Source: Kiritimatiellia bacterium (GTDB lineage: Bacteria; Verrucomicrobiota; Kiritimatiellia; JAAZAB01). From it: a DNA stretch of 43,625 bases. Positions 1 to 43,625 of this stretch are shown here, in pieces. Positions within the stretch are counted from its first letter, which is position 1, and each line of letters begins with the position of its first letter. The notes under the pieces were generated by a model. The model searched no databases. It was given only the letters and a program-made list of their open reading frames with translations, and was not told the DNA's origin. Position numbers and translations under genes: made by a program. The stretch lies in the NCBI GenBank assembly GCA_028715905.1, contig JAQUQV010000003.1:74066-117690 (forward strand). Reading direction: 5' to 3'.

Positions 1-1088
1 CCGAACTGAAAAACACGGTTTGCGTCACGCGCGGCGGACGCGCTTTCCTTTCCGCGCATATCGGCGACATGGATGATGCGCGCAATTACGCTTTTTTCCG
101 CGAAACGGTCCGCGATTTCCTGGAACTTCTGGAAATCAAGCCGGCTGTGGTCGCCTGCGATATGCACCCGGACTATGTTTCAACCCGCTATGCGCTCGGC
201 ATGGACGGCGTCCGGCTGGAAAAGATTCAGCATCATCATGCCCATGTCGCCGCCTGCATGGCTGAAAATTTGCTGGCGGAAAAAGTGATCGGCGTGGCCC
301 TGGACGGCACCGGCTTCGGGCCGGACGGTTCCATCTGGGGCGGTGAAATTCTGCTCGCCGACCTGTGCTCGTTTCAAAGGGCTGGGCATTTCAAGCCGTA
401 TCCCATGCCGGGCGGCGCACGGGCGATCATGGAGCCGGAGCGCATGGCGATGAGCGTCATTTTATCGGAATTCGGACCGTCTGCGGAAAAGATAATCAGG
501 AAATTTCTGCCGTCCATTCCGGCGCGCGCGCTTTCGCCCCTGATGAAAATAACGCGGGAGCGTCTGCATTCTCCGCTCACCTCCAGCGCCGGCCGGCTTT
601 TTGACGCGGTTGCCGCCCTGTTCGGGCTGGGGCAGGGGGTGTCTTACGAGGGCCGGCCGGCGGTGCGTTTGCAGGCGCTGGCCGACCGGACCATTTTTGA
701 AAATTATCCTTATGCGGTTCAGGAGGAAAATGGTATATTCATTATTTCATTTGCGAAAACTATCCGCGCGGTGATTGCCGCGTTAAAACGCAAGACCGCC
801 GGCGGGCGGATTGCCGCCATGTTTCATAACACGCTCGCCGCGGCGCTGGCGGAAGCCTGCGTTTTGATCCGGCGGCGGGAGGGCTTGAACCGCGTGGCGC
901 TTTCGGGCGGCGTTTTCCAGAATGATTTCCTGCTGGAAAGACTGCTTGTTTGCCTGGAAAAAGAAAAATTTGAGGTTTATACTCACCGGGCTGTTCCGCC
1001 GAACGACGGCGGGATTTCCCTGGGCCAGGCGGTTGTGGCCGCCGCCAGGAGTGTGAAAAAGAATAGCGCGGGGTGGAGAGCGCGATAA
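1..1088 (+). CDS. hypF: HypF carbamoyltransferase, C-terminal part (5' end outside window)
   Basis: This is the carbamoyltransferase that makes the CN ligands of the [NiFe]-hydrogenase active site together with HypE. The open frame runs from base 3 to the stop with no start inside the hypF homology, so the gene enters from the left edge; about 361 C-terminal residues are visible. They cover the Kae1/YrdC-like carbamoyl-transfer half. A histidine cluster HHHAHVAA (about 231-255) is the family's metal site, followed by a glycine-rich nucleotide-binding segment VALDGTGFGPDG (about 294-330) and a late LSGGVFQN motif (about 900-925). The N-terminal acylphosphatase and zinc-finger parts are not in the window. 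It shares strand and pathway with hypC, hypD and hypE downstream, although two unrelated genes intervene. Identification is from family motifs and is secure. Confidence 0.95.
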   Translation, partial: ELKNTVCVTRGGRAFLSAHIGDMDDARNYAFFRETVRDFLELLEIKPAVVACDMHPDYVSTRYALGMDGVRLEKIQHHHAHVAACMAENLLAEKVIGVALDGTGFGPDGSIWGGEILLADLCSFQRAGHFKPYPMPGGARAIMEPERMAMSVILSEFGPSAEKIIRKFLPSIPARALSPLMKITRERLHSPLTSSAGRLFDAVAALFGLGQGVSYEGRPAVRLQALADRTIFENYPYAVQEENGIFIISFAKTIRAVIAALKRKTAGGRIAAMFHNTLAAALAEACVLIRRREGLNRVALSGGVFQNDFLLERLLVCLEKEKFEVYTHRAVPPNDGGISLGQAVVAAARSVKKNSAGWRAR

Positions 1089-1205
1089 AATAAAAAAATA
1101 CTTGTGTGTTTCACCCGAAAGCCGCCATCCGCGACGATCTTCGTCTGCAAATATAACGACAAAACCACGATGGCGTATGAATCGATTTACCGCGAGGGGG
1201 CCGGC

Positions 1206-1571
1206 ATGATGCGCAAAGACCACGAACCGCCAATTGCGACGGCCCGCTGGGGCTGGCGTTATCACCACACGGGAATACCGACAAACCAGATACGGAGTGG
1301 CGAGCGTTATCTGCCGCGCTACAAGATGCACGTTTCCGGATTTCGGAAAAGTCCTTACGGCATTGAGTGGATGCGGTTCGAAGCGGACAGTCCGATATCC
1401 GAACTTGTCAGGACCGTCCCACACCTGGCATTTGAAGTTGATGACATCGAGGAAGCGCTTAAGGGGAAGAAAGTATTGTCATTTCCCGGCTCACCCTCGG
1501 CAGGTGTAAGGACTGCGATGATCGTAGACAATGGCTGCCCCATCGAACTGATCGAATTCAAAATAAATTAA
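1206..1571 (+). CDS. VOC-fold (glyoxalase/bleomycin-resistance-like) protein
   Basis: A small protein of about 121 residues. I chose the ATG at 1206 because a GAGGGGG Shine-Dalgarno ends 5 nt before it; the frame is open back to 1104, but that stretch looks like untranslated spacer. Visible signals are an early HHTGIPT segment and a late pattern of PHLAFEVDD, a variable loop, and CPIELIEF. This is the beta-alpha-beta-beta-beta layout of vicinal-oxygen-chelate proteins, where a His and a Glu often hold a metal. The substrate cannot be told from sequence. It ends 15 nt before the amidase ATG (frames abut at 1571/1572), so the two are probably co-transcribed. Neither has a known role in hydrogenase maturation, so this pair looks like an insertion in the hyp operon. 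Confidence 0.6.
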   Translation: MMRKDHEPPIATARWGWRYHHTGIPTNQIRSGERYLPRYKMHVSGFRKSPYGIEWMRFEADSPISELVRTVPHLAFEVDDIEEALKGKKVLSFPGSPSAGVRTAMIVDNGCPIELIEFKIN

Positions 1572-1586
1572 TTGGAGTCTTGGCAT

Positions 1587-2936
1587 ATGTCTGTAAATGA
1601 ATTGTTTTACGCCTCCGCCGGCAGTCTGGCGCGGCGCATTCGTGACCGCCAAATCTCATCCGAAGAGGTTGTAAAAACACATCTCCGGCGAATTGAGAGT
1701 ATTAACCCGTGTTTAAACGCGCTGGTTCAATCTGCGGCGAAACAGGCCGTTGACGACGCCCGTGAGGCTGACACGGCAATTGCGCGCGGCCAACCGCTGG
1801 GTGTGTTGCATGGAGTTCCGTTTACCGTGAAGGATTGGATTGATGCGGCCGGATTGCCTTGTACAGGCGGCGACCCTGCCTTCCGTAATCGCGTGCCGGC
1901 CGTGGATGCCGCTGTCGTTGCCAGAATGCGCAGGGCAGGCGCTATTCTGTTGGGTAAAACCAACGTCATGGCCGACAATAAAATCTACGGGCGCACCAAT
2001 AATCCTTATAATCTGACGCACAGCGCCAGCGGCAGTAGCAGCGGCGAAGCGGCGCTGATCGCGGCTGGCGGATCCCCGTTGGGACTGGGATCGGATTCCG
2101 GAGGCAGCATACGCCTGCCAACCCATGCCTGTGGGATCTGCGGACTGAAACCAACCACGGGGCGAGTGCCGATCTCCGGTCATTTCCCATTCATCAGCGC
2201 CATGCAAGATCCCCGCACGGCGATCGGCGCCATGGCGCGATTTGTTGAAGATTTGGCGCTGGCGCTGCCAATCCTCTGCGGAATGGACTGGAAGGACGCA
2301 AGCGTGGTTCCAATGCCGCTCGCGGACTGGCAAACTGTCGATGTAAAGGGGCTTCGCATTGCTTATTACACGTGTCATGAGGGAGCTGATCCCACCCCTG
2401 AAACTGTAGAAACATGCCGGCAGGCCGCGCGAATTCTGGCTGACCTGGGAATGCATGTTGAAGAGATGCTGCCGCCGCGCATCACCGAAGCTTCCGCCAT
2501 CACGCGGCAGTACTGGCAACGGCCTTCATCCTTTTCCGAAGAAGAGTGGGCGCCAAACGAGAAGGTTCGCCTGAACAGCGAGGAAGTGGAACGGCACCTG
2601 TTCATGTGGGATAGATTCCGCCGGGCATTGATCGGTTTTATGGCGCATTACGACGTAATCCTGACTCCCGCCGCCGAACGCCCTGCGCCACAGCACGGCA
2701 CAAAAGACGGCTGGGTTTATACCCTGCCCTACAGCCTGACCGGATGGCCGTGTGTGGTCGTACGCGCAGGCACAGCTCCTGATGAACTGCCTATCGGGGT
2801 GCAAATCGTTTCGCGTCCATGGCGGGAGGATGTGGCGCTCGCCGTTGGACATGTAATCGAGCGTTCGCTTGGCGGGTGGCAGCCGCCAAAGGTATTTGCG
2901 TTGAATCAAAATCCGGCGATATTCGGCATGCTCTGA
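1587..2936 (+). CDS. Amidase-signature family amidohydrolase
   Basis: About 449 residues, a normal length for the amidase signature family (Ser-cisSer-Lys hydrolases that cleave amides, including GatA-like proteins). The triad is visible: Lys82 in FTVKDW, the cis-Ser region in SASGSSSGEA (about residues 149-153), and the nucleophile Ser174 in SDSGGSIRLP, followed by CGLKPTTGRVP. An in-frame TTG at 1572 exists, but the ATG at 1587 has GGAG 9 nt upstream and is the better start. No signal peptide is seen, so it is probably cytoplasmic. Substrate specificity is unknown; no gatB or gatC is nearby, so it is unlikely to be the tRNA amidotransferase subunit. It pairs with the VOC gene just upstream, and the two split hypF from hypC. 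Confidence 0.88.
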   Translation: MSVNELFYASAGSLARRIRDRQISSEEVVKTHLRRIESINPCLNALVQSAAKQAVDDAREADTAIARGQPLGVLHGVPFTVKDWIDAAGLPCTGGDPAFRNRVPAVDAAVVARMRRAGAILLGKTNVMADNKIYGRTNNPYNLTHSASGSSSGEAALIAAGGSPLGLGSDSGGSIRLPTHACGICGLKPTTGRVPISGHFPFISAMQDPRTAIGAMARFVEDLALALPILCGMDWKDASVVPMPLADWQTVDVKGLRIAYYTCHEGADPTPETVETCRQAARILADLGMHVEEMLPPRITEASAITRQYWQRPSSFSEEEWAPNEKVRLNSEEVERHLFMWDRFRRALIGFMAHYDVILTPAAERPAPQHGTKDGWVYTLPYSLTGWPCVVVRAGTAPDELPIGVQIVSRPWREDVALAVGHVIERSLGGWQPPKVFALNQNPAIFGML

Positions 2937-3079
2937 ATTTTTCTCGCAGAAAAACCTTGCAATTCAAACTGGGCGGCATTACAAATTGCCGTAGCGCCGG
3001 CCTTTCTTTTTGTTTTCCAACTCCCTGCATTAAAGCGGGTTAAAAAGAAATCGCCGTTCTTTTTCGTGAATTTTGCGGA

Positions 3080-3114
3080 CTATCCGCTAAATGCTATTTG
3101 CTACCCGCTAATTT
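3080..3114 (+). repeat. Five tandem heptamers CTAnnnG immediately before hypC
   Basis: Five consecutive 7-bp units begin with CTA: CTATCCG, CTAAATG, CTATTTG, CTACCCG, CTAATTT. The array ends 2 nt before the hypC start codon and occupies the place where a Shine-Dalgarno would be expected; none is visible. It may be a short tandem repeat family or may act in translation initiation. The periodicity is seen directly; any function is inferred. Confidence 0.6.
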
Positions 3115-3116
3115 TT

Positions 3117-3329
3117 ATGTGTCTGGCAATTCCGGCCAAAATAATTTCTGTTAACGGCGCCGAGGCTGTCGCCGAGGTCCAGGGTGTGCAGCGCAGGGTA
3201 AATGTGGCGCTGGTCAGCGCGCCGCGCGCGGGGGAATACGTGCTGATACACGCCGGTTTTGCCATCAAAAAATGGACGGAGGATGATGTGCGCGAGTATA
3301 ATGCAATCACGCGCGATCTGGAAAAATGA
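3117..3329 (+). CDS. hypC: HypC hydrogenase maturation chaperone
   Basis: A 70-residue HypC/HupF-family chaperone, which with HypD carries and assembles the Fe(CN)2CO unit and delivers it to the hydrogenase large subunit. The start is fixed by the family N-terminus MCLAIPAKI, where Cys2 is the essential ligand; an in-frame ATG at 3066 would bury this motif and is rejected. A conserved His lies at residue 45 in VLIHAGFAI. No normal ribosome-binding site is visible; a heptamer repeat sits there instead. The stop overlaps a possible ATG (3326, ATGA) of the following radical SAM gene, which suggests translational coupling. Very secure. Confidence 0.95.
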   Translation: MCLAIPAKIISVNGAEAVAEVQGVQRRVNVALVSAPRAGEYVLIHAGFAIKKWTEDDVREYNAITRDLEK

Positions 3330-3352
3330 ACTGCGCTGACAAGTTGCCATCT

Positions 3353-4474
3353 ATGGACACGCTCGGAAAACTCAGGGTTTTATCGGCGGATTCGCAATAT
3401 GACCTGGCTTGCGCCTGCGGGACCGCGGAACAGGAACACCGGCGGCGGGGCGCGGACGGCAATTGGCTCTATCCGGTAACTTTGCCCGGCGGAGGGACGT
3501 CCATCCTGCTCAAAACCCTGCTTTCCAACGCCTGCGTGAATGATTGCAAATACTGCCCGCTGCGCCGGGACACGAACGTCAGGCGCTGTGCGCTTTCCCC
3601 GGACGAAACGGCGCGGTGTTTTATGGATTATCTGGCCCGCCGCAATATTTACGGGTTGTTCCTTAGTTCCGCGGTGATCAACACTCCGGATCAGACCATG
3701 GAACGTATCAACGCGGTTGCGGAAATTCTCCGGCGGGTCTATCGGTTCAAGGGGTATATCCACCTGAAAATCATTCCCGGAGCGTCCGATGCGGCCATCG
3801 GGCAGGCGGTTGCGCTGGCAAGCGCCGTGTCCCTGAACATTGAGACGCCCGGTGAAAAGTATTTCCGGAAATTGTCCGTCCGCAAGCGCTTCATGGAAGA
3901 TATTGTCCGTCCCCTGAAACTTATGGCGCGCCTGACCGCCAAAGGCGAACAGTATGCGCGGGTCAAAACAACCACCCAGTTTGTCGTGGGCGCCGCGGAT
4001 GAAACCGATGCCGAGATTGTCCGCTACATGTTCGGATTATACGACCGCCTGCGCCTGCGCCGGATTTATTTTTCGGCTTACCAGTCCGGTTTGGGCGCCC
4101 CCGATATTCCCGGCGAGGCGTCCGGCGCGGCCGCGCCGGACGCGCGTTGCCTCCGGGAACACCGGCTCTATCAGGTTGATTTCTTGATCCGTAAATACGG
4201 TTTCAGGGCGGACGACTTTAGCTTTGACGCGCGCTCCAACCTGAGCCTTGACCTGGATCCCAAGGAGTGCTGGGCCGCGCGGCATCCCGATTTTTATCCG
4301 GTCAATGTCAACTTGGCCGGCCGGGAAGAGCTTCTGCGCGTCCCGGGAATTGGCCCCCGGACGGCGGAATTGATGCTTATCCGCCGCCGCGCGGGGCGCT
4401 TGTCTTCTTTGCAGGAGCTGAATTTGCGCGGTAAACTGCTCCGGAAAGCCATGGCATATATCCGCTTTAATTGA
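3353..4474 (+). CDS. Radical SAM protein with helix-hairpin-helix tail (putative DNA modification/repair family)
   Basis: About 373 residues. A radical SAM CxxxCxxC cluster-binding motif is at Cys61-Cys65-Cys68 (ACVNDCKYC), followed by a TIM-barrel-like core with GLFLSSAV and KIIPGAS segments. Near the C-terminus is a helix-hairpin-helix DNA-binding motif (LLRVPGIGPRTAEL). This order matches the family annotated as putative DNA modification/repair radical SAM proteins, whose usual neighbour is a uracil-DNA-glycosylase-like protein; no such neighbour is present. The start at 3353 matches the family N-terminus (KLRVLSADSQYDLAC); an alternative ATG at 3326 overlaps the hypC stop by four bases. 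Its place between hypC and hypD is odd and may point to co-regulation or to a link with hydrogenase maturation, which is inference. Confidence 0.85.
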   Translation: MDTLGKLRVLSADSQYDLACACGTAEQEHRRRGADGNWLYPVTLPGGGTSILLKTLLSNACVNDCKYCPLRRDTNVRRCALSPDETARCFMDYLARRNIYGLFLSSAVINTPDQTMERINAVAEILRRVYRFKGYIHLKIIPGASDAAIGQAVALASAVSLNIETPGEKYFRKLSVRKRFMEDIVRPLKLMARLTAKGEQYARVKTTTQFVVGAADETDAEIVRYMFGLYDRLRLRRIYFSAYQSGLGAPDIPGEASGAAAPDARCLREHRLYQVDFLIRKYGFRADDFSFDARSNLSLDLDPKECWAARHPDFYPVNVNLAGREELLRVPGIGPRTAELMLIRRRAGRLSSLQELNLRGKLLRKAMAYIRFN

Positions 4475-4484
4475 ATATTTTTTT

Positions 4485-5639
4485 ATGGAATGGTCTGCAA
4501 ACAGCAACCTGAAACAGCGCCTGGATCGCATTCATGACTTCATGAAACGGCTGGCGCGGCCGGTGCGGATCATGGAAGTCTGCGGGACTCACACGGTCAC
4601 GGCCTGCCGTTCCGGATTGAGGGCGTTATTGCCGGACAACCTGGCATTGCTTTCCGGTCCGGGATGCCCGGTCTGCGTTACGCCGGCCGATTTCATTGAC
4701 CGGGCGATTCTGCTTGCCCGCCGGCCGGACGCGGTTATTGCCACTTTCGGGGATTTACTGCGCGTGCCGGGTTCATTGGGCGCGCTGGAGCTTGAAAAGG
4801 CAAAAGGCTCCCGCGTGCGGATTGTTTATTCCGCGCTGGATGCGCTGGAGCTTGCCGCGAAAAACGGGGAAAGGAAAGTGATTTTCCTGGCGGTGGGGTT
4901 TGAAACGACAGCGCCCGGCATTGCCTGGGTGGTCCGGCAGGCGGCCGAACGGGGCGTTAAGAATTTCAGCATATTGGGCGCGTTAAAAACCATGCCGGCC
5001 GCCATGGCCGCCCTCTTGAGCGCCGGCGACGCCGATATAGACGGCTTTCTCTGTCCCGGCCATGTCAGCTCAATAATCGGAACGCATCCCTACGAATTCA
5101 TCGGCCGGGATTATCAGCGCCCGTGTGTGATCGCCGGTTTTGAGCCCCTTGACATGGTTCTGGCAATAGAGATGCTTCTGGAGCAGATCGTTTCCGGCCG
5201 CGCGAAAGTCCGCAATGGATACCGCCGGGCCGTGGGCGCGGAGGGCAACCGGCCGGCGCGGGCTATTATCGCGGAAGTTTTTGCGCCGGCGGACGCCGAA
5301 TGGCGGGGGTTAGGGCTTGTGCCCGGAAGCGGTCTGAAACTGAAAAAAAGATTTAAAAATCACGATGCGGAAACATTGTTTCCCGGTCTTGATGTTCCTC
5401 CCGGCGTTGATGATCCTGAATGTTTGTGCGGCGCGATCCTGCGCGGGCGCGCCGTGCCGTCCGCCTGCCCGTTGTTCGGCCGAAAATGCACGCCGTCCTC
5501 GCCGGTCGGGGCGTGCATGGTCTCGGCCGAGGGGGCTTGCGCGGCATATTACAAATATTGCAGATGTGGCGGCATAGCCAGAAAGGAATTGTTCTCAAGC
5601 GCACAGAGAGGGGCGAAAGCCGATAGATGCGGCCTGTAA
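4485..5639 (+). CDS. hypD: HypD hydrogenase maturation iron-sulfur protein
   Basis: HypD holds a [4Fe-4S] cluster and is the scaffold, with HypC, on which the Fe(CN)2CO centre is built in the cytoplasm. The 384 residues are of normal family length. Diagnostic motifs are MEVCGTHT (Cys33), SGPGCPVCVTP (Cys61 and Cys64), CPGHVSSIIG, and a Cys-rich C-terminus with CPLFGRKCTP, PVGACMVS and EGACAAYYKY. The gene begins 10 nt after the radical SAM gene and ends 16 nt before hypE. No strong Shine-Dalgarno precedes the ATG, so expression may rely on coupling. Function is certain from the motifs. Confidence 0.96.
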   Translation: MEWSANSNLKQRLDRIHDFMKRLARPVRIMEVCGTHTVTACRSGLRALLPDNLALLSGPGCPVCVTPADFIDRAILLARRPDAVIATFGDLLRVPGSLGALELEKAKGSRVRIVYSALDALELAAKNGERKVIFLAVGFETTAPGIAWVVRQAAERGVKNFSILGALKTMPAAMAALLSAGDADIDGFLCPGHVSSIIGTHPYEFIGRDYQRPCVIAGFEPLDMVLAIEMLLEQIVSGRAKVRNGYRRAVGAEGNRPARAIIAEVFAPADAEWRGLGLVPGSGLKLKKRFKNHDAETLFPGLDVPPGVDDPECLCGAILRGRAVPSACPLFGRKCTPSSPVGACMVSAEGACAAYYKYCRCGGIARKELFSSAQRGAKADRCGL

Positions 5640-5655
5640 ATTATTTGATCGGAAA

Positions 5656-6669
5656 ATGCAAAACAACAATATAATCCTTCTTTCCCACGGCGGGGGAGGT
5701 TTGCGCTCAAAGGAACTCATCCGGGACGTGATTGTCAAATATCTGGGCAATCCTTTTCTGAATGGACTGGATGACGGCGCCTGCCTTTCCATCCCGGAAA
5801 AAAATATGGTTTTCACGACCGATTCTTTCGTGGTCCGGCCGTTATTTTTTCCGGGCGGCGATATCGGGAAGCTGGCGGTTTGCGGGACGGTTAATGATCT
5901 GGCGATGATGGGAGCCGCGCCGCGCGCGCTCAGTTTGGGCCTGATTCTTGAGGAAGGGCTTCCGCTGGCGGACCTGGAGCGCGTGCTTTTATCCATGCGG
6001 AAAACGCTGGATGCGGTCGGGACATGCGTCGTTACCGGCGATACCAAAGTGGTGGAGAAGGGGATGGGGTTCGGCATTTTTATCAACACGGCCGGCATCG
6101 GCGTTCGCCTGCCGGGGGCGGATACCCGCGTCGCGAATGCCCGGGCCGGCGACGTTGTAATTGTTACGGGCCGGATCGGCGACCACGGGGCCGCCGTGAT
6201 TTCCCGCCGGGAGGGGATCAGCCTTGCGTCCAAACTGGTCAGTGACGCCGCCCCTCTTTGGGGCTTGGTGGCGGCTTTGCTTAAGGAACGCGGCGCGGTG
6301 CATTGTTTGCGCGATCCGACCAGGGGCGGGTTGGCGGGGGCCGTTTGCGATATTGCCGAATCGTCGGAAGTCGGCATCCGCTTGTCGGAAAAGGCGCTTC
6401 CGGTTGGGAAGGAGACGGCGGGAATCTGTAATCTGCTCGGGTTGGACCCGCTTAACATGGCCTGTGAAGGATGCGCGGTTGTGGTTTGCGCCGAGAAAAA
6501 CGCCGGCAATATTTTGAATTTACTGCACAACCATCCGCTCGGCAAGAATGCCCGGGTTGTCGGGCGCGTCGTTGCGCGGCCGGCGCGGCTGGTTGTGCTT
6601 GAAACCGGAATCGGGGGCGAGCGGATTATTGAGACGCCGGCCGGAGAAGAACTGCCGCGCATCTGCTGA
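5656..6669 (+). CDS. hypE: HypE carbamoyl dehydratase
   Basis: HypE takes the carbamoyl group from HypF onto its C-terminal cysteine and dehydrates it with ATP to a thiocyanate, the source of the CN ligands. The 337-residue product ends in PRIC, the required C-terminal Cys, so the gene is intact. The N-terminal half is an AIR-synthase-like ATP-binding domain with a glycine-rich HGGGG start, the DDGA motif (about residues 39-42) and TTDSFVV. The C-terminal half carries LRDPTRGGLAG and CEGC motifs. It closes the hyp operon; a run of A residues and then a possible new promoter follow. Confidence 0.96.
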   Translation: MQNNNIILLSHGGGGLRSKELIRDVIVKYLGNPFLNGLDDGACLSIPEKNMVFTTDSFVVRPLFFPGGDIGKLAVCGTVNDLAMMGAAPRALSLGLILEEGLPLADLERVLLSMRKTLDAVGTCVVTGDTKVVEKGMGFGIFINTAGIGVRLPGADTRVANARAGDVVIVTGRIGDHGAAVISRREGISLASKLVSDAAPLWGLVAALLKERGAVHCLRDPTRGGLAGAVCDIAESSEVGIRLSEKALPVGKETAGICNLLGLDPLNMACEGCAVVVCAEKNAGNILNLLHNHPLGKNARVVGRVVARPARLVVLETGIGGERIIETPAGEELPRIC

Positions 6670-6694
6670 TCCCCCAAAAAAAACAAAAATATGC

Positions 6695-6723
6695 TTGTGT
6701 TTTTTAAACTGGACGGGTAAATT
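6695..6723 (+). promoter_or_regulatory. Candidate sigma70-type promoter before the barrel gene
   Basis: TTGTGT (6695-6700) and TAAATT (6718-6723) are spaced by 17 nt in the gap after hypE, and an AGGAG ribosome-binding site (6740-6744) lies 8 nt before the ATG at 6753. Both hexamers match the consensus only partly, so this is a tentative call. Confidence 0.3.
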
Positions 6724-6752
6724 CAAACAAAACCCTATCAGGAGAATGGTTC

Positions 6753-7556
6753 ATGAAAAAAATCGGTTTGTTTTCTTCCCTGCTTTTCGCGGCTGCTCTT
6801 CCATTGCTGGCCGAATCCGAATCCGTGCGCTCGCTCTTCTGCCGTGAAAACAGGTTTCCCGAACTCGGCAAGTGGGAGGTCGGCGGCTATGCCAGCTATC
6901 GGCAGTTGGATGAATATTACATCAATCAGATTGATCCGAAATGTTTTGAGGGGCGCTACGTTGATAAGAAAGACAAACGCTCGGAGACAACCTTTACGCC
7001 TTACGCCCGTTACGGGGTCTATGATAATCTTACCCTTTATTCAAAAGTGCCGATTGATTTTGTAAGCTCCGACGTCAAGGGCAGTCAGGCCGGTTTCAAC
7101 GATATCGCGGTGGGCATGGAGCTTCTGGCCTATGAATACACTTATCGTTACCCCTGGGTGGTGCCGTATATTGAAGTGACTTTCCCGACCGGCAATGACC
7201 GGAATTACATGGGGCTCGGCAAGGTTGATCCGATTTTCGGCATCGCGGTCGGCACCACGACCTTTGACGTTTATCACTGGATTTTGGACGGACGTTACGA
7301 CGCAAACGCCATCAATGACGGCCGCTTTGAAGGCGCGGCCGCCTTTATCTGGGACTTGAGCGACCAGTTCTCGGTCCTGGCCGAGGCGAAAATAATGGAA
7401 AAAACTCCCGGTTCAACCAAGGATGTCCCGGCTTATTTTAACGGAGGCATTTCTTACAGGCCGAGCGAGATGTTGACCGTGAATTTGTACGGCGGCACTT
7501 CCGTCAATGCGGATGAAAACGGGCGCGGCACGGTGAAGATTGCGTATAATTTTTAA
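6753..7556 (+). CDS. Putative outer-membrane beta-barrel protein
   Basis: A 267-residue exported protein. The N-terminus (MKKIGLFSSLLFAAALPLLA) is a signal peptide with a likely cut near residue 20. The mature part alternates polar and hydrophobic residues in short strands rich in Tyr and Gly (GGYASYRQLDEYY, FTPYARYGVYDNLTLYSKV, PYIEVTFPTGNDRNYMGLG). It ends in an aromatic residue (KIAYNF), as expected for a substrate of the barrel-assembly machinery. This resembles the broad transporter/phenol-degradation-type barrel families in which the cargo is unknown. AGGAG sits 8 nt upstream of the ATG. It has its own spacing from hypE, so it may not belong to the hyp operon. The barrel call is structural inference. 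Confidence 0.6.
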   Translation: MKKIGLFSSLLFAAALPLLAESESVRSLFCRENRFPELGKWEVGGYASYRQLDEYYINQIDPKCFEGRYVDKKDKRSETTFTPYARYGVYDNLTLYSKVPIDFVSSDVKGSQAGFNDIAVGMELLAYEYTYRYPWVVPYIEVTFPTGNDRNYMGLGKVDPIFGIAVGTTTFDVYHWILDGRYDANAINDGRFEGAAAFIWDLSDQFSVLAEAKIMEKTPGSTKDVPAYFNGGISYRPSEMLTVNLYGGTSVNADENGRGTVKIAYNF

Positions 7557-7637
7557 GGCGCCGCCGTTATCCCAATCTTGCCGTTGACGGTTTGCGGGTC
7601 TGGTAGAAAAGCGGTTTGAAGTCTGGAAATTTTAAAA

Positions 7638-8123
7638 ATGGCAATCACCTTCAATGCCGATGAAATTCTGCAGATAGCCGAACGGATAGAGCGCAACGGC
7701 GCCGCGTTTTATTCGCTGGCGGCCGAGCGTTTGAAAAATTTCAGGGATATTTTCCACCAACTGGCCCGCCAGGAGGAGGAGCACCTGGCCGTTTTTTCGG
7801 GCATGCGCGCCAACCTTTCCGCGGCCGAGCGCGAGCCGACCGTCTACGATCCGGAGCAGGAATCAGCGCTTTATCTGCAGGCCCTGGCCGACCGCGAGGT
7901 TTTCTTGCCCGGCCAGCATCCGGACGAGTTGTTTTCGCCGGACGTTTCCTTGGCCGATATCATCAAGATTGCCGTCGGCAAGGAAAAGGATTCCATTGTT
8001 TTTTATACCGGCATGAAACAGGTCGTTCCTGAAAAGTTTGGCGGAGAAAAAATGACCCTGATCATCCGGGAGGAATTCAGGCATATCACCGTCCTGCGCG
8101 GGATATTGAAAACCGGATCCTGA
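7638..8123 (+). CDS. Ferritin-like diiron protein (rubrerythrin-type domain)
   Basis: A 161-residue, all-helical, Glu-rich protein. Four helices carry the expected iron ligands: an N-terminal E...NGAAFY helix, a QEEEHL segment (about residues 45-50), a third helix GKEKDSIVFY, and a fourth with EEFRHI. This is the two-ExxH pattern of ferritin-like diiron carboxylate proteins of the rubrerythrin/YciF type. The C-terminal rubredoxin domain of true rubrerythrins is absent, so it is better called a ferritin-like or erythrin-like protein. Such proteins usually deal with peroxide or iron in anaerobes, which fits a hydrogenase-bearing host. No clear Shine-Dalgarno is seen. Confidence 0.8.
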   Translation: MAITFNADEILQIAERIERNGAAFYSLAAERLKNFRDIFHQLARQEEEHLAVFSGMRANLSAAEREPTVYDPEQESALYLQALADREVFLPGQHPDELFSPDVSLADIIKIAVGKEKDSIVFYTGMKQVVPEKFGGEKMTLIIREEFRHITVLRGILKTGS

Positions 8124-8195
8124 TCGGTCCGGGCGAGGCGGAGCGGCTGTCTTCCGCAACCTGCCGGGCGGAGAGCAAAAAAGGATGCGCAGATC

Positions 8196-11100
8196 ATGAG
8201 CAAAAAGTTTATTCTCGTCGGCATGCTGGCCGTGTTCGTCTTTTCCCTTTCCGGTTATGCGCGGGCCGCGGAACTGAAAATGGCGCCGCTCAATCCCGAG
8301 TTTGCGGAAATGATTGAAACCAGCCGCCGCGGCGTAAAAAAACCGCTTGCGCGCACCGTGGATGGCCACGGGCTGGGCTTACTGCCCGCGCCGCTGGATT
8401 TTTCGCGCCTTACTTCCGGGCGTGAGCCGTTTCCAGGCGCCTTGCGCGCGGTTACGAACGTTTCCTACGACCTCCGCGAGTTGGGCCGGCTCACTTCCGT
8501 AAGGGACCAGGGCGATTATGGCACCTGCTGGGCTTTTGCAACTTATGGATCGCTGGAGTCGTGTCTGTTGTATTCGGGCGGCGGCTCCAATGATTTTTCC
8601 GAAAACAACCTGGCCAACCTGGCCGGGTTTGACTTTGGATTTGACGACGGCGGGTTTGCCGAAATGTCCATTGCCTACCTGGCGCGCTGGGGCGGGCCGG
8701 TGAATGAAGCCGATGATCCCTATCCGAATCCCGGCGGCAGTTCGGTGCTCCCGCCGGTGAAACACGTGCAATCGGTTGAAATAATCGGCCGCCGCATATC
8801 GTCGCTTGCCAATGACGCGATCAAGGCGGCAATCGTGGACCGCGGGCCGCTCTGGGTGGGAATGAGCGCGAATAATTTTTACTTTTATTATAATCCCGAA
8901 ACTTATGCTTTTTTCAAGGCGACTCCGGAAAGCACCGATCATGCCGTGGCGGTCGTGGGATGGGATGATGCCTTTTCCCGCACTAATTTCGCCGAGCCTC
9001 AGCCGAGCAATGACGGCGCCTTTATCGTCAGGAACAGCTGGGGCACAAACTTCGGCGACAACGGGTACTTTTATGTTTCCTATGACGACCGGGTTTTTGC
9101 ACGCAGCGCCAGTTATCTTTTCCTGAACGGCGAAAGCACCGGTATTTACAGCCAGGTCTATCAATATGATCCGCTCGGCTGGGTTTCCAGCATGGGCTAT
9201 TCAGCAGACACCGCCTGGGGGGCAAATGTTTTCACGGTTACGAACAGCGGAGAATTGAAGGCGGTCAGTTTTTACGCTTCCTCAACCAATGCCAGCTACG
9301 GCATCTACATTTATACGGACGTTGCCGCAAGCCAGCCGCGTTCCGGTACCCTGCACGCCTATCAGACCGGATCGCTGACCAATGCCGGTTATTACACGGT
9401 CGTTCTTTCCAGCCCGATCGGCCTGGCCGCGGGCCGGAACTTTTCCGTGGCGGCCAGGATTTACACGCCGGACTACACCGCGCCCGTGCCGGTGGAGTAC
9501 GCCCTTGATGGATACAGCAGCCGGGCCGCCGCCTCGCCGGGAGAAAGTTTTATGAGCGCCGATGGCGCGGTATGGCTGGACACCACCGATTACGAGGCCA
9601 CCATGAACGTGTGCATCAAGGCGTTTTTGCAGCCGGCGAGCGCTTACCCATATTCGCCTCCGGCCACATTCACGGCGACCGACGACGCATATTCCAATAA
9701 AATTTACCTCGCCTGGTCGCATGCGCACAGTGCAACCGGTTACGCGCTTTACCGCAACACCAGCGACAGCCTCCTGACTGCCAGCCGGGTGGCGACACGC
9801 GGGGAACGTTATTACGAGGATTATGCGGTTACCCCCGGCGTCGTGTATTATTACTGGATAAAAACGCTCGGCGCTTCCGGGAGCAGTTACTACAGCCTGC
9901 GGGAGAACGGTTCCGCCAGCCTCCTGCCGCCTTCAGTGGTGTCGGCTTCGGAAGGCGCCAGCGCGGACAAGGTGCAGTTGAGCTGGAACGCCGCCTCTGG
10001 CGCCGCGGGCTACATTGTTTTCCGGAACCAGACCGACAGCAGCAATTCGGCATCCGAGCTGGCCCGCTCAACCGCGCTGGCTTACAACGACACCTCCGCC
10101 GCGCCCGGCAGTATTTATTATTACTGGCTTAAATCCTATTCGCCCGCGAGCACAAGCTCTTTCAGTTCCGGCGCCGCGGGTTACCGCAAGTTTGCGGCGC
10201 CAACCGGCGTGGCCGCTTCCGATGGGGCTTATGCGACGGGGGTCAGGATATCATGGAATGCGGTCGGCGGCGCGCTAAGTTACCGCATCCTGCGCGGCCT
10301 GCAGCCCGATTCGTCTTCGGCCGTTGTCGTCGGCGAGACGGCGGACGCCTCTTATCTGGATACGTCGGCCTCGGCCGGCGTTCTTTATTACTACTGGGTC
10401 CAGGCCAGGAAGTGGTCCGTCACCGGATCGATCAGCGCCGGCGTTTCCGGCTGGCGGCGGAGCATGGCCGCCGGCAACAACGCAAGAGGAGATTTTGACG
10501 GCGACGGGCTCATGGACCTGGCCGTTTACCAGCGGTCAACGGGCAGATGGCTTGTGCGCTTTTCCGGCAGTTTTTATGCGACCGGCACATATCAGCTGGA
10601 TGCCGGTTGTCTGCCGGTGCCCGGCGATTATGACGGCGACAGCCGCACGGACCCGGCGGTTTATCAGTCTTCCGACGGCAAATGGACGGCTTTGCTTTCC
10701 ACCGGCAGCTATTTGCCTCTCTCGGCTTTCATGGGCGGAGACGGTTTTGAGCCGGAACCCGGCGACTACGATGGCGACGGGTTCTCCGATCTGGTCGCTT
10801 ATCAGGAAGGAATGGGGCTCTGGAAAGGAATGCTTTCCGGACGGGGTTACGCCCTGATATCCACTGTTTACGGCGGCCCGGACCGGAAAGCCGTCGCGGC
10901 GGATTATGACGGCGATGGATTGATTGACCCGGCTTACTACTACGAGTTGCCGGCTTATGACCTTGGATACTGGTATATGGCCTTGTCCGGCAGCGGTTAT
11001 GCTTCCTACTGCAAGACCACGACCGGCGTGGGATATGTTCCCGTGCCGGCGGATTATGACGGCGACGCCAAAGCTGATCTGGCTGTTTACGACCACGCGG

Positions 11101-11339
11101 CGGGCGTCTGGAAATGCTGGTCTTCGGCCTACAACTACCCCTTGCCGGTGTCTTTTAATCTGGGCGGCGAGGGATATACCGCTGTTCCCGGCGACTATGA
11201 CGGAGACACCTGCGCCGATATCGCCGTTTATCACGAGGCTTCCGGCTGCTGGCGCTTCCTGCTTTCTGCCTATAATTACGCTCCTAATTCCCTTGAGCTG
11301 GGCGGTCCCGGTTACGAACCGGTCGGCGCCGCCCGATAG
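8196..11339 (+). CDS. Large secreted papain-family (C1A) protein with FN3-like and six DYDGD repeat modules
   Basis: 1,047 residues, AAGGA 10 nt before the ATG. A signal peptide covers about residues 1-24. The C1A cysteine-protease domain (about 90-305) has all catalytic positions: Gln105 and Cys111 (RDQGDYGTCWAFA), His249 (DHAVAVVGWDD) and Asn280 (VRNSWGTNFGDNGYF). A lectin-like beta domain (about 320-480) follows, then three FN3-like repeats of about 90 residues, each ending in YYYWxK/Q. The last 280 residues hold six repeats of about 50 residues, each opening with a DYDGDxxxD calcium-type loop and an AVYxxxxGxW strand, as in FG-GAP/VCBS-type propellers. It probably acts outside the cell on proteins, with the repeats binding a surface or glycan. 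The substrate is unknown, and no propeptide is obvious. Confidence 0.88.
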   Translation: MSKKFILVGMLAVFVFSLSGYARAAELKMAPLNPEFAEMIETSRRGVKKPLARTVDGHGLGLLPAPLDFSRLTSGREPFPGALRAVTNVSYDLRELGRLTSVRDQGDYGTCWAFATYGSLESCLLYSGGGSNDFSENNLANLAGFDFGFDDGGFAEMSIAYLARWGGPVNEADDPYPNPGGSSVLPPVKHVQSVEIIGRRISSLANDAIKAAIVDRGPLWVGMSANNFYFYYNPETYAFFKATPESTDHAVAVVGWDDAFSRTNFAEPQPSNDGAFIVRNSWGTNFGDNGYFYVSYDDRVFARSASYLFLNGESTGIYSQVYQYDPLGWVSSMGYSADTAWGANVFTVTNSGELKAVSFYASSTNASYGIYIYTDVAASQPRSGTLHAYQTGSLTNAGYYTVVLSSPIGLAAGRNFSVAARIYTPDYTAPVPVEYALDGYSSRAAASPGESFMSADGAVWLDTTDYEATMNVCIKAFLQPASAYPYSPPATFTATDDAYSNKIYLAWSHAHSATGYALYRNTSDSLLTASRVATRGERYYEDYAVTPGVVYYYWIKTLGASGSSYYSLRENGSASLLPPSVVSASEGASADKVQLSWNAASGAAGYIVFRNQTDSSNSASELARSTALAYNDTSAAPGSIYYYWLKSYSPASTSSFSSGAAGYRKFAAPTGVAASDGAYATGVRISWNAVGGALSYRILRGLQPDSSSAVVVGETADASYLDTSASAGVLYYYWVQARKWSVTGSISAGVSGWRRSMAAGNNARGDFDGDGLMDLAVYQRSTGRWLVRFSGSFYATGTYQLDAGCLPVPGDYDGDSRTDPAVYQSSDGKWTALLSTGSYLPLSAFMGGDGFEPEPGDYDGDGFSDLVAYQEGMGLWKGMLSGRGYALISTVYGGPDRKAVAADYDGDGLIDPAYYYELPAYDLGYWYMALSGSGYASYCKTTTGVGYVPVPADYDGDAKADLAVYDHAAGVWKCWSSAYNYPLPVSFNLGGEGYTAVPGDYDGDTCADIAVYHEASGCWRFLLSAYNYAPNSLELGGPGYEPVGAAR

Positions 11340-11478
11340 GCGCGGTCCCGGCGTGAATCAGCGCGCTTAATTTTTTCAGAATTTCGTCCTTGATGCTGAG
11401 CGCGCCGTCTCATGTTGTGCTGATAACCGTCATGACGGCCTGCGGCCGCCTCTTTTGCTCTGCCCTGGCGCTGGGACT

Positions 11479-11489
11479 GGGGGGGGGGG
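11479..11489 (+). repeat. Run of 11 G
   Basis: A homopolymer of eleven G lies 12 nt before the inverted-repeat element. It is prone to slippage in replication and sequencing. No coding region depends on it. Confidence 0.7.
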
Positions 11490-11501
11490 CGCTTATAGGG
11501 G

Positions 11502-11758
11502 CCTTAATTTTGCGTTGGGTCAGTTTGGCGCCGATGCAAGGCGGCAAGGGGCCCGGGGTATTAGTATACTCCAAACCCTTGCCAACACAACAGATGCGCC
11601 AAAATCACGCAACCACTTGCTCTGGCGAACATAAGCGTTTTTGCTTTTGGCATTCATAACCCGTTGGGTTAAAAACAAACATGATGCAAAAAATTGTTTG
11701 CACGTTGCAGGCATTGAAAAAAAATGATTTTAACGCTTATGTTCGCGCAAAATTAAGG
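11502..11758. mobile_element. Nested inverted-repeat element of about 257 bp (MITE-like)
   Basis: The ends are perfect 13-bp inverted repeats, CCTTAATTTTGCG (11502-11514) and its complement (11746-11758). Inside lies a perfect 15-bp pair, GCGAACATAAGCGTT (11625-11639) and its complement (11732-11746), abutting the right end. A third hairpin is formed by TTTGGCGC...GCGCCAAA with an inner GGCAAGGG...CCCTTGCC (about 11523-11604), and a small palindrome TAACCC-G-TTGGGTTA lies near 11660-11674. TAGGG occurs just left (11496-11500) and just right (11759-11763), as a possible target duplication offset by one base. No convincing gene is inside. This stretch accounts for most of the gene-free gap 11340-11752. 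The mobile nature is inferred; the repeats are seen directly. Confidence 0.55.
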
Positions 11759-12556
11759 TAGGGACTTGGAAGATGCCGATCCTGCCGCGTTTGATGCTCG
11801 CCGGCGGAAGAAGAGAAGTATTCCCGCGGTTAATCCCAGAGCGGCCGGCCATAGAAACGAATGCGGCGATGTGTAGAACATTGAGCGCGCCAGATGGCCC
11901 AGCATCCCCCCGAGTATGCCGCAGGCGGCCATTCCCGCCATGGTCCAAAAGGAATATCGGCCGGCCGCACCGCGTCCGATTTGGTGTCCGAATCCGACGC
12001 CGGCCGCCGTGAGGCCGAGGCAAACCGATATGCCCATGGCTGAAACCGACAGCGGAAGCCCCCTGATGCCGGCGATGGCAAGCCCCGCCAGCAAGCCGGC
12101 GACCCAGCCCGCCAGGCCCCAGCGTCCGCCGGCCGCCAAATGATTCGTCAGGCGGTTCAACCACAGCAGAAGGCCGATCAGCATCATAAGCAGCGCAAAA
12201 AACACGGGCACATAAACCGGAGACTGCCAGACGCAGGGAATATAAAAAAGCGTGTCCATGGTTGCCAGGCTTTCCGGCCATTTCAGCCATGTCCACAGGC
12301 TCACGTAGTAAATGATGTCCCAGAGTCCGAAAACCCACAGGAAAGCTCCGACGCGTTCGCGCCGGTTCCGGCCGGCCGCGGCCGCAAAGGCGATGAGCAT
12401 TATCAGCGTGGCGGCCTCGCGCGTGATTTCAATCGTTTTCCAGTCGGGCCGGCGCAAGAGGATGGTGCGCAGGTAAACTACCACCACGCCCTCCAGCCAG
12501 CCCATTGCCGCCGCAAACAACGTGGAATTGACAATAAAAAACCAGATTCTTTTCAT
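11753..12556 (-). CDS. Integral membrane protein of unknown function
   Basis: A 267-residue polytopic protein with about seven to eight hydrophobic segments separated by short loops. Recognisable pieces are an N-terminal MGWLEGVVVVYLR segment, then FGLWDIIYYV and YIPCVWQSPVYVPVFF, which recur in a conserved but unassigned membrane family in PVC and related bacteria (from memory). The C-terminus is a basic, low-complexity tail ending SSKSLP, and the TAA stop lies inside the terminal repeat of the adjacent element, so the last codons may have been replaced by it. The gene is divergent from the GntR/LacI regulator. No Shine-Dalgarno is visible before the ATG. No function is assigned. Confidence 0.75.
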   Translation of the reverse strand: MKRIWFFIVNSTLFAAAMGWLEGVVVVYLRTILLRRPDWKTIEITREAATLIMLIAFAAAAGRNRRERVGAFLWVFGLWDIIYYVSLWTWLKWPESLATMDTLFYIPCVWQSPVYVPVFFALLMMLIGLLLWLNRLTNHLAAGGRWGLAGWVAGLLAGLAIAGIRGLPLSVSAMGISVCLGLTAAGVGFGHQIGRGAAGRYSFWTMAGMAACGILGGMLGHLARSMFYTSPHSFLWPAALGLTAGILLFFRRRASNAAGSASSKSLP

Positions 12557-12627
12557 TTTTCCGGCGTTGTGGCCGCCGGTATTTGCGCGATGCGCGAATT
12601 TTCCGGCGGCGGGGTGTTAAAATTGTT

Positions 12628-12656
12628 TTCAAAACGCGCCGCATCTGCTTTATACT
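12628..12656 (+). promoter_or_regulatory. Candidate promoter of the GntR/LacI regulator
   Basis: TTCAAA (12628-12633) and TATACT (12651-12656) are separated by 17 nt, upstream of the putative operator at 12703. TATACT matches the -10 consensus in five of six positions; the -35 is weaker. An alternative -10, TAGTAT, lies within the operator itself. Confidence 0.4.
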
Positions 12657-12702
12657 CCCTCGCCCTGCTTTTTCAACAAAATTTTGCTTGCATTTTTAAA
12701 TA

Positions 12703-12722
12703 ATACATGTAGTATACAAGTT
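12703..12722 (+). promoter_or_regulatory. Putative operator 1 (autoregulatory): direct repeats ATACATGTA / ATACAAGTT
   Basis: Two 9-bp direct repeats with an 11-bp period lie 46 nt before the regulator's ATG. The same arrangement (ATACAGGTA twice, same 2-nt gap) precedes iolM at 13943-13962, which suggests a shared binding site for the regulator encoded between them. The one-turn spacing suits binding on one helix face. Confidence 0.6.
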
Positions 12723-12768
12723 ATAAATAAATGGCGATGTTGGAATTTTCGGGCGGGACGGTAAAAAA

Positions 12769-13896
12769 ATGTCTCTTAAAAAGAACAGCGAATACGTATC
12801 GGCGGCCATGGAGAAGGAACTGGCGGAACAGATCGGCCGCGGCGCGCTCCGGCCGGGAGACTGCATTCTCTCCGAAAACGAACTGTGCCGGAAATACGGC
12901 ATCAGCCGCGTGTCGGTCCGCCGGGGCTTGGCCCGGCTTGTGCAGCGGGAATTGTTGCAGCGCGCGCCGGGCAAAGGAACTTTCGTGGCCGATCCGAGCG
13001 CGAAAGAAACATCTTTACAAGGGAAGAAAACGTTGACCTTCATTGTTCCCGACATTGAGGATATTTTTATTTCCGAGCTGCATCGCGGCATGGAAGAGAC
13101 CTGCGGCCGGATGGGGTACGAGTTGATCGTCCAGACCTGCGACTGCCGCCCGGAGAAAGAGAATCAGCATCTCATGCGCCTGAAGGATCAGCCGGTGGCC
13201 GGGGCTATAATTTTTCCGAATTGGGGCAGGTCCAACACGGACGCCGTTTTTAATTTAAAGCAGAGCAATATGCCGTTCGTCCTGATTGACAGATATTTTC
13301 GCGACATAGACACGGATTACGTCGTGGTTGATAATCGGAAAGGCGCCTGCGCCGCGGTGACCCATCTGGCAAAACTCGGGCACAAAAGGATCGCCCATGT
13401 CTGCGGGGTGCCCTGCAGTTCAAATGAGGAGCGCGACGAAGGTTACAAACTGGCTCTGGCAAAGGCGAAAATATTCTATGATCCGGAACTGGTCAGACGG
13501 ATTGAGCCGTGCCGCACCGCCGGAAGCGCCAGATTTGAGCCGGATGATGTGGGCGGTTATGTTGAGACCAGAAAGCTTCTGGCGGCGAAAAAACAACCGA
13601 CGGCCATATTCGCCGACAACGATTGTCTGGCCATCGGCGCGTTGAAGGCCATAAAGGAGGCCGGGCTGCGGGTGCCAAAGGATATCGCCGTGGTCGGTTT
13701 TGACGATCTGAAGATTTCCGCCATGCTGGAAACGCCGCTGACGACTGTGCGGCAGCCCAAGCGCGAGATCGGAAGAAAGGCCGCTGAAATTTTGATTGAA
13801 AAGATACGCTCCGGACGGAAAAACGCGGCGGCCGCGTTCAGGCACGTCGTGTTGAAGACCGAGCTGGTGGTCCGGAAGTCCTGCGGAGCCGGCTGA
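12769..13896 (+). CDS. GntR-type DNA-binding / LacI-type sensor transcriptional regulator
   Basis: 375 residues. The N-terminal 75 residues form a GntR winged helix (GALRPGDCILSENELCR, then YGISRVSVRRGLARL and a wing GKGTFVA). From about residue 85 onward is a LacI/periplasmic-binding-protein sensor: LTFIVPDIEDIF, IDRYFRDIDTDYVVVDN, HLAKLGHKRIAHVCG, IFADNDCLAIGAL and VVGFDDLKISAMLETPLTTV. This is the AraR-like hybrid architecture, which senses sugars or polyols. Sitting at the head of an inositol gene set with matching operators before itself and before iolM, it is probably an inositol-pathway repressor that releases DNA on binding an inositol or an inosose. The ligand is inferred. A terminator-like hairpin follows. 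Confidence 0.88.
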   Translation: MSLKKNSEYVSAAMEKELAEQIGRGALRPGDCILSENELCRKYGISRVSVRRGLARLVQRELLQRAPGKGTFVADPSAKETSLQGKKTLTFIVPDIEDIFISELHRGMEETCGRMGYELIVQTCDCRPEKENQHLMRLKDQPVAGAIIFPNWGRSNTDAVFNLKQSNMPFVLIDRYFRDIDTDYVVVDNRKGACAAVTHLAKLGHKRIAHVCGVPCSSNEERDEGYKLALAKAKIFYDPELVRRIEPCRTAGSARFEPDDVGGYVETRKLLAAKKQPTAIFADNDCLAIGALKAIKEAGLRVPKDIAVVGFDDLKISAMLETPLTTVRQPKREIGRKAAEILIEKIRSGRKNAAAAFRHVVLKTELVVRKSCGAG

Positions 13897-13900
13897 CAAG

Positions 13901-13928
13901 GCGCGCTATCCAGGGGCGCGTGTTTTTT
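13901..13928 (+). terminator. Candidate rho-independent terminator after the regulator
   Basis: A short GC stem, CGCGC (13902-13906) pairing with GCGCG (13916-13920) around a 9-nt loop, is followed by TG and seven T. It separates the regulator from the iolM promoter. The stem is short, so the call is moderate. Confidence 0.45.
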
Positions 13929-13942
13929 TATTTTCGCGAATA

Positions 13943-13962
13943 ATACAGGTATGATACAGGTA
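13943..13962 (+). promoter_or_regulatory. Putative operator 2 and overlapping -10 box before iolM
   Basis: ATACAGGTA occurs twice (13943-13951 and 13954-13962) with the same 11-bp period as the site before the regulator gene. TATGAT (13950-13955), a good -10 hexamer, lies across the gap between the two repeats, so a bound regulator would block polymerase. A GGAGGG ribosome-binding site (13973-13978) lies 3 nt before the iolM ATG. Confidence 0.65.
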
Positions 13963-13981
13963 GACAAAATATGGAGGGAAA

Positions 13982-15166
13982 ATGAAGGCGGTTATATTGT
14001 CGGCGGAGTGGTCCCCGAAAACTGATTTCACGCTCGGGAAAAAAGACATGGACGGAAAGCTGACCTATCTGGGCAGCAAGGTGTGGCGGCATCCCCGCGT
14101 TGAGATTGCGGAAATTGGGAAGCCGGCGATAAAGGAGGACGAGGTGCTGGTGCGCGTCAGGGCCTGCGGCATATGCGGGAGCGACGTGCACATGGCCCAG
14201 GCCGACCGGGACGGCTATATATTTTATCCCGGCCTGACCGCCTTTCCGGTGGTTCTGGGACATGAATTCGCCGGCGTTGTGGCCGAAGCCGGGAAAAATG
14301 CGGTCAGCAAACGCACCGGCAAAAGATTTTCCGCGGGCGAGCCGGTCTGCGCCGAGGAGATGATCTGGTGTTCGTATTGCCGTCCCTGCGCGGACGGATA
14401 TCCGAATCACTGCGAGAATTTGCAGGAACTCGGCTTCAGCGTCGCCGGCGCCTTTACGGAATACGTGGCGATTAACGCGCGATATCTGTGGAGTCTGGAT
14501 GAGATGAAGCGAATGTATGGCGAGGGAGACGAGCTTTTCGTGGCCGGCAGCCTCGTTGAGCCGTGTTCGGTTGCCTACAATGCGGTCATTGAACGGGCCG
14601 GCGGTATCCGCGCCGGAGACAACGTGGTGATTCTCGGCGGCGGGCCGATCGGCCTGGCCGCCGCGGCCATTTTGAGGCGCTCCGGAGCCGCCAGGGTGAT
14701 TCTTTCCGAGCCTCAGCCGGAAAGGGCGCACATGGCAATGAAGATGGGTGTGACAGATATAATCAATCCGGAAAAGGATGATTTTGCGGAACGGATTCTT
14801 GAATTGACGGATGGTTACGGCGCTAGTCTTTATCTGGAAGCCACCGGCATGCCGGACAGGGTGTTTCCCGGCATAGAGCGGGCATTGTGGGAGGGACGGG
14901 CGTTGAACGCCAGAGTGGTCATCGTGGCCAGGGCCGACGCAAAAATTCCGGTCACCGGCGAGGTTTTCCAGGTGCGGCGCGCCGCGATCATCGGCGCCCA
15001 GGGGCATTCCGGACACGGAACGTTTCCGCGGGTGATTGCGGTCATGGCCTCCGGCATGGACATGCGGCCGATTGTGACAAAGCGCATAAAGCTGGCCGAT
15101 GTGCCCAAGAACATAATCGCCCTGCAGACCGACCGCAAGGAATGCAAGGTGACGGCGATAATTTAA
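13982..15166 (+). CDS. iolM: Scyllo-inosose 3-dehydrogenase (zinc medium-chain dehydrogenase)
   Basis: 394 residues, zinc-dependent medium-chain dehydrogenase. Catalytic zinc ligands are Cys65 (ACGICGSD) and His94-Glu95 (LGHEFAG). The structural zinc lobe has Cys130, Cys133, Cys136 and Cys144, and the NAD fold has GGGPIG at about 219-224. Its N-terminus (MKAVILSAEW, then KLTYLGSKVWRHP), the GSLVEPCSVAYNAV segment and the C-terminal EVFQVRRA...GHSGHGTFPRV closely follow what I remember of Thermotoga maritima IolM, which oxidises scyllo-inosose at C3 to a diketo-inositol. It is the first gene after the operator and has a strong ribosome-binding site. Context (IolO- and IolN-like genes downstream) supports the assignment. 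Confidence 0.85.
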   Translation: MKAVILSAEWSPKTDFTLGKKDMDGKLTYLGSKVWRHPRVEIAEIGKPAIKEDEVLVRVRACGICGSDVHMAQADRDGYIFYPGLTAFPVVLGHEFAGVVAEAGKNAVSKRTGKRFSAGEPVCAEEMIWCSYCRPCADGYPNHCENLQELGFSVAGAFTEYVAINARYLWSLDEMKRMYGEGDELFVAGSLVEPCSVAYNAVIERAGGIRAGDNVVILGGGPIGLAAAAILRRSGAARVILSEPQPERAHMAMKMGVTDIINPEKDDFAERILELTDGYGASLYLEATGMPDRVFPGIERALWEGRALNARVVIVARADAKIPVTGEVFQVRRAAIIGAQGHSGHGTFPRVIAVMASGMDMRPIVTKRIKLADVPKNIIALQTDRKECKVTAII

Positions 15167-15197
15167 TGTATATCAAACAAAATACGGGAGAATTGAA

Positions 15198-16355
15198 ATG
15201 CAGAAGAAGAATGTAAAGGCGGTTGTGATGGCAGGGCCGGGTAAAATAGAGGTACGGGAATTTCCGGCGCCCCCCCTTGAAAAGGGGGCGCTGCTGGTGG
15301 AGATTCTGCTCTCCGGCGTTTGCGGCACGGACAAGCACGGGTACAAGGGCGAGGCGGTTCAGTACGCCGGAACGGAACGGGAGATCAACGGGCCGTATCC
15401 AGCCGTTCCAGGACACGAGAATGTGGGGCGCGTGGTAGAGATCACGCCGGAAGCGGCGCGGCAGATGGAATTTTCGGGGAAGGAACTGAAGGTTGGCGAC
15501 CGGGTCATCATAAGTCCCGATATTCTTTGCGGAGAGTGTTATTACTGCCGGAACGGATTCGGTTACACGTGGTGTTCCAATATCAGGAGTTACGGACATC
15601 TTCTCTCCTCCGAGGCGCCGCATTTGACCGGCGGCTGGAGCAAATACATGTATGTTTATCCGAAGAGCCACGTGTTCAAGATCGGGGACGACGTGTCGGA
15701 TGAAATGGCCGTTTTGGCCGAGCCCATGTGCGTTACTTACGGCCTGGACATTGCCAAGGGGCATTCCTCGCTCCCCAACGAGGGTTTCATGGCGGGAGAC
15801 ACGGTTGTGGTGCTTGGGGTCGGGCCGCTCGGAATGTGCCATGTGATGAAGGCGCGCATGCTTGGGGCCGGCAACGTCATCGCCACCGACATGTCCGATT
15901 ATCGTTTAAAAATGGCCCGGGAATTCGGGGCCGACCATGTCTTTAACGCCGGGTCTCAGAAACCGCAGGAAATCGGCGCGGTGGTAAAGGATATGACCGA
16001 TGGCCGCGGCGCCGACGTGGTAGTGACGTGCACCGGCATGCCGAAATCGCTGATCGAGGGAATTGAGATGCTGCGCAAAGGCGGCACACTGGTTGAGGTC
16101 GGCAGTTTTGTTGACAAGGGGGAGATTCCGATCAATCCCCACAAGCATCTGTGCTCTAAAAACATCCGTTTGATCGGGATGACGAACCTGGCGTACGTGG
16201 GGTATTTGCCGGAGTTGCGGATGATGAAGGCATGGTCGAAATATTTTAATTTCAACAAGCTGGTCACGCACAAATATGCCATGGAAGACGCCGAAAAAGC
16301 CCTGCTGAAATCCATGGAGCCGGATTCAATGAAAGTGGCGATCAAACCAGATTAA
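15198..16355 (+). CDS. Second zinc-dependent medium-chain dehydrogenase (polyol/inositol type)
   Basis: 385 residues in the sorbitol/threonine-dehydrogenase-like branch. The catalytic zinc site is GVCGTDKHG plus PGHENVG. The structural zinc lobe has four Cys in CGECYYC...WC, and the cofactor fold has LGVGPLG (about residue 205). A clear GGGAG lies 7 nt before the ATG. It follows iolM by 31 nt and precedes the IolI-like gene by 4 nt, so it belongs to the operon. It differs from iolM in sequence and probably acts on another ring polyol or a later sugar acid. It could supply the inositol 2-dehydrogenase step that the pathway needs, but this is not proven. The substrate is unassigned. Confidence 0.82.
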   Translation: MQKKNVKAVVMAGPGKIEVREFPAPPLEKGALLVEILLSGVCGTDKHGYKGEAVQYAGTEREINGPYPAVPGHENVGRVVEITPEAARQMEFSGKELKVGDRVIISPDILCGECYYCRNGFGYTWCSNIRSYGHLLSSEAPHLTGGWSKYMYVYPKSHVFKIGDDVSDEMAVLAEPMCVTYGLDIAKGHSSLPNEGFMAGDTVVVLGVGPLGMCHVMKARMLGAGNVIATDMSDYRLKMAREFGADHVFNAGSQKPQEIGAVVKDMTDGRGADVVVTCTGMPKSLIEGIEMLRKGGTLVEVGSFVDKGEIPINPHKHLCSKNIRLIGMTNLAYVGYLPELRMMKAWSKYFNFNKLVTHKYAMEDAEKALLKSMEPDSMKVAIKPD

Positions 16356-16359
16356 AAAC

Positions 16360-17199
16360 ATGTTGCCGGCAATCAACGGAGCGACGACGTTAAAATCATC
16401 CCTGGAAGCCGATATCGCGGCGGCCGGTCGGGTAGGGTTCGGCTGTCTGGAAATAACGCTTGCCAAGCTGGAGGAATATCTGCGGCATAATTCCGTCCGC
16501 GATCTTTTGATGTGTTTTGAGAAAAGCCGGGTCCGCCCCTTCTCAATCAACGCCTATGACGGCGGCACGCTTTTTGACAACCAGGCGGAGCGGGACACGG
16601 GCCGGCAGCGCTTTCGCGATATCTGCGCTCTGGCGAGAAGTATTGGCTGCCGTTACGTGGTGGCGATTCCTTCGTTTCTGGAGCGGGAAGGGACGGTCCC
16701 CGAAAAGGAAATCGTCCGGAAAACATCGGAGGTTTTGGAGGAATATTGCGCCATCGCGCTCGGATACGAAGTGCGCGTGGCCTTTGAATTTCTGGGGTTT
16801 CGCAAATGTTCGGTCAATAACATGCGGATGAGCGCGCAGGTTGTCAAGAAGGCTGCGGCGAAAAATCTCGGTCTGGTGCTGGATACATTTCATTTCTTTA
16901 TCAGCGGTTCCGACCCGTCCGCGCTTGAAAAGGAGTGTGTCGGTAAAATATCCATCGTGCACATCAATGATTGCGAGGATTTGCCGAAAAACACGTTGGA
17001 GGACAAACACAGATTGTTTCCGGGGGACGGCGTTATTCCGCTGGATAAAATTCTGGCGGCGCTGAAGGCCGGCGGATACGAAGGCGTTGTTTCCGTGGAA
17101 CTGTTCAGGCCGGAATACTGGGCCTGGCCGCCGGAGAAAACAATGCGCATGGCTTATGACAGGATGAGCGAAGTGTTAAAAAATGTTCGCTGGAAATAA
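16360..17199 (+). CDS. iolI: IolI-like inosose isomerase (xylose-isomerase-like TIM barrel)
   Basis: 279 residues. IolI interconverts 2-keto-myo-inositol and 1-keto-D-chiro-inositol. The protein follows Bacillus IolI along its length: INGATTLKSSLE at the start, RYVVAIPSF, AFEFLGFRKCSVN, LGLVLDTFHFF, HINDCEDLPK and SVELFRPEYW. The divalent-metal ligands are Glu143, Asp175, His201 and Glu247, each one residue from the positions I remember for the Bacillus enzyme (142, 174, 200, 246). The gene starts 4 nt after the second dehydrogenase and has no strong ribosome-binding site, so coupling is likely. The presence of IolI extends the pathway to D-chiro-inositol. Confidence 0.82.
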   Translation: MLPAINGATTLKSSLEADIAAAGRVGFGCLEITLAKLEEYLRHNSVRDLLMCFEKSRVRPFSINAYDGGTLFDNQAERDTGRQRFRDICALARSIGCRYVVAIPSFLEREGTVPEKEIVRKTSEVLEEYCAIALGYEVRVAFEFLGFRKCSVNNMRMSAQVVKKAAAKNLGLVLDTFHFFISGSDPSALEKECVGKISIVHINDCEDLPKNTLEDKHRLFPGDGVIPLDKILAALKAGGYEGVVSVELFRPEYWAWPPEKTMRMAYDRMSEVLKNVRWK

Positions 17200-17226
17200 C
17201 GATCGGTAATCATTAACGGCATTACA

Positions 17227-18045
17227 ATGAAGTTTGGACTGGTCTTGTCAACGAATACGACGCGGTTTTCAGCCGTCAGTTACAGCGGCGACCTCGCGCG
17301 CAGCATCGGCCGGGCGGCCGCGCTGGGATACGACGGTATTGAACTGGCCGTGCGCGACCCGGCTCTGGTTGACTCAAAACGGCTGAAAAAGATCATCAGT
17401 TCGGCCGGCATGGAAGTTCCCGCCATCGGCACCGGCCAGGCATTTCTGGAGGAAGGCTTAAGTTTAACCGACCCGCGGAAGGAAATCAGGAAAAAGGCCG
17501 TTGAGCGGATCAGGGCCCATGTTTGTTTCGCGGCTGAATTCAATGCGGCGGTAATCATCGGGCTGATCAGGGGCCGCGGCCGTGAAAACGGCGGCGAGGA
17601 GCGCGGGCTTTTTGAGGAATCCCTGGCCGTGTGCGCGGGATTTGCCGCGAGAAAAGGCGTGAAACTTTTTATTGAGCCCCTGAACCGTTACGAGACAAGG
17701 CTCATAAACACCATTGAAGAAGGCGGCGAGCTTGTCAGGAAGATCAAACATGACAACCTGAAGCTTTTGATAGACACGTTCCATATGAATATTGAGGAGC
17801 CTTCCATTTGCGGGAGCATTGTGAAGGCGAAACCTTTTCTCGGACATGTGCATTTTTCCGACAGCAACCGCCGCCCCCCGGGCTGCGGCCACCTGGGGTT
17901 TTTAGATGTCATGGATGTGCTCAAAGGCATTGGTTATAATAAATATATCTCAATGGAAATGATGCCGTGGCCCACGCCCGCCGAAGCGGCGCGGCAAAGT
18001 GTTGAATATATAAAAGGCATTTTAACGAAAGGAACAACGAAATGA
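17227..18045 (+). CDS. iolO: 5-keto-L-gluconate epimerase (IolO-like, TIM barrel)
   Basis: 272 residues, a sugar-epimerase TIM barrel. It follows what I remember of Thermotoga maritima IolO, which epimerises 5-keto-L-gluconate to D-tagaturonate: an LVLSTNTTRFSA start, GYDGIELAVRDPALVD, AIGTGQAFLEEGLSL, FIEPLNRYETRLINTI, LIDTFHMNIEE and HVHFSDSN. The metal ligands expected for the fold are Glu150, Asp183, His209 and Glu244, with His186 nearby. Its stop overlaps the start of the next gene (ATGA), so it is translated together with the IolN-like hydrolase whose product it would use. The assignment rests on motif identity and operon logic. Confidence 0.84.
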   Translation: MKFGLVLSTNTTRFSAVSYSGDLARSIGRAAALGYDGIELAVRDPALVDSKRLKKIISSAGMEVPAIGTGQAFLEEGLSLTDPRKEIRKKAVERIRAHVCFAAEFNAAVIIGLIRGRGRENGGEERGLFEESLAVCAGFAARKGVKLFIEPLNRYETRLINTIEEGGELVRKIKHDNLKLLIDTFHMNIEEPSICGSIVKAKPFLGHVHFSDSNRRPPGCGHLGFLDVMDVLKGIGYNKYISMEMMPWPTPAEAARQSVEYIKGILTKGTTK

Positions 18046-19211
18046 ATAAAAAACATGACAGGGGCGAGAAGATTGTAAAAGAACTGTTTGCGACGGCGGA
18101 AAAAGAATTCCGGCATGAAAAATGTCTCTCTCCCTACGAATACATAATGAACCACGGCTATGACAATCTCGGCGAAGATGACATCGAGGCCGTGGCCGCG
18201 TATTACGGTTATCCGCACCCGAACCGTTTGAACGATCCGAAATACTTTTTCTGCCACGCCCCCTTCGGCGACGTTTATCCGGAGATATTGAAGACGCGCA
18301 GCGTCATTTTTGTCACCGGCTCCATGGAACTGCACGGCGCCATGAGCAATCTGTTCCAGGACGGCCACCAGTGCCTGGCGATCGCCTATGCCATGCGTCA
18401 AAAAACCGGGATCATGCTGGCTTTCCCGACCGGCGCCGGCTCGCACCCCTCGCACCATTGTTACATGCCGGGAACCACGATCATCCCTGAAAAAACGCAC
18501 ATAAATACCATTTTCTGGAACATGGTCGGCCTTTACAATATGGGCTTCAGGAATATCATCAACCTGCAGAACCACGGACAGGAATACGTGAACCAGCACG
18601 CCATTCATAAGTTCGGCAAGACGACCGGCTGCCCGGCGATCATCATGGAGACGGAATGGTATACCTGGCAGATGAAGGGGTTTGACCCGAGGCGCAAATC
18701 CTGCAAATTGAAGTCGCCCTTCATCCATGCGGACGAGGCGGAAACTTCCTATCAGATGGCAACCGGCCCAATGGAAAGCGTCAACATGAAGTATGCCGTC
18801 AAAACCGAACCGGCGGGTTCGTTGAGGTATAGTCCAACCACCAAGGCCGGCGCGCTCACGCCGGGCATTTCGGTCTGGCACCAGTTTTATCCGCAGGGCA
18901 TGGAATGGAAAAAAACTCCGGCCGGCGTGGTCGGAGACCCGACCGGCGCTTCGCCGGAAAAAGCCGTGCGCCCCTTGTGCGTTTATTCCATGCAGTTGCA
19001 TTTCTACATCAGGGAATCCATGAAGGTGGTGCGGGACGATAAAAAATTCCTGAGCGACGATTTTTGCCTTGCGCCGATCGGCGAGGTGCGGGATTATGCC
19101 CTCATGCCGCCTTATGAATCCATGCTGAAGGAAAACAAAATCCCTTCAAACTCAAAATGGAAATCCATCTACCGTCATCCCTCCATCATGGCCATGATGG
19201 GTGTTGATTGA
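18042..19211 (+). CDS. iolN: 3-dehydro-scyllo-inosose hydrolase (creatininase superfamily)
   Basis: 389 residues of the creatininase fold. Metal-binding residues Glu96, His98 and Asp107 in VTGSMELHG...FQDGHQ have the same spacing (2 and 9) as the E-x-H-x8-D site of creatininase, and SHPSHH and NLQNHGQE supply further candidate ligands. In Thermotoga the equivalent enzyme (IolN) opens the diketo-inositol ring by hydrolysis, giving 5-keto-L-gluconate. Placement directly after iolO (4-nt overlap) and behind iolM fits that role. The long N-terminal extension of about 85 residues (CLSPYEYIMNHGYDNL, then YYGYPHP) goes beyond ordinary creatininases. A creatinine function is unlikely in this setting. 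Confidence 0.78.
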   Translation: MNKKHDRGEKIVKELFATAEKEFRHEKCLSPYEYIMNHGYDNLGEDDIEAVAAYYGYPHPNRLNDPKYFFCHAPFGDVYPEILKTRSVIFVTGSMELHGAMSNLFQDGHQCLAIAYAMRQKTGIMLAFPTGAGSHPSHHCYMPGTTIIPEKTHINTIFWNMVGLYNMGFRNIINLQNHGQEYVNQHAIHKFGKTTGCPAIIMETEWYTWQMKGFDPRRKSCKLKSPFIHADEAETSYQMATGPMESVNMKYAVKTEPAGSLRYSPTTKAGALTPGISVWHQFYPQGMEWKKTPAGVVGDPTGASPEKAVRPLCVYSMQLHFYIRESMKVVRDDKKFLSDDFCLAPIGEVRDYALMPPYESMLKENKIPSNSKWKSIYRHPSIMAMMGVD

Positions 19212-19258
19212 ACCAGATGATTATGGCAGAATATGATTCAATTCGCGGGAGGTCTTAA

Positions 19259-20488
19259 ATGCAGGAAATTGCAGGAAATACTATGAATAATTCAACGTTA
19301 AGCCGAAATCAGATAAGAATCGGTATAGTCGGTTTGACCGGCCGCGGCATAATCGCCAGGCATTTCCATAAACCGGCGGGGAAATCGGTCGTTACAGCCG
19401 GCATGGATACAAGCGACAAGGCCTTTGCCATTTTTAAGCGGGAAATAAACAAAGACGCGTATCTTACCAAAAATATTGACGACCTGCTCTCCAGGGATAT
19501 TGACGCGGTCGTCATAACCAGCCCTGATTTTACTCATGCGGAATACGCCATCAAGGCTTTGCAAGCCGGAAAACATGTCTATTGCGACAAGCCCATGGGC
19601 ATTACCATTGCGCAATGCGACGAAATGCTGGAGGCATGGCAAAAGTCCGGGAAACATTTCATGGTCGGATTCAACATGCGTTACATGAACATTTTCCGTG
19701 TAATGAAAGATATTGTGGATTCGGGGGACATCGGCGAAGTGAAGGCGGTCTGGGTAAGACATTTTGTCGGACCGGGCGGCAACTGGTATTATCATGACTG
19801 GCATGGCGCCAGGAAAAATTCCACCAGCTTGTTGCTGCAAAAAGCCTCGCATGATATTGACATGATTCATTGGATAACCGGCCAGTATACGAAACGTGTT
19901 TCGGCTATGGGCAGTCTGGATTATTACGGCGGGGACAAACCCAACGACTTGCGTTGTCCCGATTGTCCGGACAAGGATACCTGCGTTGAATACCAGCATA
20001 TCGGAGACAGTCTGCGCTCCAATCAAATGGATATGTGCGTGTTCAGGAAGGAAGTCGACGTGGAAGACAACAGCGCCGTCATGATGGAACTGGCGAACGG
20101 CATCAAAGCCACCTATCAGCAGTGTCATTACACGCCGGATTACTGGCGCAATTACGTGTTTATCGGCACCGAGGGGCGACTGGAAAACCTTGACGATAAT
20201 TGCCGGGTCGCGGTAAAATTGCGGCAGAGGTCCAAGCGCTGGAAAAATCTGGCGGCCGACCGTGTTTACAACATCAGGCAGGCGGAAGGCGGGCACGGCG
20301 GGGCCGATCCGATCATTTGCAATGATTTTCTGGAACTGCTTCTGACCGGTAAAAGGCCGGTTTCCACACCCCTGGCCGGCAGGATGAGCGTTGCGGTAGG
20401 CTGTAAGGCAACCGAGTCAATGCGCAACAAGAGCAGGGCGCTGGATATCCCCGAACTTCCGGCGAGTATTCGGGACAAAGTATATTAG
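19259..20488 (+). CDS. Gfo/Idh/MocA-family dehydrogenase with a Cys4 insert
   Basis: 409 residues. The N-terminal Rossmann fold opens IRIGIVGLTGRG and reaches the family's lysine motif CDKPMG (about residue 115). The C-terminal alpha/beta domain carries an unusual CPDCPDKDTC insertion (about residues 236-245) that could hold a structural metal. A GGGAGG ribosome-binding site 6 nt before the ATG at 19259 fixes the start. These enzymes use NAD(P) on sugars and inositols. As the only intact Gfo/Idh/MocA member in the iol cluster it is a candidate inositol 2-dehydrogenase (IolG role), although it is longer than typical IolG and could act on a different keto-sugar. The substrate is unassigned. Confidence 0.8.
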   Translation: MQEIAGNTMNNSTLSRNQIRIGIVGLTGRGIIARHFHKPAGKSVVTAGMDTSDKAFAIFKREINKDAYLTKNIDDLLSRDIDAVVITSPDFTHAEYAIKALQAGKHVYCDKPMGITIAQCDEMLEAWQKSGKHFMVGFNMRYMNIFRVMKDIVDSGDIGEVKAVWVRHFVGPGGNWYYHDWHGARKNSTSLLLQKASHDIDMIHWITGQYTKRVSAMGSLDYYGGDKPNDLRCPDCPDKDTCVEYQHIGDSLRSNQMDMCVFRKEVDVEDNSAVMMELANGIKATYQQCHYTPDYWRNYVFIGTEGRLENLDDNCRVAVKLRQRSKRWKNLAADRVYNIRQAEGGHGGADPIICNDFLELLLTGKRPVSTPLAGRMSVAVGCKATESMRNKSRALDIPELPASIRDKVY

Positions 20489-20492
20489 ACAC

Positions 20493-21413
20493 ATGAAAGC
20501 AATGTTTAATAATCCATTCAAAAAAGAAGGCAACTGGTACAAGGGCAATCTGCATACGCATACGACCAATTCCGACGGCCTGCTTTCGCCGCCGGAAATG
20601 ATCGGGCAATACAGGAAGAAAAATTACGACTTTGTCTGCATAACCGATCACAACCGAAGGACTGATGTTGCCTGTTATTCGGATGAAAAATTTCTTGCCA
20701 TCTGCGGGGAAGAAATAGGTGCTTATAGAGACGGCAAGGAAAAGGATCGCTATGATTTTGATATTGTAGCCGTCAATACCAGGATGCCGCTTGCCGGAAA
20801 ATGCCGCAATATGCCGGCCCAAAAGGTTATTGAAATGATCCGGCATGACGGCGGCGAGGCCATCATCGCGCATCCTTATTTCATGGTCGGCTGCAGCACG
20901 GCCCAAGACATAATGGCCTTGGAAGATTTCATTGGCATGGAGGTATACAATACCAGCGTTGAAATGTGTTCCGGCAGGGGCTACTCCGGCGTTTACTGGG
21001 ATGAACTGCTCTGTGCCGGAAGAAGAGTCTGGGGAATTGCCGCGGACGACGCCCACTGGCATTTCAACGAGTTCAGGCCGAACGACACGGCCGTGAGCAG
21101 CGTCATGGTAAAGACGGAGAAATTGACGGTGGAAAACATCATGGATTCCCTGCGGCAGGGATATTTTTATTCAACCAACGGTCCGCTCATCGGAGATTTG
21201 GCAATTACTGGGGATACAATCCGGATCAAGACCGATCCTGTAAGAATCATAAATTTCATGGGCGGACGCAGCTTCAGGAAACTGACGGCTTCGGCGGACA
21301 AATTGTTGACCGAGGCCGAATGTAAACTGACCGGAAAAGACAATTTCGTCAGGATCGAATGCGCCGACGATAAAGGGCATACCGCATGGACAAATCCAGT
21401 CTTTCTGAATTGA
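20493..21413 (+). CDS. PHP-domain metallo-phosphoesterase, CehA/McbA type
   Basis: 306 residues. The four PHP metal motifs are visible: GNLHTHTTNSDG (about residues 17-28), CITDHNRR, AIIAHP (about 125-130) and AADDAH (about 184-189). No signal peptide, so probably cytoplasmic. CehA/McbA-like PHP proteins hydrolyse phosphate or carbamate esters; the natural substrate here is unknown. The gene starts 4 nt after the dehydrogenase and is followed by a HAD phosphatase, which suggests that phosphorylated intermediates or damaged metabolites are handled beside inositol breakdown. A decayed relative lies at 42083-42501. Confidence 0.82.
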   Translation: MKAMFNNPFKKEGNWYKGNLHTHTTNSDGLLSPPEMIGQYRKKNYDFVCITDHNRRTDVACYSDEKFLAICGEEIGAYRDGKEKDRYDFDIVAVNTRMPLAGKCRNMPAQKVIEMIRHDGGEAIIAHPYFMVGCSTAQDIMALEDFIGMEVYNTSVEMCSGRGYSGVYWDELLCAGRRVWGIAADDAHWHFNEFRPNDTAVSSVMVKTEKLTVENIMDSLRQGYFYSTNGPLIGDLAITGDTIRIKTDPVRIINFMGGRSFRKLTASADKLLTEAECKLTGKDNFVRIECADDKGHTAWTNPVFLN

Positions 21414-21427
21414 GCCGGTTGTATACC

Positions 21428-22117
21428 ATGAAGAATGTTTTGATCGATATGGATGGCACCATAACTCAAAGTCGGGTCGGCTATGAGGAGGTTGGATTTC
21501 CCGAGTTTGTTCTGCGCGATTTGATCATGGAGGAAACGGGAACCGGGGAAAGTAAGGCGCTTGAACAGGTGTTGCGGATGGAAAGCACTGTTCCGGCCGG
21601 CGACCCTTTTCTTGCCCTGGCAAAACACAGAATCGGAATCACAGGGAAAGATTTGTGGAAAAGGATCGCCAGGGATGCTTTAAAGTATTTTCGTCCTTAC
21701 GATGACGCCATGGACATGATAAAGATGTTATCCAAGGTCGGTTTCCGGCTTTATATTGCATCCAATGTCAGCCGCAGCCGGATATTGGCGATGCTGGCGA
21801 GCATCGGACTGCCTGCCGACTTGAAACGTTCGCGTGTTTTTTGCGAAGTGTATGGACATGAACTGGTCGGTTGCCTGAAAAGTTCTCCGGAATTTTACAG
21901 GAGAATGATGGCCAGGGAAGGATTGCTTGGAAAAGAGACTGTCATGATCGGCGACAATCCGCATGACGACTGTTTGTCCGCACTCGCGGCCGGTATCTGC
22001 ATGTCGGTAATCGTGAATAGGAAGCAGAAGGAAGATATAAAAAAGGCGGAATCGGCCTATTACGTTAAAAGCCTTATGCTGGTTCCCGGACTTCTGAAGG
22101 CAAGAAGTGGCTCGTGA
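21428..22117 (+). CDS. HAD-family hydrolase
   Basis: About 229 residues with the full HAD phosphatase signature: motif I IDMDGTI at the N-terminus with the nucleophile Asp, motif II ASNVS, the motif III Lys in LKSSPEF and motif IV GDNPHDD. A helical cap lies between motifs I and II. It probably removes phosphate from a small metabolite. The ATG at 21428 places motif I near the N-terminus as in the family; an in-frame ATG at 21386 overlaps the PHP gene by 28 nt and has a weak AAAGGG upstream, so the true start is uncertain. It is the last gene of the operon-like run that begins at iolM. Confidence 0.82.
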   Translation: MKNVLIDMDGTITQSRVGYEEVGFPEFVLRDLIMEETGTGESKALEQVLRMESTVPAGDPFLALAKHRIGITGKDLWKRIARDALKYFRPYDDAMDMIKMLSKVGFRLYIASNVSRSRILAMLASIGLPADLKRSRVFCEVYGHELVGCLKSSPEFYRRMMAREGLLGKETVMIGDNPHDDCLSALAAGICMSVIVNRKQKEDIKKAESAYYVKSLMLVPGLLKARSGS

Positions 22118-22194
22118 TCCGTGGCGGCATGGTGAACGATTATGAGTGCTTGGATAATTCCGTAATTTAAATCAGCAGGAGAAGAGGAAACGTT

Positions 22195-24573
22195 ATGCAA
22201 GCGATCGGGAAGGCTGGAATTATTTTCCTTATTTTGATGGGCGTTTGTCTGGCGGGATGTTCGGATAAAGAGGGACATTTTGCGGGTGCGGCGGTGTCTC
22301 CGTCCAAGCCTGCATCGGTTGTTTTGATTGATGCTCGTGACGTTCAGAAATGGACCACGGAAACGCAGGAATTATGTGCTTTATCGGAGGAGAGTGGAAG
22401 TGCTGGCGGGCGTTCATTGCTTCTGGCGATACCTGAGGGCGAAACCAACCGTATGCGAAGGGCGGTCTGGTCTTATTCTGTGGCCGAGGAAAGAGAATAT
22501 GCCGGCAGACTCAGGGTTTATTTCCGATATAAGACGGAGAATGTCGCCCCTATGACGGACTATACCTGGAACATGCCTTTAATGCAAATAAGAGGCATTT
22601 TGACCGACAGACAATCAAACCTCATCGCGAACATCCCTGGTAAAAAGGGAAATAACGATTGGACGGAATGCGAAAAGACGATCGTCCTGTCCGAAGGCGT
22701 GCGAGGTTTCCGCGTCGATATAATATTGCAACAGAGCACCGGCAAGGCCTGGTTCGACGATTTGCGTGTCGATTATGTTCCTTTTTCCGCAAAGGACAAG
22801 GCGCGAGCGATTGAACTTGACTGCGGCGGGCGGAAAATGAAAGTTTATTGCGAGCTGTCATGCAAAAAGGCCGACGATCCTTTACCGCAGAGGATCGTAA
22901 AAAAATGGGGGCACTATGGATTCGCCCCCTATATCCGCGAAGATCCGCGCGATGTTTGTCCAGAAAGCATCCCGCGACCGGATGAGATTGGCAATATAAT
23001 ATCGCTTTTTGCCGCAAGGGGGGAATATGAGCCGTTCTGGATCAGTGTTTATTCATTTAAAACTCTGAAGAAAGTAAGGATAAAGCTGGCTGAACTGGTA
23101 AACGCGAACGGCGACAAGATATCCCAAGATAATGTCGATGCGCGTATTGTCAAATGCTGGCCAATGGGGAACGCGGGGCTTTTCGAGGGGTATGACCGTA
23201 TCTATATTGTGAAGCCCGAGCTGCTTCTTAAAAAAAGTTCGCTCGATGTTCCGGAAAATACCAGTCAGTCGTTTTATTTTACGATCAAGATACCGGAGAC
23301 CGCAAAGCCGGGCACATATCGAGGGAAATATGTTATCGAGTCGGACAGCGGACGTTCCCGGTCGGTGCCGGTTTGTATTGAAGTTTTGCCGTTTTCCCTG
23401 GATGCGCCTGACAACATGAACTGGTTCATGCATTGCACCGGCAATTTCGAAGCACTTCGCAAGCCCGGCATGAACATGATTGAAGCCGCAACTGTTGCCA
23501 TGCGGGACATCAAGGAACACGGGATAGAGGGAATAGTTCTGGGGTGCGGTTACGGTCCGCCCGCGAAACTCAAAGTCGTGGACGGGAAACTGGTGTTGGT
23601 GGGATTCCCCAAGGTTGAGATGGTGATTCCGGCCATGAAGCGGGCCGGATTAAAAGGCCCCCTGATAATTCACTGCGGAACCATGCTTGAGAATCAGGTG
23701 GCCGAGGCATTGGGCGTTGAGAAACCGCCGGTTGCGGATCAGGGCCATGGCGGAAAAAGTAAAACAATGGAAACGCCTGAATTCAAAGAGGCATTCAAGG
23801 CCGCCCTTCGGGAGATTGACAAATTGGTCAAGAAACTGGGAGGGAAGGATTTTGACTGGTATTATGAAGGCATAGATGAACCGGGCGGCCGGGCCGCCGG
23901 GGGCAGGCCGGAACGCGCCCTTTGGCAATGGCCGTTGGCAAAAGAAGCCGGATTTAAGGGTGCCGCGTATATTTCCGGAGATTTTTGGAAAAAACTTGCG
24001 CCGTTCAATACCATACAAATTTTTAGCGGCGATGTGGTGTATTCAAGCGGGAAAAATGCCGAAATTTTACGCGACATCTCGCAATATAAAAATGTTCCGT
24101 TTCATTACGGTTATTCCGGATGTTATGACGGTCTTCCCGGGGGGCTGATGCCCAGCAGATGGGGGGCGGGATTTTTGAGTTATATTTCGAAAGTGCGGGG
24201 GGAAGTGACCTGGCTGTATGAATTAGGTTCCACAACCGATCCGAATGGCGTCAATCAGTTAAAATTTTACCCTAAAATTACTTATTGCGTAACAAGTGGC
24301 GAGATCACGCCAACCTTGCAATGGGAAGGCGTGCGCGAGGGCATAGACGATTATCGTTATGTGTATACATTGAGAAAGCTGATAGAAGAAAATTCCAAGT
24401 GTCCGGGAAAGCGAGAAAAATCTTCTGAAATCGATGCAAAACTTGAGACGATACTGGCCACGGTGCCGTGGGGCGAGGATTTTGGCAGGGTTACCGATGT
24501 TTTTAATAACGCTATGGCCGCGAAATATCGCAGGCAAATAGCGGATTGGATTTATGCGTTGATGAAAAATTAA
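22195..24573 (+). CDS. Lipoprotein with C-terminal DUF4091-type glycoside-hydrolase-like domain
   Basis: 792 residues, with AGGAGAAGAGG just upstream of the ATG. The N-terminus is a lipoprotein signal with lipobox LAGC (lipidated Cys22). Residues of about 30-200 look like a jelly-roll binding domain, followed by a linker and a TIM-barrel-like catalytic region (GIEGIVLGCGYG, DWYYEGIDEPGG). The end carries the DUF4091 hallmark WEGVREGIDDYRY. Such proteins are predicted glycan hydrolases of unknown specificity that are abundant in PVC and Bacteroidetes genomes. It probably sits in a membrane and acts on imported or external glycans. The sequence does not identify the substrate. Confidence 0.78.
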   Translation: MQAIGKAGIIFLILMGVCLAGCSDKEGHFAGAAVSPSKPASVVLIDARDVQKWTTETQELCALSEESGSAGGRSLLLAIPEGETNRMRRAVWSYSVAEEREYAGRLRVYFRYKTENVAPMTDYTWNMPLMQIRGILTDRQSNLIANIPGKKGNNDWTECEKTIVLSEGVRGFRVDIILQQSTGKAWFDDLRVDYVPFSAKDKARAIELDCGGRKMKVYCELSCKKADDPLPQRIVKKWGHYGFAPYIREDPRDVCPESIPRPDEIGNIISLFAARGEYEPFWISVYSFKTLKKVRIKLAELVNANGDKISQDNVDARIVKCWPMGNAGLFEGYDRIYIVKPELLLKKSSLDVPENTSQSFYFTIKIPETAKPGTYRGKYVIESDSGRSRSVPVCIEVLPFSLDAPDNMNWFMHCTGNFEALRKPGMNMIEAATVAMRDIKEHGIEGIVLGCGYGPPAKLKVVDGKLVLVGFPKVEMVIPAMKRAGLKGPLIIHCGTMLENQVAEALGVEKPPVADQGHGGKSKTMETPEFKEAFKAALREIDKLVKKLGGKDFDWYYEGIDEPGGRAAGGRPERALWQWPLAKEAGFKGAAYISGDFWKKLAPFNTIQIFSGDVVYSSGKNAEILRDISQYKNVPFHYGYSGCYDGLPGGLMPSRWGAGFLSYISKVRGEVTWLYELGSTTDPNGVNQLKFYPKITYCVTSGEITPTLQWEGVREGIDDYRYVYTLRKLIEENSKCPGKREKSSEIDAKLETILATVPWGEDFGRVTDVFNNAMAAKYRRQIADWIYALMKN

Positions 24574-24608
24574 AATTTATAACGGTTTCATTTCCAGGAT
24601 ATCACGAA

Positions 24609-26828
24609 ATGAGAAGAATAATATCGCATATATTTATTCGCAATGAAGTTCCGGAAGGCTGGACTTTTCATGGTTTTGGCAAATCGTCATATATTTTTCG
24701 CGCTGACGGGTTATTGATTAATGGTGTTTTGACAATTCCTTTTTACGGGAGGGCATGGGATAAGTTCAAAGTTGCGCTTGAAGTTATTCCCGTTGCCTCA
24801 AAAGTCTCGCTGGATTGCGGCGATGAATCTCGTGCCATAAATATGGGGCTCAAAAGTCCGGATTGTATGTTCCATAAAATTTATCGAACTGCCGGTGGCT
24901 GTTCTCTTGCGGAGATCGGCGCTAAAGCTGTTCCCAATCATAAAAACCATCTGGTTGTCTTTGAATTTGATAACGGGAAAATACGAGGTTTACTTGATGG
25001 CCGGGAAGTCATTGCAGTCACAGATCCTGCCCCTAAACCTATTTTCGGCCGGGTCTGGTTGAATTTTTCGGGAGAAACACTTGTAAAACGACTGGATATT
25101 TTTGCGGATGACGCCTTGAATGTGCCGCCCTTACCTTCGCGCAGGAACGGCGAATTTGATCTCGAAGTGGCAGTTGATTTTCCAGACGATCTTTGCCATG
25201 CGGCCTATGACCAGGATATGTTCGACAGGCTTTTCCGAGAATTTAAGAGCTGGGGGGTTAAACGTGTAGAGTGGCTTCATTATCCTCCGGATTGGTATGT
25301 GTACATTCCCGCGAGCCGTATGGCGTCAAACTATCGCCGTACCATGAAGGCTGTTGGCGATGTGTTAAAGGCGGCAGTGGATGCGGCCCATGCGCATAAT
25401 GTTGAGCTGTACGGCGTCTTTAAACCTTTTGACGTGGGTCTTCAATATAGCTTCGGTGATGGTACGCCAGAAGCCGTTCAATACGGCAAAGTGTCGCGAA
25501 TCGGTGGACCGGTTGCCCATATTATGGATTTTGCGGCGAAACATCCGGAATATCTCATGGCGCGTAAACCCGGCAACTATGGCCAGGCAAAGAGCAAGGT
25601 TGTCAACCGGATTGATCTTGTTAAGGAAACCGATACGCCTGCGGATATTTCAATTGACGATATTGAAATCTGGGTCAGTAACAATAACGTTGCCTATCAA
25701 CTTTATCAAGGAACACTGGTTAAACGGGAAACGATCGAGGATTATCCCGTTTGGGAACATACATCGTCCGGTGACCGTCAGACCGCAGAAAAGAAACGGT
25801 GCGTGGTTTTTCGCTTCGATAAAATGATGATAGACGAAAAATATATTGCGCTCAGTTGTCGGAAAGTTGCAAATTCCTTTGGCAACACGCTGGTGAATCT
25901 AATTCACGTGTTTGGAGAACAAGGCGAAGAACATCTGGTTACCTATGGCGCAGTACCGCGCGCCAAAGGGGCATATTCCCGTGAAAGAGCTGGATTTCAA
26001 GATGGCGGCATAGAGTTTGATAAATATCCCGACAGTCCAACCGGAGCGCGTCCCTGCCGAGATGGCATGGTAAGGCGATTTGTGATTGATTCTGCTCAGG
26101 GTTTATTGGCGATCGCAATGGGTAAAGACCGTGGAGAACTGGCGGCGCTCTCCCCCTCGTTTGCCGCTGTGCGCAATTTCTGGCTTGAGATGGTTAGAGA
26201 AATGCTGACGGCGGGGGTGGATGGAGTGGATCTGCGTTTTTCGAATCATCAATGGACATTCGCATGGGATGAATTCGGTTTTGAGTCGCCGGTGGTTGAT
26301 GAATTCATGAGGCGCTATGGAGTGAATTTGCTGGTCACGGATGATTTCGACCGAACCGCGTTGCGTCGGTTGAGAGGCGAGGCATATACGCAATTTTACC
26401 GAGAATGCAGGAATCTGGCGAATAGATTTGGCAAGAAGATGGGGCTTCATATCGCGCATTTGATGGACATTGAACCGGAGATCGGCGGTGCTATGGGAAT
26501 GCATTTGGATTGGAGAACTTGGCTGAACGAGGGGTTGGCTGATTTCGTTACCATGAAGGATGTACGTCCATCCTCGCGTTTTGCGCATGAAGTGCTTGCG
26601 CAGACCAGGCCGCGCGGCATACCGGTTGTGTATTCAAAATGGAACAGTCTATGGAGGGGAGACGATAACGTCCAATTGACCCGGAATGCCATTACGGAGG
26701 CGTTGGAAGGCGGATATGACGGCTTCCAGTTTTATGAATGCAGCGCCGTGGTGAAAGGGGGGAAGGACGGCAATGTCATTATGGAACAGCCGGCATTGCG
26801 TAAATTGTTTCAGGATATTTTCTTGTGA
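24609..26828 (+). CDS. Putative TIM-barrel glycan-active protein, family not recognised
   Basis: 739 residues from the ATG at 24609 (AGGA 9 nt upstream; the frame opens at a TTG at 24546 that overlaps the previous gene). An N-terminal beta domain of about 180 residues resembles a carbohydrate-binding jelly roll. Then comes a TIM-barrel-like region with WGVKRVEWLHYPPDWYVY and AHAHNVELYGVFKPFD, a mid-protein beta insert (about residues 350-465), and a second barrel half with GVDGVDLRFSNHQW and a late GYDGFQFYE. The outline matches unclassified glycoside-hydrolase-like proteins, but I see no named catalytic signature, and no signal peptide is evident. It lies 35 nt after the DUF4091 gene and may act on the same glycan. 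Confidence 0.62.
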   Translation: MRRIISHIFIRNEVPEGWTFHGFGKSSYIFRADGLLINGVLTIPFYGRAWDKFKVALEVIPVASKVSLDCGDESRAINMGLKSPDCMFHKIYRTAGGCSLAEIGAKAVPNHKNHLVVFEFDNGKIRGLLDGREVIAVTDPAPKPIFGRVWLNFSGETLVKRLDIFADDALNVPPLPSRRNGEFDLEVAVDFPDDLCHAAYDQDMFDRLFREFKSWGVKRVEWLHYPPDWYVYIPASRMASNYRRTMKAVGDVLKAAVDAAHAHNVELYGVFKPFDVGLQYSFGDGTPEAVQYGKVSRIGGPVAHIMDFAAKHPEYLMARKPGNYGQAKSKVVNRIDLVKETDTPADISIDDIEIWVSNNNVAYQLYQGTLVKRETIEDYPVWEHTSSGDRQTAEKKRCVVFRFDKMMIDEKYIALSCRKVANSFGNTLVNLIHVFGEQGEEHLVTYGAVPRAKGAYSRERAGFQDGGIEFDKYPDSPTGARPCRDGMVRRFVIDSAQGLLAIAMGKDRGELAALSPSFAAVRNFWLEMVREMLTAGVDGVDLRFSNHQWTFAWDEFGFESPVVDEFMRRYGVNLLVTDDFDRTALRRLRGEAYTQFYRECRNLANRFGKKMGLHIAHLMDIEPEIGGAMGMHLDWRTWLNEGLADFVTMKDVRPSSRFAHEVLAQTRPRGIPVVYSKWNSLWRGDDNVQLTRNAITEALEGGYDGFQFYECSAVVKGGKDGNVIMEQPALRKLFQDIFL

Positions 26829-26951
26829 AACAATCCGTTTTTTTGGTTTGAACTTGTTTTTTTGTAAAAAAGTCATAAAGTTTAATAGTTTAATTGTTCG
26901 TTAAAGCGCGATTGGACTTTAAAATTAAACGTGTGGCGCTAAGTGTTTGTC

Positions 26952-28193
26952 ATGAGAAAACAATTGACAATGGCATTGGCCGCATTGGCCGTGGAATCGG
27001 CGGTTGGCATCACTATTTGTGTCTGTCCGCCGGGACAAGGGGCAAATAATCCGCCCTATACGAATTGGGCCGATGCCTCTACCAATATTATCGAGGCCGT
27101 GAACAGTGCATCCGACGGAGATGTCGTTCTGGTTACCAACGGTACTTACATTTTAACGAATCAAATTAACGTCGTGCAAAATATTACCATGCAGAGTGTT
27201 AACGGCTGTTCCAACACGCTTGTGAACGGAAATTATCCAAATGTAACCAATCGTTGTTTTTATGTCACCAACGCCGGTTGTGTTGTGAATGGCTTCACTA
27301 TCACAAACGGAGCATTGCCAAGCGGTGGTTCGGGGGGTGGAGTGTATCTTGTGCGCGGAACGGTCAAAAACTGTCTGATTGTCAACAACACAATTGAAGG
27401 AGGAGGAGTCAACGGGTTGGGGGCCGGATTATATATCGAATATGGAACGCTGACCAATTCAGTCGTTATGAGAAACGGTGGGGCCAGGAGTGGAGGTGGT
27501 GCATACCTCAGTCGTGGATACGTATATAACTGTCAATTTTCAGAAAATACCAATACCCCTTTAACCGGAGCGGCGGGAATTCGGAATAAATACGGCGTTG
27601 TTTATGATACCGTGATTTCTGATAATTATGGCTATGGAATGAGCATAGAAAACAATGCGTTCGCTTTGAGATGTATTATTAGCGGTAACACATTCATGGG
27701 ACTATACTTTATGGATGCGAACGCTGCGGCCAGCGTTAAAGGGTGTCTTGTGGTTAGTAATGAGGTTTACGGGATCAGGATTTATAATGGCACTGGTTGT
27801 GTGGAAAACTGCACGGTTGTGGATAATAACATCGGAGTGTGCGCCACCGGTGCAGTAATTCATGCGGCTTCATTTCTCAATACGATTATTGCTGACAGTA
27901 CCAGCGGTACAAATTGGTTCCTTGAGCCGGGCAAGACATTTTTCACAAATTGTTGCACGACTCCTTTGGTCACCAACGGCCCGGGTAATATTGATTCGCC
28001 GCCGTTGTTTCAAAATGCTGTGGCAGGCAACTATCGTTTGGCGGGCTCGTCTCCCTGCATCAATGCCGGTCTGAATCAAAATTGGATGACGAATGCCGTG
28101 GATTTGGACGGCCGCATCAGAATCCGTTACAGGGCCGTGGATATCGGCGCCTACGAGGGAATGCATGAAGGCACGATTTACATAGGTTTTTAA
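26952..28193 (+). CDS. Secreted right-handed beta-helix protein
   Basis: About 413 residues. MRKQLTMALAALAVESAVG is a signal peptide. The mature protein is a chain of short repeats with V/C-x-N-C/S turns (VKNCLIVNNT, LTNSVVMRNGG, VYNCQFSENT, VENCTVVDNN) typical of right-handed parallel beta-helices such as pectate-lyase-like folds. It ends with SSPCINAGLN, AVDLDGRIR and VDIGAYEG, a C-terminal block common in PVC secreted beta-helix proteins. A GTG at 26943 is also in frame; the ATG at 26952 gives a cleaner signal peptide. No catalytic residues for a lyase are identified, so binding or structural roles are as likely as catalysis. The 120-nt gap upstream is AT-rich with no clear promoter. Confidence 0.72.
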   Translation: MRKQLTMALAALAVESAVGITICVCPPGQGANNPPYTNWADASTNIIEAVNSASDGDVVLVTNGTYILTNQINVVQNITMQSVNGCSNTLVNGNYPNVTNRCFYVTNAGCVVNGFTITNGALPSGGSGGGVYLVRGTVKNCLIVNNTIEGGGVNGLGAGLYIEYGTLTNSVVMRNGGARSGGGAYLSRGYVYNCQFSENTNTPLTGAAGIRNKYGVVYDTVISDNYGYGMSIENNAFALRCIISGNTFMGLYFMDANAAASVKGCLVVSNEVYGIRIYNGTGCVENCTVVDNNIGVCATGAVIHAASFLNTIIADSTSGTNWFLEPGKTFFTNCCTTPLVTNGPGNIDSPPLFQNAVAGNYRLAGSSPCINAGLNQNWMTNAVDLDGRIRIRYRAVDIGAYEGMHEGTIYIGF

Positions 28194-28283
28194 ACGATTG
28201 GTTCATAAAGTCGGCATTCTCATGCATGACATCCTAAGACAAAAAAATCGGATCATGTGATTTAGGCAATAGAGAGGAGAAAT

Positions 28284-29111
28284 ATGGTCTTTAATGACAT
28301 TCATATTCATTCCCATGCTAAAAAGGATGGTCAGATATCCACGGCTGACTTGCTAAAACGCATGGATAAGGCAGGCTTGGAGCATATCGCGGTTTTATCA
28401 TGGTATGGTCGTGATCTGCGGGAACAAAGGGATAATATCATTCAGACTGGAAAGTTGATTGCTAAAGCGCCGGATCGTATTTACGGTTTGGCGTGGATTG
28501 AGCCTCGACATAAGATGCCGCTGGGGCTTCTGGATTGGGCGGTGGAAAAATATCGTTACCGTGGTTTTAAAATGATACCAAACAATTGGTATCCTTATGA
28601 AGAACCTATTTTGAAATATTGCGCCAAAATGGCTGTTTTAAAAGCGCCATGTTTGTTCCATTCCGGCATTTTATATTTCGAGACATTTTCTTCACGGTTT
28701 TGTCGCCCGGCATATTATGAGGCGTTGTTACAGATACCGCGTTTTCGTTTTGCTCTGGCGCATATTTCATGGCCGTGGACTGATGAATGCCTTGCGCTTT
28801 TTGGCCACGCCCGTAGTGCTCGTAACGCCGGATATTCGACGGCCGAGATGTTTATTGACATCACGCCGGGTACTCCGCCGAATTACCGGGAAGATGCGTT
28901 GCGGCGGCTTATCGCGTTTGGCGCGGAAGATTTTATGATTTATGGTACCGATTCATCGCTTTCGAACGTGGGGACACGATCCATGAAGGGGATGAAGCGT
29001 GAGTTGGCTGTATACAAAAGGGCGGGGATATCCTTCAAAACGGCGGAGAAAATTTGTCGTTCAAATTTTGAACTTTTTTTTTCTGATACGGCCTGCCAAA
29101 GAACAGTGTGA
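28284..29111 (+). CDS. Amidohydrolase-like metal-dependent hydrolase
   Basis: 275 residues, with GAGAGGAGA immediately upstream of the start. The N-terminal metal pair is His7 and His9 (DIHIHSH). FKMIPNN, the FHSG segment, LAHISWPW and an Asp in YGTDSS follow at the ends of predicted barrel strands, as in the amidohydrolase-2 branch of the superfamily. No signal peptide, so it is probably cytoplasmic. These enzymes hydrolyse or decarboxylate small ring or acid compounds; the substrate is not evident. It lies between the beta-helix gene and the rhs gene on the same strand with gaps of 90 nt or more, so operon membership is uncertain. Confidence 0.7.
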   Translation: MVFNDIHIHSHAKKDGQISTADLLKRMDKAGLEHIAVLSWYGRDLREQRDNIIQTGKLIAKAPDRIYGLAWIEPRHKMPLGLLDWAVEKYRYRGFKMIPNNWYPYEEPILKYCAKMAVLKAPCLFHSGILYFETFSSRFCRPAYYEALLQIPRFRFALAHISWPWTDECLALFGHARSARNAGYSTAEMFIDITPGTPPNYREDALRRLIAFGAEDFMIYGTDSSLSNVGTRSMKGMKRELAVYKRAGISFKTAEKICRSNFELFFSDTACQRTV

Positions 29112-29151
29112 TTTAAAGATTTGATTCGAGTAGCAGGCCGGGTGGGGTCGC

Positions 29152-29181
29152 TTGACAGACAGGGGTAAAACGGCTTATTTT
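29152..29181 (+). promoter_or_regulatory. Candidate sigma70 promoter of the rhs gene
   Basis: A perfect -35 TTGACA (29152-29157) is followed, 18 nt later, by TATTTT (29176-29181), matching four of six -10 positions. It sits about 130 nt before the likely rhs start at 29314, in a gene-free gap. Confidence 0.5.
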
Positions 29182-29313
29182 GAAAGCAGTTTGTAGGGAA
29201 AATTGCTGTAAAAAAATTCTCTGCAAATGATTGTAATCTTCAAAAAATCAGTTCAAAAATTCAGCAAGAATCGCTTAACTCATGTGAGGAAAACATATAT
29301 TCCGGGAGCATTC

Positions 29314-32300
29314 ATGAGACTCCGCCAAAATAAGATCATGAACCGTGTGATGCGGGCGTTCGTTGTAATGACGGGCGCCTTTTTTATTTTGGGGATGGGG
29401 GAAAAGGGCGGCGCGGAAGAGGGCGTTCCGGCCGGCATGGCTGAGTTGGGGGCGGAAACGGCGCTGGGTTCCGAACAATATCCGGACGAAAACTTCGGTT
29501 TGTTGGCGGGATGCGGCGGGCGGAGGGACCGCGATTATGACGGATTTACGGACGAGGAAGAGAGAAGAGTGGGGACAAATCCGCGGGATGCAAACAGCCG
29601 CCCGACGCTGGCTGACAATCATGACAAAATTTCAGCGTGGTGGCCGCTGGTTAATAATGCGGACGAGGCGCTGGAAGGGGAATTGAACGGGACATTGCTG
29701 AACGGCGCGAAATTCAAACAGGGAACACTGGAGCTGGATGGCCGCAGGGCATACGTGAACTTTGGTTCATCACCGGCTCTGAGTTTCTGGGGCGATTTTT
29801 CATATTGCCTGTGGCTCAGGCCGAAAGACGGTAAAAATTTTGAGCGGGTGCTGGGGAAGGTAAAAAGCCGGAGCGGAGAGAGCGAATATTGTCTTTTTAT
29901 CGGATATTTCGGGCGGATCTGGAGCGCGCTTTCCCCGGACGGCAGTCTTGACTGGGACAAGGCGCTTTGGACGGGAACGGTATTGCCGGTGGTCAAGAAG
30001 AACAAATGGCTGCACATTGGGGTGAGTTGGCGGCCGGATACGGACGGCGTGCTGATGTATGTCAATGGACAAAGGGCCTGGACATGGAGCATAGGTTTTA
30101 ACGGCTTGACCAACATTTTCCTGGGCGGCGCGGACTTGACCCTGGGCGCGTTTGACGTTCAAGGTGCCCAGGCGGAGGATGCGTTCAATGGTAATATTGC
30201 GGGGATGATTTTCTGTTGCGAAACGATGAGCGATCTGGAGATGAAGGAGATTTGCCTGCTGGGCCCGGGCGGCGACTTGATCGCATATGTCAACCGTGAC
30301 AGCGACGGCGACGGATTGATTGACTGGTGGGAGCGTAAATATTTTTCCGATATAAGGCAGAACGGTCTGACCGATTCGGATGGCGACGGATTGAGCAACG
30401 CGCAGGAACAGCAGTTGGGAACAAATCCCGCTCTGGCGGACACAGACGGCGACGGGTATTCGGACGGGGAGGAAATTGCGGCCGGGAGCGATCCGCTGGA
30501 TCCAAAATCAACACCGGCGCCGAAAAAAGTTGCCTTACAAGTTAATTCAGTTCATGGAAGTTGTATGCCTTCAGTCGGAACGCATGAATACTCGTGCGGC
30601 AGCACGGTAGTCTGCTATATAGCAGAATCTCCCTTAATTCAGGGCAACACGCAATATGTTTCCACTGGCTGGATCGGCGCAGGCAGTATCCCGGTTTCAG
30701 GAACAAATCTTGAAGTTACGGCAATTCTACAGACAAATTCGGCGATCAATTGGCTCTGGACAACCAATTATTGGCTGGGGTTGAATGCGTTTGAGCACGG
30801 ACAAGTTGCCGGAACTTCAGGCTGGTATCGCGCGGGTATGGTCGTGAACGTCGGGGCCATGGCGGATGAATACTGGCGGTTTGCGGGATGGAGCGGAGAC
30901 GCGTCCGGCTTGGATACCAATGCAAACCCGCTTTCAGTTTTGATGGATCGCGGCCGTAATCTGCGGGCGAATTTTGAGACAACCCTGCCGCCTGATCCCG
31001 CCGACGCGGCTCCGGCCATACGAAAAGGCGAAGCAGGAATTCTCGGGAGAAATATTTCATTCCTTTATTCGGGTGAAAATCCAATTCAGACCGGAGCTGA
31101 TACGAACGCTTTTGAGGTTAAACGTTTGGCAGTGGTGCGCGGTAAAATTCTTGACCGGGAAGGTCAGCCGTTACCCGGTGTAACCGTGACGATCAGCGAT
31201 CATCCGGAATACGGTCAGACCCTGAGCCGGGCTGACGGCTGGTATGATCTGGCAGTGAACGGCGGAGCGGCCGTGGCGGTTGATTACCGGAAGAACGGAT
31301 ATCTGCCGGCGCGGCGGACGATTGACACCGCCTGGCAGGAATTTTCAATTTTGCCTGAAGTGCGGTTGATTTCATTCGATCCTGTTGCAACGCCGGTTCA
31401 GTTCGGGGCCGGCGCGACCAATGCGCAGGCGGCGCGGGCGAGCGCGGTGATGGATCAGGATGGAACGCGTCAAGCCACCGTGGTTGTTCCTTCCGGGGTA
31501 CAGGCGTATCTGGTGGATGATGCGGGAGTAACGCAGGCGGTGAACCAATTGACAATGCGTTTTACCGAATACACGGTCGGATCAAACGGTCCGGCCTGCA
31601 TGCCGGCGGAACTGCCTTCCAGCTCGTTCTACACTTATTGCGTGGAACTGGCCGCTGACGAGGCGGAAGGGAAGGCGGTAAAATTTGACCGGCCGGTCAG
31701 TTTTTATGTGGATAATTTTATGGGTATGCCGGTGGGATTGAACGTTCCGGCGGCATATTACGAGTGGAAAGGATGCCCGGGCTGGATGGCTGAGCCGGAC
31801 GGCGTGGTTCTGCAAATATTGGCAGTCAATGAGCTTGGTTTGGCAGAGATTGATCTTAACGGCGACGGCCTGGCTGAAGACGAGGCCGGGTTGGAAGAAT
31901 GGGGAATTGCGCCGGAAGAACGATCGGAGTTGGCGAAATTATATGCGCCGGGAAAAAGTTTGTGGCGGGTGCAGGTTGCCAGGTTCAGCCCGCATGACTT
32001 GAATTATCCCTTTTATGTCGTGCCGGAAGGAGCGGAACGTCCGGTGGTAAAAGTCAGTGAAAAGAGCAAAAAAGTTGCGGGCGAATCGCGACAGAACACG
32101 GGCGGGACGATCGGGATAGAAAGCGGTTCATTCAGCGAGATATTGCCGGTCAGCGGAACGGGGTATGCGCTGAATTACACAAGCGCCCGCGCTTCGGGAT
32201 ATAATCGTTTTCTGACTATTCCCGCAGCGGGGGCTGATATTCCCGGCCTGATAAAACGGGTGGATATTGAAGTGAACGTGGCCGGGCGGCAATTTGTAAA

Positions 32301-35300
32301 TAGTTTTCCCGCGCAGACCGGTCAGGAGTGGAATTTTGAGTGGGACGGGAAGGACGCCTATGGACGCGATTTGACCGGCAAGCAAAAAGCCGCCGTAAAG
32401 ACGGGATATGTCTATGACGGATATTATGGTTTGACAGACCGGCAGAACGGCGGCAGAACATTCGGGACAATGAGCGGCGTTAATATTCCCGGCGGGATCA
32501 GGGGGCGCGCGGAAGTGGCGATGAGAACAGAGGCGGAAGTAAAACTGGGCGGGGCGGACGGTCGTCAATGGGGGTTGGGCGGATGGATGCTGGGGATTCA
32601 TCACGCGTATGATCCCGTAAGTCAAATTATTTCTTATGGGGATGGCCGGGAAAGTGGCGAGGGAACCCATGCGGTTCTGCGTTGTATAAGAACAGTCGCC
32701 GGACCCGGCATTGCCGGTTATTTTGGCGACGGCGGCCCGGCAATGGATGCCGCGTTGAATTGTCCGAGGGATGTATGTGCTGGTCCGGATGGAGCGTTTT
32801 ACATTGCCGATGCCGGCAACAACCGGATTCGGAAAATAAGTCCGGAAGGAATAATCACAACCGTGGCCGGGAGCGGAACGGCGGGATATTCCGGCGATGA
32901 AGGCTTGGCAATCAACGCGGAATTGAATAATCCGGCGAGTGTGGCTGTTTGCCGGCATGGCGTAATCTATATTTCCGACAATGGAAACAACGTTATCCGT
33001 AAAATTACGCCGGACGGAATCATTCACACCATAGCCGGAACCGGCATTGCGGGATATTCCGGTGACGGCGGCCCGGCAATATCGGCGCAGTTGAATGCGC
33101 CGCTGGGAATTGCGGTTGACAGGGAATGCGCCATATATATTGCCGACAGCGGTAATTACCGGATGCGCCGGATTGGACCCAATAAACGGATTAATACGAT
33201 TGCCGGCACAGGTGAGGAATTGGAATATTGGGAAGAAGCCACAGGCGATGGCGGGCCTGCGATTGAGGCGACGTTTAGAACTCCGATGGACGCGGCCGTG
33301 GCTGATGATGGAACTGTTTTTGTTGCCGATCTTTATGACAGCCGGATACGGCGGATCGGCAACGACGGAATTATTACCACAGTCTATCAGGCAAGCGATC
33401 CCGGTTTTGGTTGCCGTGCGGTAGCCGCAAAACCGGATAGTTCCTCGTTTTACGTGGTTGAATATATGACCGGCATGTTGGTGTGTCCGGCCATGGTCTG
33501 GGAAGTTTCGCCGGATGGAACGGCTAAACGTGTGGCGGGGATTTATGACTGGTCAGCGCCGCTGGGTGACGGCGGTCCGGCAACCGCGGCATATATAGAC
33601 GATGCGGAAGGCGCATGTTTCGGGCCGGATGGCGTCCTATATATCGCCGATACCCAACAACACCGCATTCGTTCCGTGAAGGTTGATTATCCCGGCTTCA
33701 GTAATGAAGAAATTGTCATTGCCTCGGAGGATGGAACCGAAATATACGTGTTTGACGCGGTTGGCCGCCATCTGCGGACATTAGATGCCGCTACCCGTTC
33801 TACGCTCTACGCCTTTTCTTATACCTCTGACGGTTTGCTGGACAAAATCACGGATGGCGGCGGATTGATTACCACGATTGAACGCGATTCATCCAACAAT
33901 CCGACTGCCATTGTTGGCCCATACGGCCACCGGACGGAAATGAAGCTTGATTCCAACGGCTGGCTGACTGAACTGACCAATCCGGCCGGGGAAAAGAATC
34001 TGATGAGTTATACCACCAACGGACTCTTGACCAATGTGGTCAGCCGTCGGGGCTATGAATTTCATCAGGAGTATGACGCGGAAGGAAAAATAGTCGGCAA
34101 CACCGATCCGGCAGGCGGGAGGCATTGCCTCTTTCACGAGGAATTAACCAACGGATGGGTTGTGGCGATCGCGGACAGCTTGGGCTGGACAAATACCCAT
34201 ATCGTTGAACGGTTCTCTGACGGAACGGAAATAAGAAGAATCATTGATCCGGTCGGGCTTGAGGTAACAAAAACAGAAACGTCGGAAGGTAATGTTACCA
34301 TCAACCACCCGGACGGCACCCAGATAACAATGCAACAGGGGCCTGACCCTCGTTTCGGCATGCAGTCGCCGATTGTCAAGCATAGGGAAATATCAACGCC
34401 CTCGCATTTTAACGTGACGGATTTTGAACGCATTGCCGGCTTGTCCGGTCCCTATGATCCCTTGAGTATGACGAATATGATTGAATATCTGACCGTGAAC
34501 GACCGGACATGGATGAGTCAATACACGGTTGCAGATAAAACTACAATCAATGTTACGCCCATGGGCAAACAAAGTGTGGTGCGGACTGACGCGCTGGGGC
34601 GTCTGGTGTATCTGCAGTCCCCCGGCATATGTGCAGTGAACAATGAATATGACGCGCAAGGCAGATTGGTTAAGACCATTCAGGGTGATGGTTCCGATGT
34701 TCGCGCTGTCAACTTTACTTATGCCGCCGACGGCACCTTGCGTTCCGTGAATAATGCTCTGGGCGAGCAGGTTTTGACGTTTTCCGACAAGATCGGCCGC
34801 CTGACCAATCAGGTATTTACTGACGGCAATGCGCTTAATCTCTCTTATGATCGCTCTTCCGATCCGATAAAATATCTCCTGCCTCATGGGAAGGAACATG
34901 GTTTCGGATATAATCCGGTCGGTCTTACTGAACGTTATAGCACCCCCGCTGTTGATTCCGAGCCGACAAATACGTCCTGGCATTACAATTCCGCACGGCA
35001 GATGGATTATTTGATCAAACCGGATGGCACGATTATCTCCAATGTATATGACAATGCCGGAAGATTGATTACCATGAAGGCCATGAAGGAAGGCGGAAGC
35101 GAAGAGATTTCATACGCGTATGATGAAGCTGGAAGAATTGGCTCGGTTACTCGCGCAGGCGATGCAATCCAATATTCCTACGATGCCTTCCTGCAAACCG
35201 GTGAAACGACGCCGACTGGAACAATCTTGCGGGAATATAACGATGACTTCCAAGTCGCGGTTTTGTCATTGGCCGGTGTCATGGGCGTCTCTTATGCCTA

Positions 35301-36747
35301 TGACGATGACGGACTTCTGACCCAAGCCGGGGATCTTTCATTAACCCGTGATTCCGCCTCCGGCTTCCTGACCGGGACGACGCTGGGGAATATCACTGAC
35401 CAGCGAACCTATAACGGCTTTGGCGAGGTTGCAAATTACACGGTAAATGTTTCCGGTAATCCGGTTTATTCGGTTTCCTACGAATACGATGCCCTTGGAC
35501 GGATCATTAATCAGTCAGAAACGATTGACAGCAGCACGATAAACAAATCTTACGTTTATGACACGCGCGGACGGTTAACGCAAGTAACGACGAACGGCGT
35601 AGTCAGCGAGTTCTATTCCTACGATGCCAATGGCAATCGCATCAGTTCGGATGTAGGAGCCGTTCCCCGAACGGCGATCGTTGATAATCAGGATCGTCTG
35701 CTTTCCTATGGCGATCTGTTCTTCGGTTATTCCATGAATGGCGAACAAACCAATCGCGCGGTCAACGGCCAAACAACGTCGCTTGCTTATGATCTCTTCG
35801 GCCAGCTGTCATCGGTCGCATTACCTGATGGACGGATAATCAGCTATGACAAAGACGCCCTTGGCCGGATTACTGCTAAACGTGTCAACGGCACAATTAT
35901 TAAAGGCTGGATTTACAAGGATGGCTTAAAGCCCATGGCCGAGACCGATGCCTCCGGAAATATTATAAGCGTCTTTATCTACGGTTCCAGTCCGCTCACG
36001 CCTGACTACATGGTTAAAAATGGCAATACTTACCGTCTCATTCGCGATCATGTCGGCAGTATTCGCCTGGTTATTGATGTGGTCACTGGCGCTATTGTCC
36101 AACGCCTCGATTATGATTCCTTCGGCAACGTTTTACAAGATACGAATTCTGGCTTCCAACCCTTTGGATTCCAATCCGGACTCTGCGATTCTGATACCGG
36201 CTTTGTCCAGTTCGGCGCGCGTTGGTATGACCCACTCACTGGCCGGTGGTTAAGCAAGGATTCCCTATTGTTGGCTGCGGGATGGAACGTGTATGCGTTT
36301 GTCGGAAATAATCCGATAAATCTCATTGATCCGTGGGGCCTTTGTGAAGACATGTCGCAATGGCAATTATATCAACCATGGATTGATGGGATACATGAGT
36401 CATGGTTCGGACCTGAAAGCGGTATCAACTCCATTGATGAATACGCTGCATTCTATTTCTTTGGCCAAGCTGGTGTCCCGAAGGATCTTTCGATCGCTTT
36501 CTATCAAGCGGCCTATGGTGCATTCTTTGTGGGAAGTCATACTGCGATGCTTATGGGCAGCTCAGTAATGGTCTACGGAGGAATTGAGACTGGGGTTAAC
36601 ATTTGGGCAAATACCTCAACTTTTGCAAAGTGGACGATATTAAATGCAACAATCCGTCTTACCACAGGTGCTGGGGGTAAACTGCAGGAACCGATACGAT
36701 TGCCAGCACCACCTCCACCAGGGATCGAGCGTCTATGGCCATTCTAA
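29314..36747 (+). CDS. Giant secreted Rhs/YD-repeat protein with NHL repeats and a variable C-terminal tip
   Basis: About 2,477 residues; GGGAG 5 nt before the ATG at 29314 supports this start over an upstream in-frame ATG at 29227. A signal-like hydrophobic segment follows MNRVMRAF. Order by base position: Ca-type repeat (29524-29600), LamG/concanavalin-like domain (29640-30290), thrombospondin-3-type DSDGDG repeats (30292-30510), an InlB-like repeat (30540-30990), a carboxypeptidase-regulatory-like domain (31120-31350), teneurin-like NHL repeats with IAGTGIAGYSGDGGPA (32690-33680), then YD repeats to about 36080. The Rhs core follows with RDHVGSIR, ARWYDPLTGRWLSKD and NPINLIDPWGL (ending about 36342), then a 134-residue tip. 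Rhs shells wrap and deliver toxic C-terminal tips. Secretion by signal peptide rather than PAAR/T6SS is inferred. Confidence 0.9.
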   Translation: MRLRQNKIMNRVMRAFVVMTGAFFILGMGEKGGAEEGVPAGMAELGAETALGSEQYPDENFGLLAGCGGRRDRDYDGFTDEEERRVGTNPRDANSRPTLADNHDKISAWWPLVNNADEALEGELNGTLLNGAKFKQGTLELDGRRAYVNFGSSPALSFWGDFSYCLWLRPKDGKNFERVLGKVKSRSGESEYCLFIGYFGRIWSALSPDGSLDWDKALWTGTVLPVVKKNKWLHIGVSWRPDTDGVLMYVNGQRAWTWSIGFNGLTNIFLGGADLTLGAFDVQGAQAEDAFNGNIAGMIFCCETMSDLEMKEICLLGPGGDLIAYVNRDSDGDGLIDWWERKYFSDIRQNGLTDSDGDGLSNAQEQQLGTNPALADTDGDGYSDGEEIAAGSDPLDPKSTPAPKKVALQVNSVHGSCMPSVGTHEYSCGSTVVCYIAESPLIQGNTQYVSTGWIGAGSIPVSGTNLEVTAILQTNSAINWLWTTNYWLGLNAFEHGQVAGTSGWYRAGMVVNVGAMADEYWRFAGWSGDASGLDTNANPLSVLMDRGRNLRANFETTLPPDPADAAPAIRKGEAGILGRNISFLYSGENPIQTGADTNAFEVKRLAVVRGKILDREGQPLPGVTVTISDHPEYGQTLSRADGWYDLAVNGGAAVAVDYRKNGYLPARRTIDTAWQEFSILPEVRLISFDPVATPVQFGAGATNAQAARASAVMDQDGTRQATVVVPSGVQAYLVDDAGVTQAVNQLTMRFTEYTVGSNGPACMPAELPSSSFYTYCVELAADEAEGKAVKFDRPVSFYVDNFMGMPVGLNVPAAYYEWKGCPGWMAEPDGVVLQILAVNELGLAEIDLNGDGLAEDEAGLEEWGIAPEERSELAKLYAPGKSLWRVQVARFSPHDLNYPFYVVPEGAERPVVKVSEKSKKVAGESRQNTGGTIGIESGSFSEILPVSGTGYALNYTSARASGYNRFLTIPAAGADIPGLIKRVDIEVNVAGRQFVNSFPAQTGQEWNFEWDGKDAYGRDLTGKQKAAVKTGYVYDGYYGLTDRQNGGRTFGTMSGVNIPGGIRGRAEVAMRTEAEVKLGGADGRQWGLGGWMLGIHHAYDPVSQIISYGDGRESGEGTHAVLRCIRTVAGPGIAGYFGDGGPAMDAALNCPRDVCAGPDGAFYIADAGNNRIRKISPEGIITTVAGSGTAGYSGDEGLAINAELNNPASVAVCRHGVIYISDNGNNVIRKITPDGIIHTIAGTGIAGYSGDGGPAISAQLNAPLGIAVDRECAIYIADSGNYRMRRIGPNKRINTIAGTGEELEYWEEATGDGGPAIEATFRTPMDAAVADDGTVFVADLYDSRIRRIGNDGIITTVYQASDPGFGCRAVAAKPDSSSFYVVEYMTGMLVCPAMVWEVSPDGTAKRVAGIYDWSAPLGDGGPATAAYIDDAEGACFGPDGVLYIADTQQHRIRSVKVDYPGFSNEEIVIASEDGTEIYVFDAVGRHLRTLDAATRSTLYAFSYTSDGLLDKITDGGGLITTIERDSSNNPTAIVGPYGHRTEMKLDSNGWLTELTNPAGEKNLMSYTTNGLLTNVVSRRGYEFHQEYDAEGKIVGNTDPAGGRHCLFHEELTNGWVVAIADSLGWTNTHIVERFSDGTEIRRIIDPVGLEVTKTETSEGNVTINHPDGTQITMQQGPDPRFGMQSPIVKHREISTPSHFNVTDFERIAGLSGPYDPLSMTNMIEYLTVNDRTWMSQYTVADKTTINVTPMGKQSVVRTDALGRLVYLQSPGICAVNNEYDAQGRLVKTIQGDGSDVRAVNFTYAADGTLRSVNNALGEQVLTFSDKIGRLTNQVFTDGNALNLSYDRSSDPIKYLLPHGKEHGFGYNPVGLTERYSTPAVDSEPTNTSWHYNSARQMDYLIKPDGTIISNVYDNAGRLITMKAMKEGGSEEISYAYDEAGRIGSVTRAGDAIQYSYDAFLQTGETTPTGTILREYNDDFQVAVLSLAGVMGVSYAYDDDGLLTQAGDLSLTRDSASGFLTGTTLGNITDQRTYNGFGEVANYTVNVSGNPVYSVSYEYDALGRIINQSETIDSSTINKSYVYDTRGRLTQVTTNGVVSEFYSYDANGNRISSDVGAVPRTAIVDNQDRLLSYGDLFFGYSMNGEQTNRAVNGQTTSLAYDLFGQLSSVALPDGRIISYDKDALGRITAKRVNGTIIKGWIYKDGLKPMAETDASGNIISVFIYGSSPLTPDYMVKNGNTYRLIRDHVGSIRLVIDVVTGAIVQRLDYDSFGNVLQDTNSGFQPFGFQSGLCDSDTGFVQFGARWYDPLTGRWLSKDSLLLAAGWNVYAFVGNNPINLIDPWGLCEDMSQWQLYQPWIDGIHESWFGPESGINSIDEYAAFYFFGQAGVPKDLSIAFYQAAYGAFFVGSHTAMLMGSSVMVYGGIETGVNIWANTSTFAKWTILNATIRLTTGAGGKLQEPIRLPAPPPPGIERLWPF
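36343..36747 (+). other. Variable C-terminal tip of the Rhs protein (candidate toxin domain)
   Basis: The 134 residues after the conserved DPWGL match no toxin family I recognise. They begin with CEDMSQWQLYQPW and an acidic, aromatic segment. A central hydrophobic stretch follows (AFYQAAYGAFFVGSHTAMLM, then VMVYGGIETGV, about tip residues 52-85), and the end is a proline-rich PAPPPPGIERLWPF. The hydrophobic centre would suit a membrane-active or pore-forming tip. The region is visibly richer in A and T than the rhs shell, as expected for an exchangeable cassette. The toxin role is inferred from position alone. Confidence 0.55.
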
Positions 36748-36748
36748 A

Positions 36749-37135
36749 ATGAATATTTCACACATAGTTCTTTTTACCTTGATATTTCTGGGAGTTCTTT
36801 TTATCCTCCGTTGGATTTTTTATGCTTTCCATGCTCGTGATTACTTGCGCTATATCAATAAAAATCCAGATAAGGCATACGATTTCTTTACTTCCGATCC
36901 TGAAATGTGGACTGTTTTTGAAATCGCCGAACCAGAGTTAATACGAGATCATCTGCCCAGTTCGGCAGGTCTACCACAAGGAAAGTTATTAGGTCCATTT
37001 CAATTTAGAGTCCCGAAACGTCATAATCGTATCGTTACTGTTTACGGAAAATCAAGAAAATGTCTTGATGCCTTAGATCAGCTCGTAAAAAACGGTAAAA
37101 ATGGGGCAGGGCTGATGACTTGGTTTCTGCGGTGA
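36749..37135 (+). CDS. Small membrane-anchored protein, putative immunity to the Rhs tip
   Basis: 128 residues starting 1 nt after the rhs stop; a longer in-frame reading from 36644 lies inside rhs and is rejected. Residues of about 5-25 are one strongly hydrophobic helix (HIVLFTLIFLGVLFILRWIF), followed by a soluble domain of about 100 residues with KAYDFFTSDPEMWTVFEIAE and a basic RVPKRHNRIVTVYGK segment. No family is recognised. Position, size, tight coupling and AT-rich composition are those of an immunity gene paired with the upstream tip. A membrane anchor would fit a toxin that attacks the inner membrane or arrives in the periplasm. This role is inference. Confidence 0.6.
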   Translation: MNISHIVLFTLIFLGVLFILRWIFYAFHARDYLRYINKNPDKAYDFFTSDPEMWTVFEIAEPELIRDHLPSSAGLPQGKLLGPFQFRVPKRHNRIVTVYGKSRKCLDALDQLVKNGKNGAGLMTWFLR

Positions 37136-37148
37136 AAGATGGTGCATA

Positions 37149-37556
37149 ATGTTTAAGCGATCTACAATCCTAATTGTTCTTCTAATGGCAGTGATGACGG
37201 CGCTCGGAAACGTCATTGATTCTGATCTTGTTAAAAATATTCCGGCTACTGAATGGTTCGATTCCGAGCCGACAAATACAGCTTGGCATTACAATTCCGC
37301 CCGACAGATGGATTATCTGGCGGGTCAAGCCTGATGGGACGATCATTTCCAACGTGTATGACTTTGCCGGATGTTTGATTGCCGTTCGTGCGGAAAAGGA
37401 CGGAATGACTGATGAAATCAGTTATACGTATGACAGTGCAGGGCGGTTGGAAACAGTAAATCGCGGTGGCAACGCGATTCAATATTCCTACGACGCCTTC
37501 CTGCAAACCGGAGAAACGACACCGACTGGAACAATCACGCGAGAATTATCAATCAT
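37149..37556 (+). pseudogene. Frameshifted fragment of a second rhs/YD gene, with a short signal-like leader
   Basis: From about 37257 to 37546 the DNA matches bases about 34955-35235 of the intact rhs gene: SEPTNT-WHYNSARQMDYL, then KPDGTIISNVYD and IQYSYDAFLQTGETTPTGT. Near 37318 four extra bases replace the codons of the intact copy and shift the frame, giving an immediate TGA, so it cannot make an Rhs protein. Divergence in the middle shows it comes from a different rhs gene, not a fresh duplication. Before it, an ATG at 37149 opens a hydrophobic leader (MFKRSTILIVLLMAVMTALG) of unknown origin that runs into the fragment. Such broken pieces are typical next to rhs genes after recombination. 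Confidence 0.72.
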
Positions 37557-38531
37557 ATAGAGGCTTACGTCGGCATCAAGGATGTTGAATTAAATGCGGC
37601 CTGTGACAAGCGCAAGGAGCGGTTGGACGACTATGGAAGAAAGTATCGGATCCCGCGCCTTTACGAGGACCTGGAAACAATGTTGGATAGCGAAAAGCCC
37701 GATCTTTTGCATATTGTTACCCCGCCTGCCATCCGCGAGGAACCGATGGAACTGGCGGCGCGGTGCGGAGTGAAGGGTATTATCGTGGAAAAACCGATCG
37801 CGCTCAATCCGGCCCAGGCTGGCCGGATCAAGGCCCTGGCCGACCGGACCGGCATGAAGATTGCCGTGAACATGCAGAGGCGCTACTTTAAAACCTGCCG
37901 GGACTTGAAAAAAATACTGGATGAAGGAACCATCGGGGACCTTCAATGGATTCGTTGCGTTACCAAGGGGAATATTCTTTCCATGGGGCCCCATCTGGTT
38001 GATCTTCTCCTGTTTTTTATGAATAATGTCAGTCCCCTCCGCGTATGGGCCATGGCCGTTGGAATGAACGGATATGACTACGGTCACCCGGCGCCTGCCA
38101 ACATGCTGGTGCAATACGTTTTTCCGGGCGAAAAGGTCGTTTATTTTGAGGACGCCGAGGACGCCGTCGGCACGTCGGACGAAAAGGATTTCTGGCAGCA
38201 TCTTGAGTTTGATTTCTGGGGGACGAAAGGCTGCGCCTGGTGGGCGCAGAACCGTGATTGGGGCTATCACGCCGAAGGCATGCGACAAACTTTTACTGAG
38301 AAATGCTCCTGGGCGGAAAGCGATGTGCCGGGGCAGAGGGAATTCACCCGTGCCATGGCCGCCTGGCTGGATGACGGCGAAAAATTGCACTTGAACTGCC
38401 TGGAGAACACCCTGAAAGGGTTCAACCTGATTATGGCAACGCTTCAGGCGGCATATACCGGCAAACGGGTGGAATTGCCGTGCGCGGTTCCGGATGATAT
38501 CGTGAACAGACTGGAGGCGAAACTTAAATGA
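37551..38531 (+). CDS. Gfo/Idh/MocA dehydrogenase lacking its NAD-binding N-terminus (probable pseudogene)
   Basis: The open frame reads HIEAYVGIKDVELNAACD directly after the rhs fragment, where an intact relative would first have 20 or so residues with the GxGxxG dinucleotide motif. That motif is missing; the only start-like codon in this part is a TTG at 37623. The rest is complete: VTPPAIREEP, the lysine motif VEKPIAL, the substrate domain with MGPHLVDLLLFF, and a normal C-terminus. The stop overlaps the next gene's ATG (ATGA, 38528), so the pair was once a coupled operon. The rhs fragment and the dehydrogenase are in different frames, so no fusion protein forms. Without the Rossmann motif the product should be inactive. 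Confidence 0.75.
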   Translation, partial: NHIEAYVGIKDVELNAACDKRKERLDDYGRKYRIPRLYEDLETMLDSEKPDLLHIVTPPAIREEPMELAARCGVKGIIVEKPIALNPAQAGRIKALADRTGMKIAVNMQRRYFKTCRDLKKILDEGTIGDLQWIRCVTKGNILSMGPHLVDLLLFFMNNVSPLRVWAMAVGMNGYDYGHPAPANMLVQYVFPGEKVVYFEDAEDAVGTSDEKDFWQHLEFDFWGTKGCAWWAQNRDWGYHAEGMRQTFTEKCSWAESDVPGQREFTRAMAAWLDDGEKLHLNCLENTLKGFNLIMATLQAAYTGKRVELPCAVPDDIVNRLEAKLK

Positions 38532-39424
38532 AAAAAAACACGATCAGGGTTGGAATTGCCGGTTTGGACGGACACGGTCCGGTGTTCACGCGGCAGGTCA
38601 ATGAGGCGCGCGCGGTCAAGGGGATGAAAGTTGTCGTCGCCATGCCGTTTCCGTCGGTGATGGTTTCAAAAAAACAACTGGCGGCCAACGTGGAGACCGT
38701 GCGCCGGCTCGGCGTCGCGGTGGTGGACGATCCGGATGATCTCGCGCAGGGGGTGGATGGTATTCTTATTTTACATGATGACGGTTCCAAACACCTGGAA
38801 CTGGCGCGGATGTTCGCCGATAAGGGCAAACCGCTCTTCATTGACAAACCCCTGGAAGCCGGCGTGGTCAGGGCCAGGGCACTGGTGGATATGTGCCGCC
38901 GGCGGGGTGTGAAAATTTTCAGCGCCTCGTCACTGCGTTTCACGCCTGAAATGCAAAAAACGCTCTCCGGCCGGGAAAACGGCCGTATCCTCTCGGCCAT
39001 GACTTATGCCCCTTTTATATTGCGGCCGACCATGCCGGGCTGGATTTATTACGCCATTCATGCCGTGGAGCCGCTCTATGCCCTCATGGGGCCGGGTTGC
39101 CGCGAGGTGCGCTGTCTGGATCACGGGCACGGTCCCGTGGCCATCGGAACATGGAAAGACGGACGGCTGGGCATGGCCCGGGGCGTGAAAAAGGGAGCGC
39201 ATGAATACGGCTTTACCGTCTGGAAGGAAAAGCGCGCTGAATCGGCGGTGATTGATGTTGCGCGGATTTACAATGAATTATTGAAGCAAATCAGACGGTT
39301 TTTTGAGACCTCCCGCCCGATCGTGCCGCCGGAAGAATCGCTGGAGGTGATTGCGTTCATGGAGGCCGCCAATAAATCCATGGCCGCCGGCGGACGTCCG
39401 GTCAGGGTAAAGGCGGAAACTTGA
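38528..39424 (+). CDS. Gfo/Idh/MocA-family dehydrogenase
   Basis: 298 residues, short for the family. The Rossmann motif is present (IRVGIAGLDGHG) and the lysine motif reads FIDKPLEAG (about residue 100). The remainder is a compact alpha/beta substrate domain with GWIYYAIHAVEPLYALMG. Its start overlaps the stop of the truncated dehydrogenase upstream by four bases, so it may now be poorly translated. The second gene of such pairs often acts on a linked keto-sugar step; the substrate is not identifiable. It is intact, unlike its partner. Confidence 0.8.
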   Translation: MKKNTIRVGIAGLDGHGPVFTRQVNEARAVKGMKVVVAMPFPSVMVSKKQLAANVETVRRLGVAVVDDPDDLAQGVDGILILHDDGSKHLELARMFADKGKPLFIDKPLEAGVVRARALVDMCRRRGVKIFSASSLRFTPEMQKTLSGRENGRILSAMTYAPFILRPTMPGWIYYAIHAVEPLYALMGPGCREVRCLDHGHGPVAIGTWKDGRLGMARGVKKGAHEYGFTVWKEKRAESAVIDVARIYNELLKQIRRFFETSRPIVPPEESLEVIAFMEAANKSMAAGGRPVRVKAET

Positions 39425-39438
39425 AGGCGGAGGATTTA

Positions 39439-39465
39439 ACCACGGAAGACACGAAGGACAGAAGG
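39439..39465 (+). repeat. Three short imperfect tandem units ACCACGGAAG / ACACGAAGG / ACAGAAGG
   Basis: In the 128-nt gap before the next gene, three units of 10, 9 and 8 bases repeat with small changes. Similar ACCACGAAGGACACGAAGG strings occur between genes in many uncultured bacterial genomes (from memory). No function is claimed. Confidence 0.45.
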
Positions 39466-39570
39466 TGTGTTGGTATGCAGGCGGGATGGTGCAGACGAGG
39501 AGTAATTTTTAAACATCAAGCTCCGGTGGACTTTTGAAAGTAAATCAAGGAAATGAACAGGGAGGGAAAA

Positions 39571-41439
39571 ATGTCGCGACATTTTCACAAGCAGATTATC
39601 ATGGGATTTTGTCTTCTTGCCGCCTGCACCCGGATTGTATGCGCTGATTGGCTTGGCCCTTATCAAGTCTTGAAGACCGAGACGCCAATTTCAGTTGACG
39701 GCAAACTGGATGAACCGGTCTGGCAAAAAGCCGGAGTCATACACTTTAAAGACATAGCCACCGGAGAATCTCCCGCCCTGGAATCCGAGGCCAGGCTCGC
39801 CTGGGACGATCAATATTTTTATGCCGCCATGACTTTCAAAGACCCGAACGTATGGGGCACGGTGGATATTGCCAAACCAGGAAAATGGCGGGACATGCAG
39901 CATCCGCGGGGGGAATATGAAATGATGTATTGGGACTGTTTTGCCAAATTTTTCTTTGATCCGGATGCCGATGGCAGGAATTATCTTGAGTTTCACATCA
40001 ACCCGCTTAATTCAATGTTTGATGCTTTTATCGCAAAGGGTATGGATTCGTTGTATCGTCCCCTTCGGACGGGCTGCTGCGGGGTAGGCTATACCGTTAA
40101 CGTGGAGTGGAAAAGCAGGGGCGTGCTTCATGCCGTGCACGTTGACGGCACACTCAATGATTTCTCTGATGCCGACAAAGGATGGTCGGTTGAACTGGCC
40201 ATTCTCTGGGAAGACATTCAGACTTTTATCAGAGAAAATTGTCCTCCCAAAAACGGAGATATCTGGAAGTCGCATCTGGGCTGGGTCTGGCGGAAAGGGC
40301 CGGGCGGTGACCGTCACTACTGGACATGGCCTGTCATGGGAATCATCGCCTGTCATACTCCGGACAAATGGGAGACCATTCAATTTGTTGATCCGAATGC
40401 GTCCCAATCGGCGGAAAAAATCTGGCGCGGCGGCTGGGCAGGTAAGGAAAAAGACCCTCAGACTCTCGTTGACACGGCTAAAAAGCTTGGTTTTTCCGCG
40501 CTGATCATTCACGCCAGCGACGATTTCAACTACCTGAATGATCTTTGTTTAATGGCTGGGAAGTCCGGTATTGATGTTTACTACTGGTTCCATATTATTG
40601 GAAATCAAAAGAACAAGGACTGGTGGCAGGTTGTTACCCCCGGGGAGGCTGAAAAGGCAAAGCGCATAAAAGAGGATGGGTCCCCCGGCAAACATGGCTA
40701 TCAAAGCGGCGGCGAACCGGTCAATGATGAGACCGATGTCCATACCGGCGAATTCCTTTGCTTCCACCGTCCGGAGGTGATGGAGCACTGCCGGCAAAAG
40801 CTGGAAAAGGTTCTGAGGGAATGCCCGGGACTGGCTGGCATCGCATTTGATTATTTCGGTTACAAAAATTACCGGGGCTGTCATTGCCCGGTTTCCGAAA
40901 AAATGTTTGAAGATTATTACAGGAGATGGTTTGTTCGGTGTGGGCTTGATGGCAAAGTGGCGCGGGACGATGCGTTTGCGCAGTTTTCACTGGATACGCT
41001 GGTTGACTTCAATAACCGTCTGGCCGAATATTGCCGGCAGATCAAGCCCGGGGTAAAGATCGGCACCCATATTTATCCCGCCTTTATTGCCAATCCCGTC
41101 TATGGGAACAGGTTGGACGTGGATTACTGCATGCAGACGGTTGCCTGGTTTTTTGAGCCCTTCTGGAATTCCGGGAAAATTGAGAAATACACCGCAATTG
41201 TCTTGCAGGATGCAAAACGATATTTTGCCAGTTGCCATGGAATCCCGTTTGTGGGCATTTACCTTGACAACAAAGACCCCAAAATGAACAAGCCGGTTGA
41301 ACGCTTCCGTAAGGAGTTGCAGATCATCAGGAAACACACGCAATCCTTCAGTGTCTGCCCTTTCAATGTTTTCATTGACCATCCCGAGCTTGGCGACATT
41401 TTTATCCGGGAAATGGGACTTCCAGATGACAATCAATAA
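39571..41439 (+). CDS. Secreted CBM9-like / TIM-barrel glycan-active protein
   Basis: 622 residues from the ATG at 39571, which has GGAGGG 4 nt upstream; an earlier in-frame ATG at 39553 lacks a site. A signal peptide covers roughly residues 1-25 (IIMGFCLLAACTRIVCA). Residues about 30-240 are a CBM9/DOMON-type beta sandwich: ISVDGKLDEPVW, ARLAWDDQYFYAAMTF, YLEFHINPLNSMFDA and GWSVELAILWEDI. The second half is a TIM-barrel-like domain with GFSALIIHASDDFNY, GIAFDYFGYKNYRGCHCP and VPFVGIYLDNKD. The HCP and Cys-rich loop are unusual. It probably binds and processes an external glycan. The catalytic family is not identified. Confidence 0.72.
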   Translation: MSRHFHKQIIMGFCLLAACTRIVCADWLGPYQVLKTETPISVDGKLDEPVWQKAGVIHFKDIATGESPALESEARLAWDDQYFYAAMTFKDPNVWGTVDIAKPGKWRDMQHPRGEYEMMYWDCFAKFFFDPDADGRNYLEFHINPLNSMFDAFIAKGMDSLYRPLRTGCCGVGYTVNVEWKSRGVLHAVHVDGTLNDFSDADKGWSVELAILWEDIQTFIRENCPPKNGDIWKSHLGWVWRKGPGGDRHYWTWPVMGIIACHTPDKWETIQFVDPNASQSAEKIWRGGWAGKEKDPQTLVDTAKKLGFSALIIHASDDFNYLNDLCLMAGKSGIDVYYWFHIIGNQKNKDWWQVVTPGEAEKAKRIKEDGSPGKHGYQSGGEPVNDETDVHTGEFLCFHRPEVMEHCRQKLEKVLRECPGLAGIAFDYFGYKNYRGCHCPVSEKMFEDYYRRWFVRCGLDGKVARDDAFAQFSLDTLVDFNNRLAEYCRQIKPGVKIGTHIYPAFIANPVYGNRLDVDYCMQTVAWFFEPFWNSGKIEKYTAIVLQDAKRYFASCHGIPFVGIYLDNKDPKMNKPVERFRKELQIIRKHTQSFSVCPFNVFIDHPELGDIFIREMGLPDDNQ

Positions 41440-42082
41440 AAATCAGATCGTAAAAAAACGTTCCGGCAGTGACAAAATGAAGGCCGTGCAATCAGTCTCC
41501 CATGCAAATGCTCCGCTCCCGTTCTGGCTGGTTAAACGCGCGCAAAACGCCGCCGGCGCGGCGCTGACCGGCGGATTTTTCGCGCTGAACTCCGCCCTGC
41601 CGGTGCGTCCCGGCGGAAGGGTGCGCATCAGGTTTGAAGCCAGAAACCTCGTTCTGCGGTTTTACCTGGAGGAAACACGTAATGCCCGGCGTCTGTCAGT
41701 TTCCTGCCTGCGCAACAACATTGTTGAAGCTTTCATTGACACAAAACACGACCATGAATCGTATTATCATCTTGTGCTGAACATGCTGGGCGAATGTTCC
41801 ATGGAAAGGGTTTTGCGGGGCAATAAAGCCAGGAACTGGCATTGCGCGGTCAAAACTGCGCTCAGCCTGACCGGTGATGTATGGACGGCTGACATGCAAA
41901 TTCCACTGGCCGGTCTCGGGGTTAAAACCGCAAGGCCCGGCGGCGTCTGGGGCCTGAATTTCGTGCGCACAAGGTTCCTGAAATTCGGGGATTTCCATTA
42001 CAGCTCGGCGGCGCCCGGTCTGCCGTGTTTCAGGTGTCCCGGCCTTTCGGCCATGTTCCAAGGGACAGCCCTTAAATATTAA
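41426..42082 (+). CDS. CBM9-like (DOMON-fold) domain protein
   Basis: About 218 residues, overlapping the end of the preceding gene by 14 nt, so the pair is probably translated together; a later ATG at 41477 is an alternative start. The body resembles the CBM9-like domain of its neighbour: VRPGGRVRIRFEARNLVLRF, VEAFIDTKHDHESYYHLVLN, VWTADMQIPLAGL and GVWGLNFVRTR. No signal peptide, so secretion is unclear. It could be a binding subunit or a piece split from a larger protein; no catalytic domain follows. The coding frame ends shortly before a decayed PHP gene on the other strand. Confidence 0.6.
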   Translation: MTINKNQIVKKRSGSDKMKAVQSVSHANAPLPFWLVKRAQNAAGAALTGGFFALNSALPVRPGGRVRIRFEARNLVLRFYLEETRNARRLSVSCLRNNIVEAFIDTKHDHESYYHLVLNMLGECSMERVLRGNKARNWHCAVKTALSLTGDVWTADMQIPLAGLGVKTARPGGVWGLNFVRTRFLKFGDFHYSSAAPGLPCFRCPGLSAMFQGTALKY

Positions 42083-42501
42083 ATATATTTGCGACAACCG
42101 GTCAGAAACCTTGTCGTTCTCAAACATGCGCGACCGTATTTTCCCCAACTCCTGGAGGCCTTTTTCCCGATTTATCTCTTTCGTTAATTTCCACCAGCAC
42201 GAGCCTCTCTTCTCCAAGTTGCACTCCTGATACAAGTTGGGATGCCACGTGGCTGATACATACGACCTGCCGTCCCTGAAACTTTCCGAAATCGCCTGTT
42301 CGGAAAACTCCGGCACGGCCAAAACATTACGCATGCCGAATCCGGCGCAGTCAGCCTTCCAAACCGTTTGAAAAACTTCGAAAGTTCGGCCACCGGCTCC
42401 AATCCATCGCTCCATTCCGAATGTGTATGCGCAGACCCCCAGAGCCATTGTCTATCCATTCCATCCTCCATGCTTTTAAAAAATCTGGTGTAGTGTTTCA
42501 T
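42083..42501 (-). pseudogene. Decayed PHP (CehA/McbA-like) gene
   Basis: On the minus strand a frame beginning MDRQWLWGSAHTHSEWSDG (from 42459) and continuing LEPVAELSKFFK is the N-terminal HTHS...DG metal motif of a CehA/McbA-type PHP protein. After KFFK the expected ITDH and AHP motifs are missing, and the coding signal jumps to another frame (VLAVPEFSEQAISESF, then RDGRSYVSA), which resembles the C-terminal part of such proteins. So a middle segment has been deleted and a frameshift introduced. It follows the minus-strand heparinase-like gene by about 70 nt. This stretch fills most of the gene-free gap 42083-42570; the rest shows nothing clear. Confidence 0.6.
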
Positions 42502-42570
42502 TTAGCATAACGTTTCCGCCATGTGCCACCCGAGCGCCAGTCAATCCCGGCGGCTTCGGCAATCTTATTG

Positions 42571-43625
42571 TCAGTTGAAATTCACCTTGAAAAAAACAAG
42601 TTTGTTTTCTCCATCCAGCTTATACTTGGGAAAAGATTTGAATTCCATAATATCAGTTCCTTCCTCTGCTTTAAATCCAAGCGGCCCCCGCGTGGTTAAC
42701 GTTTTTTTATCCCGGTCAATCGCTTTGATGAAATAACCGAAGCTTATTTTTGAATTTTTATTTATGACTTTTACAAAACTGCTCAGCTCGTTGCGCTCCG
42801 GCAGCGGGAAAACGGTTTCCTTGAAAGTCAATTCGTTTTCGCCGGCGGTGCGGACAATTGATGTTTTGCAGCCAGAGCCATTCGCGGCTATGACTTTGTT
42901 ATCCAGTTCCAATTTGCCGTTTACGACATGATATTTCTTCACGCTAAAGTCCTGTTGTGCGTCCAGGGAGATATATCCATAATCACCCGTAAGCGACAGC
43001 GTTTTGCCGCCGATTTTAACCGTTTTTGTCTTTCGCAAATTTTCAAAAACGAAGTCAACATCCCCTCCCGCGTTTATTTTCAGAAGATTCGGCAGTATCC
43101 TTTCCACTCCTTTTACTATCTCGTTTTTTGCGTACGGATTTATGACGGTTGCAAAGACCGGCGGCTGCCTGGGGTTTTCCATCCTGATGCAAATGAATTT
43201 TCTGAAATATTTATCCGCCAGTTCGCTGTTCTCTTGCGCCTGCCTGATGGAAGGATTTTTGCCGGTATAAAGCGAAAAAGTGTTGCTCCCGCTGGCCGGG
43301 ATGAATACCGAAAAGCCGTTGCCATTGTCGGACAAAAAGCCGGCCTTGACAAAATCAGTCGCGTTATCCGGCGGCACGACACATGTGTCCCTGAAAAAAC
43401 CATACGCATAGCACGGGTTGCGCAATATCGGATCCCGATGATCTTTAGGCGCTCTCCACTCTCCCAATTTTGCCGGGCTTATTATCGGGGCGGGAACTTG
43501 CCGGAGCGCATTCCCCCGGCCATTCCATATGGTCAGGCTGTCCTCTGCGTCGGCGCTCCCGTGCAAGAAATAGTCATAAGTCTCATACCCTCCCTGTATT
43601 TCATAAAAATCTGCGGCGTAATATT
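42571..43625 (-). CDS. Heparinase II/III-like polysaccharide-lyase C-terminal region (5' end outside window)
   Basis: The frame is open to the right edge, reading ADFYEIQGGYETYDYFLHGS before the first internal start-like codon (TTG at 43566), so the gene continues beyond the window; about 350 residues are visible. The DYFLHGS segment, followed by a long beta-rich region with INAGGDVDFVFENL and FGYFIKAIDRDKKTL, resembles the C-terminal beta-sheet half of heparinase II/III-family lyases, which cleave acidic polysaccharides. The catalytic N-terminal toroid is not in view, so the family is a moderate guess. It lies on the opposite strand to the CBM9 genes. Confidence 0.5.
   Translation of the reverse strand, partial: YYAADFYEIQGGYETYDYFLHGSADAEDSLTIWNGRGNALRQVPAPIISPAKLGEWRAPKDHRDPILRNPCYAYGFFRDTCVVPPDNATDFVKAGFLSDNGNGFSVFIPASGSNTFSLYTGKNPSIRQAQENSELADKYFRKFICIRMENPRQPPVFATVINPYAKNEIVKGVERILPNLLKINAGGDVDFVFENLRKTKTVKIGGKTLSLTGDYGYISLDAQQDFSVKKYHVVNGKLELDNKVIAANGSGCKTSIVRTAGENELTFKETVFPLPERNELSSFVKVINKNSKISFGYFIKAIDRDKKTLTTRGPLGFKAEEGTDIMEFKSFPKYKLDGENKLVFFKVNFN

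What the first reader, a model, noticed from the sequence alone, without database searches (positions are those of the whole stretch)
36343..37135. Candidate new toxin tip and membrane-anchored immunity protein
A 134-residue tip with a hydrophobic core and proline-rich end follows the conserved DPWGL boundary, and a 128-residue protein with one N-terminal membrane helix starts 1 nt after the stop. Neither matches a family I know. The membrane features on both sides suggest a membrane-targeting toxin. This is the strongest candidate in the window for an undescribed system.
Basis: partly seen in the sequence, partly recalled or inferred. Interest (0 to 1): 0.65.

Follow-up and report, generated by a model that had tools for sequence, protein, structure and literature searches.

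The report
Orphan tip of bacterial teneurin-like toxin
A giant exported bacterial shell protein, related to the ancestors of animal teneurins, ends in a small foreign-looking tip that is probably an antibacterial toxin, and the next gene probably makes its membrane-anchored antidote; both sequences look new, but this kind of system is already known.

Summary
Window 29227-36747 encodes a 2506-aa Rhs/YD protein. Its Rhs core ends exactly at DPWGL. A 134-aa tip follows (36343-36747), then a 128-aa ORF after 1 nt (36749-37135) with one strong N-terminal membrane helix. The carrier has all four Pfam teneurin domains above cut-off (TTR, FN-plug, NHL, YD-shell), an apparent signal sequence and the autoprotease residues (R2332, D2345, D2368), so it is a bacterial teneurin-like polymorphic toxin (TLP). 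That class is published, with ~15-kDa variable C-termini and downstream immunity genes. Neither small protein matches Pfam, NCBIfam, PADLOC, PHROGs or PDB. The only relative found, in hundreds of same-phylum genomes, is the tip's last ~50 residues, in a decayed tip beside an Rhs remnant. Synonymous codon usage breaks at the boundary: tip and partner score below all 56 host segments, so they look like one acquired cassette. "Membrane features on both sides" is only half right. The tip has no predicted transmembrane helix and is ordinary among 55 tips of its class. Membrane-anchored partners are common behind these tips (35/53 against 21% of controls). Best reading: new sequence members of a known kind, a toxin tip plus immunity protein. 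Membrane targeting is a plausible guess.

The parts
29227..36747 (+). 2506-aa teneurin-like Rhs/YD protein (toxin carrier plus tip)
   Evidence: ORF; PF25023, PF25021, PF25020 and PF24329 all above Pfam gathering scores; only Rhs core in the genome
29314..29418 (+). apparent Sec signal region (MRLRQNKIMNRVMRAFVVMTGAFFILGMGEKGGAE), no lipobox
   Evidence: read from the translation; not run through a signal-peptide predictor
31111..31365 (+). TTR (teneurin transthyretin-like) domain, residues 629-713
   Evidence: PF25020, 88.4 bits, cut-off 27
32233..32424 (+). FN-plug domain, residues 1003-1066
   Evidence: PF24329, 32.8 bits, cut-off 27.8; confirmed in the genome search
32731..33390 (+). NHL repeats (teneurin NHL), about residues 1169-1388 and beyond
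   Evidence: PF25021 106.3 bits (cut-off 27.1) and PF01436 74.8 bits
35395..36342 (+). end of the YD-shell with Rhs_assc_core, residues 2057-2372
   Evidence: PF25023 116.2 bits; TIGR03696 residues 2296-2372
36220..36342 (+). autoprotease motif: R2332, D2345, D2368 and the DPWGL cleavage boundary
   Evidence: positions; spacing R-13-D-23-D against R2103-13-D2116-24-D2140 in BiTLP (PMC13018210)
36343..36747 (+). 134-aa C-terminal tip, candidate toxin; net charge -5; proline-rich tail
   Evidence: foreign synonymous codon usage z = -4.4
36595..36747 (+). tail of the tip (residues 85-134) shared with a decayed tip in another family of the class
   Evidence: G067:C333, 43% identity, E = 2.1e-5 in one genome
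36749..37135 (+). 128-aa candidate immunity protein; membrane helix 6-24; net charge +6; predicted N-out/C-in
   Evidence: foreign synonymous codon usage z = -3.3
37149..37334 (+). short ORF: signal-peptide-like start fused to an Rhs-core fragment, then a stop
37260..37546 (+). frameshifted remnant of a second Rhs core (74% identical to window 34954-35236)
37560..38531 (+). Gfo/Idh/MocA oxidoreductase frame that lacks its N-terminus and abuts the Rhs remnant
   Evidence: PF01408 matched from position 44 only; frame read

Best explanation
The locus is one polymorphic-toxin unit of the teneurin-like (TLP) kind. The 2506-aa carrier is exported by Sec (inferred) and folds into an FN-plug/NHL/YD shell (shown by domain profiles). 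It should cut itself after DPWGL (the three residues needed are present; cleavage not shown), which frees the 134-aa tip inside the shell. The tip is a toxin against related bacteria (inferred). The 128-aa protein made from the next start codon is its cognate immunity protein (inferred), held in the inner membrane by one helix with its 100-residue basic domain on the cytoplasmic side (inferred from charge and hydropathy). The mechanism I commit to: the freed acidic tip inserts its small-residue-rich and aromatic middle segment (about residues 47-90) into the inner membrane, probably as an oligomer, and makes it leaky; the partner, already in that membrane, binds and blocks it. Toxin plus immunity: about 0.7. 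Membrane attack as the mode, given that it is a toxin: about 0.45.
For: All four teneurin domains above gathering score, in teneurin order. Rhs core complete to DPWGL. R2332/D2345/D2368 at near-BiTLP spacing. Partner 1 nt downstream. Tip and partner share a synonymous codon usage that lies below all 56 host segments and all 18 Rhs segments (tip z -4.4, partner z -3.3); an amino-acid-inclusive codon score gives the same break; GC falls from 0.51 in the core to 0.47 and 0.39. A relative of the tip's tail sits beside Rhs debris in another family. Published TLPs have ~15-kDa polymorphic C-termini, several of them toxic when tested, with an immunity gene downstream of almost all; the Bacillus TLP C-terminus is hydrophobic and makes E. 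coli cells permeable when it is sent to the periplasm (PMC13018210). Tse5 is an Rhs tip that forms pores and has a membrane-integral immunity protein (PMC9637101). No catalytic family or enzyme signature is seen in the tip.
Against: The tip has no predicted transmembrane helix and ranks 25 of 55 in hydropathy. Its structure could not be predicted (pLDDT 39.6). There is no co-occurring homologous pair anywhere. The one relative of the tip's tail is followed by a different partner family, related to that of locus L121, not by a homologue of the 128-aa protein. A same-family TLP (G003) has a hydrophobic tip but no small partner directly behind it. The locus carries debris (Rhs fragment, truncated Gfo/Idh), so decay is possible.
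Confidence: 0.62

Rival explanations
1. The tip is an enzyme of an unrecognised fold (for example a lipid, peptidoglycan or nucleotide-acting enzyme), and the partner is a membrane-tethered inhibitor. The mild hydrophobic stretch is then just the helical core of a globular domain.
For: The tip's hydropathy is below the usual transmembrane threshold. Other tips at this position in the class include a Tle1-like phospholipase catalytic domain (4.2e-39) and a DUF6765 match (3.4e-6), with exported-looking partners. Published TLP tips are mostly predicted enzymes.
Against: No profile or PDB hit. No conserved polar motif can be defined, because there is no full-length relative; the one partial relative conserves Gly, Pro and Arg in the tail rather than a catalytic-looking set.
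Confidence: 0.27
2. The tip is a worn-down or inert C-terminus, left by rearrangement in an Rhs locus, and the 128-aa ORF is an orphan immunity gene or an unrelated acquired gene.
For: Rhs-core remnant with a frameshift and a truncated Gfo/Idh gene directly downstream. No intact homologue of the tip in the genomes searched. The related tail in G067 lies in a broken tip. Foreign codon usage also extends to the debris ORF 37149-37331.
Against: The 2506-codon carrier frame and the partner frame are both intact, the gap is 1 nt, and the tip length (134 aa) is typical of the class (most about 60-175 aa) and of published TLP tips (~15 kDa).
Confidence: 0.2
3. The carrier works mainly as a surface adhesin or signalling protein, as metazoan teneurins do, and its C-terminus is not a toxin.
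For: N-terminal TSP3 and InlB-like repeats suggest surface display. Roles in cell-to-cell communication are left open for bacterial TLPs in PMC13018210.
Against: The autoprotease residues are kept, whereas mammalian teneurins lack the motif. Tip and partner look like an exchanged foreign cassette, which fits a polymorphic toxin better than an adhesin.
Confidence: 0.08

Closest known systems
Bacterial teneurin-like proteins (TLPs), e.g. BiTLP of Bacillus inaquosorum (PMC13018210)
   Same: TTR, FN-plug, NHL and YD-shell in the same order; Sec-type N-terminus; R/D/D autoprotease and DPxGL boundary; short polymorphic C-terminus; small gene directly downstream. BiTLP's tip is hydrophobic and acts on membranes.
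   Different: No sequence match to a described tip was found with the tools here; BiTLP's tip has a predicted transmembrane region and this one does not; the disulfide Cys pair of BiTLP (FN-plug to tip) is not evident (no Cys in residues 1003-1066). The survey in that paper lists six phyla, none of them the one inferred here.
Tse5/Tsi5 of Pseudomonas aeruginosa (Rhs pore-forming tip and membrane immunity protein; PMC9637101, PMC10684867)
   Same: Rhs tip of similar length after DPxGL with no enzyme signature; immunity protein in the inner membrane
   Different: Tse5 is a T6SS effector with a PAAR-like N-terminus; Tsi5 has two membrane helices, this partner one plus a soluble domain; no sequence similarity detected (no PDB hit)
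EsxX with ExiAB/ExiCD (T7SS membrane-depolarising toxin; PMC12744356)
   Same: A toxin with small-residue packing that depolarises membranes, with immunity tied to one side of the membrane
   Different: Other secretion system and carrier; two immunity pairs; in this tip GxxxG occurs only outside the most hydrophobic stretch, which has small-xxx-small runs at 52-72

Membership tests
Bacterial teneurin-like proteins (TLP) | FN-plug, NHL and YD-shell superfold domains in one protein | tested here: met
   PF24329 32.8/27.8, PF25021 106.3/27.1, PF25023 116.2/50 bits
Bacterial teneurin-like proteins (TLP) | TTR domain upstream of the FN-plug | tested here: met
   PF25020 88.4/27 bits, residues 629-713
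Bacterial teneurin-like proteins (TLP) | TIP domain between TTR and FN-plug (96% of published TLPs) | not tested
   A 290-residue stretch lies there, but no TIP profile was on hand
Bacterial teneurin-like proteins (TLP) | Autoprotease residues (Arg and two Asp) and DPxG boundary | tested here: met
   R2332, D2345, D2368, spacing 13 and 23; BiTLP 13 and 24; cleavage itself not tested
Bacterial teneurin-like proteins (TLP) | Short polymorphic C-terminal domain with a gene immediately downstream | tested here: met
   134-aa tip, 128-aa ORF after 1 nt
Polymorphic toxin/immunity pair | Tip is toxic and the downstream protein specifically neutralises it | not testable with these tools
   Needs expression assays
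Polymorphic toxin/immunity pair | Tip and immunity gene travel together as a cassette | tested here: inconclusive
   Both share foreign codon usage, but no second copy of the pair exists; the tail's relative has another partner
Pore-forming Rhs tip (Tse5-like) | Predicted transmembrane helices in the tip | tested here: not met
   Best KD 1.25, dG about +5
Any named toxin or immunity family in Pfam, NCBIfam, PADLOC or PHROGs | Profile match above cut-off | tested here: not met
   None for either protein

The most novel reading that the evidence does not exclude
The tip founds a new family of membrane-active TLP toxins, and the 128-aa protein is a new single-helix immunity protein that acts from the cytoplasmic face of the inner membrane, in a bacterial phylum where teneurin-like toxins have not been reported.
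Probability: 0.28. Interest if true: 0.5.

Novelty: new member of a known kind. Interest (0 to 1): 0.36.

Why it matters
It adds an orphan tip/partner pair to a recently recognised toxin class that links bacterial warfare to animal teneurins, probably in a phylum outside the published survey. The class-wide comparison made here suggests that Rhs tips in this lineage are usually small and acidic and are followed by basic, membrane-anchored partners, which is a testable rule about where these toxins act.

Tried and rejected
Homologue searches that gave nothing: genome contigs with the partner and with the two-row tip alignment; viral contigs; plasmids; phages. Hits examined and rejected as chance: L017 (motility locus), L038 (inside a polysaccharide-deacetylase-like ORF), L040 (GatB), and the other weak tip hits, which lie in unrelated ORFs. 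AlphaFold models of both proteins were too poor for a fold search (pLDDT 39.6 and 54.5), so none was run. The tip's hydrophobic stretch as a transmembrane helix: rejected on hydropathy. The partner as a relative of the L121/L010 partner family because of similar C-termini (GLMTWFLR and GLWLWYG): rejected, -2.8 bits. A direct relation between the partner and L144's small membrane protein (E 0.03 in a tiny set): only the membrane helix aligns by eye, not accepted.

Full report
OBSERVATION. The ORF 29227-36747 (+) encodes 2506 aa. TIGR03696 covers residues 2296-2372 over all 76 model positions and ends on the L of DPWGL. The tip runs from C2373 (nt 36343) to the stop at 36745-36747, 134 aa. ATG 36749 follows after one base and opens a 128-codon frame to 37135. 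A frame of that length would stay open by chance with p about 3e-4. The partner has one strong N-terminal membrane helix (AlphaFold helix 3-38 confident at its start). The tip's hydrophobic stretch peaks at only 1.25 on the Kyte-Doolittle scale.

CARRIER. The large protein is not a generic Rhs protein. Pfam finds the four domains of teneurins in teneurin order, all above gathering score: TTR, FN-plug, NHL, YD-shell. TSP3 and InlB-like repeats precede them, and a hydrophobic signal-like region stands near the N-terminus (read by eye). A 2026 paper (PMC13018210) defines bacterial teneurin-like proteins by the FN-plug/NHL/YD-shell superfold. It shows self-cleavage at a DPxG motif with one Arg and two Asp, a polymorphic C-terminus of about 15 kDa inside the shell, toxicity of several C-termini, and an immunity gene directly downstream of almost all. 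In the window protein the Arg and the two Asp are R2332, D2345 and D2368, spaced 13 and 23, against 13 and 24 in BiTLP (residue numbers). The first DPxG is DSLL here; a Leu in place of that Gly is described in the paper. So the carrier passes the membership test for TLPs on every feature that could be tested; the TIP domain was not tested. TLPs are rare in this class too: FN-plug above cut-off in 1 of 134 genomes, E <= 0.001 in 5.

TAXON. From memory, two genomes in the class match the sizes of the two Pontiella type genomes (8.7 and 7.4 Mb; rows G160 and G153), which would make the class Kiritimatiellia (Verrucomicrobiota/PVC). This is inference only. That phylum is not among the six listed in the TLP survey.

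NO KNOWN FAMILY. Neither small protein matches NCBIfam, Pfam, PADLOC, PHROGs or a PDB sequence. Both occur once in the genome. Genome searches covered 193 relatives, 388 genomes across the phylum and, for the tip, 346 of the class; scans covered two genome contigs passes, viral contigs, plasmids and phages. They gave one believable relative: G067:C333, 43% identical to the last ~50 residues of the tip and ending at a stop close to the same place. Upstream of that tail the frame is broken, and an Rhs-core fragment lies close by. The small protein that follows it belongs to the family of the partner in L121, not to that of the 128-aa protein (78 bits against -2.8 bits). So the tail can occur with another partner, which suggests that the tail is not what the 128-aa protein recognises, or that the pairing was swapped.

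CASSETTE. Synonymous codon usage, scored against other genes of the window, breaks at the boundary. The tip scores -0.229 and the partner -0.149; all 56 host segments lie above (mean 0.096, sd 0.075, minimum -0.079), and so do all 18 Rhs segments (minimum -0.006). A score that includes amino-acid use agrees (0.5 and 1.6 against a host minimum of 3.1 and an Rhs minimum of 2.9). GC drops from 0.51 to 0.47 and 0.39. This is the best single piece of evidence that tip and partner arrived together. A caution: the debris ORF behind them (37149-37331) is equally foreign (-0.146).

CLASS-WIDE COMPARISON. Rhs cores with a match occur in 139 of 193 relatives. I fetched about 120 core-end regions with their downstream DNA and took the tips with a motif rule. 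Of these, 55 were complete and no longer than 200 aa. In hydropathy the window's tip ranks 25th. Of 53 partners within -40 to +110 nt and no longer than 260 aa, 35 have an N-terminal hydrophobic segment, against 25 of 121 small ORFs behind other long ORFs of the same loci (Fisher p = 1.4e-8). Tips are mostly acidic (median charge -4) and partners basic (median +4.5); the window pair is -5 and +6. So a membrane-anchored partner is the habit of the class and not by itself a sign of a membrane-acting tip. Two tips there carry recognisable domains: a Tle1-like phospholipase catalytic domain (4.2e-39) and DUF6765 (3.4e-6); the partner behind the phospholipase tip looks like a lipoprotein. By charge, most partners are N-in/C-out, whereas the window's partner comes out N-out/C-in. 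Limits: the partner picker takes the first frame of at least 70 codons, and the loci are those that scored best for the Rhs core, so they are not a random sample.

MECHANISM. Shown: domain architecture, boundary, intact frames, adjacency, codon break. Inferred: export, self-cleavage, toxicity, immunity, topology, membrane attack. I favour membrane attack because the tip has no enzyme signature, has an aromatic and small-residue-rich middle segment, and sits in a setting where BiTLP (PMC13018210) and Tse5 (PMC9637101) act on membranes. Against it stands the lack of a predicted transmembrane helix. An enzyme of an unrecognised fold is a close second. A worn-out tip is third: an Rhs-core remnant (37260-37546, 74% identical to 34954-35236, frameshifted) and a Gfo/Idh gene without its N-terminus lie directly downstream, and a same-family TLP in G003 has no small partner behind its tip.

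VERDICT. An orphan tip and partner of a known kind of toxin. The sequences are new, the system is not. The most novel reading left open is a new membrane-active tip family with a cytoplasm-facing single-helix immunity protein, in a phylum new for TLPs.

Noticed in passing
37260-37546: Frameshifted remnant of a second Rhs core (74% identical to 34954-35236) downstream of the partner gene, fused upstream to a signal-peptide-like start (37149); mark of past rearrangement.
   Followed up: yes
37560-38531: Gfo/Idh/MocA oxidoreductase lacks its N-terminal Rossmann start and abuts the Rhs remnant, as if the Rhs unit had landed in or deleted into this gene.
   Followed up: partly
L010 1236-1571 and L121 downstream ORF: A partner family ending in GLWLWYG/GLWLSFG occurs behind unrelated Rhs tips in two families of the class; not in Pfam.
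   Followed up: partly
class-wide loci L045-L193: Small acidic Rhs tips followed by basic, N-terminally membrane-anchored or lipoprotein-like partners are the common pattern in this class (35/53 against 25/121 controls).
   Followed up: partly
L046, L116, L140 tips: Three tips share a motif like 'F..(I/M)HDaxv....G.Pd....N.P.M....', possibly a common tip family.
   Followed up: no
L048, L064, L145 tips: Glycine-rich beta-like tips that may correspond to the 'outer membrane protein' type C-termini described for published TLPs.
   Followed up: no
15198-20488: Genes resembling inositol-catabolism enzymes (IolM-, IolN- and IolG-like NCBIfam matches, below the equivalog cut-offs).
   Followed up: no
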